Of a stretch of DNA of 64,000 bases, positions 1 through 64,000 are shown one piece after another. The DNA comes from CBDCVA01 sp965222935 [NCBI: Candidatus Latescibacterota bacterium]. Its GTDB lineage: Bacteria; Latescibacterota; CBDCVA01. A program made the position numbers and the translations under genes. The stretch's first letter is position 1. Each line of letters begins with the position of its first letter. The notes under the pieces were generated by a model. It saw nothing but the letters and a program-made list of their open reading frames with translations, searched no databases and was not told the origin of the DNA. Location: the NCBI GenBank assembly GCA_965222935.1, contig CBDCVA010000001.1, positions 434,001-498,000 on the forward strand, given 5' to 3'.

Positions 1-279
1 ATCGTCGAGCTCCAGCTCGGGCTCCTTTCGGAGCGAGTGAGCGACCGAGCCGGACTCGCGCTCGAGTGGACACCGGCTGCCCTCGAGCTGTTGGCCGACC
101 GGGGCTACGAGCCCGCCTATGGTGCCAGGCCGCTCAAGCGCCTCATCCAGCGCGCGGTCGAGAACCCGATGGCGATGGGAGTGCTGGAAGGCCGCTATCG
201 AGAAGGTGATACCACTCTCCTCGATAGGCAAGGGGAAGAGTTGATTCTGACGGCCCGGACCCTGACCCGAGCGGCTTAA
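1..279 (+). CDS. clpB: ATP-dependent chaperone ClpB, C-terminal end (partial)
   Basis: The reading frame is open from the first base and ends at a TAA, giving the last 92 residues of a protein that begins outside the window. The sequence has the C-terminal small domain (D2-small) of ClpB/Hsp100: LLADRGYEPAYGARPLKR followed by an Ile-Gln-Arg helix and a short beta tail. In the family this hexameric AAA+ disaggregase works with DnaK to resolubilise aggregated proteins in the cytoplasm. The YGARPLKR motif is typical of ClpB/ClpA/ClpC, and the short tail fits ClpB best. It converges on the minus-strand UVR gene, with 33 nt between the stops. No domain upstream can be judged. Confidence 0.93.
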   Translation: MVELQLGLLSERVSDRAGLALEWTPAALELLADRGYEPAYGARPLKRLIQRAVENPMAMGVLEGRYREGDTTLLDRQGEELILTARTLTRAA

Positions 280-312
280 ACGCGTCGCGTGGGCCGAGCG
301 TGCGGCTGGCGG

Positions 313-1089
313 CTAGACGCTCCCGTCCGCATCGCAGTACGTGCGCAGGATGTCGCGCAGCTTCGCCGCTCCCTCGAAGTCCTCCGCCTCGATGGCGGCT
401 TCCAGTTTCTGCCGCAGCCTGCGCTCCGCCGAAGAGACGCCCTGACGGCGGATCCCGTCGCCCATGGCGCGCAGCACGCCCAGTTCAAGGCTGTGGGCGA
501 TCTTCTCGGGCTCGCCGGACTCCCGGTAAAAATCGCGAATCTTGGACATCCCCTCTTCGATCTCGCCGAGGGCTTCTTCCGCGTCATCGTGCTCAAGCGA
601 GAGGGAAGCGCGGGCGCGCGTGTTCATCATCAGGATGTAGGGGCGGAATTCCTGAAAGGCTTCGCGGTCGTCTTCGTCAGCGGCGTAAGTCTTCATCAAG
701 TCGAGCACGCGCAGGTTCCGTGCGGTGTCGCGCGTGACGCGCTCATAATCACCGAGCTTGAGTAGGCTCAGGTAGCGGTAGTAGTACTGGATGGCCTCGC
801 CACGTAACTCATCGCACATCTCGCTCGAGAGGGAAAAGCCCTGCTCTGTCCCATGAGCCTTGCGCTTCTGGGTGAGGTGGCTCTCGTAGTAAGCCAGGTG
901 CGACTCGTGGCCCTGGGGGCGTTCCCCGTCCGGACGACCGTCGAGTTCCATTTGGAGCAGCCCCATATCCAGGCGCATCTGCACCTTCTCCAGCCCATCG
1001 TCGCCCAGGATCTTACGGACGATCAGGTCCACCTCGGGGTCGAAGGCCCAGCCCTCGAGAATCGGGGAGATATCGGTCTTCTCAGTCAT
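313..1089 (-). CDS. UVR-motif (UvrB/UvrC-type) domain protein
   Basis: 258-aa cytoplasmic protein, highly charged and largely alpha-helical. The last ~40 residues form a UVR motif (LRQKLEAAIEAEDFEGAAKL), the helical hairpin by which UvrB binds UvrC; it also occurs in McsA and ClpC-like proteins. The N-terminal ~200 residues match nothing I recognise, and no nuclease or helicase motif is visible, so this is not uvrB or uvrC. It starts 7 nt after the moaE stop and is probably last in the DUF502-moaD-moaE transcript. A protein-protein adaptor role is inference. The UVR call is firm; the overall function is unknown. Confidence 0.8.
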   Translation of the reverse strand: MTEKTDISPILEGWAFDPEVDLIVRKILGDDGLEKVQMRLDMGLLQMELDGRPDGERPQGHESHLAYYESHLTQKRKAHGTEQGFSLSSEMCDELRGEAIQYYYRYLSLLKLGDYERVTRDTARNLRVLDLMKTYAADEDDREAFQEFRPYILMMNTRARASLSLEHDDAEEALGEIEEGMSKIRDFYRESGEPEKIAHSLELGVLRAMGDGIRRQGVSSAERRLRQKLEAAIEAEDFEGAAKLRDILRTYCDADGSV

Positions 1090-1096
1090 GGTTCCG

Positions 1097-1498
1097 CTAC
1101 TTCCACGACGCTCCCGCGGGCGTCGTCTCCTTCTTCCAGATCGGGACGGTCTCCTTGAGCCTGTCGATGGTGTATATACACGCCTCGAAGGCCGCCTGAC
1201 GGTGCGGTGCCGCGATGGCGATGGCGACGCTTGCCTCGCCGACCGCCAACCGACCTAAGCGGTGAACGATGGCCACTTTTCCGATCGGCCAACGCACCCG
1301 TGCCTCGGCGATGACCTCACGCATTTTCTTGAGAGCCAGCTCGTTGTAGGCTTCGTACTCCAAGCCCTCTGCCTCTTCGCCCACGTCCGAGCTGTTGCGG
1401 ACCACCCCCGTGAACGTCGCGACGGCGCCGTCGGAGTCTTCCCGTACTTGCTCGAGCAAAGCGCCGGTATCAATGACATCGTACGTAATCTCAACCAT
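1097..1498 (-). CDS. moaE: Molybdopterin synthase catalytic subunit MoaE
   Basis: 133 aa. MoaE pairs with thiocarboxylated MoaD to convert cyclic pyranopterin monophosphate into molybdopterin. Family hallmarks are present: a VATFTGVVR-type segment near residue 30, YEAYNELALKKM, HRLGRLAVGEASVAIA, the AxHRxxAF segment (APHRQAAFEA) and IDRLKETVPIWKKE containing the active-site lysines. Length is slightly below the usual ~150 aa. The ATG at 1498 overlaps the end of moaD by 8 nt, which implies translational coupling; the longer upstream frame is only the other-frame shadow of moaD. No other molybdenum-cofactor gene is in the window. Confidence 0.95.
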   Translation of the reverse strand: MVEITYDVIDTGALLEQVREDSDGAVATFTGVVRNSSDVGEEAEGLEYEAYNELALKKMREVIAEARVRWPIGKVAIVHRLGRLAVGEASVAIAIAAPHRQAAFEACIYTIDRLKETVPIWKKETTPAGASWK

Positions 1499-1745
1499 CT
1501 CTGCCTCCGGATACGGGCGGCAGAAACGCCACCTCATCACCGTTCGTGAGGGCCGCGTCTCGTGGTACGATCGTTTGATTGACTGAGTAAGAGAGCGCTG
1601 CGCCGTAAGCCCACAGCTCCGGGTGGCGTGCCGCCAGCGTTTCCCAGACGTCCGCCACCGTCGCTCCCTCAGCGATTTCCAGGGCCAACGTTCCTGCACC
1701 GGCGACGTCTTTGAGCGCAGCGAAAAGCCGCACGTTCACCCGCAT
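1491..1745 (-). CDS. moaD: Molybdopterin synthase sulfur carrier subunit MoaD
   Basis: 84-aa beta-grasp protein of the ubiquitin/ThiS/MoaD fold, which carries sulfur as a C-terminal thiocarboxylate. It begins MRVNVRLFAALKD; I chose the ATG at 1745 because GGAGG lies just upstream, although an in-frame ATG at 1760 is possible. The C-terminus contains the expected VAFLPPVSGG but continues RDG before the stop. Mature MoaD normally ends exactly at GG, so the tail would block adenylation unless removed. It overlaps moaE by 8 nt and follows the DUF502 gene by about 100 nt. Confidence 0.9.
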   Translation of the reverse strand: MRVNVRLFAALKDVAGAGTLALEIAEGATVADVWETLAARHPELWAYGAALSYSVNQTIVPRDAALTNGDEVAFLPPVSGGRDG

Positions 1746-1846
1746 CGAGGTGCCCTCCATGGCGCTAGAGCGAACCATTGGGTGATCCTTGGGATTGTAC
1801 AAGTTAAAGCACGTTCTGCGCAAGGGAAGCCCCGTGGACTAGAGGG

Positions 1847-2548
1847 TTAGGATCCCCCCGTGGGCTTGCTATCAACCAGTTGCGCACCTGCGGCGGGAGG
1901 GACCTCAGGGCTTGGAACGGGGCCGCCGCGCTCGAGCGGGGCCACCTCGGCACGGGACCCCTGTCTGCTCGGCATCACGATGCCACCGGAAGCAAGGAGC
2001 TGCACTGCTTCTTCGAAGGTCAGGCGCGTGTCCTCAACGGTGTCCGGCTGGACGAACATGGTATAGCCCGTGATCGGGTTGGGAGAGCTGGGGACAAAGA
2101 GAGTCAGGAGCATCTCACCGGTGCGAGGATCGGGCATCCTGCCCGTGACGAAGGCCAGAGACTTGATCCCCTGACGCGGGTACTCGACGAGGACGATGCG
2201 TGCGCGGTGCGCATTTTGGCCCTGCGAGAACACTTCGAGCACCTGCTTGGTGCTGCTGTGAATCATATTGACCATTGGCAGCCTGAACAAGAGCCCCTCG
2301 AACACTCGCACGAGCCGTCGGCCGAACACGTTGGTCCCCACAAGCCCGGCGAGGTAGATCATCGCGACCGTTGCCAGAAGCCCTAAGCCGAATACCTCCA
2401 CGCCCAACCAGCGTTGGACTACGGGTGCCATGAGCGCATCGGCCCACTGCAAAAGAGCGTGCAGGATGAAGACCGTCACTCCCACGGGCGCGATCAACGC
2501 CAGACCCGGCAGAAACTTCGCCTTGAAATGTCCTAGTAGCTCACCCAT
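1847..2548 (-). CDS. DUF502 family membrane protein
   Basis: 233 aa. An N-terminal segment (FKAKFLPGLALIAPVGVTVF) and a second hydrophobic helix (FGLGLLATVAMIYLAGLVGT) form two transmembrane spans. They are followed by the DUF502 soluble region with LPMVNMIHSSTKQV and the VFVPSSPNP-like stretch FVPSSPNPITGYTM, where Pro-Asn-Pro is a family signature. The tail is proline-rich and variable. The ATG at 2548 is preferred because it precedes the conserved start; one 48 nt further upstream is possible. The function of DUF502 is not established. It heads the minus-strand cluster with moaD, moaE and the UVR gene and diverges from the plus-strand glycosyltransferase-like gene. Confidence 0.88.
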   Translation of the reverse strand: MGELLGHFKAKFLPGLALIAPVGVTVFILHALLQWADALMAPVVQRWLGVEVFGLGLLATVAMIYLAGLVGTNVFGRRLVRVFEGLLFRLPMVNMIHSSTKQVLEVFSQGQNAHRARIVLVEYPRQGIKSLAFVTGRMPDPRTGEMLLTLFVPSSPNPITGYTMFVQPDTVEDTRLTFEEAVQLLASGGIVMPSRQGSRAEVAPLERGGPVPSPEVPPAAGAQLVDSKPTGGS

Positions 2549-2766
2549 GATTCGCCCGTCTAGTGGCGGTGAAGGTTCTATTCTAAAGCCGCACATTCAA
2601 GGTACGCTCCGGCCCCACGCGCGGCAAGTGACGTGCTCGCCACCTAGGGTGTGACCCACACAGGATGGACCCAATTGCGACGGCAGGTGGCCTCGGCTAT
2701 CTTCAACATCGGTATTTTTCACGGCTCTTTTTCGGGAAGAGCCGCTAGGGAGGTCTGTCACTCGTC

Positions 2767-4791
2767 GTGCCATCATCCGGTGGACGGCCCAAAGCCGCAT
2801 CCGCACTGCAGGCAAGCACCGCGGTTACACTTGCCGCTCTCGTCTTTGCCCTCATAGCGGCAGCCATCGCGGCGTCGAGCCCTGCTCGGACCTTCTGGAT
2901 CTGTGACGCGGGCAACAAGGCCATCCTGACGCAGAGCCTCTTGCACCACCGGTTCGCCAGCGCCCACTTGGACTACCCTGGCCGCGCGCATGACCCTACG
3001 CTCGTGCACTTTCCCATTGACTTGCCTTTCGCCTCGCGCGCGGGCGATCAATTCTACTCGCAGTACCCTATCGCCTTCGCCGCCATCGTCGCCCCCTGGT
3101 ACGCTCTTTTCGGCCCCAGAGGGTTCTACCTCGTGCCGCTTCTGGCGGCGACGGCCGCTGTGTGGCTCTTGGGCCGGTTCGCCATGCGCGCGTTCGGGTC
3201 TTGGTGGGCGGCCGTGGTGGCGCTCACGGCGGGCCTCGCTACACCGCTAGTCTTCTACGCAGTGACCTTCTGGGAGCACTCGGTCACCGTGGCGCTGGCT
3301 CTTGGGGCGTTGCTCCTATCGGCTGGTGCCCCCAACAGCCCGACACCTGGCGGTCGGCGGCTGGTCCTGGCGGGTGCCCTGGTAGGCTTGGCGTGCTGGT
3401 TCCGGCAGGAGTTGATTCTGGTGGCCTTCGCCCTGGCGGGCGGGCAGTTGTGGGCGGGCCGGTCGAAGCGCGCAGCATCGATGCTCGTCGTCGGCACCCT
3501 GGCGGCGTTATTGCCGCTGTGGATCTGGAATTCCATCACAAGTGGCCATCCGCTGGGCTTCCACGTCCAGAACAACCTGGCTCCCGCGGCAGAGCGCTGG
3601 CAGGGGACGGGTCTGGGACTGGCCTGGATGCTCGTGAGCGAGCGATTGGTGGTGGCCTACGCGCTCGGGGTGGCTTCGACGCGGGAGATTCCCCTCGGTC
3701 TGGTGCGAGCGCTGCCGATCCTAGCGGTGGTCGCTTCGGCGCTCGTGCCCGAGCGACGCCAGGGGTGGCGCATGGGCCTCGTGGCCGGTGGGGCGTTCAT
3801 CGGCGTCGTGAGCTGGGCCGTTGGGACCCGCGAAGCCCTGGCTTCACCGGGACCCATTCGCCAGACAGGATGGTCGAACGGGCTGCTGCACAAAGTGCCT
3901 CTGGTAGCGCTGGCAGGCCTGGGCGTCCGCGCGCTAACGAGTGGACCGAAAGCGGACACCTGGCGCGTAGCGGCCGCAGGCGCGCTGGGATTCATCGGCG
4001 CCGCCACCCTGTTCGCGCCGCGTCCGATGGTCCTGGGTTTTCACTGGGGGCCAAGGCTCTACCTGCCCGCGATACCTGTGCTGGCCGTCTTCGCATGGGC
4101 AGGTGCTGCGCATCTGGCTCGTGGAGCACCCGCACGATGGCGCTGGATCCCTTGGACCACTCTCGTGGTTCTCGCGGTCCTCTCGGGAGCATCTCAGGCG
4201 CATGGCCTGTGGCTGCTCCACCACAAGAAACAAGCTTCGGAGCGCGTTGCGCAGGCCCTCGAGGCGGCTCCGGAGACGGCGGTCGTCACAACCTCGTGGT
4301 TCCTCCCGCAGGAGATGGCGAGCCTCTATTACAGCAAAGCGTTCCTTCTCGCCACGCGGCAGGACGGTCTTGAAGAGATGATGCTCAATCTCCACGCGGG
4401 CGGCGTACACCGCTTCCTGCTCGCCACTCACCTCGCCAGGCCGTTGGGCGAACGGCTGGGGCCGCTTCGGCTCGAGCTGCGCGAGTCGGTCCGCTCGCAG
4501 CCGGTGCGCTACATGGATTTCGACATCGTGACGTGCGAGTTCCTCGACGAAGCTGATGTGGCCGCGGCGCACGAACTGAGCGGTGCCTACTTGCGCGTCG
4601 GGGAGCGGTATCTGGCGGCCGGCCGGCCTGCGCTCGGTGCCGAGCGGCTTCGAGCTGCAGTGGTCATTGATCCGCACCTGGGTCGTGCCTATGCGCTGCT
4701 GGCGCGGGCGTACACGGTGCTGGGACGCCTTGCGGACGCTGCGTGGGCGGAGGAGCAAGCGCGCGAACTGGGTGCGCTGCCCTCACCGTGA
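2767..4791 (+). CDS. Polytopic membrane glycosyltransferase-like protein with C-terminal TPR
   Basis: 674 aa, GTG start behind a GGGAGG. About ten hydrophobic segments span residues ~15-490. An acidic CDAGNKAI segment near residue 48 lies in the first extracytoplasmic loop, as in GT39/PMT-type and related GT-C enzymes that use lipid-linked sugars. Residues ~500-590 form a soluble domain, and ~595-670 hold two TPR-like helix pairs (LSGAYLRVGERYLAAGRPAL and LLARAYTVLGRLADAAWAEE). The GT-C assignment is from topology and the acidic loop only; no specific family is certain. It stands alone between the DUF502 cluster and the ffh operon. Acceptor and donor are unknown. Confidence 0.6.
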   Translation: MPSSGGRPKAASALQASTAVTLAALVFALIAAAIAASSPARTFWICDAGNKAILTQSLLHHRFASAHLDYPGRAHDPTLVHFPIDLPFASRAGDQFYSQYPIAFAAIVAPWYALFGPRGFYLVPLLAATAAVWLLGRFAMRAFGSWWAAVVALTAGLATPLVFYAVTFWEHSVTVALALGALLLSAGAPNSPTPGGRRLVLAGALVGLACWFRQELILVAFALAGGQLWAGRSKRAASMLVVGTLAALLPLWIWNSITSGHPLGFHVQNNLAPAAERWQGTGLGLAWMLVSERLVVAYALGVASTREIPLGLVRALPILAVVASALVPERRQGWRMGLVAGGAFIGVVSWAVGTREALASPGPIRQTGWSNGLLHKVPLVALAGLGVRALTSGPKADTWRVAAAGALGFIGAATLFAPRPMVLGFHWGPRLYLPAIPVLAVFAWAGAAHLARGAPARWRWIPWTTLVVLAVLSGASQAHGLWLLHHKKQASERVAQALEAAPETAVVTTSWFLPQEMASLYYSKAFLLATRQDGLEEMMLNLHAGGVHRFLLATHLARPLGERLGPLRLELRESVRSQPVRYMDFDIVTCEFLDEADVAAAHELSGAYLRVGERYLAAGRPALGAERLRAAVVIDPHLGRAYALLARAYTVLGRLADAAWAEEQARELGALPSP

Positions 4792-4855
4792 ACGCGTTGG
4801 CCGTTTTCAAACCGCCAACGGAAACCCGTGCCATCCTGCGCCCTCCGAACGTGTT

Positions 4856-4881
4856 CCCCTCCCTACTCGTGCGGGGAGAGG
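4856..4881. repeat. Intergenic palindromic repeat, C-rich/G-rich type
   Basis: CCCCTCCCTACTCGTGCGGGGAGAGG forms a hairpin of CCCCTCCC against GGGGAGAGG. A close relative occurs at 9351-9374 in another intergenic space, so this looks like a dispersed small palindromic element rather than a gene-specific terminator. Confidence 0.55.
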
Positions 4882-4957
4882 TGTGGATGGGAGAAATTCT
4901 CTTTCCCCTCATTGCTAGCGGGAAAGGGTTAGGGAGGAGTCCGGGCAACAAGATAGC

Positions 4958-4987
4958 TTGCAAAAGGCTATACGCTATGGATATATT
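4958..4987 (+). promoter_or_regulatory. Sigma70-type promoter for the ffh operon
   Basis: TTGCAA (4958-4963), an 18-nt spacer and TATATT (4982-4987) lie about 33 nt before the ffh start codon. A strong Shine-Dalgarno AGGAGG follows at 5008-5013. The predicted leader is short, about 25-30 nt. This is the most convincing promoter in the 228-nt gap. Confidence 0.6.
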
Positions 4988-5019
4988 CTCAAGTCTGAGA
5001 CGGAATTAGGAGGCGCCCT

Positions 5020-6339
<1,320 letters not shown>

Positions 6340-6361
6340 ACGCTGTTAAGGAGGTAAGTGG

Positions 6362-6661
6362 GTGGCGGTTAAGCTTCGTTTGACGCGCATGGGGGCCAAG
6401 AAGAGGCCCTTCTACCGGGTCGTCGCGATGGACACGCGCAGCCAGCGCGACGGCCGCTACATCGAGGCGGTCGGCCACTATAATCCGATCGTTGAACCAC
6501 CCGATGTGACGCTCGATGAGCCGAAAATCTTGGCATGGCTGGATCGCGGCGCGCTCCCGACCGATACGGTGAGGTCGCTTCTACAAGCTCACGGCGTCCT
6601 ACGGCGCTGGCGGGAGGCGAAGGCAGATGAAGGTGAGCCGCTCGAAGAGGCCGAGGCTTAG
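6362..6661 (+). CDS. rpsP: 30S ribosomal protein S16
   Basis: 99 aa, GTG start with AAGGAGG upstream. The start VKLRLTRMGAKKRPFYRVV and YNPIVEPP are diagnostic of bS16, an early assembly protein of the small subunit. The frame ends at TAG (6659-6661) after an acidic EGEPLEEAEA tail. The codons after that stop remain in frame and continue an acidic then K/R-rich, low-complexity tail (EEPEALEVSEPEAVKKPKRR) up to and into rimM, as if a C-terminal extension had been cut by an amber codon. The rimM start lies 88 nt downstream. The core protein is complete. Confidence 0.97.
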   Translation: MAVKLRLTRMGAKKRPFYRVVAMDTRSQRDGRYIEAVGHYNPIVEPPDVTLDEPKILAWLDRGALPTDTVRSLLQAHGVLRRWREAKADEGEPLEEAEA

Positions 6662-6749
6662 GTTCGAGAGGAGCCTGAGGCGCTCGAGGTCTCCGAGCCT
6701 GAAGCCGTGAAGAAACCTAAGCGGCGCAGGGTGCCGAAGCGGGTGGAGG

Positions 6750-7292
6750 ATGAGCCGAAAGAAGGCCGAACTCGAGGACCCGTCCGACGGGCGGCCCTGG
6801 CTGGTCATCGGCGACGTGGGCCGGCCCCACGGGTTGCGCGGAGAGGTGGTCGTCCGCCCGACGACCGATTTTCCCGAGCGCTTCGCAGCCGGTGAACGCC
6901 TGCGCGTGCTGCAGGATGGACGGATCATGCGGTTCGAGGTGGCTTCAGTGCGCCCCCTCTCCAAGGGTCTCGCGATCAAGTTCCACGAGGTCAGTGACCG
7001 GAACGCAGCGGATGGACTCCGTGGCGCGGAAGTGGTGATCGCTCTGGATGAAGCCCGCCCCCTGCCGGAGGGGGCCTACTATCCGCACGAACTTGTGGGA
7101 CTTGACGTCGTCGAGGAGAGCGGGGCGGCTCTGGGATGCCTGGTAGACGTGCTCGAGCTTCCCGGGGGGGGCGTCTTAGTTGTCGCGAGTGAGGGCGGCG
7201 AGCAGTACCTGCCCGCCGCCGGTGATGTGGTCCGCGACGTGGACCTAGCGCGTGGTCTGATGACCGTTTGCCTTACAGAAGAGACAGTATGA
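6750..7292 (+). CDS. rimM: Ribosome maturation factor RimM
   Basis: 180 aa. RimM assists 30S head assembly by binding S19. The N-terminal beta-barrel carries GDVGRPHGLRGEVVV, and the PRC-barrel half begins at YYPHELVGLDVV near residue 110, with a conserved LPAAGDVV-type segment near the end. ATG follows GGTGGAGG. The last 4 nt overlap trmD (ATGA), so translation is probably coupled. No khpA gene lies between rpsP and rimM, unlike many relatives. Confidence 0.95.
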   Translation: MSRKKAELEDPSDGRPWLVIGDVGRPHGLRGEVVVRPTTDFPERFAAGERLRVLQDGRIMRFEVASVRPLSKGLAIKFHEVSDRNAADGLRGAEVVIALDEARPLPEGAYYPHELVGLDVVEESGAALGCLVDVLELPGGGVLVVASEGGEQYLPAAGDVVRDVDLARGLMTVCLTEETV

Positions 7293-8032
7293 CGCCGACG
7301 CCGAGACTTCGCATCGATATCATTACGGCTGTGCCCGATGCCACGACGAGCCCTCTTGAGACGAGCATCGTCGGCAGGGCGCGGGCGGCCGGGCTGGTGG
7401 AGATCATCGTCCACCCGCTGCGCGACTACGCGCCGGACCGGCACCGCACCATCGACGATTATCCCTTCGGCGGCGGTGCGGGAATGATTCTCAAGCCTGA
7501 GCCCATCGTCCGAGCCGTAGAGGCGGCGCGGGCCATGACACCCGGACCGCACAAGGTGCTCCTGCTCTCTCCGCAGGGCCGTCGCTTTGAGCAAGGGTGG
7601 GCGAACGATCTCTCGTGCGCTTCGCACCTCATCCTGATCTGTGGCCACTACCGCGCTGTGGACGCCCGCGTAGCTCCGATCTGCGAGGCCGAGGAGCTTT
7701 CGATCGGGGATTACGTGCTCTCTGGCGGTGAGCTTCCGGCGCTTTTGGTCGTGGACGCGGTCGTGCGCCTGGTCCCCGGCGTTCTGGGCGACGCGGAATC
7801 GGCGCTTGACGATTCCTTCCAGAACGGCGGCCTCGACTGCCCTTGGTACACGCGTCCCCGCGAGTTCCGGGGGGTGTCGGTACCTGAGGTCTTACTCTCG
7901 GGCGACCACGCCGACATATGCGATTGGCGGGCACAGCAAGCCCTTCGGGCGACGGCGCTCAAGCGGCCGGATCTTTTGACGATGAACGATGAAACTCCCG
8001 AAGGCCATAGGGTGGACGAGAGGAGAAATTGA
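7289..8032 (+). CDS. trmD: tRNA (guanine37-N1)-methyltransferase TrmD
   Basis: 247 aa. TrmD makes m1G37 in tRNAs that read CNN codons, preventing frameshifting. It is a SPOUT enzyme with a trefoil knot: [17 protein letters not shown] is the substrate-binding N-terminal motif, [13 protein letters not shown] holds the knot entry, and [15 protein letters not shown] is the classic SAM-binding knot motif. The C-terminal domain has the [20 protein letters not shown] signature. The ATG at 7289 overlaps the rimM stop; its own stop overlaps the rplS ATG. Confidence 0.97.
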
Positions 8033-8394
8033 TGGAGGTCTTGCAATTCGTTGGGCTTGATCAGAAGAAGACCGACGTCCCTGAGTTCGGCCCCGGCGAC
8101 ACCGTACGCGTGCATGTGCGGGTCATCGAAGGTGACAAGGAGCGGCTCCAGCCGTTTCAGGGCACCGTCATCCAAAGACGGGGCGCGGGACTGTCGAAGA
8201 CTTTCACCGTCCGCCGCGTGTCCGGAGGGATCGGCACCGAGCGAATCTTTCCGCTCCACTCGCCTCGCGTTGCGCGCATTGAAGTCATCCGGCGCGGCCG
8301 GGTACGCCGTGCCAAGCTCTTCTACCTGCGCGATCGCGCAGGCCGCGGGGCGCGGGTGCCGGAACGCAGTGAGCCGACCGCTTCGCGGACCTAA
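8032..8394 (+). CDS. rplS: 50S ribosomal protein L19
   Basis: 120 aa. Core bL19 motifs are present: [58 protein letters not shown] and RRAKLFYLR. bL19 sits at the subunit interface of the 50S. The ATG at 8032 overlaps the trmD stop (TGATG), with GAGGAG 7-8 nt upstream; a TTG three bases earlier is unlikely. It closes the ffh-rplS operon. The gap to larB is 54 nt, so larB may be co-transcribed. Confidence 0.97.
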
Positions 8395-8448
8395 GCGCAG
8401 CCGAGCTCCAATCCGTCGCGGCGAAGGGCTGGAGGCGGGGAGACCTCG

Positions 8449-9255
8449 ATGACGCCGGAACGGTTGCTGGAACTCTTGCGCGCCGTCCAGAATGGGGAGA
8501 TGAACCCCGAGACGGCGCTTGAGACTCTGCGGTATCTGCCATTCGAGGACCTGGGTTTCGCGCGGGTGGATCATCACCGCAGCCTGCGCCAAGGCTTCCC
8601 CGAGGTCGTCTTCTGTGAGGGCAAAACGACCGAACAGGTCGTGGCCATTACCGAGCGGCTGATCGCGCACGGCGCGCCGGTCCTGGCGACGCGAGTGGCC
8701 CCCAGCGTGGCTGAAGCCCTCCTCGAAGCGCACCCCGAGGCCCAGCACAACCCGACGGCCCGTACAGTCGTCATCGATCCACGGCCTGACGGGGAACGCT
8801 CACCCGCTTCCGGGGGCCTGGTGCTCGTCATTACGGCGGGCACTTCGGACATGCCCGTCGCCGAGGAGGCTTGCGTGACGGTAGAGATCATGGGCGCACG
8901 CGCCGACCGCCTCCACGATGTGGGCGTCAGCGGCATTCACCGCCTTCTGGCGCATACCGACCGGCTGGCGGCCGCGGATGTGCTCATCGTTGTCGCCGGA
9001 ATGGAGGGCGCTCTGCCAAGTGTGGTCGGCGGGCTCGTCTCGGCGCCTGTGATCGCTGTGCCCACCAGCGTCGGTTACGGCGCGAACCTGGGGGGATTGA
9101 CGGCGCTTCTGGCCATGCTCAATAGCTGCGCCATGGGCGTGGTGGTCGTCAACATCGACAACGGCTTCGGGGCGGGCTGCGCGGCTGCGCTGATCGCCCG
9201 CAGAGTGGCACTTCGTGCGGTCACGCCACAGGAGGCGTCCGCGTCGCAAAGATGA
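8449..9255 (+). CDS. larB: Nickel-pincer cofactor biosynthesis protein LarB
   Basis: 268 aa. LarB carboxylates and hydrolyses nicotinic acid adenine dinucleotide to give the precursor of the (SCS)Ni pincer cofactor. The N-terminal helical part carries FEDLGFARVDHHRSLRQGFP and VVFCEGKT. The C-terminal PurE-like AIR carboxylase domain shows LVITAGTSDMPVAEEA, VVAGMEGALPSVVGGL and SVGYGANLGGLTALLAMLNS. Length is typical. larC follows after a 174-nt gap with palindromic repeats. Neither larE nor a LarA-type racemase is in this window. Confidence 0.95.
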   Translation: MTPERLLELLRAVQNGEMNPETALETLRYLPFEDLGFARVDHHRSLRQGFPEVVFCEGKTTEQVVAITERLIAHGAPVLATRVAPSVAEALLEAHPEAQHNPTARTVVIDPRPDGERSPASGGLVLVITAGTSDMPVAEEACVTVEIMGARADRLHDVGVSGIHRLLAHTDRLAAADVLIVVAGMEGALPSVVGGLVSAPVIAVPTSVGYGANLGGLTALLAMLNSCAMGVVVVNIDNGFGAGCAAALIARRVALRAVTPQEASASQR

Positions 9256-9271
9256 GTCCGGCGAGCAACGG

Positions 9272-9374
9272 TCCTGAGCTTGTCGAAGGATCAAAGGTGT
9301 CCCTCTCTCCGCTATGTTGGGAGAGGGGTGGAGGAGAGGGGTTCTTTTCTCCCCTCCCTGCTCGCGGGGAGGGG
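9272..9374. repeat. Intergenic palindromic repeat cluster between larB and larC
   Basis: Three parts are visible. TCCTGAGCTTGTCGAAGG at 9272-9289 is a dispersed motif that recurs with two differences at 12307-12324. A hairpin of CCCTCTCTCC against GGGAGAGGG lies at about 9301-9328. CCCCTCCCTGCTCGCGGGGAGGGG at 9351-9374 resembles the repeat at 4856. These look like small REP-type elements in intergenic DNA, not promoters. Confidence 0.6.
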
Positions 9375-9429
9375 CCGGGGTAGGGTGAGCCTGCTTGCGG
9401 GGAAAGGTCAGGCGTGAGGTGAACCCACG

Positions 9430-10611
9430 ATGAAGCTGGCCTACTTTCAGTGCATCTCGGGTATCTCCGGGGACATGGCGCTGGGAGCCCTGGTGGACGC
9501 CGGGCTGCCGCTCGAGGCGCTCGAAGCGGAACTCGCCAAGCTTCGCGTCCCGGGCTTCGCATTGCGTGCGACGAAAGTGCGGCGGGGTGCATTGACCGCC
9601 ACCCAGGTGGAAGTTTTAACCGATGGTGGCGATCACGCCCACCGCCACCTGGCGGACGTGCTGGCGATCATCGACGCAGCCGACCTTGCGCCGAGGGTCG
9701 CCGAACGCGCGAGCGCCGTCTTCCGGCGGCTGGCCGAGGCGGAAGCAGAAGTGCATAACACAACGTCCGGCAAGGTGCACTTCCATGAGGTCGGGGCCAT
9801 TGATGCGATCGTGGACGTCGTGGGCGCCGTCGTCGGCTTGGATCTTTTGGGCGTCGAGCACGTCTACAGCTCCCCCCTGCGCTTTGGCACAGGCCAGACG
9901 ATCTCCGAGCACGGCACGATCCCCATCCCCGCGCCGGCCACGCTCCTTTTGACGCGCGGTGTCCCTGCAGTCCGGACGACGGTACCCTTCGAGCTCGTCA
10001 CCCCCACGGGCGCAGCGATCATCACGGCTCTCGCCGAGAGCTTTGGGCCGTCACCTGTCTTCGCCGCTACCGCTGCGGGCTACGGCGCCGGTAGCCGCGA
10101 CATCCGCGAACTGCCGAACGTCCTGCGCCTTGAGCTGGGCGAAGCGGCTGACCCCGACGAGGCGGATCACTCGACCATCATAGAAACCAACGTTGACGAT
10201 ATGAGCCCCGAAGTGGCCGGCTATGTGGTGGATCGCCTGCTCGCGGGGGGGGCCAAGGACGCGTTCCTGATCCCCGTCATCATGAAAAAGGGGCGCCCCG
10301 GGGTGCTCTTGACGGTCCTGACCGACCGAGATCACCTCGACGGGATGGTCGAGACTGTCTTCGAGGAGACCACGACCTTGGGCGTGCGCATTTACGACGT
10401 GGACCGTCGCAAGGTGCGGCGGCGCTTCGGAATTGCCCGAAGCGACCTCGGTCCGATCAAGGTCAAGATTGGCGAGTTTGGCGGGCGGACTCGCGTCGCG
10501 CCCGAGTACGAGGACTGTGCGCGCATCGCGCGCCAGACGGGTCGCCCGATCCTCGACGTCTACGATGTGGCGCGCAGTTCGCCCATCGAACCGACACCGG
10601 AGGAAGGTTAA
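9430..10611 (+). CDS. larC: Nickel-pincer cofactor metallo-insertase LarC
   Basis: 393 aa in one uninterrupted frame. LarC inserts nickel into the dithiolated pincer using CTP. The N-terminus has YFQCISGISGDMALGALVDA; a histidine-rich DGGDHAHRHLADVLAIID loop near residue 65 is the likely metal-handling segment; GKVHFHEVGAIDAIVD, FELVTPTGAAI and ETNVDDMSPEVAGYV are family signatures. The C-terminal half contains the MKKGRPGVLLTVL and TTTLGVRIYDVDRRKVRR segments of the CTP-binding LarC2 domain. In Lactobacillus plantarum the two parts are joined by programmed frameshifting; here they are fused. Confidence 0.95.
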   Translation: MKLAYFQCISGISGDMALGALVDAGLPLEALEAELAKLRVPGFALRATKVRRGALTATQVEVLTDGGDHAHRHLADVLAIIDAADLAPRVAERASAVFRRLAEAEAEVHNTTSGKVHFHEVGAIDAIVDVVGAVVGLDLLGVEHVYSSPLRFGTGQTISEHGTIPIPAPATLLLTRGVPAVRTTVPFELVTPTGAAIITALAESFGPSPVFAATAAGYGAGSRDIRELPNVLRLELGEAADPDEADHSTIIETNVDDMSPEVAGYVVDRLLAGGAKDAFLIPVIMKKGRPGVLLTVLTDRDHLDGMVETVFEETTTLGVRIYDVDRRKVRRRFGIARSDLGPIKVKIGEFGGRTRVAPEYEDCARIARQTGRPILDVYDVARSSPIEPTPEEG

Positions 10612-10703
10612 GCCCCAAGGCTCCACGCCCGCTTGGAAGAGCATCGCCATCCTGAGCTTCGCGGAGATGTTCGTCTCACCGCAGCGCAAGGGGAGGGCGG
10701 GAA

Positions 10704-11501
10704 GTGAGTGGAAAGGCACGGATAATGATACGCCGACTGGCCCCCATAATCGCCGCCGCTACACTCGTTTTCGCTCGTGACGCACTCGCGGCCTCACCCC
10801 TCGATCTGGGATCACAAAGGGCCTTCGGTCGCCTCTGGGTCCTGGCCGAAATCCCTCCGGATGCGGACCCGCGAGGCGGCGCCGTTTACGGCGACGACAG
10901 GGGCTCTCTGCACATCCTCGAGCGCGTGGACGAGGGCACGTATCGGCAGCGGTGGCAGAGCACCGATCTGGGCGCGGCGATAAAGGGCGTCTTCGTCGAG
11001 GACGTGGACGCCGACGGCGCCTATGACGTGCTCGCCTACCACGCCAAGGGTGACATCTTCCTGTTCAGCTACGGGAGCTTGAGGCTCGTCTGGCAGACCG
11101 ACCAGGGCGAGTTCGACAGCATCGTCTGCCTCACGATCGCGAACCTCGATCACGACCCTCAGCTTGAGATGATCTTCGCCGCCGATTCGCGCATCTTCGT
11201 CTACGATGGCCTGCGTCAGGTCGAGGAGTACCGCAGCGAGATCGAATACTCGCCCAAGGAGTTGGTCGTCGGTGATGTGGACGCCGATGGTGAGCTGGAG
11301 ATCGTGCTTAACACCGGCTTCGTGCTCGACGCGCGTTTCCTCAACCAGGAGTGGGAATGGCCCGAGGGCTTCGGTGACCACCTGGAGCTGTTGGATATCG
11401 ACGACGACGGCGTGCCTGAGCTCCTGGGAGAGTACGGTGGCGGCTTCCTCAAGGTCTTCGACATAGACATACGCAAGGAAAAATGGGATCTCCAGCGCTA
11501 A
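10704..11501 (+). CDS. Secreted VCBS/FG-GAP-like repeat protein
   Basis: 265 aa. A signal peptide (MIRRLAPIIAAATLVFARDALAA, counted from the internal ATG at 10725) precedes a beta-propeller-like body. At least four calcium-loop-type repeats are visible: DVDADGAYD, NLDHDPQLE, DVDADGELE and DIDDDGVPE, spaced ~50 residues apart as in VCBS/FG-GAP proteins. I used the GTG at 10704 because GGGAGGGCGG lies just ahead; the ATG at 10725 would give a cleaner signal peptide. Function unknown; it is probably extracytoplasmic. It overlaps tatC by 19 nt. Confidence 0.7.
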   Translation: MSGKARIMIRRLAPIIAAATLVFARDALAASPLDLGSQRAFGRLWVLAEIPPDADPRGGAVYGDDRGSLHILERVDEGTYRQRWQSTDLGAAIKGVFVEDVDADGAYDVLAYHAKGDIFLFSYGSLRLVWQTDQGEFDSIVCLTIANLDHDPQLEMIFAADSRIFVYDGLRQVEEYRSEIEYSPKELVVGDVDADGELEIVLNTGFVLDARFLNQEWEWPEGFGDHLELLDIDDDGVPELLGEYGGGFLKVFDIDIRKEKWDLQR

Positions 11502-12277
11502 AAGCCGAGCCCAAGGCGTCGGCGCACTCCGGGCCAAACGGGCGGGAGAACGATGCCAAGGCGATGCCTTTCCTCGACCACCTTGAGGAGCTCAGGTGGC
11601 GCATCCTCAAGTCGCTCGTGGCGGTCATCATCTGCGCGATCGGCATCTTCGCCTATTCGGACATCGTCCTCATGTGGCTCGTGGCACCGGCCCGCAGTCT
11701 GCCTCATGCGCCCGGGATCATTTTCCTTTCGCCCGTCGGGATGTTCCTGACCCACGTGAACATCGCGCTGGTTGGGGGGCTCATCGTCGCGTTTCCCATC
11801 GTCGGCTACCAGGCTTGGAGCTTCATCGCTCCAGGATTGTTCACGCGGGAGCGGCGCCTGCTCGTCCTGGCGATGCTAGCGACGGTGGGCTGCTTCGCCG
11901 CGGGCGCCGTGATGGCCTATGCCGTGGTCCTGCCTCTGGCGCTCCGCTTCTTGGTGGGCCTGGGCACCGCGGATGTCACGCCGCAGTGGGACATCGGACG
12001 CTACATCGGCTTCGTGCTGCGGCTTGTGGTCGCCTTCGGCCTGGTCTTCGAGTTGCCCGTGTTATCCTATGTCTTGGCCAGACTGGGCATCGTCAACGCC
12101 GGCCTACTTCGTCGTGGGCGACGGTACGCGCTGGTGGGCATGGTCGTACTGGCTGCTCTATTGACTCCGCCCGATGTCATCAGCCAGCTACTGATGGCCG
12201 GGCCCCTCTTCCTTCTCTATGAGGTCAGCATCTGGGTCGCGCGGATTGCTGGCCGCTCTAGAGGGACGCCGTCCTGA
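11483..12277 (+). CDS. tatC: Twin-arginine translocase subunit TatC
   Basis: 264 aa. TatC is the receptor subunit for twin-arginine signal peptides in the inner membrane. MPFLDHLEELRWRILKSL is the cytoplasmic N-terminal signature; six hydrophobic spans follow, with FLSPVGMFLTHVNIAL, YQAWSFIAPGLFTRERR and a glutamate in FGLVFELPVLSYVL, all characteristic. A ~25-residue polar extension precedes the conserved start. It begins inside the 3' end of the repeat-protein gene. No tatA/B is nearby. Confidence 0.96.
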   Translation: MGSPALKAEPKASAHSGPNGRENDAKAMPFLDHLEELRWRILKSLVAVIICAIGIFAYSDIVLMWLVAPARSLPHAPGIIFLSPVGMFLTHVNIALVGGLIVAFPIVGYQAWSFIAPGLFTRERRLLVLAMLATVGCFAAGAVMAYAVVLPLALRFLVGLGTADVTPQWDIGRYIGFVLRLVVAFGLVFELPVLSYVLARLGIVNAGLLRRGRRYALVGMVVLAALLTPPDVISQLLMAGPLFLLYEVSIWVARIAGRSRGTPS

Positions 12278-12306
12278 GCCAGGCGCCTCCGCCTCCGCCT
12301 CCGCCA

Positions 12307-12324
12307 TCCTGAACCTGTCGAAGG
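12307..12324. repeat. Dispersed intergenic motif, second copy
   Basis: TCCTGAACCTGTCGAAGG is the relative of the 9272 motif, lying in the 85-nt gap between convergent tatC and thrB. CTGTCGAAGG-type motifs are common small repeats in environmental genomes; here only the pairwise match is seen. Confidence 0.5.
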
Positions 12325-12362
12325 TGCTCCCTCAACAGCGATGCGGGGGCAAAAGGTGGAGT

Positions 12363-13277
12363 TCACCCCTCGCGCTGCACCACCAACCCCTGATGGTCCA
12401 CCCGCAGCGCACGCCAGGTGGTCTTGATCCCAGCCTCCGCGAAGGCCCCGACCATCGCGCCGCCGATGGCCTCCGCGCCGTCTGTGGTGAAGGCGGCCAC
12501 TGAAGGACCCGCTCCGCTCAGCGCGGCGCCGTGCGCGCCTGCACCGAGTGCGGCCGCGATCGCGGCTTCGGCGCCTGGCGTCAGGGGTGCGCGGTAGGGT
12601 TGGTGTAGCGAATCGGTCATCGCCCAGCGCAGGATGTCCAGATCACCCGTAGTGAAGGCCGCGACGACAGCGGCGGCGTGGTTAGCTGCCAGCGCCGCAT
12701 CGCGGTGAGGAATGCTCTCGGGCAATGCGGCGCGAGCGGTGGCCGTCAGGAGCTCTTTTTCGGGGACGGCGACGACGACGCCAAGCCCCGGCGGCGGCTC
12801 AAGGCGCAGCACCTCGATCTTCGACGACCCTGCGCGCCCGGCCAGAACTAGGCCCCCGTAAACCGCGGCAGCGGCGTTGTCGGGATGGCCTTCTAGCTCG
12901 GCGACGAGACGGAAGAGATCATCGCGGCCCAAGAGATCTCCCGCCAGAGTGTTCGCACAGGCTGCCGCGAGAAGCCTCGCCGCGGCGCTGGAACCCAGGC
13001 CTCGCGCGATAGGGATGGCGCTCTCAACGGTCAATCGGACGGGCGGCGCCGAGCGGCCGATTTCGTCGCAGGCGCGCGTGAAGGCCTCGCTGAAGGCGGC
13101 CGTCTTGGCTGCCACGCCTATATCGCCCTCGGGTCCGCCGAAGCGGATCTCCAATGCCTCACCCTCCGATTCTTCGACGGTGAGGGTCGCGTGCAACTCC
13201 ACCGCTAGCGCCAGGGTGTCGAAACCGGGACCGAGGTTCGCGGTCGAGGCCGGGGCGACCAGCTTAAGGCTGGGCAT
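12363..13277 (-). CDS. thrB: Homoserine kinase
   Basis: 304 aa, GHMP-kinase superfamily. It phosphorylates homoserine with ATP in threonine synthesis. The N-terminal VAPASTANLGPGFDTLALAV, the ATP-binding PIARGLGSSAAARLLAAACA motif (residues ~88-107), the GHPDNAAAAVYGGLVLA segment and the C-terminal GAALSGAGPSVAAFT glycine loop are all ThrB hallmarks. Length is typical. It stands alone on the minus strand, convergent with tatC. A glycine/alanine-rich composition reflects the GC-rich genome. Confidence 0.95.
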   Translation of the reverse strand: MPSLKLVAPASTANLGPGFDTLALAVELHATLTVEESEGEALEIRFGGPEGDIGVAAKTAAFSEAFTRACDEIGRSAPPVRLTVESAIPIARGLGSSAAARLLAAACANTLAGDLLGRDDLFRLVAELEGHPDNAAAAVYGGLVLAGRAGSSKIEVLRLEPPPGLGVVVAVPEKELLTATARAALPESIPHRDAALAANHAAAVVAAFTTGDLDILRWAMTDSLHQPYRAPLTPGAEAAIAAALGAGAHGAALSGAGPSVAAFTTDGAEAIGGAMVGAFAEAGIKTTWRALRVDHQGLVVQREG

Positions 13278-13338
13278 CTGGTGAGAGAGGTGGGTTACGT
13301 TCCAGGTGACGTACGGCTACACGGGGGTCGCGATTCGC

Positions 13339-13550
13339 TCATGGCCCCGCCGCGGAGGGCGCAGCCTCCAGAAGCTGACGAATCTTAGCCTCAATGACCT
13401 CATAGGCTCCGATGCCGATGTGGCGAAAGCGAATACCCCCGCGGCGAAAGCCGATAGCGCTGCGATGACCGCCCACCCGCGCCGCATCGTCTTCGCTCCG
13501 TCCCCCAGTGATGTTCGGGCTGGCACTGGCTTCATTGGACGCTTGCGCAC
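13339..13550 (-). pseudogene. Small membrane protein, apparently frameshifted
   Basis: On the minus strand one frame gives a short basic start and a transmembrane helix (GWAVIAALSAFAAGVFAFAT), then loses coding character at about 13,405. From there the neighbouring frame continues with an amphipathic helix (YEVIEAKIRQLLEAAPSA) and a stop at 13,339. A single indel near 13,405-13,415 would join them into one ~70-residue single-pass protein. It may be a genuine frameshift, a sequencing error or coincidence. It lies between thrB and the left end of the first transposon. This is the only content I see in 13,306-13,677. Confidence 0.35.
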
Positions 13551-13677
13551 GCCTACCGTTCCCGTATCGGCCCACCGCGCTCGAACCTACGCTGTGCCGC
13601 CGCACCCGCCAATGTCATCTCGGCAAAAGGAGGGAGACGCGCGAGGTGCCCCCGTTGACAGAGCGCCGTTGCCCCCC

Positions 13678-13685
13678 TTTCTTTT
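13678..13685. repeat. 8-bp target-site duplication, left copy (Tn-A)
   Basis: TTTCTTTT directly precedes the left inverted repeat and is repeated exactly at 19462-19469 after the right one. Eight base pairs is the usual duplication length for the IS1595 family. Confidence 0.92.
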
Positions 13686-13698
13686 GGGAATTATAAAC

Positions 13699-13727
13699 TT
13701 GACTCGACGCACGGCGTGTCGTATATT
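13699..13727 (+). promoter_or_regulatory. Transposase promoter starting inside the left inverted repeat
   Basis: TTGACT (13699-13704) lies inside the terminal repeat; a 17-nt spacer leads to TATATT (13722-13727). The transposase ATG is 25 nt further on with GGAG. The second transposon has exactly the same geometry. Confidence 0.75.
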
Positions 13728-13751
13728 GGAGCTAACGAAAGGAGACCCGCC

Positions 13752-14705
13752 ATGTGCAAAGTCACCATCAGCCTGCTTCAACTGTTCGAGCGCTTCCCCG
13801 ACCAAGATACCGCCCGCGCCTACATGGAGCAACGGCGCTGGCCGGACGGCGCCTGGTGTCCGCACTGCGGCGAGACATCGCGCATCGGGGCATACAAGGA
13901 CGGGTACTATCGGTGCAACGTCTGTATGCAGACGTTCACGGTGCGCACCAAGACGGTCATGCAGCGATCTCACATCCCGCTCCACAAGTGGCTCTACGGT
14001 ATGTATCTGCTCGTGACGGCCCGCAAGGGCATATCGTCTGTGCAACTGTCAAAGGAGCTTGGCATCTCGCAGCCCTCGGCCTGGTTCATGCTACAGCGCT
14101 TGCGGATGGCCTGCAAGGACGACGAGGGGCCTCTGTCCGGCATCGTCGAGATCGACGAGACCTTCGTGGGCGGGGCGGAAGCCAACAGGCACAAGAGCAA
14201 GCGCCTAGGCCTGGGCCGGGGCACCGCCGGTAAGCAAGCCGTGATCGGAATGCGCCAGCGCGGCGCCGGAAGCTCCGGGGGCACCGGAAGCTCCGGTGGC
14301 AGCCGCGTCGTAGCGGTCACCATCCCCGACACCTCTACGCAGAGCGTCGAAGGCCCGATTGACTTTCACGTCGATCCGGGCGCCACCCTGTACACTGACG
14401 AGCACAGCGCTTACCGCCACCTCAAGGCCCGGTTCAAGGCCCATGAGACGGTGCGGCACGGCCAGGAGGAGTTCAAGCGGGGCGAGGTTCACACCAACAG
14501 CATCGAGGCCGCCTGGGCCGTTCTCAAGCGCGGTCTATACGGTGTCTATCACCACGTGAGCATCAAGCACCTGGACCGCTACCTCGACGAGTTCACCTTC
14601 CGGCTGAACCAGGGGGCCTGCGAACACCACACGATGGCCCGCATCGACGCGATGCTGTCCGGGGCCGTTGGGCGCCGCATCACCTACGCAGACTTGACGG
14701 CGTGA
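13752..14705 (+). CDS. IS1595-family transposase (ISXO2-like DDE/N)
   Basis: 317 aa. The N-terminal helical domain starts MCKVTISLLQLFERFPDQDT. A zinc ribbon follows (CPHC at ~36 and CNVC at ~57), then a helix-turn-helix (LSKELGISQPSAWFMLQRLR). The catalytic core has IVEIDETFVGG (first Asp), TLYTDEHSAY (second Asp) and VHTNSIEAAWAVLKRGLYGV, the ISXO2-type third block. ATG at 13752 has an AAAGGAG upstream. A Gly/Ser-rich run (GAGSSGGTGSSGGS) between the first two catalytic blocks is absent from the second transposase here, although the first ~140 residues are nearly the same. It should be active. Confidence 0.95.
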   Translation: MCKVTISLLQLFERFPDQDTARAYMEQRRWPDGAWCPHCGETSRIGAYKDGYYRCNVCMQTFTVRTKTVMQRSHIPLHKWLYGMYLLVTARKGISSVQLSKELGISQPSAWFMLQRLRMACKDDEGPLSGIVEIDETFVGGAEANRHKSKRLGLGRGTAGKQAVIGMRQRGAGSSGGTGSSGGSRVVAVTIPDTSTQSVEGPIDFHVDPGATLYTDEHSAYRHLKARFKAHETVRHGQEEFKRGEVHTNSIEAAWAVLKRGLYGVYHHVSIKHLDRYLDEFTFRLNQGACEHHTMARIDAMLSGAVGRRITYADLTA

Positions 14706-14739
14706 TGAGCGCGCCACCTCTATGCGATAGCCCGTAAAT

Positions 14740-14772
14740 AGCAGCGCCCGCCGGACAAGGGCGGGCGTTGCT
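14740..14772 (+). terminator. Transposase terminator hairpin
   Basis: AGCAGCGCCCGC pairs with GCGGGCGTTGCT around a 9-nt loop, 35 nt after the transposase stop. The stem has one G-U pair. No T-run follows, so it may simply insulate the cargo. Confidence 0.5.
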
Positions 14773-14808
14773 CGTGCAGACAACCGGACACAGCCGTAGG
14801 AGGCTCCC

Positions 14809-15003
14809 ATGTCCTACCTCCAGGATACACTTCTCGGCGCCCATCCGCAAGACCTTTCTTCTCTCTTACTTGCGGCTCTTGTAAGGGCTATCCTAACGAA
14901 GTTGGTTGACCGTGCCATCGCCTTCTACCCCATCTTGCGGGACAAGTTCAGAAGGAAGCGGCCCTTCGACGTGAACGACTGGGTCTTGCCTATGGATGCG
15001 TAG
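14809..15003 (+). CDS. Small helical protein (64 aa), Tn-A cargo
   Basis: 64 aa with a strong GTAGGAGG Shine-Dalgarno. The N-terminal two-thirds forms an amphipathic to hydrophobic helix (DLSSLLLAALVRAILTKLVD) followed by a basic stretch (KFRRKRPFDVND). I do not recognise a family. It could be membrane-associated. It is the first cargo gene downstream of the transposase and converges on the HNH nuclease gene, overlapping by 14 nt. Confidence 0.5.
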   Translation: MSYLQDTLLGAHPQDLSSLLLAALVRAILTKLVDRAIAFYPILRDKFRRKRPFDVNDWVLPMDA

Positions 15004-15520
15004 AAACGCCGCGCGTGTGCTCGCAGTTTCGTAGCACCCCCTCCAGGGCGTCGCGTTCTAACTGATCTACCGTCATACCCCACTTCCGCTTCACCAGAAT
15101 GACTTTCCGCGCGAACCAGCACCGGTTGCGCGGCGGCATCCATTCAGCCGCATCTTTGCCCCGCTTCTGATATCGGTTCAACTTGGGGCTGGCAAGCGTC
15201 AGGTTGTCAATATCGCGCGCGAAGGCTAGTTTCACTGCATCCGTGGTACTGCACATGCCGCTGTCATGGGCCTCGCTTCTGGCAACGATGTGTTCGATAT
15301 CGCAGTCCTTCGGGCTGGCAAAGACGCTGTTCGTGTAGGGGCTGAGCCAACCACCCATGCGGTCGGCAACCTGTGGTTCAAGGCTCTGTGGATATAGGTA
15401 GTCCTTAGAGTCGTAAGGCGCGCAACGATGCTCAGGGGCAACCACCAGGCCGTGCCAAAGCTCCTCGGCTAGCGCCTGGGGCGCAAGGATAGACAGGATG
15501 AGCGCAACGAATGAGCGCAT
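14990..15520 (-). CDS. Secreted HNH endonuclease (GmrSD/DUF1524-type)
   Basis: 176 aa. A signal peptide (MRSFVALILSILAPQALA) precedes a mature domain with DCDIEHIVARSEAHDSG, the His-containing HNH core, then DIDNLTLASPKLNRYQKRGK, where the Asn belongs to the metal site, and NRCWFARKVILVKRKWGMTVD. This order is typical of the DUF1524/GmrSD C-terminal HNH family; four or more cysteines in the mature part fit an extracytoplasmic, disulfide-bonded nuclease. It starts 4 nt after the stop of the zinc-ribbon membrane gene, so the two are one operon. Scavenging or inter-bacterial roles are speculative. Confidence 0.75.
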   Translation of the reverse strand: MRSFVALILSILAPQALAEELWHGLVVAPEHRCAPYDSKDYLYPQSLEPQVADRMGGWLSPYTNSVFASPKDCDIEHIVARSEAHDSGMCSTTDAVKLAFARDIDNLTLASPKLNRYQKRGKDAAEWMPPRNRCWFARKVILVKRKWGMTVDQLERDALEGVLRNCEHTRGVSTHP

Positions 15521-15524
15521 CTCC

Positions 15525-15932
15525 CTAGCCGTTAGAGCGAAGAAAGCCCCACGCTATCATTCCAGCGAAGAATATCATCAAGGTGATGGGCACGTAGTTG
15601 ACTCCGTCTGGCCCAAGGTAGGCTTCTTCTGCTTTTTCCTCCTTGACCATACGATCCTGAGCATGATCACAGAATGGACACTGCTTTGCGTTGGAATGAA
15701 TGACTTGCATGCAGTTGGGGCAGTGCCTTCTTTCCCCGGATTGAACGAGTCTCTGGTCGAGCTTCTCTTGGTCTTCGCTCAAGAACAGGGCTATCAGTAG
15801 CCCGAATGGACCAAGAAGGACCCCCAACGCGAAACCGCCGCATCCGCTTCGTCCTCGTCCGCTTGCTATCAAGGCGCTTATGATACCGAACAGAACCCAA
15901 AAAAAGACTCCTCCAACAAGTAGGAGTTCCAT
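15525..15932 (-). CDS. Membrane protein with zinc ribbon, Tn-A cargo
   Basis: 135 aa. Two N-terminal transmembrane segments (VGGVFFWVLFGIISALIA and GGFALGVLLGPFGLLIALFL) are separated by a Gly/Arg turn. A zinc ribbon with CPNC and CPFC (residues ~72-92) and a C-terminal hydrophobic helix (ITLMIFFAGMIAWGFL) follow. GGAGGG precedes the ATG at 15932. The short GCGGFALGVLLGPFG hairpin is common in small bacterial membrane proteins of unknown role. It is first in the operon with the HNH gene. Confidence 0.6.
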   Translation of the reverse strand: MELLLVGGVFFWVLFGIISALIASGRGRSGCGGFALGVLLGPFGLLIALFLSEDQEKLDQRLVQSGERRHCPNCMQVIHSNAKQCPFCDHAQDRMVKEEKAEEAYLGPDGVNYVPITLMIFFAGMIAWGFLRSNG

Positions 15933-16016
15933 GCCGTCCCTCCGTCCCGCGTGAAATGTCCTATCCTCCGCAATATGATTCTTGACTTTTCAGCCCTACT
16001 CCTCCATCTTCCCGCC

Positions 16017-16199
16017 ATGCACAACCGCTTGAAGGACGACTGGCAGGAGAGGATCAAGGCCTTTCTCCCGAAGCCTGCACAGGGCTCCGGGGCTGGGTCA
16101 GACCCCGACCCTCTCGGCTTGCTCGATGACCCGCTAGAGAAAGCCCTAGCCAGAGTTCGCGCGAGTCTTAAGCGTCTCAAGGCTATCCGAAAGAGCTGA
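16017..16199 (+). CDS. 60-aa NRLKDxW-LPKP protein, Tn-A copy
   Basis: 60 aa, starting MHNRLKDDWQERIKAFLPKP and ending in a basic amphipathic helix (ARVRASLKRLKAIRKS). The second transposon encodes another 60-aa protein with the same start (M-NRLKD-W), the same LPKP block and a similar helical tail, in the same position and strand. The last 54 nt overlap the 3' end of the minus-strand coiled-coil gene. No good Shine-Dalgarno is visible at this start, unlike the Tn-B copy. Function unknown. The inter-element conservation is the evidence that it is a real gene. Confidence 0.6.
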   Translation: MHNRLKDDWQERIKAFLPKPAQGSGAGSDPDPLGLLDDPLEKALARVRASLKRLKAIRKS

Positions 16200-16559
16200 T
16201 ACAGTCTCTTTCAACTCCTCGACTTCCCGCTCCAGAACGCCCCGTTCGTGTACATCAAGGATCATTTTGGCTGCTCCCAGACGATCTTTGATGTCGTAGG
16301 TGCTGATCGCCACATGCCGGATCAGATCAAGCGCCAATTCGCAATCTTCCTTTGGCGTCATCAAACCGCTTAGGTTCTCCCTTTCTTCGGGTAAAGATGG
16401 CCCAGAGTTCTTGTAATCGCAAAGCCTACATACCCAGAAAACTCCGCCCAGATCACCCTCTGGTGTTGCGCCACGCCTTTGATGCAAATGTTTCATGGCA
16501 AGGGTTTTCTGGCAGAACTTGCAAGTCTCTTTTCTCGTGCCTTCGCTCTGCTTCTTCAT
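16146..16559 (-). CDS. CxxC zinc-finger/coiled-coil protein, Tn-A cargo
   Basis: 137 aa with AGGAGG ahead of the ATG at 16559. The N-terminus has two CxxC pairs (CKFC at ~13 and CRLC at ~44), a likely zinc ribbon. The C-terminal ~45 residues are a coiled coil (VLEREVEELKETVSALSDSL). The C-terminal half lines up in pattern with the 77-aa protein in the second transposon, which lacks the zinc part. Its 3' end overlaps the 60-aa gene tail to tail, as in the other element. It lies downstream of the lipoprotein gene on the same strand. Family unknown. Confidence 0.6.
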   Translation of the reverse strand: MKKQSEGTRKETCKFCQKTLAMKHLHQRRGATPEGDLGGVFWVCRLCDYKNSGPSLPEERENLSGLMTPKEDCELALDLIRHVAISTYDIKDRLGAAKMILDVHERGVLEREVEELKETVSALSDSLETLKTRANSG

Positions 16560-16596
16560 TGCCGATCCTCCTGTTGGCTTGACGGTTGCTATTCGA

Positions 16597-16638
16597 GAGC
16601 CGGAGGGCGGGGTTCAGCTTCGCCCGCGTCTCCGGCTC
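16597..16638 (-). terminator. Strong hairpin after the dockerin-like lipoprotein gene
   Basis: GAGCCGGAG pairs with CTCCGGCTC, and an inner GGCGGG pairs with CGCCCG. It lies between the lipoprotein stop and the coiled-coil gene start. There is no U-tract, so it could attenuate rather than terminate. Confidence 0.45.
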
Positions 16639-16694
16639 CCTTTACGGGGCTGGGGTTCCTCAAGCCCCGATCTTGTCAGCGCCTTGAAGGCGCT

Positions 16695-17744
16695 TCAATA
16701 CGTGTCAGGGTAGTCGACCTCGACGCCGGGGCTTTCCACCGTGACATTGTAGGTCTGCAGCTTAAACCCAGACGGGTCTCTAAGAACGATCTGCGTCTCT
16801 CCCGGCCTGCACCCGGCCAGATGGACCTTGTAGGCGTTCTGACGGTAGCGGTTGGGCCTGTCCCTGTATTCCGGGGGGCAGTAGTCTATATCGGGGCGAT
16901 ACCGGCCTCCGGCGATCTCCATGCAGATATCGGTTCCGGGGCCGTTGACTTCAACGAATAGGGAATCGACGTTGACAAGCTGGACTCTGAAGGTTCTCCA
17001 GACGTGGTCATTGGGGAAGACCTTGCCCTCCGGGCTCGGAAGCAGAACAGCGGCGGAACGAAGGTCCACAAGCTCGCCTATTTCGAAGGGGTTGCTGGAG
17101 GGATCGGTGAGCCATGCCCCTAGATAGGCGGCGTCCAGCCACGTAAGCACTCCGTTTTGGTCGATGTCTCCTAGGTATCCATACAGCCCCAGGGGATTGT
17201 TCACAGGATCGATCAGGTGCCCGAACAGAAGGATGGCGTCCAGGCTGTTCACTTCCCTATTGCGGTTCACGTCACCGAGGAGGGCTTGCCCCGATGGGAT
17301 CGGGTTTCTCCTGTAGGCCGTTCCCAGCCTATCTCTGTGCCCTGGATAGTGTTTGCCTAGTTCGCTTTCTTCCTGGAAGATATCGTCCCTGGGTTCGGCA
17401 AAGACCAGATTCGGAACCAGGTCTGCCAGGTCGACAGCCAGTGTGCTCTCGCCGAACTCGAACGCCCAATCCACGTAAGTTCCTAGCTCGCCAACGGCGA
17501 TTGAGAGCACCCACGGCCCCGCGTGGGGTAGGTCTGCTTCGAGCCTTCCCTTCGGGGCCTCGGCCAGCGCCTGCAAGGCGAAATCCCCGGTAGACAGAAC
17601 GGCCGCCTTGCCCGGCAAGGCAACGCCGTCATGGGTTTGAAGCCGCAGGCTGTAGACCGTGCCCTGGCTTGTGCTCAGGGGCGTGGGATCGCCTGCGCAG
17701 GCAACGATGGCGAGAACGAGAAAAGCTGTTGCAGATCGTGGCAT
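16695..17744 (-). CDS. Lipoprotein with dockerin-like repeat, Tn-A cargo
   Basis: 349 aa. MPRSATAFLVLAIVAC is a lipoprotein signal with the lipid-attached Cys at residue 16. A beta-rich domain (residues ~30-130) precedes a dockerin type I-like pair: GDVNRNREVNSLDAILLFGH and GDIDQNGVLTWLDAAYLGAW, each with a calcium-loop DxNxNxxxxxxD pattern. The C-terminal ~130 residues are beta-rich and contain four cysteines (three in ~275-325). AGGAGG precedes the ATG at 17744. Dockerin-like pairs are common in FCB-type secreted proteins and need not imply cellulosomes. It heads a minus-strand transcript with the coiled-coil gene. Its binding partner is unknown. Confidence 0.7.
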   Translation of the reverse strand: MPRSATAFLVLAIVACAGDPTPLSTSQGTVYSLRLQTHDGVALPGKAAVLSTGDFALQALAEAPKGRLEADLPHAGPWVLSIAVGELGTYVDWAFEFGESTLAVDLADLVPNLVFAEPRDDIFQEESELGKHYPGHRDRLGTAYRRNPIPSGQALLGDVNRNREVNSLDAILLFGHLIDPVNNPLGLYGYLGDIDQNGVLTWLDAAYLGAWLTDPSSNPFEIGELVDLRSAAVLLPSPEGKVFPNDHVWRTFRVQLVNVDSLFVEVNGPGTDICMEIAGGRYRPDIDYCPPEYRDRPNRYRQNAYKVHLAGCRPGETQIVLRDPSGFKLQTYNVTVESPGVEVDYPDTY

Positions 17745-17799
17745 GGTTCCGTGCCTCCTGCCGTGAGGGTGTACTCCAATGGAGCCGGGTCCTTGTCGC

Positions 17800-18000
17800 A
17801 CCGCACAAGGAAGACATGCGAGGATGTCCTGCTTATTCGCCTCGGGGCCGGGGAGCTAACCCGGCCCCTGTAGAGGCTGTTCTATTCGGCAGGGGACCCG
17901 ACAGGCAGGTTCCTTGCCACGGTACGACGCCGCACAAGATACCTGCCACGGACTTCGACGCAAGAGGGAATCTCCTCTTGTGGGCAAAAACCTCGCCTCG
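17800..18000 (+). ncRNA. Candidate structured RNA or regulatory region, Tn-A copy
   Basis: The ~330-nt gene-free gap has blocks also found in the Tn-B gap: GGATGTCCTGCTTATT (17822-17837), TATTCGGCAGG (17883-17893) followed by ACCCGA, and CTTGTGGGCAA (17977-17987). Directly after the first block a stem GGGGCCGGG/CCCGGCCCC closes a short loop; Tn-B has a different-sequence hairpin at the same place. Another hairpin, AAGAGG/CCTCTT, sits at 17963-17980. The blocks keep order and strand. Strand and ends are inferred. Confidence 0.45.
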
Positions 18001-18010
18001 TACATTGGGA

Positions 18011-18042
18011 GCGCCGGACCGGGGAGGGCCCCGGCCAGGCGC
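18011..18042 (+). promoter_or_regulatory. Leader hairpin 1
   Basis: GCGCCGGACCGGGG pairs with CCCCGGCCAGGCGC ahead of the 56-aa gene. It shares the GACCG...CGGCCAGGCGC framework with the two hairpins downstream. Confidence 0.5.
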
Positions 18043-18074
18043 CATAGACATCACAACCTGAAAAGGAGGTTGCA

Positions 18075-18245
18075 ATGCCCACCCATTCTTCCCGCCTCAA
18101 TTCTGTCCTGCCAGACCTGATTGAACGAGACAGCCAAGAAAGGCTGGATGCTCTTCTTCGTGATCTGGCCGAATGGCAGGAGCAGGTCGGTTCGATCCTT
18201 CAAGACTTCGCCTTTCGCCTAGAACGTCTTGAGAGGCGCGGATAA
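18075..18245 (+). CDS. 56-aa helical protein, Tn-A cargo
   Basis: 56 aa behind a strong AAGGAGG. It starts MPTHSSRLNSVLPDLIERDS and is one long amphipathic helix (QERLDALLRDLAEWQEQVGS, then FRLERLERRG) likely to form a coiled coil. Its QERLDALLRDL run resembles EERLDAIFEEL in the 60-aa Tn-B protein. It is first of four small plus-strand cargo genes separated by hairpin-bearing leaders. No known family. Confidence 0.5.
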   Translation: MPTHSSRLNSVLPDLIERDSQERLDALLRDLAEWQEQVGSILQDFAFRLERLERRG

Positions 18246-18259
18246 GCGCGGTCATTAGC

Positions 18260-18305
18260 GCGCCTGACCGAGCATGGGGCACGGCCAGGCGCTTCACCCA
18301 TCGCC
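18260..18305 (+). repeat. Leader hairpin 2 (46-nt repeat, copy 1)
   Basis: GCGCCTGACCG pairs with CGGCCAGGCGC with one mismatch. The 46 nt are repeated exactly at 18628-18673. Each copy ends 19-23 nt before a cargo start codon. Confidence 0.75.
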
Positions 18306-18324
18306 CTGTAAGGAGAGCGTGACG

Positions 18325-18564
18325 ATGGACGATCTAGCTATCAAGACCTTTTTCGAGTCCGAAGGACAACTCTGCATTATCAAACAGGCGTTGGCTGAGA
18401 TAGCACAGAGATCAGGACACGATGAGTTTCTTAGAACCAAACTCAACGAGTGGTCTGTCCCTGGAGAAATAGCTGTTGATGAAAGCCTTGATGTTTCGGC
18501 GCATGGATGGGTCAAGGACGGGGCCAACAAGGCCATCCGAGACCTTCTCATCTACCTCGGCTAG
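18325..18564 (+). CDS. 79-aa protein, Tn-A cargo
   Basis: 79 aa, ATG at 18325 preceded by AAGGAG. It starts MDDLAIKTFFESEGQLCIIK and is mostly helical and acidic; no transmembrane segment or motif is recognisable. It sits directly behind leader hairpin 2. The next gene shares the MD start, the spacing and the identical upstream repeat, which suggests modular assembly, although the proteins do not obviously align. Confidence 0.5.
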   Translation: MDDLAIKTFFESEGQLCIIKQALAEIAQRSGHDEFLRTKLNEWSVPGEIAVDESLDVSAHGWVKDGANKAIRDLLIYLG

Positions 18565-18627
18565 TGGCTTCGTCATCTGCTCCTCCTGTCTATGGCACCG
18601 GGGGCGAGGCCTCCGGCGTCTACCTGT

Positions 18628-18673
18628 GCGCCTGACCGAGCATGGGGCACGGCCAGGCGCTTCACCCATCGCC
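18628..18673 (+). repeat. Leader hairpin 3 (46-nt repeat, copy 2)
   Basis: Identical to 18260-18305, in the same orientation, 23 nt before the start codon of the 93-aa gene. The perfect identity across non-coding DNA points to recent duplication or strong constraint. Confidence 0.75.
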
Positions 18674-18696
18674 ACCCAACAAGGAGGATCAGAGCG

Positions 18697-18978
18697 ATGG
18701 ACCCTATCGAAAAGTCCAACAAGCCAGAAGACCCCATTCGCCTTCTGGCCGAAGACGTGCTCACGATAGCAGGACAGCTTTCTATTCTGTCCGACATTCT
18801 TGCCGAGACCATCAAAAGGGCGAACTTGCAGGCCCCCGCCGCAGATGGCCTGCGAGACTTCCTATCCAAAACGCCCGATTGGAAGGGCATCGACGACTTT
18901 AGCAAGAGGTTTCGGACGAAAGGCGAAAGGGCAATGGCTGAGGAGCTCCTTAAGCAACTTTCCTCCCCTCTGCGTTGA
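18697..18978 (+). CDS. 93-aa helical protein, Tn-A cargo
   Basis: 93 aa, ATG at 18697 with AAGGAGG. The sequence (MDPIEKSNKPEDPIRLLAED onward) is helical throughout, with DVLTIAGQLSILSDILAETI as the most hydrophobic stretch and a basic C-terminal third (DFSKRFRTKGERAMAEELLK). No family recognised and no membrane span. It is third of the four small cargo genes. Confidence 0.5.
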   Translation: MDPIEKSNKPEDPIRLLAEDVLTIAGQLSILSDILAETIKRANLQAPAADGLRDFLSKTPDWKGIDDFSKRFRTKGERAMAEELLKQLSSPLR

Positions 18979-18983
18979 GTTCA

Positions 18984-19153
18984 TAGGGCGGTCATGGGCG
19001 CTCTCGCCGAGAAAGGGGGTGGACATTCTGCGGGTGCCTTCCAAGCTCCCATCCGTGAGTCCGGGGGCGGCTTGCCTTGAGTGGGCACCGTTAACGCGAC
19101 GCCTGTAAGCCGCCCCCACAGAACTATCCTCCACCACAACCCATGACCGCCCA
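18984..19153 (+). ncRNA. Structured leader with conserved stem, Tn-A copy
   Basis: An outer inverted repeat, GGGCGGTCATGGG near 18984 against CCCATGACCGCCC near 19141-19153, encloses an 11-bp perfect stem GGGGGCGGCTT (19063-19073) / AAGCCGCCCCC (19107-19117). Inside is a small hairpin GCC-TTGAGTG-GGC. The CGGCTTGCCTTGAGTGGGC block recurs with two changes at 30306-30324 in the second transposon. It immediately precedes the 81-aa gene, so a cis-regulatory RNA is plausible. Confidence 0.45.
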
Positions 19154-19176
19154 TCGAGTCAAGGAGAATCAGGGCG

Positions 19177-19422
19177 ATGAACGATCTACCTACCTATCCG
19201 CACAGCGTCGATGTAGTTGAACCAAGTCCCGCAAACCCGGACCCCATTCTCGTGCTGGTGCGTGATGAACAGCGCATGCTTCTATCAGGTCCGCAAGCGG
19301 TGTATCTTGCAATCGACTTGCTAGAGCACGCAGGACAGATTCGCCAGAGCCTGGACGAGAGCCAGCAGAAGCGGATGGCTCAAGGCTTCGACGTCCTTTT
19401 GAAGTTTCTGATGTCACGATAG
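19177..19422 (+). CDS. 81-aa protein, Tn-A cargo
   Basis: 81 aa behind AAGGAG. It starts MNDLPTYPHSVDVVEPSPAN, has a beta-like first half and a helical second half (AVYLAIDLLEHAGQIRQSLD). Unknown family. It is the last gene before the right inverted repeat; a CCCATCGAGTCAAG 14-mer just before its Shine-Dalgarno (19151-19164) is repeated at the right transposon end (19436-19449). Confidence 0.5.
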   Translation: MNDLPTYPHSVDVVEPSPANPDPILVLVRDEQRMLLSGPQAVYLAIDLLEHAGQIRQSLDESQQKRMAQGFDVLLKFLMSR

Positions 19423-19461
19423 CGCCCTCCCTTATCCCATCGAGTCAAGTTGATAATTCCC

Positions 19462-19469
19462 TTTCTTTT
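19462..19469. repeat. 8-bp target-site duplication, right copy (Tn-A)
   Basis: TTTCTTTT, identical to 13678-13685, immediately after the right end ...AATTCCC. Confidence 0.92.
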
Positions 19470-19528
19470 GGGGTGCCTTAAATCTCGAAGCCGTCGAAGA
19501 GCCGTAAACTGGAGGACCCCAAGCTGCC

Positions 19529-20197
19529 ATGAGTGCACCCCGGGTGACGGACGCGCTCCTTGAAGATATCGACCGCTATCTCTACACCGCCGTGATCTGC
19601 GATGTCCTTGATGGTCTCGGCTATCGCGATCAGGCCATGCGCTACGACATCCGGCCCCTCTTCCCCGAAGCGCGTCTCGTGGGCCGGGCGCATACGGTGC
19701 TCTCTGCCGACACCTTGGTCGAGCCGGAGAAGCCCTACGACCTGGAGATGGAGGCGGTGGACACGCTCAAGCCCTTTGACGTCCTCGTCACGACGATGCT
19801 CGGTTCTACTCGCTCCTGCTTCTGGGGGGAGTTGCTCTCAACGGCGGCGCGGGCGCGCGGTGCGCGTGGTGTGGTGGTCGATGGTTTCAGCCGCGACTGC
19901 ACCAAGATCACCGAGATGGCGTTCCCCGTCTTCCTGCGCGGCATCCTGCCCGTCGATTCCAAGGGCCGCAGCGATGTCGTGGATCTCGAATGCCCCATCG
20001 AGTGCGGCGATGTGCTCGTCCGCGAGGGGGACGTCGTCTTCGCCGATTTCGACGGCGTCGTCGTCATCCCCCAGCAGGTGGTCGAGGAGGTCGTGAGGGC
20101 GGCAAAGGAGAAGGTGCTCAAGGAGGATGATCTGCGCGAGCAGCTCGCCAAGGGCATGAGCGTCCGGGAGGGCTTCGCGCGCTATGGGATTCTTTGA
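19529..20197 (+). CDS. RraA-like / 4-hydroxy-4-methyl-2-oxoglutarate aldolase family protein
   Basis: 222 aa. The fold family includes class II HMG/CHA aldolases and the RNase E regulator RraA. Visible motifs: ICDVLDGLGYRDQAM near residue 29, ARLVGRAHTVLSADT, then GARGVVVDGFSRDCTKI, where the Gly-rich turn with the Arg and two Asp of the metal/substrate site lies, and FADFDGVVVIPQ near 175. Without RNase E context, an aldolase or oxaloacetate decarboxylase activity is more likely than RraA. The gene starts 59 nt after the right target duplication of Tn-A, so the insertion sits in its upstream region and may have separated it from its promoter. Confidence 0.85.
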   Translation: MSAPRVTDALLEDIDRYLYTAVICDVLDGLGYRDQAMRYDIRPLFPEARLVGRAHTVLSADTLVEPEKPYDLEMEAVDTLKPFDVLVTTMLGSTRSCFWGELLSTAARARGARGVVVDGFSRDCTKITEMAFPVFLRGILPVDSKGRSDVVDLECPIECGDVLVREGDVVFADFDGVVVIPQQVVEEVVRAAKEKVLKEDDLREQLAKGMSVREGFARYGIL

Positions 20198-20396
20198 CCC
20201 GTACGCCTGTGGAAGCGAGGTGACGTCCAAGCTTCTTTTCGGCACCGACTGCCCGTTCTTCCTCGCGGACGAGACCATGCACGAGCTCCGTCATAGGTGC
20301 AATTTCTTGGAGGCCGCCAGGCTCCCCAGCGTGCTCTCCGAAGTCATCGAAGACATCACCCACCGCGACATGCCGACGCTCTTGGAGATCGCGTGA
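20184..20396 (+). pseudogene. C-terminal remnant of an amidohydrolase
   Basis: A 70-codon frame overlaps the 3' end of the RraA-like gene. From residue ~15 it reads SKLLFGTDCPFFLADETMHE, which matches the last strand and metal-binding Asp region (LLFGTDxP) of amidohydrolase-2 family TIM barrels, followed by the usual C-terminal helices. The preceding ~200 residues of the barrel, with the metal-binding histidines, are missing. It is therefore a truncated remnant, probably left by a deletion that fused it to the aldolase gene region. Confidence 0.55.
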
Positions 20397-20436
20397 TCCC
20401 CTGCGTTGGCGGCGCGAGACGACCTGGGAGGCCGCC

Positions 20437-21825
20437 GTGGCAAAGATAGCCCTGGAGACCGCCAAAACCGTAAGCCTAGAAGACGCCTATCGGATGAAGT
20501 TCGCCGGCTCGGCCGGGCTCTACACCGAGGCACTCGACGCCTTTCCCAGCGGCGTCACGCATGATGCCCGCTATCTCGAGCCCTTCCCGATTTACGTCGA
20601 GCGGGCGGAAGGCGGCCACAAATGGGATGTCGACGGCAACGAGCTGGTCGATTTTTGGGGCGGTCATGGAGCGTTGCTCTTCGGCCACGCGCATCCGGCG
20701 CTGGTGGATGCGGCCCACGAGCAGATCGGTCGCGGCACGCACTACGGCGCCTGCCATGAACTGGAGATCCGCTGGGCGCAGCTCGTCAAGCAGCTCGTCC
20801 CCTGCGCCGAGCGCGTCAAGTTCCACAGCTCGGGTACCGAGGCCACCCTCATGGCCATCCGTCTGGCGCGCGCAGTGACCGGCAAGAAGCGCGTCATCAA
20901 ATTCGAGGGTCACTTCCACGGCTGGCACGACGCTGTGACTGCCGCCGTTTTCACACCTTTCGAGCGGCCCAGTTCAGTCGGCGTGCCCGAGGAGACGCTC
21001 GATACCGTCCTGGCCCTCCCGTCCAACGACCTCGAAGCGGTTCGGAAGACCCTTGAGGGACGCGACGACGTCGCCTGCCTCATCCTGGAGCCTAGCGGCG
21101 GGATGTGGGGACGGGCGCCCGGCGACCCGGAGTTTCTGCACGGCCTGCGCGAGCTAACCACACGCGCGGGCGTGGTGTTGATCTTCGACGAAGTCGTCAG
21201 TGGCTTCCGCCTCTCCCCCGGCGGCGCACAGCAGTTCTACGGGGTCACGCCCGACCTGACGACTTTGGCCAAGGTTCTGGCAGGGGGCCTGCCCGGTGGC
21301 GCCGTTTGCGGCAAAGCGCGCTACTTCGAACCGCTGATGTTCGGTCCCGACCCTGTGCGCAACCGCAATGAACGCATCGGCCATCCAGGGACCTTCAACG
21401 CCAACCCGCTATCTGCTGCTGTCGGCATCGCGTGTCTGGAGCTCTGTGCCTCGGGCGATCCGCAGCGGCGGGTCAACGCTCTGGGTCGGGAGCTACGCCG
21501 CGGCTTGAACGAGGTGCTGGGGCGCAAGGGCATCCCCGGTATTGCTTACGGCCACTGTTCGGGCGTTCATATCCTGCTGGGCTATGAGTGCGAGGTGCGG
21601 CAGGATGAGGACCACGTTGTGCCCGACCTGCCCCCCGAGGTCCTCATGGGCGGCGGCCATCGCTCGGGTGAACTGCGCCTGGCAATGCTGCTCGAAGGAG
21701 TGGACCTCAGCCGCACCTCCGCTATGCTCATGGCTTCCCACACGGACGCCGATCTGGAACACACCGTGGCGGCCTTCGAAACATCCCTGGAGCGCTTGGC
21801 GGCGACGGGGCCGATGAGAGGGTGA
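20437..21825 (+). CDS. Class III aminotransferase (glutamate-1-semialdehyde-mutase-like)
   Basis: 462 aa, GTG start with GGGAGG. A PLP fold-type I enzyme: FHSSGTEATLMAIRLAR (phosphate binding), KFEGHFHGWHD, VVLIFDEVVSGFR (Asp that contacts the PLP nitrogen) and LTTLAKVLAGGLPGGAVCG with the Schiff-base lysine. The SSGTEA/FEGHFHGWHD pattern is closest to glutamate-1-semialdehyde 2,1-aminomutase and related omega-aminotransferases. No heme-synthesis neighbours are present, so a catabolic amine or beta-amino-acid substrate is more likely than HemL. Its neighbours are the aldolase and the G1PDH-like gene. Confidence 0.88.
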   Translation: MAKIALETAKTVSLEDAYRMKFAGSAGLYTEALDAFPSGVTHDARYLEPFPIYVERAEGGHKWDVDGNELVDFWGGHGALLFGHAHPALVDAAHEQIGRGTHYGACHELEIRWAQLVKQLVPCAERVKFHSSGTEATLMAIRLARAVTGKKRVIKFEGHFHGWHDAVTAAVFTPFERPSSVGVPEETLDTVLALPSNDLEAVRKTLEGRDDVACLILEPSGGMWGRAPGDPEFLHGLRELTTRAGVVLIFDEVVSGFRLSPGGAQQFYGVTPDLTTLAKVLAGGLPGGAVCGKARYFEPLMFGPDPVRNRNERIGHPGTFNANPLSAAVGIACLELCASGDPQRRVNALGRELRRGLNEVLGRKGIPGIAYGHCSGVHILLGYECEVRQDEDHVVPDLPPEVLMGGGHRSGELRLAMLLEGVDLSRTSAMLMASHTDADLEHTVAAFETSLERLAATGPMRG

Positions 21826-21873
21826 GATGCCTCAGTTCGCCCCCGTGGCGAGCGTTGGCGAAAGGACCCGTAA

Positions 21874-22896
21874 ATGATGTCGAGCAAAGATTGGATCGCC
21901 CATTACGGATCGGGCGTCGTCGGTGACCATTGTCGCGATGTCGGCGAGTACGTGGTTCTGACTTCGCCGTCGGCCTGGCGCGCCGTCCGCCCGCACCTTC
22001 GAAACGAACCCCTGGCAGTCGAGTTCATCACCAGCCAGGAGGAAGAGTACACGCAAAGGCTCATCGAGAAGCTCCCCGCTGCCGAGTGGACGCTGGGAGT
22101 AGGCGGCGGCAAGGCTCTGGACGCCTCGAAAATCGTGTCTCACGCCAAACGGTGCCGGCTGCTTCTCATTCCGACTATTGTTTCAACCGGCTCGGTGTTC
22201 CAGGCGACATATCCCTTTCGAAACGAGGGGAAGCTCGTCAAAGTGGAGGAGACAACAGCGCCGGAGGGCGTCCTATTCGATACGGACATCATACGCGCCT
22301 CGCCGCCCCATATGAATGCGGCTGGCATGGCGGAGTGCATCTGTTGGCTCGGCGCGGTGGCGGCTTGGCAGTGGTGGTGCGAGCGTGGGATGCCGGGTAT
22401 ACCGTGGGATCAGTCCGCGGCGGACGAGGCCATTGAATGGGTCCGGGACCGCGTTATGCAGTATGCCGGCGACCTGGACGCCGACGGTCGTCCCGGAGAG
22501 CGGGCCATCCGAATCTGCGCCGAGGTCAACCGTGAGCGTCACGAATTGCGCCTATCCAAGCTGAGGGCTCATCAGCGCACCCTCGACCACGCTTTCATCA
22601 ACGCGTTTCTTTGGGCAAACCGATGGGAGCCCTTGCACGGTGAGGGCGTGGCGCTCGGCACGTTGATGAACTGCCACCTCTACGGCTCGCGTTTCGACGA
22701 GGCCCGCTCGCGTCTGGACGCCTGCGGCACCCGGTACATCCCTTCGCAGATCGGCTGCACGTGGGAGGAGGTACGGGCCGGGATGGACCTGGCCGAGGAG
22801 ATGGCCTCGAGCGAAACGATCCTCCGCCACCGCAAGCTGGATGGCGCAAGCTTTCGCGCGATGGCGGAACGAATCGACCCCGAGGGAGCCCTTTAG
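21874..22896 (+). CDS. Iron-containing alcohol / glycerol-1-phosphate dehydrogenase-like protein
   Basis: 340 aa. The dehydroquinate-synthase-like fold shows the dinucleotide motif GVGGGKALDASKIVS near residue 73, then LLIPTIVSTGSVFQA. The helical C-terminal domain carries HQRTLDHAFINAF and PLHGEGVALGTLMN, whose histidines normally bind the metal. The usual metal Asp in a GxGD segment is replaced here by AAGMAECICWL, so metal binding may differ. Closest recognisable group: G1P dehydrogenase (AraM/EgsA)-type. It is downstream of the aminotransferase, 48 nt apart, probably in the same transcript. Confidence 0.75.
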   Translation: MMSSKDWIAHYGSGVVGDHCRDVGEYVVLTSPSAWRAVRPHLRNEPLAVEFITSQEEEYTQRLIEKLPAAEWTLGVGGGKALDASKIVSHAKRCRLLLIPTIVSTGSVFQATYPFRNEGKLVKVEETTAPEGVLFDTDIIRASPPHMNAAGMAECICWLGAVAAWQWWCERGMPGIPWDQSAADEAIEWVRDRVMQYAGDLDADGRPGERAIRICAEVNRERHELRLSKLRAHQRTLDHAFINAFLWANRWEPLHGEGVALGTLMNCHLYGSRFDEARSRLDACGTRYIPSQIGCTWEEVRAGMDLAEEMASSETILRHRKLDGASFRAMAERIDPEGAL

Positions 22897-23038
22897 ATCA
22901 CATAGGCGGCGTCATAGGGCGCCGGCCCGCTGCGAGCGTCCGACAGCTGTGATATCCCCGCAGGCGGGTAGATGGCCAGACCTCACAAGGTCGTGCTACT
23001 GAACTAACATTGGATGTGGCGCAACTGACGGGGACAGA

Positions 23039-23464
23039 TCATGGCTCATCCTCCTCTGTCACCCGCCGCCGCTTCCGCTTTAGGGTCTGCTGTCTTCGCT
23101 TGGATTCGAGCCGCTTCTCCTTCGAAGCAGCCGATGCTTTAGTCGCACGCCTCTCTTTTGGCACGACGAGAGACCTTTCCACCAACCCCATCAACCGGTC
23201 GACCGTGTCCTTACGATTCCGTTCTCGCGTGCGGAATCGTTGCCCCTCGATGACGAGAACACCCTCGCTGGTCACTTTGCGACCGGCCAAAGTCATCAGC
23301 CGATCTTTAGCACCCTTGGGCAGGGTGCGTGAATGGGTGACATCGAAACGCAGACGTACCGCCGTGGAAACCTTGTTGACGTTCTGTCCGCCCGGACCGG
23401 AGGAAAGGAAGAACTCAAACTCGATTTCTCCCGCACGGAAGAGGTCTTCTGAAGCGATGTTCAT
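23039..23464 (-). CDS. arfB: Alternative ribosome-rescue factor ArfB (YaeJ)
   Basis: 141 aa. It hydrolyses peptidyl-tRNA on stalled ribosomes without needing a stop codon. The catalytic GGQ lies in SSGPGGQNVNKVSTAVRLRF near residue 25, as in release-factor domain 3. The C-terminal tail is strongly basic (KRLESKRRQQTLKRKRRRV), as needed to enter the empty mRNA channel. The short length and lack of release-factor domains 1/2 separate it from prfA/prfB. It is monocistronic, with no clear partner. Confidence 0.95.
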   Translation of the reverse strand: MNIASEDLFRAGEIEFEFFLSSGPGGQNVNKVSTAVRLRFDVTHSRTLPKGAKDRLMTLAGRKVTSEGVLVIEGQRFRTRERNRKDTVDRLMGLVERSLVVPKERRATKASAASKEKRLESKRRQQTLKRKRRRVTEEDEP

Positions 23465-23479
23465 CGTCTCTGCGCTTGC

Positions 23480-23593
23480 CTAATGATCGCTTGCCCAGCC
23501 GCCGGCGATCCACCAAGGGACCGTCAGGCCGGACAGGAGCTCCACGACCTGCTCCACGGACAGCGGCTGCCAGTTGTGGATGTTTTCGTACAT
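23480..23593 (-). pseudogene. N-terminal remnant of a nucleotidyltransferase
   Basis: A 37-codon frame reads MYENIHNWQPLSVEQVVELL then LSGLTVPWWIAGGWASDH and stops. WWIAGGWA is the start of the palm motif in lincosamide/aminoglycoside-type nucleotidyltransferases, where GGWALDL and a downstream Asp-x-Asp follow. The catalytic part is missing, so this is a 5' fragment cut off next to arfB. Confidence 0.5.
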
Positions 23594-23674
23594 GTCCTAC
23601 TCAATGCACAGCCGTGTGGATAGCGATTGTATAAGGCTTCGCCCGCGTTGCCCTTGGCACAGGAGAGCGCAGGC

Positions 23675-24670
23675 TCAAGATGAGGGCTGTCGCCAGGGAG
23701 CACCGTCCAGATAGACGGCGGCGACTTCCTCGGGCGTCGCCACGGCGACGAAGCGCTTGCCCGCGACGACACCCCCCGCAGCGTTGGCGATTGCGGCGGC
23801 TAGGTAGTAGTTCCCTGTCGCTAGGCTCGTGAGCGTGAAGGCGGCTATGGCCGTGTCGCCGCAGCCGGCGTCGTCGTGCACGTCCTGGGGTGTGGCCGGC
23901 ACGTGGTAGGGCGCGCCATCCTCGGCATAGAGCGAAAGCCCCTGCGCACCGCGCGTGATGAGCAGTGCCCGAAGTCCTATCCGAGCCCTGAGCGCTGAGG
24001 CTGCTCGATCCCACCCTACGGGGTCTGACAACTTCCGGCGGGCGACGGCACCGAATTCCTTCGCGTTGGGGGTGAGCGCCGTCGCGCTCTTGTAGCGGCC
24101 GAAGTCCGTGCTCTTGGGGTCCACGAAGACGGGTTGCCCCCGCTCCACGATCTGCCTGAGGAGACCCCTCGTGACGACGCCCTTGGCATAGTCGCTGATG
24201 ACGACGCCATCGGCTTCTTCGGCGGCCACCGCTTCGACTAAAAGGTTTGCCAGCCGACGGCTGATCGGCGCACGAGATTCGCGGTCCATCCGCAAGACTT
24301 GCTGGTCGTGGGCGATGATGCGGGTCTTGACCGTGGTCGGACGGGCCGGGTCAGTGAGGACGCCCGAGACGTCCGCGCCCAGTTCGCTGAGCTGCTCGCG
24401 CAGGCGTGCTCCGAACGCGTCGTCACCAACGACGCCTATGAGCCGGACCTGCGCCCCAAGCGCCAGCATATTGCGCGCGGTGTTGGCTGCGCCGCCGGAC
24501 GAGTAACGGCGGAAGGTCTCCGTGATGACCTGAACGGGCGCCTCGGGCGAGATGCGTTCGCTGGTGCCCAGGACATACTCGTCCACCATCAGGTCGCCCA
24601 CGACGGCGACGCGCAGCTTGCCCACGGCGGCGAAGAGCGCTTCGGGATTCCACAGTTTCTCGGTGTTCAT
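23675..24670 (-). CDS. rfaE1: Heptose-7-phosphate kinase (RfaE1/HldE kinase domain)
   Basis: 331 aa, PfkB/ribokinase fold. It phosphorylates D-glycero-D-manno-heptose 7-phosphate at C1 on the way to ADP-heptose for lipopolysaccharide cores. VAVVGDLMVDEYVLG opens the fold; RYSSGGAANTARNMLALGAQ is the sugar-binding signature; DDAGCGDTAIAAFTLTSLAT carries the catalytic Asp. The cytidylyltransferase half of full HldE is absent, so this is the separate kinase form. ATG at 24670 overlaps the upstream gene by 4 nt. The GT9 gene at 37 kb could use the same sugar pathway. Confidence 0.88.
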   Translation of the reverse strand: MNTEKLWNPEALFAAVGKLRVAVVGDLMVDEYVLGTSERISPEAPVQVITETFRRYSSGGAANTARNMLALGAQVRLIGVVGDDAFGARLREQLSELGADVSGVLTDPARPTTVKTRIIAHDQQVLRMDRESRAPISRRLANLLVEAVAAEEADGVVISDYAKGVVTRGLLRQIVERGQPVFVDPKSTDFGRYKSATALTPNAKEFGAVARRKLSDPVGWDRAASALRARIGLRALLITRGAQGLSLYAEDGAPYHVPATPQDVHDDAGCGDTAIAAFTLTSLATGNYYLAAAIANAAGGVVAGKRFVAVATPEEVAAVYLDGAPWRQPSS

Positions 24671-25656
24671 CGCTCCAGTGCCCGGAGGACGGCTCCGTAT
24701 AGGAGGGGTACCAAAAACTCGTGTGGACCCGGCAAAAAGGTGGCCGTGCCGCCCAGGCTGGTGGGGCGACGCAGGACGTTCTCGGCGGGACGGTAGTGGT
24801 TGACCCGGTCCATGTTCACCGTCGTGAGCCGCCTCGGGCCGCCGGTGAGGTTGCGCGAGACAGTCAGCGCTTTGAGAAAAGCCTCGGGCAGGAGGACCGC
24901 CGAGCCGATGTTCAGCCACACGCCGCCTTCTAGTCGCGAGACCACGTTGCACAAGAGATGGAAATCCCTGTGGGAGGAGGCGCCCATCGCTGCGCCGTCC
25001 GCAGCCGGATGCATGTGGGTCGTGTCGGTGCCGATGGCGATATGTACCGTGCAGGGCACATCCCGTCGAGACGCAGCGGCAAGCACGCTGTGGTCGCGGT
25101 GGGGGAGTTCGCCTTCGGTGATCGCCTTGCCCAAGGCACGGCCTGCGCCAAGCGCCGCGCCTTCTTTCCCGAGGGCGTCTGCAAAGAACCGGCCCGTCTC
25201 ATCCGCTAGGCCGAAGGTGCCATCCTCCAGGCCAGGGCCGACATCCTCGGAGGTTTCGCCGATCAAAGCGACTTCCAGGTCATGGATCGCTCCAGCACCG
25301 TGGGTGGCCAGTGCTGTGATGACGCCGCGGTCGATCAGGTCGATGATCAGGGGTCCGAGCCCGCACTTGATAACGTGCCCCCCAAACGCTAGAGCTACGG
25401 GCCGGTCATCGCGCCGGGCACGTGCAATCCCCTCCGCCACGGCGCGTAGATCGCGGACTGCGAGGACATCGGGCAGAACGTCCAGGAGGGCGCCTACGGC
25501 ATCGGGATCGGGAAGCCGCGCAAAGTGCTTCAGGCCCACCTTGTGGCGCACCTCGGCGATGGGCACCGTGCGGATCCGGGTGAGGTCAGCACCCTGGCTG
25601 CCCGAGCGGGCGGCGCTCGGGCTCAGCGGATCTTCCCCCGGGCGAGCACGGGCCAA
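24667..25656 (-). CDS. Conserved protein, possibly deoxyhypusine-synthase-like
   Basis: 329 aa, soluble. Rossmann-like stretches include RPVALAFGGHVIKCGLGPLI, RGVITALATHGAGAIHDLEV, and further on VPCTVHIAIGTDTTHMHPAA and GVWLNIGSAVLLPEAFLKAL. The GGHxxKxGLGP and THGAGAIHD features recall the NAD-binding core of deoxyhypusine synthase-like proteins, but bacteria lack eIF5A, so the substrate must differ. It overlaps rfaE1 by 4 nt and the D-threonine-aldolase-like gene by up to 34 nt, in one operon; the start could lie further downstream. A role in heptose or sugar metabolism is an inference from position only. Confidence 0.5.
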   Translation of the reverse strand: MARARPGEDPLSPSAARSGSQGADLTRIRTVPIAEVRHKVGLKHFARLPDPDAVGALLDVLPDVLAVRDLRAVAEGIARARRDDRPVALAFGGHVIKCGLGPLIIDLIDRGVITALATHGAGAIHDLEVALIGETSEDVGPGLEDGTFGLADETGRFFADALGKEGAALGAGRALGKAITEGELPHRDHSVLAAASRRDVPCTVHIAIGTDTTHMHPAADGAAMGASSHRDFHLLCNVVSRLEGGVWLNIGSAVLLPEAFLKALTVSRNLTGGPRRLTTVNMDRVNHYRPAENVLRRPTSLGGTATFLPGPHEFLVPLLYGAVLRALER

Positions 25657-26666
25657 CGGGCTTCCACCTCCCCGAAGCGATGGACCACTACTTCATCGTG
25701 CAGGTTGGCCATGCCGCACGCATGGGCCGGTACCACGTGAAGACGCTCGCCGACGCCGAAACGGTGGTTGCACCCGCTCGTGTCCACAATGCCGTGCTCC
25801 TCGTTCTGCCTGTCGAAACGGGCGTCGGGGTGTTCGAGGATGTGGCCGCACCTGTCTGTGTAGTCATTGGTAAACGTCTTGGAACCACCGTCGAGGATGA
25901 TACGGTCGGGCGTCGGGGTGCTCACGACGGTCACGTGCACTAGCGCCGCGCACTCCTCCCATGTGGCGATGCCCGCGCCCACCGTGCTGACATCGTTGTA
26001 GATGTAAGTCCCCGCCCGATGCTCCGTTAGCTCCTCGAACTCATGGGCCCACCAGGTGGCGGTGCTGCCCCCGCCGCTCACGATCTCCGCCTCAAGCCCT
26101 GCGAGCTCGAGGAGGTCCAGGGTCTCGGCGACGAACGTCATCGAATCTCGCCGCGTGGGGTAGATCATCAGCCCCGCGAAACGCAATCCAGGCATCCGAT
26201 CAATCTTCTGGGCAAGGCGTAGTGCTTCCTCGGGCGTCTGGACGCCGCAGCGCTTTCCTCCGGCGTCGCACTCTACGATGACATCCAGCGCGGCCGGTTC
26301 GCTTGCGAAAGCCTCGCTCAGGCCCTCGACCGTAGCGTCCGAGTCCGCCGCCACGGAGATGCGAGCCTCGTGCGCCAGACCGCGCAGCCGCTCCAGCTTC
26401 TGCCGTCCGACGATGTTGTAGCAGATGGAGATGTCCTCGATGCCGCCCGCCATCATGACTTCGGCCTCTCCCAGTTTCTGGCAGGCGATGCCCACGGCCC
26501 CCGCCGCCACTTGCCTGTGGGCGATGGCCGGAATCTTGTGCGTCTTAATGTGGGGCCGGAAAGCGATGCCGTGCTCGTCGCAGTACGTCTGATAGCGCCC
26601 GATGTTGTGCTCTAGGACGTTGAGATCGACCGCGACGAACGGAGTGTCGAATTCCTCGAGCCGCAT
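25623..26666 (-). CDS. D-threonine aldolase-like PLP enzyme (alanine-racemase N-fold)
   Basis: 347 aa. The fold-type III PLP barrel binds the cofactor at the lysine in FRPHIKTHKIPAIA (near residue 41). Other motifs: IVECDAGGKRCGVQTPEEAL, LEAEIVSGGGSTATWWAHEF and, at the C-terminus, ILDGGSKTFTND and FGVGERLHVVPAHACGMANL with the metal-binding His-x-Cys pair of D-threonine aldolase/D-serine dehydratase. Family members cleave D-threonine or D-3-hydroxyaspartate. It heads the minus-strand operon with the deoxyhypusine-synthase-like gene and rfaE1. The promoter lies just left of Tn-B. Confidence 0.85.
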   Translation of the reverse strand: MRLEEFDTPFVAVDLNVLEHNIGRYQTYCDEHGIAFRPHIKTHKIPAIAHRQVAAGAVGIACQKLGEAEVMMAGGIEDISICYNIVGRQKLERLRGLAHEARISVAADSDATVEGLSEAFASEPAALDVIVECDAGGKRCGVQTPEEALRLAQKIDRMPGLRFAGLMIYPTRRDSMTFVAETLDLLELAGLEAEIVSGGGSTATWWAHEFEELTEHRAGTYIYNDVSTVGAGIATWEECAALVHVTVVSTPTPDRIILDGGSKTFTNDYTDRCGHILEHPDARFDRQNEEHGIVDTSGCNHRFGVGERLHVVPAHACGMANLHDEVVVHRFGEVEARWPVLARGKIR

Positions 26667-26770
26667 CCTACTCTCTCCGCTAGTAGATGGAACCGGATTG
26701 TAAAACTACGTCGGGTCGGCAACGCCTGCAAGCTTGGCGAGTTGGATGGTGGGCCAGTTAGAAACGAGCA

Positions 26771-26778
26771 CAAAAAAG
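26771..26778. repeat. 8-bp target-site duplication, left copy (Tn-B)
   Basis: CAAAAAAG before the left inverted repeat; identical copy at 31384-31391. Confidence 0.92.
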
Positions 26779-26851
26779 GGGAATTATATATTTAACTTCG
26801 TATCCCCGCTCGCCCCTTCCCCATTGACTTGCGTCGTCAAGCCACGTGGTC

Positions 26852-27151
26852 CTAAATCCCAAAGGTGGCCCGGAATATGGTTTCAGGGCGGGTAGTTTTT
26901 TCCTTAATTGCTTCCGCCTTTTCAGCCATTTCTCCGACGGCCTTCTGAATAATTAGCGGAAAGACCTTTTCGTAGTGAGGTATACCATAGTCTCCCTTTC
27001 CTAGTTTTTCAGTTTCAACTATGGAGGCATAATCCACCTCTATCTTCTTCTTGCAGCAGTCCTCTTCCATCCGTATCTCAAAGGTTATCTCGGCCTTTTG
27101 CGCCCCATGAGGGAACTTCACTTCCCCAATTCTGACTGTAGGATACTCCAT
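26852..27151 (-). CDS. 99-aa protein, Tn-B cargo
   Basis: 99 aa behind AAGGAGG. It starts MEYPTVRIGEVKFPHGAQKA, then a beta-rich stretch (ITFEIRMEEDCCKKKIEVDY) and a helical tail (LIIQKAVGEMAEKAEAIKEK). No known family, signal or transmembrane segment. It lies next to the left inverted repeat. Confidence 0.5.
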   Translation of the reverse strand: MEYPTVRIGEVKFPHGAQKAEITFEIRMEEDCCKKKIEVDYASIVETEKLGKGDYGIPHYEKVFPLIIQKAVGEMAEKAEAIKEKTTRPETIFRATFGI

Positions 27152-27245
27152 CGTCTTGCCTCCTTAGTTGTAGTTCGCCACGATCTGCTCCCCATTGACT
27201 TACCCTAAAGTATTGATTATATTGCACTTGGGTGATATGGTGATG

Positions 27246-27290
27246 TTACATGGGGGGATGGTAGAGGTCGTCGAGGTCCTGCTTCCGCAT
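27246..27290 (-). CDS. Candidate 14-aa micropeptide
   Basis: MRKQDLDDLYHPPM follows a near-perfect GGGAGGTGAT Shine-Dalgarno, 6 nt before the ATG at 27290. It is the only coding signal in the 263-nt gap between the 99-aa and coiled-coil genes. It could be a leader peptide or chance; the ribosome-binding site is the sole support. Confidence 0.25.
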   Translation of the reverse strand: MRKQDLDDLYHPPM

Positions 27291-27414
27291 GATGCATCAC
27301 CTCCCTTCCTAAAGGTCCGAGTCTTGTAGGATAGTGCGTATTCGGGTGGGAGTCAAGGCCCCGCGTGACGAGGCTCGCATGGATCATGGAGATAGCGGAG
27401 ACCGCTGTAAGAAG

Positions 27415-27738
27415 TTAAAATAACAGACAAATGATCGCGTGTACAATGGCAAAGACAGGTGAGACTTCCTTGATCGGTTTCCAAACCCATCTCTTGGCCT
27501 TTTCAAATAACTCCTTTGCAATTTTGGTTAGATCATTCCTATCTCTTAGATCAAAGACCTCTTTTCTCAAATGTTCTATCTCTCTCTTATCATTAGCACC
27601 CTCTAACGTAAGTACCTCTATCTTGTCCTTCAGCTCTCTATTTTCCCTTTCATTCATATCTAATCCGGCCAAATGTGAATAGCCAGAAAAAGAGGAAGTC
27701 CAAGGGGCTTTGGCCAACCTGTCTACATCTTCCATCAT
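27415..27738 (-). CDS. Coiled-coil protein with C-terminal membrane anchor, Tn-B cargo
   Basis: 107 aa with GAAGGAG ahead of ATGATG at 27738. Residues ~30-75 form a heptad coiled coil (REIEHLRKEVFDLRDRNDLT and the upstream RELKDKIEVLTLEG), followed by a basic KRWVWKPIKEV linker and a terminal hydrophobic segment (VFAIVHAIICLLF), so it is probably a tail-anchored membrane protein. No family recognised. Confidence 0.55.
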   Translation of the reverse strand: MMEDVDRLAKAPWTSSFSGYSHLAGLDMNERENRELKDKIEVLTLEGANDKREIEHLRKEVFDLRDRNDLTKIAKELFEKAKRWVWKPIKEVSPVFAIVHAIICLLF

Positions 27739-27780
27739 TTCTCCTTCACCTCGTGGGTGTGTTGATCTCGATGGGAGCTA

Positions 27781-27861
27781 GTGCTGACCGGGGTCTCTGT
27801 GTGGCCTCGGTCAGCACAAAAAATCTCAATGAGGACAAGATACGGTCTCAAGACCATCTTG
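27781..27861 (+). promoter_or_regulatory. Two leader hairpins before the 60-aa gene, Tn-B
   Basis: GTGCTGACCG (27781-27790) pairs with CGGTCAGCAC (27808-27817). CAAGAT plus GGTCT pairs with AGACC plus ATCTTG at 27836-27861. The first keeps the CTGACCG...CGGYCAG core of the Tn-A leader hairpins, with different outer pairs. Confidence 0.5.
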
Positions 27862-27885
27862 TCAACCCTAAAAAGGAGGTTTTTC

Positions 27886-28068
27886 ATGAGGAACAGACTG
27901 AAAGACGGCTGGTCGGCTAGGGACGAGATCGAGAAGCTGCTACCGAAGCCTACTCAGGAGAGGGATAACCCTTTCGGCCCTGGGAGTAGCTTGCCTAAAA
28001 CGAAGGCTGAGTTAAGAGAGGAACGTCTCGACGCGATCTTTGAGGAGCTTAAGCGCCTCCGTCAGTAG
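27886..28068 (+). CDS. 60-aa NRLKDxW-LPKP protein, Tn-B copy
   Basis: 60 aa behind AAAGGAGG, starting MRNRLKDGWSARDEIEKLLP. It shares M-NRLKD-W, the LPKP-Q block and length with the Tn-A protein at 16017. The tail is a charged amphipathic helix (AELREERLDAIFEELKRLRQ). Its last 57 nt overlap the minus-strand coiled-coil gene, as in Tn-A. Being conserved between two divergent transposons, it is likely functional. No known domain. Confidence 0.65.
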   Translation: MRNRLKDGWSARDEIEKLLPKPTQERDNPFGPGSSLPKTKAELREERLDAIFEELKRLRQ

Positions 28069-28245
28069 ATCGACCTTTTTCTCTATACGTTGCAGTCTCT
28101 CTATACCTTCGCGTCCTGAAGATATTTCAAAGAGAGTCCTTGCGGCAAAGATCGCATCTTCCTTATCAGTGCCATCGTCGTCCATGATTTCACGGATACG
28201 CTTGAGTGCTCGCTCGCGGTTTTCTTCTGGGCTTGGATACTCCAT
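28012..28245 (-). CDS. 77-aa coiled-coil protein, Tn-B cargo
   Basis: 77 aa with GGAGG before the ATG. It starts MEYPSPEENRERALKRIREI; a second helix (IFAARTLFEISSGREGIERL) leads into a C-terminal coiled coil (IEKKVDLLTEALKLLKDRVE). The helix-helix-coil order matches the C-terminal half of the 137-aa Tn-A protein. It is 13 nt downstream of a lipoprotein gene and overlaps the 60-aa gene tail to tail. Confidence 0.6.
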   Translation of the reverse strand: MEYPSPEENRERALKRIREIMDDDGTDKEDAIFAARTLFEISSGREGIERLQRIEKKVDLLTEALKLLKDRVETFLS

Positions 28246-28258
28246 CGTTCCTCCTACC

Positions 28259-28636
28259 CTAGTTGATGACGATGATTAGCAAGGTTTCTCCCAAGAATCT
28301 CCTGTCAGGATCGTAAAAACTCAGCTCCCCTTCCTTTACCCAAAAAGTTTCCGGGAATCCCCACAGCACGGAACCGGGCACATTATCGGGCATCAAGTAG
28401 AGCGTAACGACTGACGTGGTGCGGAAGGCCGAGTTTTGGAAGTAGAAGAAATCTGTACCATATGTAGACGCTGTTACGTCTACCGTGAGGACAGTTTTCC
28501 CAGTACCGCTCTCCCCCGCTTGTCCAACCTCTCCCTGAGGTCCAGGCGGCCCCGAAGACCCTTGAGGCCCCATAGGGCCTATTTCCCCCTGACAGGCAAG
28601 TAGCCCAAGGCATAGAAGCGTTATGCCGAGTCTCAT
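28259..28636 (-). CDS. Lipoprotein with collagen-like repeats, Tn-B cargo
   Basis: 125 aa with GGGAGGGG ahead of the ATG. MRLGITLLCLGLLAC is a lipoprotein signal with the lipidated Cys at 15. Residues ~18-45 are Gly-x-y repeats (GPMGPQGSSGPPGPQGEVGQ), a collagen-like stalk, leading to a ~75-residue beta domain that ends LGETLLIIVIN. The end matches the neighbouring lipoprotein (LRGMFLYIVVIN). Probably exposed at the cell surface. It is between the second lipoprotein gene and the coiled-coil gene in one transcript. Confidence 0.65.
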   Translation of the reverse strand: MRLGITLLCLGLLACQGEIGPMGPQGSSGPPGPQGEVGQAGESGTGKTVLTVDVTASTYGTDFFYFQNSAFRTTSVVTLYLMPDNVPGSVLWGFPETFWVKEGELSFYDPDRRFLGETLLIIVIN

Positions 28637-28648
28637 TTTCCCCTCCCC

Positions 28649-29002
28649 TCAGTTGATGACGACTATGTAGAGGAACATCCCACGAAGGTCTTTATCGGAG
28701 TCGTAGATGTATATTCGCCCCTCGCCCACTACGACTTGCGTGTTGCCGGGCAGTCCGAACCTCGTGGAACTGTCCGCCTCCAAGGCGTAGTTCACGTTTA
28801 CCATCGACGTGAGGTGGATGTTCTTATTTACTATTCTGATTCGCCAGCTTTCGTAACGCGCAGTTGAGAGATTTTCGTAGCATCCCTCCGTCACACGTTT
28901 ACTCAACGCCGTCTTTTTTATTGCAGACGGACCGGAAGGGCTAGTCTTGCTTTGACAGGCGAATAGACCGATACATACGAGCAGTATACCGAGACGCCTC
29001 AT
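28649..29002 (-). CDS. Lipoprotein paralogous to its neighbour, Tn-B cargo
   Basis: 117 aa, ATG at 29002 with GGAGGG. MRRLGILLVCIGLFAC is a lipoprotein signal. The mature part lacks collagen repeats but shares the beta domain and the ending YDSDKDLRGMFLYIVVIN with the 28259 protein (YDPDRRFLGETLLIIVIN), so the two arose by tandem duplication. First gene of the minus-strand lipoprotein-coiled-coil operon; its upstream side is the conserved non-coding gap. Confidence 0.65.
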   Translation of the reverse strand: MRRLGILLVCIGLFACQSKTSPSGPSAIKKTALSKRVTEGCYENLSTARYESWRIRIVNKNIHLTSMVNVNYALEADSSTRFGLPGNTQVVVGEGRIYIYDSDKDLRGMFLYIVVIN

Positions 29003-29079
29003 CCTACTTCCCTCCTGCTTAGGCTCCGACAACTCCCGGTATAAACGGCACCGGGCCGTTGCTATCACCACGCAGAATG

Positions 29080-29440
29080 GAGCGGGATGTCCTACTTATT
29101 TACCGGGCATAGGTGATCAGCCTACGCCGTCTTGATCGGTTCTTGTATTCAGCAGGCAACCCGATACCAATGGGGCATCTGCTGGTGATAGCGTTGGGTA
29201 AGATAGGGAAAAGGGCGGGATAGTCAAAGAGAAATAAATTGGAACCAAACGCAGGCTCAGGCGTCAGTTCTTAAGATTCGATGCCTACACAGCCGACTCT
29301 TAAAAGTCGGCGCAGGTGATAAGACAAGAACTCAAGGGGGTTCTATTGGATTTCCGAGGGAGAGCGTTTGTCCTGCATTGTCTTCTTGTGGGCAAGGATA
29401 CTTTGCTTTCCCGAATTGAATACCATGTCTTGTAGTCCGT
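29080..29440 (+). ncRNA. Candidate structured RNA or regulatory region, Tn-B copy
   Basis: The ~510-nt gene-free gap keeps, in order, the blocks seen in Tn-A: GGATGTCCTACTTATT (29085-29100), TATTCAGCAGG (29146-29156) followed by ACCCGA, and CTTGTGGGCAA (29385-29395). A hairpin GGGCATAGG/CCTACGCC lies directly after the first block where Tn-A has an unrelated stem. A Tn-B-specific nested structure has AGTTCTT pairing with AAGAACT around a perfect GCCGACT/AGTCGGC hairpin (29292-29311). Extent and strand are inferred. Confidence 0.45.
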
Positions 29441-29465
29441 CGAACATCGACCTACGAGATTAGGG

Positions 29466-29495
29466 TTGACAGGATGATCGGTTCGATAGTATACT
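29466..29495 (+). promoter_or_regulatory. Sigma70 promoter for the small plus-strand genes, Tn-B
   Basis: A perfect TTGACA (29466-29471), an 18-nt spacer and TATACT (29490-29495), followed 6 nt later by AAGGAGGT and a TTG start at 29516. It is among the best promoters in the window. Confidence 0.75.
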
Positions 29496-29515
29496 CATTA
29501 TAAGGAGGTGATACC

Positions 29516-29683
29516 TTGACAGAGAAACCAGAACCGAGGCCACCTAGTATACCGCCTCGGACACCTAGACCACCAAGTCCTCCACCTGAGGCCCCACCGG
29601 AAGTTCCGATACGTCGTCAACCGAGACCAATGCCAAGACCACAAGGAGATGGCAATGCCAACATACCGAAAGCTCAAAGGTAG
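29516..29683 (+). CDS. Proline-rich 55-aa protein, Tn-B cargo
   Basis: 55 aa from TTG with a strong AAGGAGGTG. The sequence is Pro/Arg-rich (PPSIPPRTPRPPSPPPEAPP), so probably unstructured. It is supported by the strong promoter and ribosome-binding site rather than homology. It overlaps the next gene by 29 nt in another frame. Confidence 0.55.
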   Translation: MTEKPEPRPPSIPPRTPRPPSPPPEAPPEVPIRRQPRPMPRPQGDGNANIPKAQR

Positions 29684-29828
29684 TGACACATGGCACTGGT
29701 GCAGAAATTGCTCCAACTGGCCCACTTCTAATTACGATGAGACGTGGGCGGCAGGTCGTCCGTCCTCTGGTGAGTTAGACAACGAATGCCGGTCTAAGGA
29801 AAGAGAGGGAAACTGCCAGACCAATTAA
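29655..29828 (+). CDS. Small four-cysteine protein, Tn-B cargo
   Basis: 57 aa, ATG 4 nt after AAGGAGAT. It starts MPTYRKLKGSDTWHWCRNCS; the cysteines are CRNC, then one in NECRSKE and one in EGNC. The spacing suits a small zinc site. The DTWHWCxNCSNWPTSNY pattern resembles small uncharacterised bacterial proteins I have seen, but I cannot name a family. It overlaps the proline-rich gene and meets the minus-strand gene by 4 nt. Confidence 0.55.
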   Translation: MPTYRKLKGSDTWHWCRNCSNWPTSNYDETWAAGRPSSGELDNECRSKEREGNCQTN

Positions 29829-30283
29829 GTTCTAGTTCGTGTTGTTTGGTCATGGATCAATTTGACAAAGAACGATTGGAGAGCGGTTAGAGATTCTTGT
29901 AGTCTATCGCTCTCCAATCCAGCAAAGATAATCTCAGCGAACTCTCCCCACCGAGAGTAAACCTGTGACACCCTTCCAATGGCATAGTGCCCGTTGATCT
30001 CTGGTACACGTAAGCGAAAAAGCTCTGACATAGACTCGTCCATCCATATCCATAAAATACCCATACTCTGCGTATTGTCTGGCCTAGAAAAATGCCCCGT
30101 GCAAGACTGGAGAGTGCAGAACGAATCGTGAGAGTTGAGCCAGTCGCAAAAGGGTACAATCTCTGGATCAATGAAACCTCGGCCCCCCAAGTTTCCTTCT
30201 GGCCGAGGCTGTTTCTTTATCCGCTCGAAGTGCGCGAGCTCTATCACCTTGGCCTCTGGAGTAAGATAACGAGACTCTACCAT
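29825..30283 (-). CDS. Uncharacterised protein with a SCTGH motif, Tn-B cargo
   Basis: 152 aa from the ATG at 30283; the open frame reaches 30421 (198 aa), but that extension runs through the conserved hairpin at 30299-30357. The core contains VPFCDWLNSHDSFCTLQSCT then GHFSRPD. The Cys-x-x-x-Ser-Cys-x-Gly-His pattern is reminiscent of TYW3-like or phage proteins of unknown function. A helical tail (DRLQESLTALQSFFVKLIHD) closes it. It lies just inside the transposase gene. Confidence 0.5.
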   Translation of the reverse strand: MVESRYLTPEAKVIELAHFERIKKQPRPEGNLGGRGFIDPEIVPFCDWLNSHDSFCTLQSCTGHFSRPDNTQSMGILWIWMDESMSELFRLRVPEINGHYAIGRVSQVYSRWGEFAEIIFAGLESDRLQESLTALQSFFVKLIHDQTTRTRT

Positions 30284-30298
30284 CCCCTCATAGGGTAG

Positions 30299-30357
30299 CG
30301 GGGGACGGCTTGCCCTGAGTAGGCGTTGCTGAGATAGCGTTGCAGCCCGTCCCCACA
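30299..30357 (+). ncRNA. Conserved stem element, Tn-B copy
   Basis: GGGGACGG-CT pairs with AGCCCGTCCCC with one bulge, enclosing GCC-CTGAGTA-GGC. The CGGCTTGCCCTGAGTAGGC block matches 19068-19086 in Tn-A with two changes. In Tn-A the same strand leads into a gene; here the downstream plus-strand sequence is the 3' part of the transposase gene region, so the functional strand is uncertain. Confidence 0.4.
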
Positions 30358-30407
30358 CAATTTCACCATATCCCTCAAGTGCAATATAATCAATGTGTTC
30401 TGACAAG

Positions 30408-31304
30408 TCAAGTTCCAACACCTTCCGTCAATGCCGCATACGTGAGACGCCTGCCTACTCCCCCGGACAACATGGACGCTATCCGGTCCATCGTGTGTCT
30501 CTCTACTCTACCTTGATTGAGCCGGAAGGTAAACTCGCTCACGTATAGGTCTAGGTGCTTGAAGCTGGCGTGATGGTAGACGCCTCTCAACCCGCGTTTC
30601 AATACGGCCCATACGCTTTCGATGCTGTTCGTATATACTTCGCCTCTGGCCCATTCCTCTACGCTATGCTTCACAGTCTCGTGCCGATCCCTCAGCCCTA
30701 TATACGATCTGTGCTCGTCCGTATAGATGATTGCCTTAGAGTCTACGAAGTGATCGACAACGCGCCGCACTTCGTATCTACTCGTTCTCCTGATGGGCAC
30801 TGCCTTAACGTCTCCTCCGCGCTCCCTCATTCCTAATACGGGCTGCTTGCCAACTGGCCCCCTTCCTATATTGTGCCTCTTGCCGCCTACATAGGTTTCG
30901 TCGATCTCCACGATCCCCGACAGAGGCCCGCTAGTGTCCTTGCAAGCTTCCCGAAGTCGCTGTAACATGAACCATGCTGACTTTTGCGTGATCCCGAGCT
31001 CCTTGGAAAGCTGGAGAGACGATATGCCCTTGCGGGCCGTCACGAGCAGATACATCCCATAAATCCACTTGTGGAGAGGGATATGGGAGCGCTCCATGAC
31101 GGTCCTGGTGCGGACGGTAAAGACTGCCATGCAGGCGTTGCACTGATAGTAACCGCCCTTGCGAGATCCGATCCTCTTCGGCTCTCCGCAGTGTGGGCAC
31201 CATACGCCATTAGGCCAGCGCTGGCGCTCCATATAGCACCGGGCGGTGTCTTGATCGGGGAACCGCTCGAAGAGCTGGAGCAGACTGATAGTGACTTGGC
31301 ACAT
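30408..31304 (-). CDS. IS1595-family transposase, Tn-B
   Basis: 298 aa, ATG at 31304 with AGGAGG. It starts MCQVTISLLQLFERFPDQDT and is very close to the Tn-A transposase over the first ~140 residues. Zinc ribbon CPHC/CNAC; helix-turn-helix LSKELGITQKSAWFMLQRLR; catalytic IVEIDETYVGG, IYTDEHRSY and VYTNSIESVWAVLKRGLRGV. It lacks the Gly/Ser insertion of the Tn-A enzyme. All catalytic blocks are intact and the gene faces into the element. Confidence 0.95.
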   Translation of the reverse strand: MCQVTISLLQLFERFPDQDTARCYMERQRWPNGVWCPHCGEPKRIGSRKGGYYQCNACMAVFTVRTRTVMERSHIPLHKWIYGMYLLVTARKGISSLQLSKELGITQKSAWFMLQRLREACKDTSGPLSGIVEIDETYVGGKRHNIGRGPVGKQPVLGMRERGGDVKAVPIRRTSRYEVRRVVDHFVDSKAIIYTDEHRSYIGLRDRHETVKHSVEEWARGEVYTNSIESVWAVLKRGLRGVYHHASFKHLDLYVSEFTFRLNQGRVERHTMDRIASMLSGGVGRRLTYAALTEGVGT

Positions 31305-31341
31305 GGGACCCTCCTGAAACGTGCCTATCTCTAATAAATAC

Positions 31342-31370
31342 AATATAATAGGCATATAATCCGAAGTCAA
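31342..31370 (-). promoter_or_regulatory. Transposase promoter starting inside the right inverted repeat
   Basis: On the minus strand TTGACT (31370-31365) lies in the terminal repeat, followed by a 17-nt spacer and TATATT (31347-31342): the same layout as in Tn-A. Confidence 0.75.
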
Positions 31371-31383
31371 ATATATAATTCCC

Positions 31384-31391
31384 CAAAAAAG
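31384..31391. repeat. 8-bp target-site duplication, right copy (Tn-B)
   Basis: CAAAAAAG, identical to 26771-26778. Confidence 0.92.
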
Positions 31392-31454
31392 CCGTGAGAG
31401 CCATTGCTCGCGCGGCCTGACGGGGCATTCTCGGTGACGACACGGTAGCTATAG

Positions 31455-31492
31455 CTAATCGCCGCTGAAGGACGTCCTCCAGCGGCGATTAG
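31455..31492 (-). terminator. Terminator hairpin of the VIT/VWA gene
   Basis: CTAATCGCCGCTG pairs perfectly with CAGCGGCGATTAG (13 bp), 24 nt after the minus-strand stop at 31517. No clear U-run follows. Confidence 0.6.
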
Positions 31493-31516
31493 ATTCACGT
31501 GCACAGCGCCCGGCGC

Positions 31517-33802
31517 TCAGCGCAGCAATAGCAGCTTGCGTGTTTCTACCTGCGCTCCGGCCTGCAGGCGGTACAGGTACACCCCGCTGGCCAGCTCGTG
31601 CTCCTGATCATCTCTCCCGTCCCAACGCACCTTGAAGGTACCGGCTTCCCGCACGCCATTCACCAGGGTCGCCACCTGCTGCCCGGCTAGGTTATAGACG
31701 GCCAGTTCGATGTTTTCGCTTTGGGAAAGGGCAAAGCGGATGACCGTACCGCTGTTGAAGGGGTTAGGCACGTTCTGCAGCAGCACTAGCTGCGTAGGCA
31801 CAACGCCTTGGCTCAGCACGTAGGCTGTGCCTTTCCACACCACGATCATGTCCTGCCTAAGCAGGGCAAACGCGTTCAGCTCTGCCGGTTGGCCCGACGT
31901 CGAATCGTACTTCACTACCGGCATGCCCACCTCGAACTCTAGGTCGATCCACGTCTCGTCGCGCAAATAGAACGATTTGCCATGCCACGAGGCGGTGATC
32001 ATCGTTTCTTCCACCGCTGTCGCATTTATCTCAGACTCTCTCGGCTCTGGATTGACGATCACGTCATCGTCCGGCGCAAACAGCGACGTCCGCCGGGTCA
32101 CCAGCCGATAGGTGAGCCCCAGGTCCAAAATATCGTCCAGCACCTCCCGCTGGGGACCAAAACGCGCGATATGTCCCTCCAGTGCCTGTACCTTCTGGTG
32201 CGCCCAGAGCCGCGGAATGAGCGGCTGGTCCGTGTCCTCCGCCGCAAATTCCAGCGGATATTCCAGCGACAGGACCTGGTCCTCCGCTCGGCCCTCTAGT
32301 TTGAGTGTGAACGGTCCGCCGCTCAGATAGCGTCCGACTTGGAACAGCTCCTGCCCCGAAACCAGTAGGTCGACTCCGATGGGAAACACATCGTGCACCT
32401 CCATGCCTTCAAAAGACAGCTTGGTGGGCAGGAAGATCGGCCGCGTAAACTCTTCAAACAGCGTCCGAAGCTCCGTCTCGATATCGCCCTCCGTCGATAC
32501 AAAGCGGCTCGAGCCGCTATGGTCTTCGGCCAGGGCGCGCAGAAAGCTCCTGTTCACGTCATTGCCCACCCCGATGGCGAAAATGCGCACCACGTTTCTG
32601 GCCAGCTCCTCCACCATCTGGCTCAAGGCCGCCAGATTTGTCTCACCCTCCGAGGGATAGCCGTCGGTAAGGAAAATGACGTGGTTGGTACGCCCCTCGG
32701 GAAAGGTCTGGCGCAAGGCCTGCCTCAAGGCCGCCTCGAAATTGGTTGCCCCCAGCGCCGTCAACCGCTGTACAAAGTCTACGGCCGCCTCTTTGTTTGC
32801 CGCGGTAGCTTCCACAGGATCGGAGGCGAAGGGCTCGGCGCGGTTACTGAAGGCGATGATGTTGAAGAAATCGTCGGCCTGCAGGGCTCCTATGGCACTG
32901 GTGAGGGCCCTTTTGACCGGAGGTAACTTGGTGTCCCGCATGCTGGAGGAGACATCGATGACAAACGTAATGCTGCGCGGAATGGGATCGGACTGGGGCA
33001 GTTCAAGCGGCGGCAGCCACAGCGCGTAATAGCCCAGCTCCTCGCCGGGGGACTTGTAGCTTAGCACTCTAGGTAGACGCTGCTCCCCGGTCTCGGTGAT
33101 CACGAGTTCGAAGTCGCGTTCGGCGGTCACCAGCTCGTCGGCGAAGAGCACCTTGGTGGCCAATTCGTGCTCCTGCTCAATGGCCGTGATCTGCTGGAAA
33201 AGGCCCTCCGTTCGCACCGTGAAGGGGTGCTGTCCAAGCACGTGGGCGCGCAGTACGAAGCTTTGCATCAACACTGGCTGCGCCGTCTCGGCCGCCAGCG
33301 GAAACCGGTAGTGCATTGTCCCGGCGAGTCCGTCCAGGACCTGCGTGTACTCCAGCTCCACCCGCCGGCTGCCCTGCGCCGGGAAGGGAAAAATGCTTAG
33401 GCGAAAGCGCGCTTCGTCGATCTGCTCGATCAGGGCCGGGTCAATGTTCCGCCCGACGATCTCGTCGTAAATACGCCGCGCCTCCTCCTTCTCCATGATG
33501 ATCCCCTGCACTCGCTTCTCGCCGATCCACAGCACCAGATCCGTGATGATGGCCCCCGAGGGCAGAGCGAATTCATAGATGCCCTCCACCTGCCAGTCGA
33601 AATGACTGGTGAACACCTGATCGGTGCGAGTCACGGCCACCCGATCCTGGATGGTCACCTCCACGTTGACCGAAGTCAGTTCCAGCAGTTCACGGTCGTC
33701 CCCGCCAACGCCGGTGTACACATAACCGATGGCTCCGGCCTGTAGCGGCCAGCAAAGGACCAGAAGCCAGCTGGCAACCTGTCGCTTCATCAGTTTTTTC
33801 AT
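31517..33802 (-). CDS. Secreted VIT/von Willebrand A domain protein with FlgD-like sorting tail
   Basis: 761 aa from the ATG at 33802. A signal peptide (WLLVLCWPLQAGA) leads into a VIT domain (residues ~25-160; SVNVEVTIQDRVAVTRTDQV, YEFALPSGAIITDL). The VWA domain follows near 265-440 with the MIDAS motif FVIDVSSSM and a FLTDGYPSEGE segment. The last ~90 residues are a FlgD Ig-like / type A sorting domain (VPNPFNSGTVIRFALSQSEN ... GVYLYRLQAGA ... RKLLLLR), typical of FCB bacteria, where it marks export and surface attachment. Inter-alpha-trypsin-inhibitor-like; the ligand is unknown. Monocistronic, with a strong terminator hairpin. Confidence 0.88.
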   Translation of the reverse strand: MKKLMKRQVASWLLVLCWPLQAGAIGYVYTGVGGDDRELLELTSVNVEVTIQDRVAVTRTDQVFTSHFDWQVEGIYEFALPSGAIITDLVLWIGEKRVQGIIMEKEEARRIYDEIVGRNIDPALIEQIDEARFRLSIFPFPAQGSRRVELEYTQVLDGLAGTMHYRFPLAAETAQPVLMQSFVLRAHVLGQHPFTVRTEGLFQQITAIEQEHELATKVLFADELVTAERDFELVITETGEQRLPRVLSYKSPGEELGYYALWLPPLELPQSDPIPRSITFVIDVSSSMRDTKLPPVKRALTSAIGALQADDFFNIIAFSNRAEPFASDPVEATAANKEAAVDFVQRLTALGATNFEAALRQALRQTFPEGRTNHVIFLTDGYPSEGETNLAALSQMVEELARNVVRIFAIGVGNDVNRSFLRALAEDHSGSSRFVSTEGDIETELRTLFEEFTRPIFLPTKLSFEGMEVHDVFPIGVDLLVSGQELFQVGRYLSGGPFTLKLEGRAEDQVLSLEYPLEFAAEDTDQPLIPRLWAHQKVQALEGHIARFGPQREVLDDILDLGLTYRLVTRRTSLFAPDDDVIVNPEPRESEINATAVEETMITASWHGKSFYLRDETWIDLEFEVGMPVVKYDSTSGQPAELNAFALLRQDMIVVWKGTAYVLSQGVVPTQLVLLQNVPNPFNSGTVIRFALSQSENIELAVYNLAGQQVATLVNGVREAGTFKVRWDGRDDQEHELASGVYLYRLQAGAQVETRKLLLLR

Positions 33803-34202
33803 TTTGGTGCTTCCCCTCATGGACACAAGCAAACAGCAGCACTATCTAACACATTCCACGTTACAACCCTCCATCATTCACGTTCCCCGATAGTCCCCAT
33901 CCGCGTCTTCTTCATGCAACTCTCCCTTGAAGCTCTCCCGCTGTGCCCGTCGCTGCCTATCACAGTCTAATATATGCCGCGACTGCCTCCGGGCCAGTGT
34001 AAAATCCCTTTCCAAGCTCGGCACGAGTTGACAGCGGGCGGGGCGACGACTATTCTGCCCGCGCGCCAAGGGCTTCGGCCCCGAAGGCGGCAATGAAGGA
34101 GCTAGAGGGACCCTGCGAACGCGGCTCGCCGGAATTTGTCGTAAGCCAGAGCTTATCGTATCATATTTTCCACGGAGAACTTGAGGAGGAGAGCGAATAC
34201 TC
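33803..34202. other. Intergenic region upstream of two divergent genes
   Basis: No convincing gene. TTGACA (34028-34033) and TATTCT (34051-34056) with a 17-nt spacer could drive the 3-hydroxyacyl-CoA dehydrogenases, but an inverted repeat GCGGGC/GCCCGC overlaps the same stretch. GAGGAGG lies 14 nt before the ATG at 34203. Confidence 0.35.
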
Positions 34203-35186
34203 ATGGCCGTTGACGACATTCACACGATAGGCGTGGTGGGCTCGGGCACGATGGGCCCCGGCGTGGCGGAGACCTATGCCGAGGTCGGCTACCCGGTGGT
34301 TCTCTACAACCGTTCCGAGGCCGGCATAGAGCGCGGCAGGGCGTTGATCGCGTCGAACCAAGAGACTCTGATCGCCAAAGGGTTGCTGACACCTGAGGTG
34401 GCAGAGACTGCCGTGGCGCGCATCCGCATGACGACCGATTTCGAGGCGCTTCGCGAAACCCAGTACATCACCGAGAACATCCCCGAGGAACTCGAACTCA
34501 AGCAGGAGATGTTCACGCGGCTGGATGCGCTCTGCAGTCCCCAAGTGATCTTGACGACCAACACTTCGGGCCTCTCCATCACGGAAATCGCTGCGCGGGC
34601 GACGCGCCACCCCGAGCGAATCTGCGGTAACCATTGGTGGAATCCCCCGCATATCCTGCCCTTGGTGGAGGTGGTCAAAGGCGAGCGGACGAGCATGGAA
34701 GTCTGCGAGACCAGCATGGCATTGCTCCGCCGCATTGGTAAAAGGCCGGTCTTGTGCCAGAAGGATGTCAAGGGCTTCATCGGCAATCGGCTGCAACAGG
34801 CGGTTGTGCGCGAAGCGGCCTGGCTCTATACGCACGGCATCGCCAGCGCCGAGGATATCGACGAGGCCATGAAGGCCGGCTTTGGCTTCCGCACGCCGAT
34901 CATCGGACCCTTCGAGACGCGGGATTACAACGGGGTGGACATCTGGCACGCGATCACTAGCTACATGTTCGCCGAATTGGACAACTCGAAGACCGCGCCG
35001 GCTTTTCTCGCGGAGATGGTTGCGGAGGGCCGGCTAGGGCTCAAAGTCGGACGGGGGTTTTACGACTACAGCGGCACGACGCAGGCTGAAATGGTGCGTA
35101 AGCGCGACGAGGGGCTCCTGGAGGTGTTGCGGCTTCAGCGTGCTCTCGAAGGGGACGCGGAGGGGACGGATGCTGATGACCGCTGA
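34203..35186 (+). CDS. 3-hydroxyacyl-CoA dehydrogenase family protein, first tandem copy
   Basis: 327 aa. NAD-binding Rossmann motif IGVVGSGTMGPGVAETYAEV at the start; the HAD segment shows TTNTSGLSITEIA, then RICGNHWWNPPHILPLVEVV with the catalytic His and the Glu-Val-Val-x-Gly signature, and the C-terminal helical domain from VKGFIGNRLQQAVVREAAWL to GLKVGRGFYDYSG. Substrates in the family are 3-hydroxyacyl-CoAs, but NHWWNPPH is also seen in related L-gulonate/carnitine-type dehydrogenases. The stop overlaps the start of a near-identical second copy. Confidence 0.88.
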   Translation: MAVDDIHTIGVVGSGTMGPGVAETYAEVGYPVVLYNRSEAGIERGRALIASNQETLIAKGLLTPEVAETAVARIRMTTDFEALRETQYITENIPEELELKQEMFTRLDALCSPQVILTTNTSGLSITEIAARATRHPERICGNHWWNPPHILPLVEVVKGERTSMEVCETSMALLRRIGKRPVLCQKDVKGFIGNRLQQAVVREAAWLYTHGIASAEDIDEAMKAGFGFRTPIIGPFETRDYNGVDIWHAITSYMFAELDNSKTAPAFLAEMVAEGRLGLKVGRGFYDYSGTTQAEMVRKRDEGLLEVLRLQRALEGDAEGTDADDR

Positions 35187-36153
35187 CGACGTTCGCGCTG
35201 TAGGTGTCGTGGGATCGGGGACGATGGGTCCCGGCGTGGCTCAGACCTTCGCCGAGGGCGGCTATCCCGTCGTTCTCTACAATCATTCTGAGGAGGGCCT
35301 GGAGCGGGGCAGCAAATTGATCGCCTCGAACCAGGAGACCTTGATCGCCGAGGGGTTCCTGACACGCGACGCGGCGGATTCCGCCGTGGCACGCATCCGC
35401 ATGACGACCGACTTCGAGGCACTGACCGAGACCCAATACATCACCGAGAACATCCCCGAGGACCTCGAGCTCAAACGGGAGATGTTCGCACGGCTGGACG
35501 CCCTGTGCGATGGTGATACCGTCCTGGCGACCAACACCTCGGGCCTCTCCATCACGGACATCGCCGCGCGAGCGACGCGCCATCCCGAACGCATCTGCGG
35601 CAGCCATTGGTGGAACCCGCCGCACATCGTGCCCTTGGTGGAGGTGGTCAAAGGGGACCGGACGAGCCCCGAGATCTGCGAGGTCTCGATGGCGTTGCTC
35701 CGCCGGGCTGGGAAGCGCCCCGTGCTCTGTAGGAAGGATGTCAAGGGCTTCATCGCCAACCGCCTCCAGCACGCCTGTACGCGCGAGGCGGCCTGGATGT
35801 ACGCCAATGGCGTCGCCAGCGCCAAAGACATCGACGAGGCCATGAAGGCGGGCTATGGCTTCCGTACGCCGATCATTGGGCCGTTTCAGACGATGGACTA
35901 CAACGGCATCGACATCTTTCACGCCGTCACGAGCTACATGTTCGCCGAGCTGAGCGACGCCAGGACCCGCCCGGCTTTCTTGGAGGAAATGGTCGCGCAG
36001 GGCCGAATAGGACTCAAGGCCGGACGGGGCTTTTACGACTATAGCGGCTCCGACGCGACTGAATTGGTGCGTAAACGCGACCAGGGGCTCCTGCGGATGC
36101 TGCGGCTCCAGCGCGCTCTCGAAGGCGCCGCGCTCGAGGGGGAGGGAGAGTGA
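35176..36153 (+). CDS. 3-hydroxyacyl-CoA dehydrogenase family protein, second tandem copy
   Basis: 325 aa. Collinear with the first copy: VGVVGSGTMGPGVAQTFAEG, TNTSGLSITDIAARATRHPE, GSHWWNPPHIVPLVEVV, VKGFIANRLQHACTREAAWM. Roughly three in four residues look identical, so this is a tandem duplication; the two may differ in chain length or stereo preference. ATG at 35176 is aligned with the first copy's start; an ATG at 35170 is possible. It overlaps the upstream stop by 11 nt, and its own stop overlaps pheA (GTGA), so the three genes form an operon. Confidence 0.88.
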   Translation: MTADDVRAVGVVGSGTMGPGVAQTFAEGGYPVVLYNHSEEGLERGSKLIASNQETLIAEGFLTRDAADSAVARIRMTTDFEALTETQYITENIPEDLELKREMFARLDALCDGDTVLATNTSGLSITDIAARATRHPERICGSHWWNPPHIVPLVEVVKGDRTSPEICEVSMALLRRAGKRPVLCRKDVKGFIANRLQHACTREAAWMYANGVASAKDIDEAMKAGYGFRTPIIGPFQTMDYNGIDIFHAVTSYMFAELSDARTRPAFLEEMVAQGRIGLKAGRGFYDYSGSDATELVRKRDQGLLRMLRLQRALEGAALEGEGE

Positions 36154-37073
36154 GCGCGGCTTCGGTGGCCGACGACCGGGCGCAGGCGCTTGGCCCGGTG
36201 TCATTTCAGGGCGAATTGGGTTCCTACAGCGAGCTCGCTGCGCGCGAGTATTTCCGCGATGGCCTCGACGTGCTGCCGTGCACCACGTTCGAGGACGTCT
36301 TTGATGCTGTGGCGGAGGGACGCGCGGCGTGCGCGCTCATCCCCATCGAGAACGCGCTCGCCGGCAGCGTACACGTCAACTACGACCTCCTGCTCGAGCG
36401 AGAGTTGGTCATTGTCGGCGAGTTGGCGCTGCGGATCGTCCATCACCTCATTGCGCTCCCCGATGTGCGGCTCGGGGACGTGAGGCGGGTCTACTCCCAT
36501 CCCCAGGCTTTGGCTCAGTGCCGCGCTTATCTTGCGAGGTTGCCGCAGGCCGAACCCGTGGCGGCCTACGACACTGCCGGTGCCGTCAAGATGCTCAAGG
36601 CCGAGGGCTGGCGCGACGCGGCCGCCATCGCCAGCGAGCAGGCGGCTTACGATCATGACCTCTCGATCCTCGCCTCGGGGATCGAGAGTGATAAACAGAA
36701 CTACACGCGCTTTCTCATCCTCAGCTCGCGCGAGGTGACCCCGCAGGAGCCGATCCCCTACGGCGAGGCCAAGACCTCGATCGTCTTCGCTCTGCGCGAC
36801 ATGCCCGGAGCGCTCTTCCGAGCAATGGCCGCCTTCGCCCTGCGCGACATTGATCTGCTCAAGATTGAGTCACACCCCTTAGTGGGCCAGCCCTGGAAGT
36901 ACCTGTTCTACCTAGACTTCTCCGGCGCGCCCGACGCGGATTCGCCCTGCGGACGGGCGCTGGACCACCTGCGGGAGATGACCGTCATGCTGAGGGTCCT
37001 GGGCACCTATCGCCGCGGCCACATCGTCGAAGGTCGCGTCCACCGGCCGCCCATTCCGGCTTCGGCAGGTTAG
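36150..37073 (+). CDS. pheA: Prephenate dehydratase
   Basis: 307 aa. Converts prephenate to phenylpyruvate in phenylalanine synthesis. SFQGELGSYSELAAREYF is the N-terminal signature; ALIPIENALAGSVHVNYDLL and AAIASEQAAYDHDLSILASG are substrate-site motifs; the C-terminal ACT domain (IVFALRDMPGALFRAMAAFA, then LLKIESHP near residue 235) is the phenylalanine-binding allosteric site. There is no chorismate-mutase domain. GTG start inside the stop of the upstream dehydrogenase (GAGTGA). A GT9 gene follows 4 nt later. Confidence 0.95.
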   Translation: MSAASVADDRAQALGPVSFQGELGSYSELAAREYFRDGLDVLPCTTFEDVFDAVAEGRAACALIPIENALAGSVHVNYDLLLERELVIVGELALRIVHHLIALPDVRLGDVRRVYSHPQALAQCRAYLARLPQAEPVAAYDTAGAVKMLKAEGWRDAAAIASEQAAYDHDLSILASGIESDKQNYTRFLILSSREVTPQEPIPYGEAKTSIVFALRDMPGALFRAMAAFALRDIDLLKIESHPLVGQPWKYLFYLDFSGAPDADSPCGRALDHLREMTVMLRVLGTYRRGHIVEGRVHRPPIPASAG

Positions 37074-37077
37074 GTCC

Positions 37078-38217
37078 GTGCCCGCTTCGGTGCCGATCGC
37101 AGTCGGCCGCGGGACCGTGAGCGCCACACAGTCGCCTAGTACGGCTCCGATGACCTCCCCGGCGATTCCCAGCGTCGACGGGCCCTCGCTGGGTTCGTGG
37201 CTCCTGATCCGCTTCAGCTCGCTGGGCGATGTTGTTCTCGTCACCGCCGCTGTGGATGCCATTCTCGATGTTTGGCCGGCCACGCAACTCACGCTTCTCA
37301 CCAGAGCACGCTACGCTACGCTTTTTGCTGCAGACCCTCGCTTTGCCCGCGTGCTCGGTGTTGATGACCGAGCGCTATGCACGGCGAGGGGGCTCTGGGA
37401 CCTGCGTCGGAGCCTCCGTCGCGAGGGGTTCGATGCCGTGCTAGATCTCCACGCTACGCCGCGCAGCCGCGCACTCACAGCAGGGTGGCCCCGGGTTCCC
37501 TGCCGCCGCATCCGAAAGCACGCGGTCGCCCGCCGCCTGAGCGCACGTCTCCTGCGTCGGCGGGTCGAGTTCCCGCCCGTAGTCGCCCGCTATCTCGCAC
37601 CGCTGGCGGGAGTCGATGCCCCTCAGAACCTTAGGGGTCCTGGGCTGGTCGTGGACCCCGCGGCCAGAGCGCACGTCCGGGTCTGGCTCACCGCACGGGG
37701 TCACCGGGAGGGCGAGCGTCTGGTCGGTATCAACCCTTCGGCGCATTGGCCGGCGAAACGTTGGACATCCGAGGGATGGCGCAGTGTCGTCGAGACCTTC
37801 AGCGCGAGGGACGGCATGCGCGCGCTCATTCTGGGTACACACGAAGACTTGGGCCTGGCGCGCGCCCTCGCGGAGGGGCTGGGCGATCGCTGCATCGTCG
37901 CTGCGGGCCAATTTGGCCTGACGGGCCTCGTCGCGGCCATCGGGGAGCTTGATCTCCTGATCAGCCCCGATTCCGCGCCTGTGCACATTGCGTGCGGCGT
38001 CGGCGTGCCCGTCGTCGCGCTTTTCGGTCCCACGCACCCGAGCCTGGGCTTTGGTCCCCTCGGCGTCCCCTCGCGAGCCCTCACGGAGGACCTTCCGTGC
38101 AGCCCCTGCAGCCTCCACGGTGAGCTTCCCTGCCGCTATGGCCATCGCGCCTGCATGACCGCTATGGGTCCAGAGGCCGTCATCACTGCGGCTGAGGCGC
38201 TCTTGGAGGAACGGTGA
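37078..38217 (+). CDS. Glycosyltransferase family 9 (heptosyltransferase-like)
   Basis: 379 aa, GTG start. The first ~35 residues are a variable extension; SWLLIRFSSLGDVVLVTAAV is the GT9 N-terminal motif with the catalytic-region Asp, and LDLLISPDSAPVHIACGVGV with PVVALFGPTHPS forms the nucleotide-sugar site. GT9 enzymes add heptose to lipid A-Kdo or to related acceptors. CSPCSLHGELPCRYGHRACM near the C-terminus holds the conserved cysteines often seen in this family. The rfaE1 gene at 24 kb could supply its donor pathway. Its stop overlaps dinG (GTGA). Confidence 0.88.
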   Translation: MPASVPIAVGRGTVSATQSPSTAPMTSPAIPSVDGPSLGSWLLIRFSSLGDVVLVTAAVDAILDVWPATQLTLLTRARYATLFAADPRFARVLGVDDRALCTARGLWDLRRSLRREGFDAVLDLHATPRSRALTAGWPRVPCRRIRKHAVARRLSARLLRRRVEFPPVVARYLAPLAGVDAPQNLRGPGLVVDPAARAHVRVWLTARGHREGERLVGINPSAHWPAKRWTSEGWRSVVETFSARDGMRALILGTHEDLGLARALAEGLGDRCIVAAGQFGLTGLVAAIGELDLLISPDSAPVHIACGVGVPVVALFGPTHPSLGFGPLGVPSRALTEDLPCSPCSLHGELPCRYGHRACMTAMGPEAVITAAEALLEER

Positions 38218-41159
38218 ACGCCCCGAGGGACGGCGACGATGACGTCCTGGCGTCCGGTTTCGTCGCCGTGGATGTTGAGACGACCGGTCTCGACCCGGCG
38301 CATGACGAAATCATCGAGGTGGCAGCGGTCAAGGTTCTGCCAGGCCAGCTTGGCCTGCCGGGTCAGCCTGAAGCGGACGGGGTCCCGTTTCGCACGCTCG
38401 TTCAGCCTCGCCTCCCGATTCCGCTCGCCATCACGCGCCTGACGGGCATCACCGAGCAGGACGTTGCCAACGCGCCGCCCTGGGAGGCCGTCGCGCCCGA
38501 TCTCGAGGCCTTCGTTGGGAGGCTGCCGCTCGTGGCTCACAATGCCTCCTTCGACGTCGGCTTTATCGGCCGCACCTCGGCGCACCTGCGTCAGGCGATC
38601 GCCTACGACACCGCCGAGCTCTCGCGTATCGCGCTTCCCCGGCTGCGGAACCATCGTCTGGAGACCCTTCGCGCCTGGCTCGGCGAGGTGGGGACGGTCG
38701 GCCATCGGGCGCTCTCCGATGCCCTTTCGACGGCGGCTCTCTTCAGAGCGCTGATAGAGGAGCTGGGACAGCTCGACGAGGCGGTACTCGCTCTCCTGGT
38801 GCGGTTGGTTGGCGACGAGTCGGATCCCACGGCCCAGCTCCTGCGGGCGCTGGCCTCCAATGGACGCCCGCGCTCGCGTGTTCCTTCAAAGGGACCCGTC
38901 CGCTCGGCCGAGCACCTGAGTGTTGGGGGCGCCAACGTCTGGGAGGCGGAAGTCCCCGCTTCCGTCGCTAGTGACGGGAAGGGTGAGAGCTCGGTTGATC
39001 CCGCCGAGGTGCGGGCGATCTTCGATCTCGAGGGCTCTCTGGCGCGCGCAATGCTGGCTTACGAGCCCCGTCCGCAGCAGGTGCGGATGGCGGAAGCCGT
39101 CGTCGAGGCGCTGAATGCGGATCAGCTTCTGTTGGTCGAGGCCGGGACCGGCACGGGCAAGTCCTTCGCCTACCTCGTGCCCGCCATCCTGTGGGCTTTC
39201 CGGAACGGGCGCCGTGTGATCATCTCGACCCAGACGAAGACGCTGCAGGATCAGCTCTTCACCAAGGACATCCCCGCGATCGGCGAGGTCCTCGGCGTCC
39301 CGTTTCGGGCGGTTCTGCTCAAAGGGCGCGCCAACTATGTCTGCACCGCCAAGTGGCGCCTCATCGCTGAGCGACCCGAGAGCGCGCTAACGCCTCGCGA
39401 ACGCCGTGCTGCCCTTCCACTGGTGACCTGGCTGGACCAGACCCGAACCGGCGACCTGGCCGAGAACACGGCCGTGCGGCCCCGAAGGGCCCCGGGGCTC
39501 ATCGCTAAGATCGCGTCGGATGGGGCCTCCTGTCCTTCCGAGCGGTGCCGCGCCCAAGGCAATTGCCGTCTCCACCGCGTCCGGCGCCTGGCCCAGGAGG
39601 CGCACTTGGTCATCGTCAACCACGCGCTTCTGTTCGCTGATCTGGCGAGCGGCGGCGGGGTGCTCGGTGACTACGACGAGCTCATCGTTGACGAAGCACA
39701 CCACTTAGAGAGGACGGCCGCTCAGCACCTCGGACGCCGCCTCACTCCGTGGATCGTCGCCGACGCCATCGGGAGCGTCTATCGCCGCGATCAGGGAGAG
39801 ACCGGCGCGACCGTGCTCGTACGTCAGGCGCTCGAACGCGCGGACGATCCCACCGTTCTGGAGGCATCCAGGGGTATCGTGGCGCAATTGACGCGCCTGG
39901 AGGGGCTGGCGATGTCGGTGTCACCGGGGATCAATGGGCTGTTTGAGAACCGCATGGAGCCGCTTCGGGCGCTCGCTCGTGAGCGCGGCGATCCACAGGC
40001 TGCGAGGGTCCGCATTCGCCCCGATGACCGCGTCTTTGACGATGAGGATGCCCGTAACGCGCTGGCTGATGCCGTCGAGAGGCTCCGGGCACTGGTGGAT
40101 GAAGTTGACCAGGTGGCTCACGAACTCTCCGGTCTCCCGGTCGGCGGACTGCGAAATACTGACGATCTGATCAGCGGCCTTAACGGTGCCAGAGAGGCGT
40201 GTGCCGAGTGTGCATCCGACATCGAGTTCCTCGCCGCCGCGGATGACCCCAAGTACGTCTACTGGGCCGAACTGCCGCAGGATGGCGATGTGCGCCGGAT
40301 GAGCCTTAATGCCAGCCCGATAGACATAGCTGAGCGGATCCGCACGCTTCTGCTCGACCGCCTGCGCGCGGGCGTCTTCACGTCGGCGACCCTGGCTGTG
40401 GGCGGTCGGTTCGACTATATGGCCGGGCGCCTCGGGCTGGACCTCGACGACCCCGACCGCATTCGGGCGCTGGCGACGGGCACACCTTTCGACTACGCCT
40501 CTCAGGTGCGAGCCGCGGTGCTGACTGGCCTACCGTCACCCAAGTCGCGGCATCACACTGCCGAAGCGGCACGAGCGCTCGAACGGCTGGTGCTGGAGAC
40601 CCGCCGAGGTGCCCTGGCGCTGTTCACCTCGCACAGCGCACTCGGTGAGGCGTACGCCCATCTCAAGCCGGCCCTGGAGGCGCAGGGTATCTGCGTCTTG
40701 GGTCAGGGCATCGACGGATCGCGCGGAAGCCTCTTCGCCCAGTTTAAGGCGGACCGGGAGTCGGTGCTCTTGGGCACGGACAGCTTCTGGGAAGGGATTG
40801 ACGTCCCGGGTGAGGCGCTGGAAGTTCTTGCAATCATGCGTCTTCCCTTCGCCGTGCCCAGCGATCCGCTGGTCGAAGCGCAGCTCGAACGCCTCGCGGA
40901 GATGGGCGAGGACCCCTTTCGAGCCTACTCCGTCCCCGAGGCGGTCATACGCCTCCGGCAGGGCTGTGGGCGCCTGATCCGTACGCGACGCGACCGGGGT
41001 GCCGTGGTTCTCCTCGATCCGCGCGTGATGAAAACCTGGTACGGCAGGGCGTTCCTGGAAGCGCTGCCGACGGAGACATTCGCCGCGCCCTCGGCCGAGG
41101 CTCTGGCAGCGGAGCTTTCGGCTTGGTTCGGCCAGGAGGAAGGGGACACCCCGATATGA
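38214..41159 (+). CDS. dinG: DinG-type helicase fused to a DnaQ-like exonuclease
   Basis: 981 aa. Residues ~10-175 form a DEDDh 3'-5' exonuclease: VAVDVETTGLDPAHDEIIEV, HNASFDVGFI and HRALSDALST. The helicase follows: EAGTGTGKSFAYLVPAILWA (Walker A), NYVCTAKW, CPSERC and GNC, whose four cysteines form the XPD/DinG-type 4Fe-4S cluster, DEAHHLE (Walker B), and GTDSFWEGIDVPGEALEVLA with QGCGRLIRTRRDRG in motifs V-VI. Fusion of this kind is the common DinG form in many non-enterobacterial phyla; it would unwind and trim damaged DNA structures. Its last 4 nt overlap the threonine aldolase gene. Confidence 0.93.
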   Translation: MNAPRDGDDDVLASGFVAVDVETTGLDPAHDEIIEVAAVKVLPGQLGLPGQPEADGVPFRTLVQPRLPIPLAITRLTGITEQDVANAPPWEAVAPDLEAFVGRLPLVAHNASFDVGFIGRTSAHLRQAIAYDTAELSRIALPRLRNHRLETLRAWLGEVGTVGHRALSDALSTAALFRALIEELGQLDEAVLALLVRLVGDESDPTAQLLRALASNGRPRSRVPSKGPVRSAEHLSVGGANVWEAEVPASVASDGKGESSVDPAEVRAIFDLEGSLARAMLAYEPRPQQVRMAEAVVEALNADQLLLVEAGTGTGKSFAYLVPAILWAFRNGRRVIISTQTKTLQDQLFTKDIPAIGEVLGVPFRAVLLKGRANYVCTAKWRLIAERPESALTPRERRAALPLVTWLDQTRTGDLAENTAVRPRRAPGLIAKIASDGASCPSERCRAQGNCRLHRVRRLAQEAHLVIVNHALLFADLASGGGVLGDYDELIVDEAHHLERTAAQHLGRRLTPWIVADAIGSVYRRDQGETGATVLVRQALERADDPTVLEASRGIVAQLTRLEGLAMSVSPGINGLFENRMEPLRALARERGDPQAARVRIRPDDRVFDDEDARNALADAVERLRALVDEVDQVAHELSGLPVGGLRNTDDLISGLNGAREACAECASDIEFLAAADDPKYVYWAELPQDGDVRRMSLNASPIDIAERIRTLLLDRLRAGVFTSATLAVGGRFDYMAGRLGLDLDDPDRIRALATGTPFDYASQVRAAVLTGLPSPKSRHHTAEAARALERLVLETRRGALALFTSHSALGEAYAHLKPALEAQGICVLGQGIDGSRGSLFAQFKADRESVLLGTDSFWEGIDVPGEALEVLAIMRLPFAVPSDPLVEAQLERLAEMGEDPFRAYSVPEAVIRLRQGCGRLIRTRRDRGAVVLLDPRVMKTWYGRAFLEALPTETFAAPSAEALAAELSAWFGQEEGDTPI

Positions 41160-42196
41160 GCATTGTAGATCTGCGCAGCGACACCGTCGCGCGGCCCACG
41201 CCGGCCATGCGCCGCGCGATGGCCGAGGCCGAAGTGAGCGACGACGTCCTCGACGGCGACCCCACCTGCATGCGGCTGCAAGAGCTGGCCACCGAGCGTC
41301 TCGGCAAGGAGGCCGCCGTGTTCGTGCCTAGCGGCACCATGGCGAATCTCATTGCGCTTATGGTACATGCGCGCCCTGGCGAGGAAGTCATCCTGGAGCG
41401 GCGGTGCCACATTAACGTGGCGGAGGCGGGCGGGGTGGGTCGCCTGGCCAACCTGCAGGTCTGGCCCTTGGACGGGGATCGCTTCGGTCACCTCGAGCCT
41501 TCGCAGGTCGAGAGGGCGATCCGGACTCCTGACGTGCACCACCCGCGCACGGGCCTGCTCTGCCTGGAAAACACGCACAATGGGGCCGGGGGAACGGTCC
41601 TTCTTCCGGCCAAGCTTGCGGCTCTTGCGGACGTCGCTCACGCCCACGACGTGCTGTGCCACATGGATGGCGCACGGCTGTTCAACGCGGCGGCGGCGCT
41701 GGGCATCTCGGCGGCGGAGATCGTGCGTCCTGTGGACTCGGTCATGTTTTGTATCTCCAAGGGCCTGGGGGCACCGGTGGGCTCAGTCCTTGCGGGAGAG
41801 GCCGCGTTCATCGAGGAGGCGGTACGCGTCAAGAAGATGCTGGGTGCCGGGATGCGTCAGGTGGGCGTGCTCGCTGCTGCGGGGATCGTCGCGCTCGAGG
41901 AGATGGTCGAGCGGCTGCCCGAGGATCACGCCAACGCGCGCCGTCTCGCTGAGGGCCTGGCCGAACTGCCCGGCATCTCGGTGGACCTTGAAACCGTACA
42001 AACGAACATCCTCTATGTGTCGTTCGATGGCGGCGGCCTTTCGGGCGCTGAGTTCGTCGAGCGCTTGGCCGATCGCGGTGTCCTGTGCATCGCCTTCGAC
42101 GATGGGCGAGTCCGCCTAGTCACCCACCCCGACGTCGATCGCGAGGGCATCGAGCACGCCCTAGCAGCAGCGCGCGCCGCCGCTAGGGCTGTGTGA
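41156..42196 (+). CDS. ltaE: Low-specificity L-threonine aldolase
   Basis: 346 aa. PLP fold type I; it cleaves threonine/allo-threonine to glycine and acetaldehyde. LRSDTVARPTPAMRRAMAEA opens the fold; FVPSGTMANLIALMVHARPG, LCLENTHNGAGGTVLLPAKL and CHMDGARLFNAAAALGISAA are signature segments; FCISKGLGAPVGSVLAG contains the Schiff-base Lys near residue 200. ATG at 41156 overlaps the dinG stop (ATGA). Length and motifs are complete. The D-threonine aldolase-like enzyme at 26 kb has the opposite stereochemistry. Confidence 0.93.
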   Translation: MSIVDLRSDTVARPTPAMRRAMAEAEVSDDVLDGDPTCMRLQELATERLGKEAAVFVPSGTMANLIALMVHARPGEEVILERRCHINVAEAGGVGRLANLQVWPLDGDRFGHLEPSQVERAIRTPDVHHPRTGLLCLENTHNGAGGTVLLPAKLAALADVAHAHDVLCHMDGARLFNAAAALGISAAEIVRPVDSVMFCISKGLGAPVGSVLAGEAAFIEEAVRVKKMLGAGMRQVGVLAAAGIVALEEMVERLPEDHANARRLAEGLAELPGISVDLETVQTNILYVSFDGGGLSGAEFVERLADRGVLCIAFDDGRVRLVTHPDVDREGIEHALAAARAAARAV

Positions 42197-42356
42197 CCCG
42201 ATGCACTCCGTTGGTATGATGGGATTTACGCTCTTCGATGGCTCTCCGATTACCGCAAATGTCGTGGGTCTTATATTCCGCTTTGCGCCACCGTAAGTAC
42301 CATGCTGCCAATGGGCAATGGATTTGGCACATGACTGAAACGGAGGCGGTAGATAC

Positions 42357-43403
42357 ATGAAACGCGTTGGGAACATGCTGGTTGTGACGTTTCTGGCGCT
42401 TGCGGCTGGTGCGGTCGCCTTCGCTGCGGGGCCCCGCCCGGGCAACCCGATCCGCACGGTCCTGCCGCGCGATGGGATCCCCGCTCTCTTCAAACCGCGG
42501 TTTGTCCTCGCTGAAGAGGTACGGATCGCCGATGGCGCTCACGTCATCGGAATCTCCATCGGTGGCGAGAGCCGCGCGTATTCGATCAATCTCCTGGATA
42601 ACCACGAGATCTTCAACGACGTAGTAGGGGGCCGGCCGATCGCCGTCACGTGGTGACCGCTGTGCGCTTCGGCTGTCGTGTACAGCCGCGAGTTGGATGG
42701 GGATGTGCTGGAGTTCGGCGTCTCGGGCAAGCTCTGGCAGAACGCGCTTTTGATGTATGATGGCAAGACGGCTTCGCTCTGGTCGCAGATCACGGGCGAG
42801 GCGGTGGGGGGCGAGATGAAGGGCAAGAAGCTGCGGTGGGTTGCGGGCATACCGCGCGTGACCTGGGGCGAATGGCGTAAACAGCATCCCCGCACGGTGA
42901 TACTCGTGGATGACCGGGGTCGGGCGGACCAGCGGTCGCCGTACGAAAGCTACTTCACGTCGAACGATGTCGGCATCTTCGACGGTCCCATCCGGCACGA
43001 TAGGCGGCTCAAGAATAAGGAGAAGGTTATCGGGGTGCAGGTGGGCCGAGCGGCAAGGGCATATCCGCACAGCGCCTTCTCCGACGGTCGAACGCTCGTG
43101 ACCGATGTTCTGGAGGGAATCCCGATCGTCGTGTTCCACGATCCCCAGACCCATGCCTCTGCGGCGTATGCGGCCATCATAGGGGATAGGACGCTCACCT
43201 TCCCGGATGGCGCCCAGGGCGGTCGAGCTGCCGACGATGAAACGGGCACGGTCTGGAATCTGTTGACCGGAGAGGCTGAGCGCGGCCCGCTCACGGACGA
43301 AAGGCTCGATCCCGTGCGCTTCATGGAGCTTTACTGGTTCGCGTGGGCGGATTTCCACCCCGAGACCGACGTTTACGTACCTGACGAGGAGAAACGATGG
43401 TAA
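42357..43403 (+). CDS. DUF3179 protein read through TGA: candidate selenoprotein (Sec100)
   Basis: 348 codons with one in-frame TGA at 42654-42656 (codon 100). A signal peptide (MLVVTFLALAAGAVAFAA region) precedes a DUF3179 domain. Before the TGA: SRAYSINLLDNHEIFNDVVG, GRPIAVTW; after it, PLCASAVVYSRELDGDVLEF and KTASLWSQITGEAV continue the family pattern without any shift. In DUF3179 the motif at this site is CPLC or CPLT after Thr-Tyr/Trp, so the TGA replaces the first Cys. This gives UPLC, a UxxC redox motif. The alternative is a nonsense mutation in a single gene. No Sec-machinery gene is in the window. Predicted exported. Confidence 0.75.
42670..42688 (+). promoter_or_regulatory. Candidate bacterial SECIS hairpin
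   Basis: CGGCTGT (42670-42676) pairs perfectly with ACAGCCG (42682-42688) around the 5-nt loop CGTGT. The stem starts 13 nt and the loop 20 nt after the TGA, inside the usual bacterial SECIS distance range, and the loop contains the GU expected for SelB contact. A lower CTT/GAG extension with one bulge is possible. Confidence 0.55.
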
Positions 43404-43553
43404 CGCGTATTAGACAACAGGTGCTTGTAGCTGCATATTGACAAAGGACGCTTCGGCGATCCGTCCGGGCGATAGGGCCTCGCGCTGTCTGGGGGTTCGG
43501 CGGGATCGGTCCGGGAGAGCGGGATGCTAGAGGTTACCTTGGGAGGACATGGG

Positions 43554-43823
43554 ATGCGAGTCATGGATGGCTGGTTGGGTGCGAGCGATGAGGGGCGCGT
43601 AGACGCGGAGTGGCTGATTGTCGCTGCGGTGGGGGGCTTCGCACTAGGCGTTGCCGCGGCTTACGTCTTCTCTCGGCCGGCGGAGGTCGAAACACTCCCG
43701 CGCCACGCGGCTGCCGTGTCGTCGTCTCGAATCGAGCCAGAGCTTGCTCAGGCGGTCTCAGGCAATGATCAGACGCCGGCCGGCGTGGCCGAGGAAGCCG
43801 GTTCGAAAAGCTCCGAGGCCTAG
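43554..43823 (+). CDS. Small single-pass membrane protein
   Basis: 89 aa, ATG at 43554 with GGGAGG 7 nt upstream. An acidic N-terminus (MDGWLGASDEGRVDAEW) is followed by one transmembrane helix (LIVAAVGGFALGVAAAYVFS) and a hydrophilic, Ser/Glu-rich C-terminus. No recognisable family. It sits alone between the DUF3179 gene and the convergent TPR lipoprotein gene; 150 nt separate it from the former. Confidence 0.5.
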   Translation: MRVMDGWLGASDEGRVDAEWLIVAAVGGFALGVAAAYVFSRPAEVETLPRHAAAVSSSRIEPELAQAVSGNDQTPAGVAEEAGSKSSEA

Positions 43824-43859
43824 CAGGTCCGTTCTCGGTCAGGTCGGATACGGGATCGG

Positions 43860-44513
43860 TTAGGGGGCGGGCTCGCCGCGCAGAATCCGGATCTTCGCCT
43901 TGATCTTCTCGATGTCCGAGGCATGGATGTCGAGTGTGATGTAGCGCTCGTACTCGTCGGCGGCCTTGGCGTTGAGGCCCTTTTCCTCGTAGACGCGCCC
44001 CAGGTTGTGGTGAACCACAGCCAGGCTAGGTCTTAGCTCGATGACGCGCTCGTAAGTGGCGATGGCCAAGTCGTGCTTTTTCTGGTCGGCATACAGGTTG
44101 GCCAGGTTGTTGTAAGGCTCAGCCATCTTGGGATCGGCGTCGGCGGCCTTTTTGAAGTGCGTCTCGGCGTCGGCGTTGAAGCCCATCTGGGTGTAGAGTT
44201 GGCCCAACTCATTGTGGCTCTTGGCGTGGTTGGGGTCGAGCTTTGTTGCACTCTCAAAAGCCTTGAAGGCGCTGTTGATGTCGCCTTCATTGAGGTAACG
44301 CAGGCCCCTTTCGTACTCCTTATCGGCTTGGCTTTCCCCGCAGGCAAGACCCAGGCAGAGCACGAGAAGCCACGCTCGAGCGCTGCCCCTCGACAGGCCC
44401 GGAAGGACATTCAGCAAAGCCGCCTCTTGCCTCCAACGTTTCGACAACCGATGCGTGCTCAAAGCTAAAGGCCCTTTCGGCTGATCAAACGAAATCGCCG
44501 CGCGGAGACGCAC
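43860..44513 (-). CDS. TPR-repeat lipoprotein
   Basis: Up to 217 aa. A lipoprotein signal (ARAWLLVLCLGLAC) ends at a lipobox Cys; then four TPR units from residue ~65: YERGLRYLNEGDINSAFKAF, AKSHNELGQLYTQMGFNADA, AEPYNNLANLYADQKKHDLA, VVHHNLGRVYEEKGLNAKAA. The upstream GTG at 44513 gives an over-long N-terminus with no Shine-Dalgarno; a TTG about 32 codons in, just before the signal, is more likely. TPR lipoproteins usually scaffold outer-membrane or envelope assemblies. It lies just downstream of the tRNA-Ala on the same strand. Confidence 0.75.
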   Translation of the reverse strand: MRLRAAISFDQPKGPLALSTHRLSKRWRQEAALLNVLPGLSRGSARAWLLVLCLGLACGESQADKEYERGLRYLNEGDINSAFKAFESATKLDPNHAKSHNELGQLYTQMGFNADAETHFKKAADADPKMAEPYNNLANLYADQKKHDLAIATYERVIELRPSLAVVHHNLGRVYEEKGLNAKAADEYERYITLDIHASDIEKIKAKIRILRGEPAP

Positions 44514-44547
44514 CGAAGCCGAACGGCGATCTCTTCACCACTCCGGT

Positions 44548-44622
44548 TGGTGGAGCTGGCGGGATTTGAACCCGCGACCCCTTGTCTGCCAGACAAGTGC
44601 TCTCCCCCTGAGCTACAGCCCC
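44548..44622 (-). tRNA. tRNA-Ala (anticodon GGC)
   Basis: 75 nt including an encoded CCA. Acceptor GGGGCTG/CAGCTCC with the G3-U70 alanine identity pair; D-stem GCTC/GAGC; anticodon stem CTTGT/ACAAG around CTGGCAG (GGC); T-stem GCGGG/CCCGC around TTCAAAT. It reads GCC/GCU. The cloverleaf is complete and standard. Confidence 0.97.
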
Positions 44623-44658
44623 AAAAGTAGCGTACAGTACGCCCCGGGGCCTTCCCTG

Positions 44659-46788
<2,130 letters not shown>

Positions 46789-46859
46789 TTATAATCAATC
46801 GAGCGAGGGCGCCACTTATCAACGGCGTTTCGCGTGACCGGACGGGGGTAGCATGGTGA

Positions 46860-46888
46860 TTGACACCGGGGCGAGTGTGCGGTACCAT
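46860..46888 (+). promoter_or_regulatory. Promoter for nfeD-floA
   Basis: TTGACA (46860-46865), 17-nt spacer, TACCAT (46883-46888), then GGGAGG at 46915 ahead of the nfeD start. The -10 matches 4 of 6 positions. Confidence 0.5.
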
Positions 46889-46929
46889 GAGGCAAGTGTA
46901 ACCAGTGGTATGGTGGGAGGTTGAGGCGC

Positions 46930-48270
46930 ATGGTCAGTTGTCGGGGGGGCGTGGGTGGCCTGGCCCTGGTGATGCTGCTCGCGTCGGCGGGCGTGATTCG
47001 CTCGGCTGACGAGGGTGAAGTGGTTGTGATCCCCATCGAAGGCATGATTGATGGGGGCCTCGCCGCTTTCGTGGAGCGGGCTGTGACCGAAGCGGATGCG
47101 CAAGGCGCCGAGGCCATCGTCTTCGAGATCAATACCTTCGGTGGACGGGTTGACTCGGCGACCGAGATCCGGGACACGATCATGAATGCGCGGAGCACAA
47201 CGATCGCCTGGGTGAACAAGCGCGCCATCAGTGCGGGGGCGCTGATCACGCTCTCAGCGGAAAAGGTTGCAATGGCGAAGGGCGCTTCCATCGGCGCTGC
47301 CACGGCTGTGGACGCGTCGGGGAAGAAGGCCTCGGAGAAGATCATCTCCTATTTCCGCGCGGAGATGCGCGCGACCGCCGAGCGGCGCGGGCGCTCTCCG
47401 GAGCTTGCGGAAGCGATGGTGGATGAGGAGATCGACATCCCCAATCTGGCGCCAAAGGGCAGGCTGCTCACCCTAACCACCCAGGAGGCGGTCGAACACG
47501 GCATCGCCGATGCCGAGGCGGATCGGTTGGACGAAGCGCTGGCGCTGGCCGGTCTGGAGGGGGCGTCAGTCCGGCGGGTGGATGTGAACTGGGCGGAGGA
47601 CATCGTTCGGTTCCTCACCCACCCCATCGTGAGTTCGCTCCTGATGACGGTCGGATTTCTGGGTCTGCTCGCGGAACTGCGGACGCCAGGGCTTGGCTTT
47701 CCCGGCATCATTGGCTTCACGGCGCTTGCGCTTTTCTTCGGCGGGCATCTGATCGTCGAACTGGCGAGTTGGGCGGAGGTCCTGCTGTTTCTGGTGGGCA
47801 TCCTCCTCATACTGCTCGAAGTCCTCGTCATTCCCGGCTTCGGAGTAGCTGGCGTGATGGGCATCGCGTCCATCGGCGCCAGTCTCTTCCTGAGTCTGGT
47901 AGGCGAGTCGCGCTTCTGGTCATCTGAGGAGCTGTGGAATGCTTTTACGCTCGTGGGATTGTCGCTGATCGTCTCCGCCGGGCTTGCGGCGGTGATACTC
48001 AAGACTTTGCCGCGCACCTCATTGTGGGATCGTGTCATCCTCGCCACCGAGCTAACTCAGACCGACGGCTACGCCTCATCCCCTCCGGGGCAAGATGGCC
48101 TCGTGGGCCAACGAGGCGTGACGCTCACGTACCTGCGGCCCGCGGGCATGGCGCTCGTCGACGGCCAGCGCGTCAACGTGGTGACCGAGGGGACGTTCAT
48201 CCCACAGGACACGCCGGTGGAGGTGATCGCGACCGAGGGCACGCGCGTGGTCGTACGGGAGGCCACCTGA
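46930..48270 (+). CDS. nfeD: NfeD membrane serine protease (long form)
   Basis: 446 aa. A signal/anchor (GGLALVMLLASAGVIRSA) is followed by a ClpP-class protease (residues ~30-225): IEGMIDGGLAAFVERAV, FEINTFGGRVDSATEIRDTI, KRAISAGALITLSAEKVAMA with the catalytic Ser and GASIGAATAV, and a Lys in SGKKASEKIISY. Four or five transmembrane segments then span ~235-370, and a C-terminal NfeD OB fold follows (LVGQRGVTLTYLRPAGMALV). Family members work with stomatin/flotillin partners; the next gene encodes FloA. ATG at 46930 is favoured by GGGAGG 9 nt upstream; TTG at 46921 overlaps it too closely. Confidence 0.9.
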   Translation: MVSCRGGVGGLALVMLLASAGVIRSADEGEVVVIPIEGMIDGGLAAFVERAVTEADAQGAEAIVFEINTFGGRVDSATEIRDTIMNARSTTIAWVNKRAISAGALITLSAEKVAMAKGASIGAATAVDASGKKASEKIISYFRAEMRATAERRGRSPELAEAMVDEEIDIPNLAPKGRLLTLTTQEAVEHGIADAEADRLDEALALAGLEGASVRRVDVNWAEDIVRFLTHPIVSSLLMTVGFLGLLAELRTPGLGFPGIIGFTALALFFGGHLIVELASWAEVLLFLVGILLILLEVLVIPGFGVAGVMGIASIGASLFLSLVGESRFWSSEELWNAFTLVGLSLIVSAGLAAVILKTLPRTSLWDRVILATELTQTDGYASSPPGQDGLVGQRGVTLTYLRPAGMALVDGQRVNVVTEGTFIPQDTPVEVIATEGTRVVVREAT

Positions 48271-48439
48271 TGCGCGCCTTGATGTGGTCACCGACAGGTG
48301 CTACATTGGAGCCGTTACGTTGGCGTGGGTCGTCCGTGTGGAGGGCCGTCGGATTGTGGTCGATCTCGGATAACGTCTGGAGTTACCCGGTTTTTCTTGC
48401 GCGTGAGTCACACATCTCGCCCCGAAGGAGGCAAGAGCC

Positions 48440-49444
48440 ATGCCATTAAGCGCGGGCCTCGTCCTGGTGATCGTCGTCGCCCTGATCCTGGGCTTTTACA
48501 TCTTGATCTGGGCGATCCCGGTGACGCTGTGGATTTCGGCGCTGGCGGCCAAAGTCCCCGTCACGCTTTTCAGCCTGATCGGAATGCGGCTGCGTCGTGT
48601 GCCCCCGAACGTCATCGTCAAAAGCCAGATCAGCGCCACAAAGGCGGGCCTCGATGTCAACTCCGACCTTCTGGAGACGCACTTCCTGGCCGGCGGGGAC
48701 GTCGATAATGTCGTCAATGCGCTGATCGCGGCCGATAAGGCGAAGATTAACCTCAACTTCGCAACTTCCGCGGCCATCGACCTCGCGGGCCGCGACGTTC
48801 TCGAAGCGGTCAAGATGAGCGTCAATCCGCGCATCATCCCCACCCCCTTGGTGGCGGCCGTCGCGATGGACGGCATTCAGCTCAGGGCCACGGCGCGGGT
48901 CACGGTACGGGCCAATATCGAGCGGCTCGTGGGTGGCGCGGGCGAGGAGACGGTCATCGCGCGCGTCGGCGAGGGGATTGTGTCGACCATCGGTTCTTCG
49001 GTATCGCACAAGAAGGTGTTAGAGAATCCGGATACGATCTCCAAGACGGTGCTCGGAAAAGGCTTGGACGCCGGCACAGCGTTCGAGATCCTCTCCATCG
49101 ACATCGCGGACGTGGATGTCGGCGAGAACATCGGCGCCAAGCTGCAGACCGACCAGGCGGAGGCGGACAAGAACATCGCACAGGCAAAGGCCGAAGAGAG
49201 ACGGGCACTGGCCGTTGCAGCCGAGCAGGAGATGACCGCGCGCGTCCAGGAGATGCGGGCGAAGGTGGTGGAGGCCGAGGCCGAAATTCCGCTCGCTATC
49301 TCCGAGTCGTTCCGCAGCGGCAACCTCGGGCTCATGGACTACTACCGAATGCGGAACATCCAGGCGGACACGGAGATGCGAAGCTCAATCTCACGTACCA
49401 CGGATGACGATGCGGGCGCGGACGAAGGCGAGAGAAACACTTAG
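48440..49444 (+). CDS. floA: Flotillin-like protein FloA
   Basis: 334 aa. One N-terminal transmembrane segment ([20 protein letters not shown]) then the FloA-specific region ([20 protein letters not shown]), an SPFH-like domain and a helical tail with alanine/glutamate repeats ([20 protein letters not shown]). B. subtilis FloA organises membrane microdomains, encoded beside NfeD (YqeZ) exactly as here. Strong GAAGGAGG start. 169 nt separate it from nfeD; AGGTAA then leads to a third gene 19 nt after it. Confidence 0.93.
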
Positions 49445-49463
49445 CATCTGACGCGAGGTAACG

Positions 49464-49967
49464 GTGGACGATCTCGGTACCCTTCTTCTCTTCCTGTTCT
49501 TCGCCGCGTACAGCATCATCGCTGCGCTGGTGAAGAGGTCCCGGCGCGCAGACGGGGCGGGCAAGCGGCTCAGTGTACCCGAGTCGCCACAGGTCGGAAC
49601 GGAGCGTCAGGAGCAGCCTTCGGTGCCGCCTATGCCCGAATCGGTGCCACCTACGCCCGAATCGGCACCGCCTATGCTTGAGCCGGCGAGCCTGTGGGAG
49701 CAGATCCGCCGCGAGATGGCCGAGGCTGAGGCCCCGCCGCAGCCATCGGAGCCAGTGCCCACCATGGCTGAACCGGAAGAGCCTACGCCGATCCGCGAAC
49801 CTCCCCCGTCCGATGGCCCGGCGCCGCCCGCTGCTTCGCGGCGGCCCATGCGGCGGCATGCATCCGTTCGCCTCTCCCCGCGTACGCTGGGGGAGGGGAT
49901 CATCCTCGCGACGGTGCTCGGGCGACCGCGCGGGTTGGCGGATCGGACCGATCTGGACCCGGAGTAG
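49464..49967 (+). CDS. Small membrane protein of the nfeD-floA operon
   Basis: 167 aa, GTG start. A single N-terminal transmembrane helix (LGTLLLFLFFAAYSIIAALV) precedes a long disordered Pro/Glu/Ser region with tandem PPMPES/PPTPES repeats (residues ~53-72), then a basic segment (RRPMRRHASVRLS). In Bacillus the third operon gene, yqfB, also follows floA, but I see no clear homology. Position suggests a role with FloA microdomains. The C-terminal ~30 residues include DNA resembling the dispersed G-rich repeats, so the exact end may be repeat-derived. Confidence 0.55.
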   Translation: MDDLGTLLLFLFFAAYSIIAALVKRSRRADGAGKRLSVPESPQVGTERQEQPSVPPMPESVPPTPESAPPMLEPASLWEQIRREMAEAEAPPQPSEPVPTMAEPEEPTPIREPPPSDGPAPPAASRRPMRRHASVRLSPRTLGEGIILATVLGRPRGLADRTDLDPE

Positions 49968-50337
49968 CCGGGGTGTTCAGTGCTGCAGTGCGGGTGGCGG
50001 GGCGACCGTAGCCGAGCGGGTAGGGCGCCCCGCCCTCGTTCTCACGGATGAAGCGGAAGCTCGTCTGCCCATCGCCGATCTTGCAGTGGCGTGGGTACAG
50101 GCAACAGTGGGTTTGCCTTCCTCGGTGAGCTTCCGCCAGCGCGCTTCAACCCTCATAAGCACCCCACTTCAAAATTGCACTAAGTAGCGATAAGGCATCG
50201 ACATGGCATCGTCAAGTGACCTTTCTTGGCATTGAGGCACTCCTTTTGTGGCTCTGCTGCAGGGTGCTGGAGGCGCTGCAGGAGCGGCTCGTGCGGTCGA
50301 TGACGTTGCTTAAACAGCTTTCCATTTTGGGGGAGGC
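49968..50337. other. Gene-free gap with one strong hairpin
   Basis: 370 nt. GGCGGGGCG (49996-50004) pairs perfectly with CGCCCCGCC (50026-50034), a GC-rich hairpin of the common environmental palindrome type, 29 nt after the operon end; it may terminate the nfeD operon. A purine-rich GGGGGAGG (50328-50335) is the ribosome-binding site of the next gene. Otherwise nothing recognisable. Confidence 0.5.
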
Positions 50338-51648
50338 ATGAGTGGGATGAGTGAGACCACAGCGCTGCTTGGGGCCGTGGACGAAGCTGTGGCGAGCATC
50401 AACGAGCGGGGCATGGCGCGGCACGAAAGCGCATTGGAGTTCGTGTCGAGCGAGCTGGCGGAGGACGGGATCGACGCTGAGGCGGCCATCGAGGGGGTGG
50501 CCGGCTTTGACGTGGCCGCGCCGAGCTGGGCGCTGGGAGCGGGGGGCACGCGCTTCGGGCGGTTCTCGGTGGGCGGTGAGCCGACGAGCGTCGAGCAGAA
50601 GGTCGAGGACATAGCAGCGCTGCGGAAGCTCACGGCATCGGTGAAGTCCATCTCCCTGCATATTCCGTGGGACTACCCCGACGACGCCGATGCCCTGTCA
50701 AAAAGGGCGGCTTCGATGGGACTATCGTTCGCGGCGGTCAATTCCAACACCTTTCAGGACCAGCCGGATCAGCCGCACTCGTACAAGTTCGGCTCGATGA
50801 GCCACACCGGCCCAGTTGTGCGGCGGCAGGCGATCGAGCACAACCTGGAATGCGTCGAAATCGGGAAGGCGCTCGGCACCAAGGCGCTGACCATCTGGCT
50901 GGCCGACGGCGCGAACCACCCGGGCCAGCAACACATGCGCCGCGCTGTCGACCGCGTGATCGGTTGCCTGCGCGAGATTCACGCTGAATTGCCCGACGAC
51001 TGGGTGATGCACACCGAGCACAAGCCTTTTGAGCCGCCTTTCTACTCGACGGTCGTGAGCGACTGGGGCGCGAGTTGGATGATCGCGCGGGAAGTCGGCG
51101 AACGGTGTCTGTGCCTGGTCGATCTCGGGCATCACCTCCAGGGATGCAATGTCGAGCAGGTCGTGGCCTATCTCCTGCGCGTTGGCAAGCTCGGCGGCTT
51201 CCACTTCAATGACGCCAAGTACGCGGACGACGACCTGACGGCGGGTAGTCTGCGGCCTTTCACGCTCTTCCTGGTCTTCTGTGAACTGGTCGCGGGCGCG
51301 AACGACCCGGCGGTGGACAACCCGCCCTGGACCTATATGATAGACGCATCACATAACATCAAGGACCCGATCGAAGACTTGATTCAGTCGGTCGAAGCGA
51401 TTCAGCGAGCGCTCACCCAGGCTTTGATCGTCGATACTCGAGCCCTCGAAGCCGTCCAGGAGGCCAATGACCCCGCCATGGCCCAGGAGCTGCTCCAGCG
51501 GGCCTTCCGCACGGATGTCGGGCCACTGGTGCGCGAGGCCCGACGCCGCCAGGGCGGGGCGCTCGATCCATTGGCCGCGTACCGTCAAGCCGATTACCGC
51601 ACCAAAGCGAGGGCTGAGCGAGGCTATGGGGTGGCTACAGGGTTATAG
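50338..51648 (+). CDS. rhaI: L-rhamnose isomerase-like sugar isomerase (RhaI type)
   Basis: 436 aa. A xylose-isomerase-like TIM barrel: SISLHIPWDYPDDADALSKR, NSNTFQDQPDQPHSYKFGSM, TIWLADGANHPGQQHMRRAV, VMHTEHKPFEPPFYSTVVSD, LVDLGHHLQGCNVEQVVAYL, GGFHFNDAKYADDDLTAGSL carry the metal-binding Glu/Asp/His set. This pattern and length match the Pseudomonas stutzeri-type L-rhamnose isomerase (RhaI) rather than E. coli RhaA. It interconverts L-rhamnose and L-rhamnulose, but relatives accept many aldoses. It opens the catabolic island to the right; GGGGGAGG precedes the ATG. Confidence 0.85.
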   Translation: MSGMSETTALLGAVDEAVASINERGMARHESALEFVSSELAEDGIDAEAAIEGVAGFDVAAPSWALGAGGTRFGRFSVGGEPTSVEQKVEDIAALRKLTASVKSISLHIPWDYPDDADALSKRAASMGLSFAAVNSNTFQDQPDQPHSYKFGSMSHTGPVVRRQAIEHNLECVEIGKALGTKALTIWLADGANHPGQQHMRRAVDRVIGCLREIHAELPDDWVMHTEHKPFEPPFYSTVVSDWGASWMIAREVGERCLCLVDLGHHLQGCNVEQVVAYLLRVGKLGGFHFNDAKYADDDLTAGSLRPFTLFLVFCELVAGANDPAVDNPPWTYMIDASHNIKDPIEDLIQSVEAIQRALTQALIVDTRALEAVQEANDPAMAQELLQRAFRTDVGPLVREARRRQGGALDPLAAYRQADYRTKARAERGYGVATGL

Positions 51649-51810
51649 GGTGCCGCGCGAAGTCTCAACCCGGCGGCATCTCTAGGATCACCCCGGCGAA
51701 AGCGCGCGCCGACGGATGTTCGCGATGAACTCTTCCTGCAGTACGCGAGGAAGTGAAACCGACGCTCGGACACCAAGCCGCGCTACCATTCTACCTGTGG
51801 AGGGACCACC

Positions 51811-52191
51811 ATGAGCAACCCACCCGTCCTCGGGGCCGTGACCCCACTCATCCCGTCCGGCGCCGACGTCGAGAGGGTCATTGCGTTCTATGAACAGCAG
51901 TTGGGCTTCGAGACGGTCCACAGGGAAGGCGACCCGGCTACGATGGCGATCGTCAAACGCGGCTCGGCTGAGATCATGCTTCAGCAGAATGTTGACAGGC
52001 ACGTGGCGGAGCAGACCGCCTTACGAATCCAGGTTGATGGCGTCGAAGGGCTCTACGCGGAGTATCAGGCGAAGGGTGGATCAATGATTCACCCGATTGG
52101 AAAGCTGGAAGCCAAGCCCTGGGGATCGAAGGAGTTTGCAGTCCTGGACCCGGCGGGCGTCTGTATCGCGTTCTATGAGTTCCCGGAGTGA
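51811..52191 (+). CDS. Glyoxalase/bleomycin-resistance (VOC) superfamily protein
   Basis: 126 aa. Paired beta-alpha-beta-beta-beta units: VTPLIPSGADVERVIAFYEQ opens the first, FETVHREGDPATMAIVKRGS follows; a second unit runs to the end with EFAVLDPAGVCIAFYEF, the usual VOC C-terminal strand. Substrate unknown. GGAGGG precedes the ATG. It lies between the rhamnose-isomerase-type gene and the epimerase; close but not overlapping. Confidence 0.8.
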   Translation: MSNPPVLGAVTPLIPSGADVERVIAFYEQQLGFETVHREGDPATMAIVKRGSAEIMLQQNVDRHVAEQTALRIQVDGVEGLYAEYQAKGGSMIHPIGKLEAKPWGSKEFAVLDPAGVCIAFYEFPE

Positions 52192-52295
52192 TGGGGCGGT
52201 CCACCGCACGCGAGATGAACCTTCTGGTTGGTCGGCGGCGGAGATGCACCCTATCACGGGCATGTAGAGCCTTGCGGTAGACTGGAGGTCGAGGG

Positions 52296-53054
52296 GTGGC
52301 CCGGAAAAAGGTCCTGATCACTGGCATGAGCGGCCTGATCGGCGGCGTGGTGCGCCGGAAGCTGGAGGCCCGATACGAGTTGATCGCGCTGAATCGCAGC
52401 GACGTGCCGGGGGTGGTATGCCACCGGGCGGACATCGGCGATCTGGAGGGGATTCTTCCGGTGTTTGAAGGCGTCGATGTGGTGGTGCATCTGGCGGCGC
52501 TGGCTCGGGCAGATGGCACTTGGGATGAGATCCTCCACCACAATGTGATCGGCACCTACAACGTCTTCGAAGCATCCCGTCGAGCCGGGGTCGGGCGGAT
52601 CGTCTATGCGAGCAGCGGCGCCACCATGACGGGCTATGAGTGGGAAATGCCTTACAAGGCGCTAGCTGAAGGGCACTACGACCGGGTGGCCGAGACCTGG
52701 GGGAAGCTAACCCACCACACACCGGTGCGGCCGGCCGGGCTCTACGGTTGCAGCAAGGTGTGGGGGGAGGCCTTGGCCCGACACTATGTGGATACGTCCC
52801 ACCTGTCGATCCTCTGCTTGCGCATCGGAGCGGTCAATCGCGACGACCGTCCGTCTCAACCTCGCCACTTTTCGGTGTGGTGCAGCCAGCGCGACATCGC
52901 CCAGATGGTGGAGCGGTGTATTGGGGCGCCCGAGGCCCTCCGGTTCGACATCTTCTACGCGGTGTCGAACAACCGCTGGAGCTATCGCGACGTCGAACAC
53001 GCCCGCGAAGTGGTCGGCTACGTGCCGCAGGACGCGGCGGAGGACCATCGGTAG
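52296..53054 (+). CDS. NAD-dependent epimerase/dehydratase (uronate-dehydrogenase-like)
   Basis: 252 aa, GTG start after GGTCGAGGG. An extended SDR: VLITGMSGLIGGVVRRKLEA is the NAD-binding TGxxGxxG, DVVVHLAALARADGTWDE and YASSGATMTGYEW lead to PAGLYGCSKVWGEALARHYV with the active-site YxxxK. The short length and absence of a nucleotide-sugar domain suggest an uronate dehydrogenase or simple aldose dehydrogenase/epimerase. Followed 40 nt later by a GDSL hydrolase gene. Confidence 0.82.
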   Translation: MARKKVLITGMSGLIGGVVRRKLEARYELIALNRSDVPGVVCHRADIGDLEGILPVFEGVDVVVHLAALARADGTWDEILHHNVIGTYNVFEASRRAGVGRIVYASSGATMTGYEWEMPYKALAEGHYDRVAETWGKLTHHTPVRPAGLYGCSKVWGEALARHYVDTSHLSILCLRIGAVNRDDRPSQPRHFSVWCSQRDIAQMVERCIGAPEALRFDIFYAVSNNRWSYRDVEHAREVVGYVPQDAAEDHR

Positions 53055-53094
53055 GCAGCGTCGCGGCACGAGCGGTCCAAGGCAGGGGAAAGCG

Positions 53095-53739
53095 ATGGGC
53101 GAGTTCTGGGTCGAGGACGGCCAAACGCTTCTATTCATCGGGGACAGCATCACCGATTGCGGGCGCCGCGGACCGGAGGCGCCGCTCGGGAACGGCTACG
53201 CACGGATATTCTCCGAGTTGGTGACGACGCACTATCCTGGGCGGCAAATTCGCTATATCAACAAAGGGATCGGAGGCAACCGGGTCACCGACCTCCGGGA
53301 GCGCTGGCGGGATGATGTACTCTTCTGTAAGCCCGATCGGCTCTCGATCAAGATCGGGATCAATGACTTGCACAGCCATCTCCGTGGAGCCGAGGGCGCG
53401 GTGAATTCGGAGCGCTTCGAGGGGGTCTATGACAAGCTTCTTGATTTGACCGAGCGGGAGTTGGAGTGCCCGGTAGTGCTGCTCACGCCCTTCTACATTT
53501 CCACCGACCGCTCGGGAGGAACCTTCCGGAGTCAGGTGCTGGAGTTGATCCCCCGTTACATCGAGGCGGTGGAAAGGCTGAGCGCCCGCTACGGGACGCG
53601 GCTCGTCGAACTCCACGAAATCTTCGGGGAACACTTGAAGCACCGGGAGACGGGGGCCTTCTGTCCGGAACCGGTCCACCCCAACCCTGCGGCACACATG
53701 GTCATCGCGCAGGCGCTGTTCGAGACGTTGAGCGAGTAA
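53095..53739 (+). CDS. SGNH/GDSL-family esterase
   Basis: 214 aa, cytoplasmic (no signal peptide). Block I FIGDSITDCGRRG with the nucleophile Ser, block II NKGIGGNRVTDL (Gly), block III IGINDLHSHL (Asn), and block V PVHPNPAAHMVIAQALF (Asp-x-x-His position is taken by PVHPN with His). These four give the SGNH set. Such enzymes deacetylate or de-esterify plant/algal polysaccharide units, e.g. rhamnogalacturonan acetylesterase. It fits the surrounding sugar catabolism. ATG at 53095 has AGGGGAAAG upstream. Confidence 0.88.
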   Translation: MGEFWVEDGQTLLFIGDSITDCGRRGPEAPLGNGYARIFSELVTTHYPGRQIRYINKGIGGNRVTDLRERWRDDVLFCKPDRLSIKIGINDLHSHLRGAEGAVNSERFEGVYDKLLDLTERELECPVVLLTPFYISTDRSGGTFRSQVLELIPRYIEAVERLSARYGTRLVELHEIFGEHLKHRETGAFCPEPVHPNPAAHMVIAQALFETLSE

Positions 53740-53746
53740 CGAAGGG

Positions 53747-54910
53747 ATGCCACCGTCTCTTCCTCTCCGCCCGATTACCAAGGGGCCGCGGTATCATTGG
53801 TCCGGTTACTACGATAAGCTCCACTTCGATCCATCTTGCCGCTACGTTCTGGGCCTGGAAGTCGATTTCGAAGGCCGGTCGCCGGGTCCGGACGACGCCA
53901 TCGGGATCGGCATGGCCGATCTGTCTGATGGGGATCGCTGGATAGAGCTGGGGGAGAGCCGAGCCTGGTGCTGGCAGCAGGGCTGCATGCTCCAGTGGCG
54001 GCCGGGGTCGGATGCCGAAATCCTATGGAACGACCGCGCCGAAGGCCGCTTCGTCAGCCATGTTCTCAACGTGAAGACCGGCGTGAAGCGAATCCTGCCG
54101 GAAGCCATCTATACCATCGGCCCCGATGGCCGCACGGCCTTGGGGGTGGATTTTCGCCGCATCCACCACATGCGCCCCGGGTACGGCTACGCGGGGGTTG
54201 AGGACCCCAATCGGGACGTCCTCGCGCCGGAAGACTCCGGGATTTTCCGGATAGACCTGGAGACAGGGGAGAGTGAGTTGATCCTTACGATTGCCGAAGT
54301 GGCGAACATCCCCTATCCGAGCGGTGATCTGAGCGCGGCCAAGCACTATTTCAACCATCTCCTCTTCAATCCCGATGGATCGCGCTTCGTCTTTCTACAC
54401 CGCTGGCGGTTTGGCCTGGGGGGATTCGACACTCGCATGCTGACGGCGACGCCCGATGGGAGAGACGTTCGCGTCGTGGACGACTACGGGAGGACCTCCC
54501 ACTTCATCTGGCGCGACCCGGAACACATCCTTGCCTGGTCCTGGCACCCGTCCCACGAAGGTGCCTTCTACCTCTACTGCGATGGTTCGCGCGAAGTGGA
54601 GGTCGTCGGGAAGGGTGTGATGACTGTCAACGGGCATTGCAGCTATCTGCCGGGGGGTGAGTGGATCCTCAACGATACCTACCCCGATGAGGGGCATAGA
54701 CTTCAGCAGCTCTACCTTTACCATGTCTCCAGCGGGAGAAGGCTCCCACTAGGCGATTTCCATGCACCCCCGGACTACGCGGGTGAATGGCGCTGCGACC
54801 TCCATCCGCGCCATAGCCCTGATGGCCGCATCATCGTCATCGATTCAGCCCACGGCGGCGACGGACGGCAGATGACCCTCATCGACATCAGCGAGGTGGT
54901 TGAGAGGTGA
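53747..54910 (+). CDS. Beta-propeller protein, oligogalacturonate-lyase-like
   Basis: 387 aa. A TolB/WD40-type propeller with regularly spaced beta blades; telling motifs are YHWSGYYDKLHFDPSCRYVL at the start, FNHLLFNPDGSRFVFLHRWR in the middle and NGHCSYLPGGEWILNDTYPD and DLHPRHSPDGRIIVIDSAHG near the end, whose histidines (NHLLF, NGHCSY, LHPRHS) recall the metal-binding histidines of PL22 oligogalacturonate lyase. No signal peptide. Only 7 nt separate it from the GDSL gene. It may act on unsaturated sugar oligomers; this is inference. A second, more typical PL22-like gene is at 60379. Confidence 0.65.
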   Translation: MPPSLPLRPITKGPRYHWSGYYDKLHFDPSCRYVLGLEVDFEGRSPGPDDAIGIGMADLSDGDRWIELGESRAWCWQQGCMLQWRPGSDAEILWNDRAEGRFVSHVLNVKTGVKRILPEAIYTIGPDGRTALGVDFRRIHHMRPGYGYAGVEDPNRDVLAPEDSGIFRIDLETGESELILTIAEVANIPYPSGDLSAAKHYFNHLLFNPDGSRFVFLHRWRFGLGGFDTRMLTATPDGRDVRVVDDYGRTSHFIWRDPEHILAWSWHPSHEGAFYLYCDGSREVEVVGKGVMTVNGHCSYLPGGEWILNDTYPDEGHRLQQLYLYHVSSGRRLPLGDFHAPPDYAGEWRCDLHPRHSPDGRIIVIDSAHGGDGRQMTLIDISEVVER

Positions 54911-55144
54911 CTCTCGGGGCCAAGGAGTGGAGCTAACACGAACGCTACCTGGCTCGACACGAACTCTCGGTGGTCTCAACGTAGGAGATGCGCAGGACGC
55001 TCGCTTTGGCCCAGTTCCAGTGGGTAATCTACGGGGATGCGTCCTGCGGAGCAGTACACGACCGGCGCTACTGGGGACGAGCCAGCGTACCGAGCTTTCC
55101 GGCCACCCGAGGGGAGTGGCCACACCCTTGAAAGGAACGGTGCG

Positions 55145-56176
55145 ATGTCCCGTTTCGAACCGGTGAAAACCGCCGTTATCGGAGCCGGCGGCAGGAACAT
55201 TGCCACTGGGTGTCACTTGCCGGCCACGAGGCGCTCTGAAATCGTGGAACTGGTGGCACTGTGCGATATCTCCGTTGAGGTGGAAGCGTATGCCGCGAAG
55301 TATGGGGTGAATGCCTACCGGGATTACGATGCCATGCTGCGAGACGATGACATCGAAATGGTGCAGGTGGCCACCCCGGACTGGTGCCATGCGGAACACG
55401 CGATCAAAGCCTTGGAAGCCGGCAAGCACGTGCTCTTGCAGAAGCCCATGTGCACCAGCTTCGAAGAACTCGAACGTCTAAAGGCTGTGAAGGAGCGTAC
55501 TGGTCTCCACTTACAGGTCGCGCAGAGCGAGCGCCGCCGCCGCCCGTTCGTGCTCATGAGAGAGCTGCTTCAAGGGGGAGAGATCGGTGAACTGCGCCAT
55601 TTTGAGTCGGTCAACACGGGACGGCGTTGGCCGCAGAGGAATCCCGAGAGCCTCTACCTCACAACGCAACTGGGGAGCGTTTGGCGCCATAATGGTATGC
55701 ATGACCTGGACCTCGCCGCCATGTACGTGGGAGCCCTCCCTGTTGCGGTTCAAGCGATCATCAACCGCAATCCGGAGGGCGAGCCAGAGTATCTGGGCGT
55801 GGCCGAGAATTTCGTCCTAGCCAAGGTCGATTTTGCCAATGGCCTGACGGGCTCTCTTGAGATGAATTCGATGCTGACCCGGGAGGCACTTCCCACATCG
55901 ACCTCGATTCGCCTCATCGGAACGGAGGGCGAGATGCGCGGTGGCTGGGGCGTTACGGACATCGTGATCAAGCGCCGGGATGAGGAGGAAAGTCGCAGGG
56001 TCGAGTTGCCAGCAGCGGAAGAAGACGATTGGCAGCGGGCTTTCCGCTCCTTGATCGAAGACTTCGCCCGGACGATCCGCGATAACCGGACTCGCGAACC
56101 CAGATTCGAATGGTCGTGCAGCATCATGGGGATTCTGCTGAGCGCGCTCGAATCGGCTCGGCATATGGAAGCGTGA
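55145..56176 (+). CDS. Gfo/Idh/MocA family oxidoreductase, first copy
   Basis: 343 aa. N-terminal Rossmann domain (VKTAVIGAGGRNIATGCHLP), DDDIEMVQVATPDWCHAEHA and the lysine-containing KHVLLQKPMCTSFEELER (the EKP-type motif with Gln), then the alpha/beta substrate domain (SVWRHNGMHDLDLAAMYVGA). NAD(P)-dependent oxidation of sugars or inositols is the family role; the substrate is unknown. ATG at 55145 with AAAGGA. The preceding ~235 nt is gene-free with a long-range GCGCAGGACGC/GCGTCCTGCG inverted repeat. Confidence 0.88.
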   Translation: MSRFEPVKTAVIGAGGRNIATGCHLPATRRSEIVELVALCDISVEVEAYAAKYGVNAYRDYDAMLRDDDIEMVQVATPDWCHAEHAIKALEAGKHVLLQKPMCTSFEELERLKAVKERTGLHLQVAQSERRRRPFVLMRELLQGGEIGELRHFESVNTGRRWPQRNPESLYLTTQLGSVWRHNGMHDLDLAAMYVGALPVAVQAIINRNPEGEPEYLGVAENFVLAKVDFANGLTGSLEMNSMLTREALPTSTSIRLIGTEGEMRGGWGVTDIVIKRRDEEESRRVELPAAEEDDWQRAFRSLIEDFARTIRDNRTREPRFEWSCSIMGILLSALESARHMEA

Positions 56177-56180
56177 CGCT

Positions 56181-57230
56181 ATGACACAGCACAAGATCGG
56201 TGTCATCGGATACGGAGTATGGGGCACGCATCACCTGCAGGACTACATGCTGAGGCTCGACGGGGTGGAAATCGCTGCGGTTCACGCTCATGATCGCTGG
56301 GGCTTTCACCAGTACGGCGACGATCCGGTGTCCGCGGCCCGAAAGTACGCCCAAGAGAAGAACTGTTCCTATTGTGAGGATTGGGAATCGGTCGTCAGGG
56401 CCCCGGAGATAGACATTCTCTCGGTCATGGTCTGTCCAGCCATGAAGCTCGAACCCGTTCTGGCCGGTTTGGCCTGCGATAAGAGCATCATCATGGACAA
56501 ACCCATGGCCTTGACCGTGCAGGACGCACGGCTCATGGTGGAGGCTGAGGCTCGCTCGAAGGGGGTTGGGTTTGTCCTCTGCGGCTGGCAGAACAGCCGA
56601 GCGTGCGAGAGACTCAAGGAGGTCATGGACGACGGCCGGCTAGGGGAGATCAAGCATATTAGCGTACGGCTCTATTTCACCGGCGGCATCTTCCCGGGGT
56701 TCAAGCCCACTCGGCGCTACCGTCAGGAGGTGCCGGGTGGAGAGTTGACCGTGATCGGCACGCATGCCATCCAGACCCTATTGGCATTGGCCGGTCGGCC
56801 TGTGACGTCCGTCTTCTGCCGCACCGGGCAGAAGTTCTACTCAGACTATGCTGAAGTCGATTACGAAGACTGGGCGGAACTCATGCTGTGTCTGGAGGGT
56901 GGGATGACGGGAGACGTCACGGTGGCGAGATTGCCGTACAAGTTGGCCGACATGGACTTCAGTGTGAACGTCACCGGCACCCGAGGGTACGCCTGCATCG
57001 TGGACGATGAACTGACGATCTGGCCCGGGCCAGAGTCTTTGGTCGATAACGAGTCCATCTGGGATCGCTATGACCGGGTGTTTTCGAGGTTGGTGCAAGC
57101 CATTGAGACGGAAACCAGCTCCCCCATCAGTTTCGCTGAGCTCTGCGAAGTCCAGCGCGTGCTCGATGCCGCGTACGCTTCGGCTCACAGGCGCGCGCCC
57201 GTGCAGATCGCAGCGCCCGACGCCGCCTAG
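56181..57230 (+). CDS. Gfo/Idh/MocA family oxidoreductase, second copy
   Basis: 349 aa. IGVIGYGVWGTHHLQDYMLR gives the NAD-binding domain; IDILSVMVCPAMKLEPVLAG and SIIMDKPMALTVQDARLMVE contain the Asp-Lys-Pro catalytic motif; the C-terminal domain has GGELTVIGTHAIQTLLALAG with the conserved His. Only 4 nt separate it from the first copy, but the two are not close paralogs. Together they may carry out oxidation/epimerisation via a keto-sugar. It ends 113 nt before the TauE gene, which points the other way. Confidence 0.88.
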   Translation: MTQHKIGVIGYGVWGTHHLQDYMLRLDGVEIAAVHAHDRWGFHQYGDDPVSAARKYAQEKNCSYCEDWESVVRAPEIDILSVMVCPAMKLEPVLAGLACDKSIIMDKPMALTVQDARLMVEAEARSKGVGFVLCGWQNSRACERLKEVMDDGRLGEIKHISVRLYFTGGIFPGFKPTRRYRQEVPGGELTVIGTHAIQTLLALAGRPVTSVFCRTGQKFYSDYAEVDYEDWAELMLCLEGGMTGDVTVARLPYKLADMDFSVNVTGTRGYACIVDDELTIWPGPESLVDNESIWDRYDRVFSRLVQAIETETSSPISFAELCEVQRVLDAAYASAHRRAPVQIAAPDAA

Positions 57231-57343
57231 TCGCCTATCGTTCGCACGCCAGATCGTCGGCTCTACTCCCGGTCGTCGTGCCCGTTTCCGTGTCAGTCCG
57301 GTGGATAGATGCCTCAGCAGAACACCGTCTGGCGGATCGTGGC

Positions 57344-58099
57344 TCAGGCCCCGGCGCCCTGCAGGACGGAGTAGATCAGACCGAGTGCCGCGATGGCAGC
57401 TAGCACGAAGATCAGTTCCGTGAACATTTTCTGAGGGATCCTGGGGAGAGCGGCGATTCCCAGGAGGGCGCCGATGACGATCAGGGGTGTGCTGATGAGA
57501 TCGAAGCGGAGTGTTTCGGCCGTGATCATGCCGAGTTGCGCAAAAACGGGTATCTTGGTGGCGTTGACGATCGCGTAATACCATGCGCCTGTTCCTAAGA
57601 ACTCGCGTTTGTGCATGCCCATGCTGAGCAGATAGACACTCATGATCGGCCCAGCTACGTTGCCGACCGTGGTGGTAAACCCGGCCAAGATGCCCATGGC
57701 GCCGACAAACGCCATAGATTTGGACATGCGCTCCCAGTCGTAGCGCCGGCGGGCGAGTTCTAGCAGAATGAGAAGCAGAACCATGATGCCCAATGATAGC
57801 TTGAAGGGTTCATCTGGTATCTCGGCGAGAAAGAAGCGGGCCGGGATCATGCCGAGAAACACGAACGGGAGCAGGCGCCACAATTGCGCCCACTGAGCGT
57901 GTCGGCGGTAGCGCGCGATGGCAAACATGTCGCCCACCAGTAGCATGGGCAGGAGCGCGCCAACCGACAGCTTCACCGGGAACACGGCGGCCACCATTGG
58001 CACGATCAGAATGCCGAGTCCCGGCACTGCCGTCTTCGAAAATCCGACTAGAAACGCCGCCATCAGCCCCAGTATCCAACTCGTAGAGGTTATGTCCAT
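57344..58099 (-). CDS. Sulfite exporter TauE/SafE family permease
   Basis: 251 aa, about eight transmembrane helices. The first half begins WILGLMAAFLVGFSKTAVPG with the GFSKT motif typical of TauE/SafE, and a repeated version appears as GFTTTVGNVAGPIMSVYLLS. Members export organosulfonates or sulfite, or have unknown substrates. In this context transport of sulfated algal sugars' sulfite/sulfoacetate is a possibility only. Convergent with the Gfo/Idh operon; its promoter lies in the 616-nt gap to the right. Confidence 0.9.
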   Translation of the reverse strand: MDITSTSWILGLMAAFLVGFSKTAVPGLGILIVPMVAAVFPVKLSVGALLPMLLVGDMFAIARYRRHAQWAQLWRLLPFVFLGMIPARFFLAEIPDEPFKLSLGIMVLLLILLELARRRYDWERMSKSMAFVGAMGILAGFTTTVGNVAGPIMSVYLLSMGMHKREFLGTGAWYYAIVNATKIPVFAQLGMITAETLRFDLISTPLIVIGALLGIAALPRIPQKMFTELIFVLAAIAALGLIYSVLQGAGA

Positions 58100-58715
58100 A
58101 GGTCAGGATTCAGCCGATCTGCGGGCTACGCATTGACGATCAGGGCCATTTTTCTTGGTAGGTTGATATTAGCCGGATTTGCGGTCTCACGCCACATTTC
58201 CCATAGCAAAGCGGAGAACTGTTGTCAAATGGTACGTCAACCTGCTGGCAATGGAAAGAGATGCGCCCAAGCAATAGTAGATGCGAGACACGCGATGGGC
58301 GAAAGCAGCAAGGACGCATCAGATTCGGCTTCGACGCCCGCGTGCGCCTGACGCTCCGCGGTGCCATCCTCGCCTCCAACGCCGGACCCGAGGCACGTAC
58401 CCCGGAAGCCAAAGTGTGTTGGGAATGGCTTTCTTCCCGTGATAGACCTTTAGCTTGCTACAGTAGCGGGCAGTCCACCGGGCGTTGAAAAGGTGTTTGA
58501 CAGCGCTTTCGAGCGTCCATACCCTAAGCATCGTCAAGGATGGAGCGTTCTCCAGACGCCTGCACCTTGATAGAGGAGCCATCGATTTACTTCAGCCAAG
58601 AGGAACACAAATCGTGCGGGCAAGGTCGATAGAGGTTCGCGTCGGCTAGCGGCAAACCTTTCTAGATTTCGAGGGCCCGGTCACAGTACAAACTGTCTGT
58701 CAAAGGGGGTAGTCA
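58100..58715. other. 616-nt gap, no clear gene
   Basis: Short frames exist on both strands but none has a good start or recognisable domain. A minus-strand stretch at ~58,400-58,500 (HLFNARWTARYCSKLKVYHG) has a protein-like look and may be a decayed gene; I cannot assign it. AAAGGGGG lies ahead of the ATG at 58716. Promoters for the flanking genes must lie here, but none is convincing. Confidence 0.4.
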
Positions 58716-60317
58716 ATGTCAACAGATGCGGAGACGCGAGCCATTGCACTAGGCAGCTTGAAGCCCCGAGGGACGCGGCGCCTGGTTTATGTCAGCGATC
58801 CTTCCAACACCACGGGCCAACTGAGCGACCCGGCGCAACCCGAGGAGCTGCGACAGATTGTCCGCAATTACGCCAAGGAAGGCGGTATCGACACCGTCGT
58901 GCAGGAAGTGTTCGCCGAGGCCATGACCATGTTCTGGCGGACGGACAAGTGCCCGTACGATATCCGCCATCAGCACCAGCGGCTGGTTCCCATGATGGAT
59001 GATGGCTTGATGCCCGTCGAAATCTACATCGATGAATGCCACAAGCAGGGCATGGAGTGCCTAGCCGGTTTTCGGATGAACGATCGGCACGGTCACCACC
59101 CCCGGTTTTTCGAGAAGCTCTACGAAGAAAAGCCGGACTGGCTGCTGAGGGGTTACAAACCTACCTGGGGTGGAGCGCCCCCCGAAAGCCACGCGTATGG
59201 ATGTGCGCTGAACTACGCTGTGGAGGGCGTTCGCGATTGGCTCTTCTCCATCATGGAGGAAGTGGCGACCCGGTTCGATGTCGATGGCATCGAGTTCAAC
59301 TTCACGCGCTGGCTTGATTGCTTTCCCAGGGAAGAGGCTGCTGAGAACCACGGGCTGATGACCGGTTTCGTCCGACGGGTCCGCAGGATGCTGGATGAAA
59401 CGGGTGAGAAGCGCGAGAGGGCTCGGAAGCTTCTACTCGGCGTCCGGGTGCCCCAGCAGCTCGGTGGGTGCTCGGTGATGGGATTCGATATCCCCACGTG
59501 GATCGAGGAAGGCTTGATCGACTATGTGGCTCCGAGCGACCCCGGATTCACGGATTTCAACGAACGGTACGAAGACTTCGTCTCCCTGGCCCGAGCGCAT
59601 GAGTGCTATGTCTATCCCCAGCTACAACCGACCATAGGGGTTGAAGCGGGCATAGGAGGAAATGTGCATGGCCTGATGGATCCCGCACGATACCGGGCCG
59701 CCGTGCGCAACTTCTACGCCGCGGGTGCTGACGGTTTTTCAACCCAGAACTATTTCGTCCATCCAGGCGACGTGGGTAAGCGTCAGCATTGTTTCGGAGC
59801 GTTGAAGAGCCCACAGAGCATCGCCGCTTCCGGTGATCGACACTACGTGTTCCTCCCCCTTTGGGGCGATTGGAACGGGGGTCGCGGGATGGCCGAGCTC
59901 TATGAGAAAGAAGAGATCGTGCTGTCACGCGAAGAGATTGGCCAACGCCGCGAGTTCAGGTTCCGCGTATGCGAAGATTTTCCGGCGGAACCCATCCTGC
60001 CTCTGACGGATGAGAGCAGCGGATTGACTTTCACCGCGAAGTGGTTGTTGAGGAACGATGAGATAGCCGTGGACATCAACGGCGAGGCGATACCTTCCGA
60101 ACACATGAGATGGAAGTGGTTCAACGATGTACGGCCGCCTTCCCCCACCAGGCCGGGTCATCCATCGTGCACCATCGCGCTGTCGAGTCCCCCATTCATT
60201 TACGGGGACAATGTCCTCGGCGTGACGATCACCAAAGCCGCTGAGGGGGTTGAAGGGTACATCGATGACATCGTCGTTGAACGGGTGGAGTGCATGGTGC
60301 GCGCTCAGAACACGTAG
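58716..60317 (+). CDS. Glycoside-hydrolase-like TIM-barrel protein, first copy
   Basis: 533 aa, no signal peptide. A barrel with EGGIDTVVQEVFAEAMTMFW-like strands, CHKQGMECLAGFRMNDRHGH, RFDVDGIEFNFTRWLDCFPR (Asp/Glu at a beta-strand end) and GLIDYVAPSDPGFTDFNERY. Layout recalls the GHL10/DUF187-like hypothetical glycosyl hydrolases; a C-terminal beta domain follows from ~430 (LTFTAKWLLRNDEIAVDING). The catalytic pair is not certain. A close paralog lies at 62808, with an oligogalacturonate-lyase-like gene and a dehydrogenase between. Probably degrades a plant/algal oligosaccharide. Confidence 0.7.
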   Translation: MSTDAETRAIALGSLKPRGTRRLVYVSDPSNTTGQLSDPAQPEELRQIVRNYAKEGGIDTVVQEVFAEAMTMFWRTDKCPYDIRHQHQRLVPMMDDGLMPVEIYIDECHKQGMECLAGFRMNDRHGHHPRFFEKLYEEKPDWLLRGYKPTWGGAPPESHAYGCALNYAVEGVRDWLFSIMEEVATRFDVDGIEFNFTRWLDCFPREEAAENHGLMTGFVRRVRRMLDETGEKRERARKLLLGVRVPQQLGGCSVMGFDIPTWIEEGLIDYVAPSDPGFTDFNERYEDFVSLARAHECYVYPQLQPTIGVEAGIGGNVHGLMDPARYRAAVRNFYAAGADGFSTQNYFVHPGDVGKRQHCFGALKSPQSIAASGDRHYVFLPLWGDWNGGRGMAELYEKEEIVLSREEIGQRREFRFRVCEDFPAEPILPLTDESSGLTFTAKWLLRNDEIAVDINGEAIPSEHMRWKWFNDVRPPSPTRPGHPSCTIALSSPPFIYGDNVLGVTITKAAEGVEGYIDDIVVERVECMVRAQNT

Positions 60318-60378
60318 CGATGCCGACAGCGACGGCGTCAGCCATAGGAGATAGTTGGCCGAATCGGAGGGAAGAAAG

Positions 60379-61572
60379 ATGCTGAAGGACGAACTGGCAA
60401 ACGGGGTTGAAATCTATCAAGTCACCCAGGGGAACGCATTGGTGTCGAACCTCTACTGTGAACGTCCGTACAGTTCCCTTGACTCCAGGCGTTTCTTATA
60501 CGCGAGGCAGCGCGACGATGCCGGGTCGCACGGCCGGCAACACGGGGACCTGGGCCCCGCCGCTTATCGGAAGGCGCCTCAGGAACCGGGCCAAGATCGC
60601 CTTTGTCCGTGGGAGTACGTGCTGTGCGAATTCGGCACGTGGGAAGAGGAGGTCGTCGGAGCGGGATTTCTGCAGGTCAGCGTCAGCTACGGGGATGATT
60701 TCTACTTCCAGCGTCCGGAGGCGAAAGGTCAACTGGAGCTTGTCCGCCTGGATATGGCGACGGGTGTCCTGGAGCCGGTTTGGTCCTGCTCGTCCGACAC
60801 GGGCTACGTCGGGCATCCTACGGTATCCACGGACCGAAAGTGGCTGGCCTATCACTATGCCCTGTCCTATAGCCCGCAACGATTTGGCGTGGCGCTTGTG
60901 GATCTGCAAACGGGCGAGCGGAATGTCATCTATGAGCATCCGCATCTGTGCAACGCTCATCTTCAGTTTCATCCCACCGACAACCGCACGTTGCTGGTGC
61001 AGTTGAACCGGGGCTGTGAATACACGTCCGACGGCGAACGCCTCAAGTTGGTCGGAGATGAGGGCGCGACCCTCTTGCTCCTGGACGCCATCTCTGGAGA
61101 GGTGGAACCTCTGCTGATCGGCAAGCCGTATACGCCTCCGATTACCGGTCACGAAGCATGGCTGGGCACAAGCCGTGAGGTAGTCGCCACTGTCATAGCA
61201 GAGGGCGAGTATGTCGCGGCGCCCACGAAGGGATCGGTGGTTGTGATAGCCGAGGGGACCCCATGCCGCCAACTCGGGACGGGCATCGAATTAATCCACA
61301 TTGGATCGACGCCCGGCGGCCAGTACATCTATGGTGATTGCATCGCCGAGGACTACATTACCATTGTTTCACCTGTCACGGGCAAGACCGTCACGGTCCA
61401 CCGCGATCCGGAGCAGCCCGGGGACTCGCCGTACGACCAGCAAAGCCACCCCCACGCCTATCTGACGCCGGATTTCAACTGGATGGTGTTTAACTCCGAC
61501 TGCACAGGGCGGCCCCAGGTTTATGCGGCTCGAATTCCCTCGGAGCTCCTAGCGGAGGTGGATAACAGTTGA
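60379..61572 (+). CDS. Oligogalacturonate lyase-like (PL22) beta-propeller
   Basis: 397 aa, GGAGGG ahead of ATG at 60379. Propeller with YQVTQGNALVSNLYCERPYS near the start, GYVGHPTVSTDRKWLAYHYA, EHPHLCNAHLQFHPTDNRTL, PPITGHEAWLGTSREVVATV and QQSHPHAYLTPDFNWMVFNS; the repeated histidines (HPTVS, NAHLQFHP, GHEAW, HPHAYL) match the Mn/catalytic His layout of PL22 enzymes. These split oligogalacturonides to unsaturated monomers. No signal peptide, as expected for cytoplasmic PL22. It agrees with a pectin-type pathway in this island. Confidence 0.75.
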   Translation: MLKDELANGVEIYQVTQGNALVSNLYCERPYSSLDSRRFLYARQRDDAGSHGRQHGDLGPAAYRKAPQEPGQDRLCPWEYVLCEFGTWEEEVVGAGFLQVSVSYGDDFYFQRPEAKGQLELVRLDMATGVLEPVWSCSSDTGYVGHPTVSTDRKWLAYHYALSYSPQRFGVALVDLQTGERNVIYEHPHLCNAHLQFHPTDNRTLLVQLNRGCEYTSDGERLKLVGDEGATLLLLDAISGEVEPLLIGKPYTPPITGHEAWLGTSREVVATVIAEGEYVAAPTKGSVVVIAEGTPCRQLGTGIELIHIGSTPGGQYIYGDCIAEDYITIVSPVTGKTVTVHRDPEQPGDSPYDQQSHPHAYLTPDFNWMVFNSDCTGRPQVYAARIPSELLAEVDNS

Positions 61573-61637
61573 TACGGTTTTTTAGATCGGGTGTCGGACA
61601 GGCGTGACAACCCGGTTGACTCGAAGGGAATGAAGGG

Positions 61638-62699
61638 ATGGCCAACCAAGGCATCCGGACGATGCCCCAGAGGTCGCCGCTGATCGGATCCGATGATGAG
61701 CTGGACCGCGTCATGTCGACACCGTCCTCAGCAACGGTGAAGTTGATGCGCGAACTGGAAGGAGATTTGATCATCCTGGGCGTCGGCGGCAAGATGGGGC
61801 CCACATTGGCGCGGCTTGCGCGCCGAGCGATTGATGAGGCCCGCGTCAAGAAGCGCGTCATTGGAGTGTCGAGATTTTCGGATTCCGGCGTGCGCGAGCG
61901 TTTGGAAGAGCATGGCGTCCAAACTATCGCGTGCGATTTGTTGGACCCGGATGCGGTGTATGGTCTGCCCGATGCGCCGAATGTGATTTCCATGGCAGGA
62001 ATGAAATTCGGCTCGACGGGGAACATGCCCACGACTTGGGCGATCAACGCGTACCTGCCGTCCCTGGTGTGCCGTAAATTCTCACGTTCACGGATCGCGA
62101 TATTCTCCACGGGCAATGTGTATCCGTTCACGGCGGCAGATGAGGGGGGTGCCTCGGAGGACGCGCCGGTCAGCCCCGTCGGCGAATATGGCATGGCGTG
62201 CTTGGGGCGGGAACGGATCTATGAGTATTTCTGCCGGGAACATCACATCCCGATGGCGATCCTGCGCCTATGCTATGCGATTGATTTACGTTATGGCGTG
62301 CTGCTTGACCTTGCCCAGCGGGTGGAAGCAAGGCAGCCGATTGATCTGACGATGGGATATGTCAACATCATTTGGCAGGGGGACGCGAACGACTGGGCCT
62401 TGCGTTCTCTTGCTCATTGCGAATCTCCGCCGCTCATTTGGAATATGACGGGCAAGGAGGTGCTGAGTGTGCGCGGACTTGCGATGCGACTCGGCGAACG
62501 GCTAGGCATCACCCCGAGATTCAGGGGCAAAGAAGGGAGTACAGCGCTCCTGGGCGACGCGCGGAGAATGCACAACGCGCTGGGTTCGCCAGCCATTGAT
62601 GTTGAGCAGATGTTGAACTGGACCGCCCACTGGATGAAGATCGGCGGCGCCACGCTCGGTAAACCGACGCATTTTGAGTCCCGCGGCGGGCCATTCTAA
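61638..62699 (+). CDS. NAD-dependent epimerase/dehydratase-like protein with altered active site
   Basis: 353 aa. LEGDLIILGVGGKMGPTLAR is the NAD-binding loop of an extended SDR. The expected YxxxK is replaced by EYGMACLGRERIYEYFCREH: the Tyr is present but Lys is not four residues on. Other SDR features, IAIFSTGNVYPFTAADEGGA and PMAILRLCYAIDLRYGV, are in place. The SDR may be inactive or use a different base. The gene lies 65 nt after the PL22-like gene and before the second glycosidase-like copy. Confidence 0.72.
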   Translation: MANQGIRTMPQRSPLIGSDDELDRVMSTPSSATVKLMRELEGDLIILGVGGKMGPTLARLARRAIDEARVKKRVIGVSRFSDSGVRERLEEHGVQTIACDLLDPDAVYGLPDAPNVISMAGMKFGSTGNMPTTWAINAYLPSLVCRKFSRSRIAIFSTGNVYPFTAADEGGASEDAPVSPVGEYGMACLGRERIYEYFCREHHIPMAILRLCYAIDLRYGVLLDLAQRVEARQPIDLTMGYVNIIWQGDANDWALRSLAHCESPPLIWNMTGKEVLSVRGLAMRLGERLGITPRFRGKEGSTALLGDARRMHNALGSPAIDVEQMLNWTAHWMKIGGATLGKPTHFESRGGPF

Positions 62700-62807
62700 T
62701 CTTCCATTCTGAAGCCCCGAGATAGGTGGACTGAGCCGTTATCGCTCCGGGAATCAGGCCCTGTCTGCTACTGACACACCGGCACTCCCAGTCAAAAGGA
62801 GGCGTCA

Positions 62808-64000
62808 ATGCCCACGGATGCGGAGCCGCGCGCCCTTGCCTTAGGCAACTTGGAACCCCGAGGGACCCGCCGCTTGATTTACAACAGCGATCCTTCGAAC
62901 ACCACGGCTCATCTTAGCGACCCGGCGGCGCAACCCAAGGAGTTGCGGCAGATTGTTCGCAATTACGCCAAGGAGGGAGGCATCGACACCGTCGTGCAGG
63001 AAGTGTTCGCCGAGGCCATGACCATGTTCTGGCGGACGGATAAGTGCCCGTATGATATCCGCTACCAGCACCGGCGGATGATCCCCATGATGGACAACGG
63101 CCTGATGCCCGTTGAAGTCACCATCGATGAATGCCACAAACAGGGCATGGAATTCCTGGCCGGTTTTCGGATGAACGACCGGCACGGTCACCATCCACAG
63201 TTTTTCAAGAAGCTCTGCGAAGAGAAACCGGACTGGGTGCTGAGGGAGTACAAGCCCTCCTGGCGCGGAGCGCCCCCCGAGAGCCACACGTATGGATGCT
63301 CAGTCAACTACGCCGTAGAGGGCGTTCGTGATTGGCTCTTCTCCATCATGGAGGAAGTGGCAGCGCGGTTCGATGTCGATGGCATCGAATTCAACTTCAC
63401 GCGCTTGGCTGAATGCTTTCCCAAAGGCGAGGCCGCGAAGAGCCACGGGATGATGACCGGCTTCGTCCGCCGGGTGCGCAGGATGCTGGATGAGGCCAGT
63501 AAGAAGAGTGTTAGTGTCATGAGTCTTCACCATGATCGTGGGTATGAGCATCCGGTGGACAGAGATCGCAAGCTTCTTCTCGGTGTTCGGGTGCCCCAGC
63601 AACTCCAGGGGTGCCTCGTGATGGGACTCGATATCCCCACGTGGATCGAGGAAGGCCTGATCGACTATGTGGCTCCGAGCGACTTCGGATTCACCGATTT
63701 CAACGAGCGGTACGAAGACTTTACCTCGCTGGCCCGAGGGCACGATTGCTATGTCTACCCCCAAGTGCAGACCACAATAGGGATCGAAGCGGATATCGAG
63801 ATGGAGCCCGCCCGATACCGGGCCGCCGTGCGGAACTTCTACGCCGCGGGCGCTGACGGTTTTTCGGCACAGAACTTCTTCTTCCACTGGGAACCAAGGT
63901 TTGCGGTTCCAGGAAACGACGGACCGAAGGTTCCGGAGATGTATCCGGCGGCCTTGAATTATTTCAAGGAGTTGAAGAGTCCCGAGAGCATCGCCGCCTC
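62808..64000 (+). CDS. Glycoside-hydrolase-like TIM-barrel protein, second copy (partial)
   Basis: Open from ATG at 62808 (AAAGGAGG upstream) to the window end, 397 codons, 3' end missing. It aligns end to end with the 58716 protein: MPTDAEPRALALGNLEPRGT, EGGIDTVVQEVFAEAMTMFW, AGFRMNDRHGHHPQFFKKLC, RFDVDGIEFNFTR, LIDYVAPSDFGFTDFNERYE. Differences include a ~15-residue insertion (SVSVMSLHHDRGYEHPVDRD) where the first copy has GEKRERA, and a loop change near MEPARYRAAV. The insertion suggests a different substrate loop. The operon continues past the window. Confidence 0.72.
   Translation, partial: MPTDAEPRALALGNLEPRGTRRLIYNSDPSNTTAHLSDPAAQPKELRQIVRNYAKEGGIDTVVQEVFAEAMTMFWRTDKCPYDIRYQHRRMIPMMDNGLMPVEVTIDECHKQGMEFLAGFRMNDRHGHHPQFFKKLCEEKPDWVLREYKPSWRGAPPESHTYGCSVNYAVEGVRDWLFSIMEEVAARFDVDGIEFNFTRLAECFPKGEAAKSHGMMTGFVRRVRRMLDEASKKSVSVMSLHHDRGYEHPVDRDRKLLLGVRVPQQLQGCLVMGLDIPTWIEEGLIDYVAPSDFGFTDFNERYEDFTSLARGHDCYVYPQVQTTIGIEADIEMEPARYRAAVRNFYAAGADGFSAQNFFFHWEPRFAVPGNDGPKVPEMYPAALNYFKELKSPESIAA

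What the first reader, a model, noticed from the sequence alone, without database searches (positions are those of the whole stretch)
42357..43403. Candidate UxxC selenoprotein: DUF3179 protein with in-frame TGA at the CPLC cysteine
Seen: one TGA (42654-42656) splits an otherwise continuous DUF3179 frame; TW-TGA-PLCASAVVYSR aligns with the family CPLC motif at its first Cys, with no shift. A 7-bp hairpin (42670-42688) with loop CGTGT starts 13 nt downstream. Known: bacterial Sec insertion uses UGA plus a nearby SECIS hairpin, usually at redox UxxC sites. Inference: codon 100 is selenocysteine.
Basis: partly seen in the sequence, partly recalled or inferred. Interest (0 to 1): 0.9.

Follow-up and report, generated by a model that had tools for sequence, protein, structure and literature searches.

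The report
Selenocysteine-containing DUF3179 redox protein
The gene very probably reads its in-frame UGA codon as selenocysteine in a probably exported protein of a family already listed as a selenoprotein family, so this is a well-supported new member of a known kind rather than a new one.

Summary
An intact DUF3179 frame (42357-43403; PF11376, E 2.7e-81) holds one TGA (42654-42656) at the family's first CPLC cysteine. A 7-bp, 5-nt-loop hairpin (42670-42688) starts 13 nt later.

Selenocysteine is supported well beyond the window. In 199 Acidobacteriota genomes, 42 DUF3179 places carry one TGA and none TAA or TAG; 41 aligned over the codon and hold it there. In 29 TGA sequences the hairpin is 92% paired and all seven pairs covary; 2 of 147 Cys homologues reach 6 of its 7 pairs. 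A covariance model built without the window finds the window site at E 2.3e-8; the next hit has 0.13. selB is in 31 of 32 genomes with TGA-DUF3179. The window groups mostly with Sec forms (13 of 14 rows), with moderate support.

It is not new in kind: two reviews list DUF3179 as a selenoprotein family, UxxC/T. Untested: the host's own Sec genes, as no genome is held. Additions: a second hairpin layout, frequent loss of the +3 cysteine in Sec forms, an internal duplication, and a possible Rieske-like fold (weak).

The parts
42357..43403 (+). DUF3179 gene, read through one UGA; 348 residues with Sec100, followed by stop TAA
   Evidence: GGAGG upstream of the ATG (sequence printed); the N-terminus looks like a signal peptide by eye only
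42654..42656 (+). in-frame TGA, proposed Sec codon 100 (UPLC motif)
   Evidence: aligned with the first Cys of CPLC; TGA in 43 of the 190 unique sequences that bear Cys or TGA there, window included
42663..42665 (+). TGC, Cys103, the only cysteine codon of the protein; partner of Sec in UxxC
   Evidence: translation has U100 and C103 only
42670..42688 (+). SECIS-like hairpin: stem CGGCTGT / ACAGCCG, loop CGTGT, 13 nt after the TGA (20 nt from TGA to loop)
42531..42908 (+). N-terminal repeat of the protein (bears UPLC)
   Evidence: internal duplication: BLASTP 28% identity, E 4e-13; HHalign E 4.9e-31
43017..43400 (+). C-terminal repeat; DPQT in place of UPLC
   Evidence: structure model

Best explanation
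The gene encodes a probably exported DUF3179 selenoprotein. When the ribosome reaches UGA 42654-42656, SelB carrying Sec-tRNA(Sec) binds the hairpin just downstream and Sec is inserted at residue 100, the first position of the family's CPLC redox motif (UPLC). Shown here: the codon position, the covarying hairpin at fixed spacing, and Sec genes in genomes of TGA-bearing relatives. Inferred: Sec insertion in this organism, export (signal peptide seen by eye), and a thiol/selenol redox reaction in which Sec100 attacks and Cys103 resolves.
For: TGA aligned to an invariant Cys with the domain intact on both sides. Stop choice: 42 places with one TGA and none with TAA/TAG in 199 Acidobacteriota genomes. 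Hairpin with 6-7 pairs at +13 nt in 25 of 43 TGA sequences against 2 of 147 Cys sequences, 0 of 39 acidobacterial Cys ones. All 7 pairs with double changes, covariation 0.515 against 0.180 shuffled, 0 of 500 as high. 22 of 29 perfect stems against a mean of 1.7 and a maximum of 6 under synonymous recoding; Cys homologues show no excess, 3.12 against 3.03 pairs. The model built from 28 other sequences scores the window site 44.4 bits, E 2.3e-8, next 14.8 bits; the best hit in 73 Cys loci is 25.9 bits. Fits the bSECIS limits printed in PMC13188914. selB in 31 of 32 TGA-DUF3179 genomes against 102 of 167 others, p 2e-5. tRNA-Sec at 58 bits or more in 30 of those 32 against 95 of 167 others (hand count). 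The window groups with 12 other Sec rows and 1 Cys row (support 89; 75 in a second tree). TGA is an ordinary stop elsewhere: 26 of 40 main window ORFs, chosen by hand, end in TGA.
Against: No genome is held for the window. The 64 kb show no selB (two SelB queries), no Rfam tRNA-Sec and no sel gene among 30 of the 40 main ORFs scanned with NCBIfam; so the host's capacity is untested. The single-sequence fold is not special (z 0.27), and a 44-nt piece prefers another fold (-13.8 against -9.8 kcal/mol). The closest relative is only 43% identical, so no near neighbour shows the TGA or hairpin conserved. 4 of 43 TGA sequences fit neither layout at 6 of 7 pairs, although the two HR10 genes among them show bulged versions by eye. 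One TGA genome, G103, shows no selB, perhaps because the genome is incomplete or because only six candidates a genome were scored. The tree support is moderate: a 61-row tree put the window in a 17-row all-Sec set at 96, but that sample lacked the Cys row L099; with L099 and three more Cys rows added (65 rows) no strongly supported set holds the window. The redox function is by analogy only.
Confidence: 0.92

Rival explanations
1. Sequencing or assembly error, or a recent nonsense mutation: the true codon is TGC/TGT or the gene is a pseudogene.
For: A one-base change from TGC or TGT gives TGA; the window is a single unreplicated sequence with no held genome; most homologues of other phyla have Cys here (88 of 89 loci).
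Against: The window site scores 44.4 bits with a SECIS model built without it; an error in a Cys gene would not bring the Sec-type hairpin, which 2 of 147 Cys genes have. The window groups mostly with Sec forms. The rest of the frame is intact, and the invariant residues after the TGA are kept.
Confidence: 0.05
2. TGA is read as another residue, by a variant code or by suppression/readthrough with Trp, without Sec.
For: The residue before is Trp and the frame stays open after the TGA.
Against: 26 of 40 main window ORFs end in TGA, so TGA is a stop here; the aligned column is Cys, not Trp; the covarying hairpin goes with TGA.
Confidence: 0.02
3. Two separate genes: a 99-residue exported peptide ending at the TGA and a 241-residue protein restarting at GTG 42678.
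For: the ORF listing gives both.
Against: One DUF3179 domain spans the TGA (profile 1-292 of 292); the same split would have to occur at the same codon in 41 acidobacterial genes.
Confidence: 0.01

Closest known systems
DUF3179 domain-containing selenoprotein family (PF11376, UxxC/T), listed as predicted in PMC9312934 Table 1 and PMC13188914 Table 1; the latter credits Zhang and Gladyshev 2007
   Same: Same domain, Sec at the first position of the CxxC motif, UxxC form.
   Different: Another, unnamed lineage; closest sequence found 43% identical. The reviews give UxxC/T; the acidobacterial set here also shows UxxA (8) and single UxxS, UxxV, UxxK and UxxE.
Bacterial SECIS element, bSECIS model as printed in PMC13188914 (Fig. 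2 legend)
   Different: The window itself does not differ. A second layout in another DUF3179 clade (stem 8 nt after UGA, loop GGUCU) lies at the short edge of the printed 16-37 nt: 15 nt to the loop, or 16 if the closing G-U pair is counted.
Rieske [2Fe-2S] domain
   Same: The best-ranked PDB fold matches of the model, and nearly all rows shown, are Rieske-type: Foldseek prob 1.00, E 5.4e-3 at best; VIA Z 8.5, rmsd 2.9, 93 residues.
   Different: No CxH/CxxH cluster ligands are possible: the protein has one Cys plus Sec. No match at Foldseek E 0.001 or better; the profile link is weak and for one half only.

Membership tests
DUF3179 (PF11376) | profile match over the curated cut-off, full length | tested here: met
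   273.7 bits against a cut-off of 27, profile 1-292 of 292
Bacterial selenoprotein | in-frame UGA at a position that is Cys in homologues | tested here: met
Bacterial selenoprotein | SECIS hairpin just downstream, within the printed bSECIS limits and supported by covariation | tested here: met
Bacterial selenoprotein | selA, selB, selC, selD in the same genome | not testable with these tools
   no genome held; none seen in the part of the 64 kb that was tested; in relatives selB is in 31 of 32
Bacterial selenoprotein | selenium in the purified protein | not testable with these tools
   needs the bench
Rieske [2Fe-2S] protein | two Cys and two His ligands in CxH and CxxH boxes (motif recalled) | tested here: not met
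   translation has only Sec100 and Cys103
Rieske fold (without the cluster) | clear structural and profile similarity | tested here: inconclusive
   top fold rows are Rieske-type at Z 8.5 or less; HHalign: C half prob 51, score 28.0 against at most 16.2 in 60 column shuffles; N half prob 2, score 16.9, below the shuffle maximum of 21.8

The most novel reading that the evidence does not exclude
DUF3179 may be a selenoprotein family outside the thioredoxin fold: two tandem Rieske-like domains that have lost the iron-sulphur cluster and carry a Cys-x-x-Cys or Sec-x-x-Cys centre in the first repeat only. Once Sec is present the +3 cysteine becomes dispensable, hence UxxA, UxxT and others, which points to a chemistry that does not need a local resolving thiol. 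The family would then be a natural series (CxxC, UxxC, Uxx-other) for studying what Sec buys, with two SECIS layouts in one family.
Probability: 0.3. Interest if true: 0.6.

Novelty: new member of a known kind. Interest (0 to 1): 0.4.

Why it matters
It shows that an apparent nonsense codon in an unnamed lineage is very probably a genuine Sec codon. It also turns a one-line entry in selenoprotein tables into a family with many Sec members in Acidobacteriota (42 places in 199 genomes), a covarying SECIS and repeated Sec/Cys changes (8 on the tree drawn, of which well-supported branches force 4). I found no stated function for DUF3179; the Sec forms mark residue 100 as the likely reactive residue, and the forms without the second Cys make a direct test of the mechanism possible. 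A plain ORF finder cuts this protein into two pieces.

Tried and rejected

Placing the window: LigA of the window matched 22 of 29 genomes of many phyla, the full-length matches at 41-49% identity, so its phylum stays undetermined. FlgD-like and dockerin domains would suit the FCB group or Latescibacterota, but that is recalled, not tested. megablast of the region against plasmids gave nothing.

Single-sequence folding as proof of SECIS was dropped: z 0.27, and 21% of synonymous recodings hold some 7-bp stem in the region.

A 17-row all-Sec clade around the window (support 96) was withdrawn on checking: the random sample had left out the Cys row L099, which falls inside the group. With L099 and three further Cys rows in (65 rows), the group is 13 Sec and 1 Cys at support 75, and no strongly supported set holds the window.

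Loss of the +3 Cys as a correlate of Sec: raw counts are striking (18 of 41 Sec against 2 of 39 Cys in Acidobacteriota; overall 18 of 43 against 2 of 147), but on the tree only 4 independent pairs lie on starred branches and the sign test cannot reach significance. I keep it as a pattern, not a test passed.

Rieske membership was rejected (no ligands). HHalign with the N half was no better than column shuffles; only the C half stood out. The sequence search of PDB found nothing credible (best E 0.66).

I also scanned the window for other TGA codons in open frames followed by a hairpin: 3 of 39 such TGAs, this one and two in other frames with no family evidence. In that call one of the three SelB queries (from L090) was a wrong frame, so the selB check of the window rests on two.

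Rows dropped before counts: 9 of the 204 rows that reach the column but bear neither Cys nor TGA (recount: Ser, Gly, Asn or His forms, second repeats, a misalignment); duplicates; 25 of 229 rows that do not reach the column, the TGA place L147 not being among the counted rows; the 14 TGA rows assigned to the second layout; in the trees, short rows, all but a random 40 of the non-acidobacterial Cys rows, and also three long-branch Sec rows and all but small samples of the Cys rows.

Full report
What is there. The + strand frame 42357-43403 starts with ATG after a GGAGG and is open to a TAA, except for one TGA at 42654-42656, codon 100. With that codon read as a residue the protein has 348 residues and a full-length DUF3179 domain (PF11376, E 2.7e-81, profile 1-292 of 292, residues 38-337). 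NCBIfam gave no family at E up to 1. By eye the first 25 residues look like a signal peptide; no tool was run for that.

Position of the TGA. In an alignment with eight plasmid-borne homologues the TGA falls on an invariant Cys. In the 89 loci first fetched (8 plasmid, 1 viral-contig, 80 genome), 88 have Cys there and one has TGA: L035, bacterium HR10, in the same W-UGA-PLC context. A family search of 199 genomes of HR10's phylum found DUF3179 in 63 genomes; by my count of the list 42 places in 32 genomes have exactly one TGA inside and none has TAA or TAG. That phylum is Acidobacteriota: the phylum draw centred on G015, which holds a Chloracidobacterium locus (L048), gives the same genome handles. 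The TGA places and the other places were fetched, but for one below the cut-off and a few fragments. Over all loci there are 43 unique TGA sequences including the window and 147 unique Cys sequences at this column; 41 of the TGA ones are acidobacterial. Chloroflexota and Gemmatimonadota samples also hold places with one TGA (11 and 12, against one with TAG and one with TAA, counted); there the position of the TGA was checked only in L013.

The hairpin. The same 7-bp stem with a 5-nt loop, starting exactly 13 nt after the TGA, has 6 or 7 pairs in 25 of 43 TGA sequences and in 2 of 147 Cys sequences, 0 of 39 acidobacterial Cys ones. A second layout, stem 8 nt after the TGA with loop GGTCT in most, occurs in another clade; 15 of 43 TGA and 6 of 147 Cys sequences reach 6 pairs at that place, and 14 TGA sequences were assigned to it. 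For the 29 TGA sequences not assigned to the second layout, MAFFT gave an ungapped alignment. The stem forms in 92.1% of cells, all seven pairs have changes on both sides, and the covariation score is 0.515 against 0.180 (sd 0.026) in shuffles, 0 of 500 as high; sliding the partner by 1-3 columns drops pairing to 44.3% or less. RNAalifold, left free, predicts this stem and nothing else. Because the region also codes for protein, I recoded each sequence synonymously: 22 of 29 real sequences have perfect stems, against a mean of 1.7 and a maximum of 6 in 500 recodings, while Cys genes show no excess (3.12 against 3.03 pairs). The set of 29 was defined partly by the absence of the other layout, which slightly favours the stem; the four misfits were kept in.

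A test that leaves the window out. A covariance model built from the other 28 sequences finds the window's TGA site at 44.4 bits, E 2.3e-8 in 64 kb, with the next hit at 14.8 bits and E 0.13; its E-values are rough. In 73 Cys-bearing loci (a part of those held) its best hit is 25.9 bits. The model carries protein-coding letters as well as pairs, so part of the score is the conserved motif. The window's stem is identical to those of L134 and L135. The hairpin also meets the bacterial SECIS limits printed in the Fig. 2 legend of PMC13188914, passages seen: loop of 5 nt, stem 7 bp, G in the first two loop positions, 20 nt from UGA to loop, -9.8 kcal/mol. Under those limits, 36 of 43 TGA and 23 of 147 Cys sequences have some hairpin. 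The second layout sits at the short edge: 15 nt to a 5-nt loop, or 16 nt when the closing G-U pair is counted. Against: alone, the window's fold is ordinary (z 0.27), and a 44-nt piece has a competing fold.

Sec machinery. selB over its cut-off is in 31 of the 32 genomes with TGA-DUF3179 (all but G103), in 23 of 31 genomes with DUF3179 but no TGA form, and in 133 of 199 overall (Fisher p 2e-5 against all others, 0.013 against the 31). tRNA-Sec at 58 bits or more is in 30 of the 32 (all but G028 and G049) against 95 of 167 others, by hand count; weaker hits there may be other tRNAs. HR10 itself has both. Genome completeness is not given for these genomes. In the window no selB was found with two SelB queries, no tRNA-Sec, and no sel gene in 30 of 40 main ORFs; no genome is held for it, so the host itself is untested.

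Kinship. In a 119-row tree the Sec/Cys label needs 8 changes (4 forced by well-supported branches), and the window falls among 13 Sec and 1 Cys rows, itself included, at support 89. A 61-row tree gave a 17-row all-Sec set at 96, but its sample lacked that one Cys row, L099; with it and three more Cys rows added (65 rows) the same 14 rows group at 75 and no strongly supported set holds the window. The trees thus agree with a Sec neighbourhood, with moderate support. The nearest sequence is 42-43% identical (L102, UPLA), so the window belongs to a lineage not sampled here. TGA is an ordinary stop in this window: it ends 26 of 40 main ORFs.

What the protein may do. The AlphaFold2 model is confident (pLDDT 90.7, pTM 0.87). 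The protein is an internal duplication: the two halves are 28% identical (E 4e-13; profile E 4.9e-31). UPLC lies in the first repeat, between two strands; the second repeat has DPQT at the equivalent place. The best-ranked PDB matches, and nearly all rows shown, are Rieske-type domains, on both halves, but with no Foldseek E at or below 0.001 and Z of at most 8.5; the tool's note puts a best Z of 7 to 8 as typical of models without a clear match. A profile built from 27 Rieske domains matches the C half at probability 51 and score 28.0 against at most 16.2 in 60 column shuffles, and does not match the N half. The cluster ligands cannot be present. The likely role is a thiol/selenol redox reaction outside the cytoplasm, by analogy with other UxxC proteins. 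In Sec forms the +3 residue is not Cys in 18 of 43, in Cys forms in 2 of 147; this fits a reactive residue at position 100, but shared ancestry explains part of it and the tree-based test lacks power.

What is known. Two reviews list DUF3179 as a predicted selenoprotein family with motif UxxC/T (PMC9312934, table passage; PMC13188914, table passage), and the second credits Zhang and Gladyshev 2007 (entry in its reference list; that paper not read). NCBI gives the name 'DUF3179 domain-containing (seleno)protein' to haloarchaeal genes; the two that I aligned carry Cys. Three papers in the library mention DUF3179 at all. A search for selenoprotein with Acidobacteriota gave ten papers (listing); of these I looked into one, deep-Sep (PMC12013277), by term search, and its main text does not mention DUF3179. 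I saw no account of the covarying hairpin, the second layout or the duplication in what I searched, which is far from all literature; the 2007 paper in particular may hold parts of it.

Verdict.

Noticed in passing
L035:1953-3023 and 3785-4840: Bacterium HR10 has two DUF3179 genes in tandem, each with one TGA at the same codon (UPVC; UPLC); a thioredoxin-like and a MerR-like frame lie upstream (named by eye).
   Followed up: partly
L115, L116, L118, L120-L124, L126-L131: Second SECIS layout in a TYU-x-LCHTG clade: stem CCACACC/GGTGTGG, loop GGTCT (variants in L116, L127, L131), 15 nt from UGA to loop or 16 with the closing G-U pair, the short edge of the printed range.
   Followed up: partly
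L167, L169, L170, L173, L174, L176: Acidobacterial DUF3179 relatives with Ser, Gly, Asn or His at the first Cys of the motif, probably without the redox centre.
   Followed up: no
Gemmatimonadota sample, e.g. G498, G402, G500: A low-scoring group of DUF3179-like places with one TGA each, possibly a divergent Sec subfamily; TGA position not checked.
   Followed up: no
window 60510-60600: ARAGORN calls a 91-nt tRNA-Ile that Rfam does not support and that lies inside a 405-aa ORF on the other strand; probably false.
   Followed up: partly
window 13716-14705 and 30408-31370: Two IS1595-type transposase genes.
   Followed up: no
window 31517-33832: Protein with VIT and VWA domains and a FlgD-like C-terminal tail, weakly similar to type IX sorting tails.
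   Followed up: no
window 8449-10611: LarB and LarC of nickel pincer cofactor synthesis side by side.
   Followed up: no
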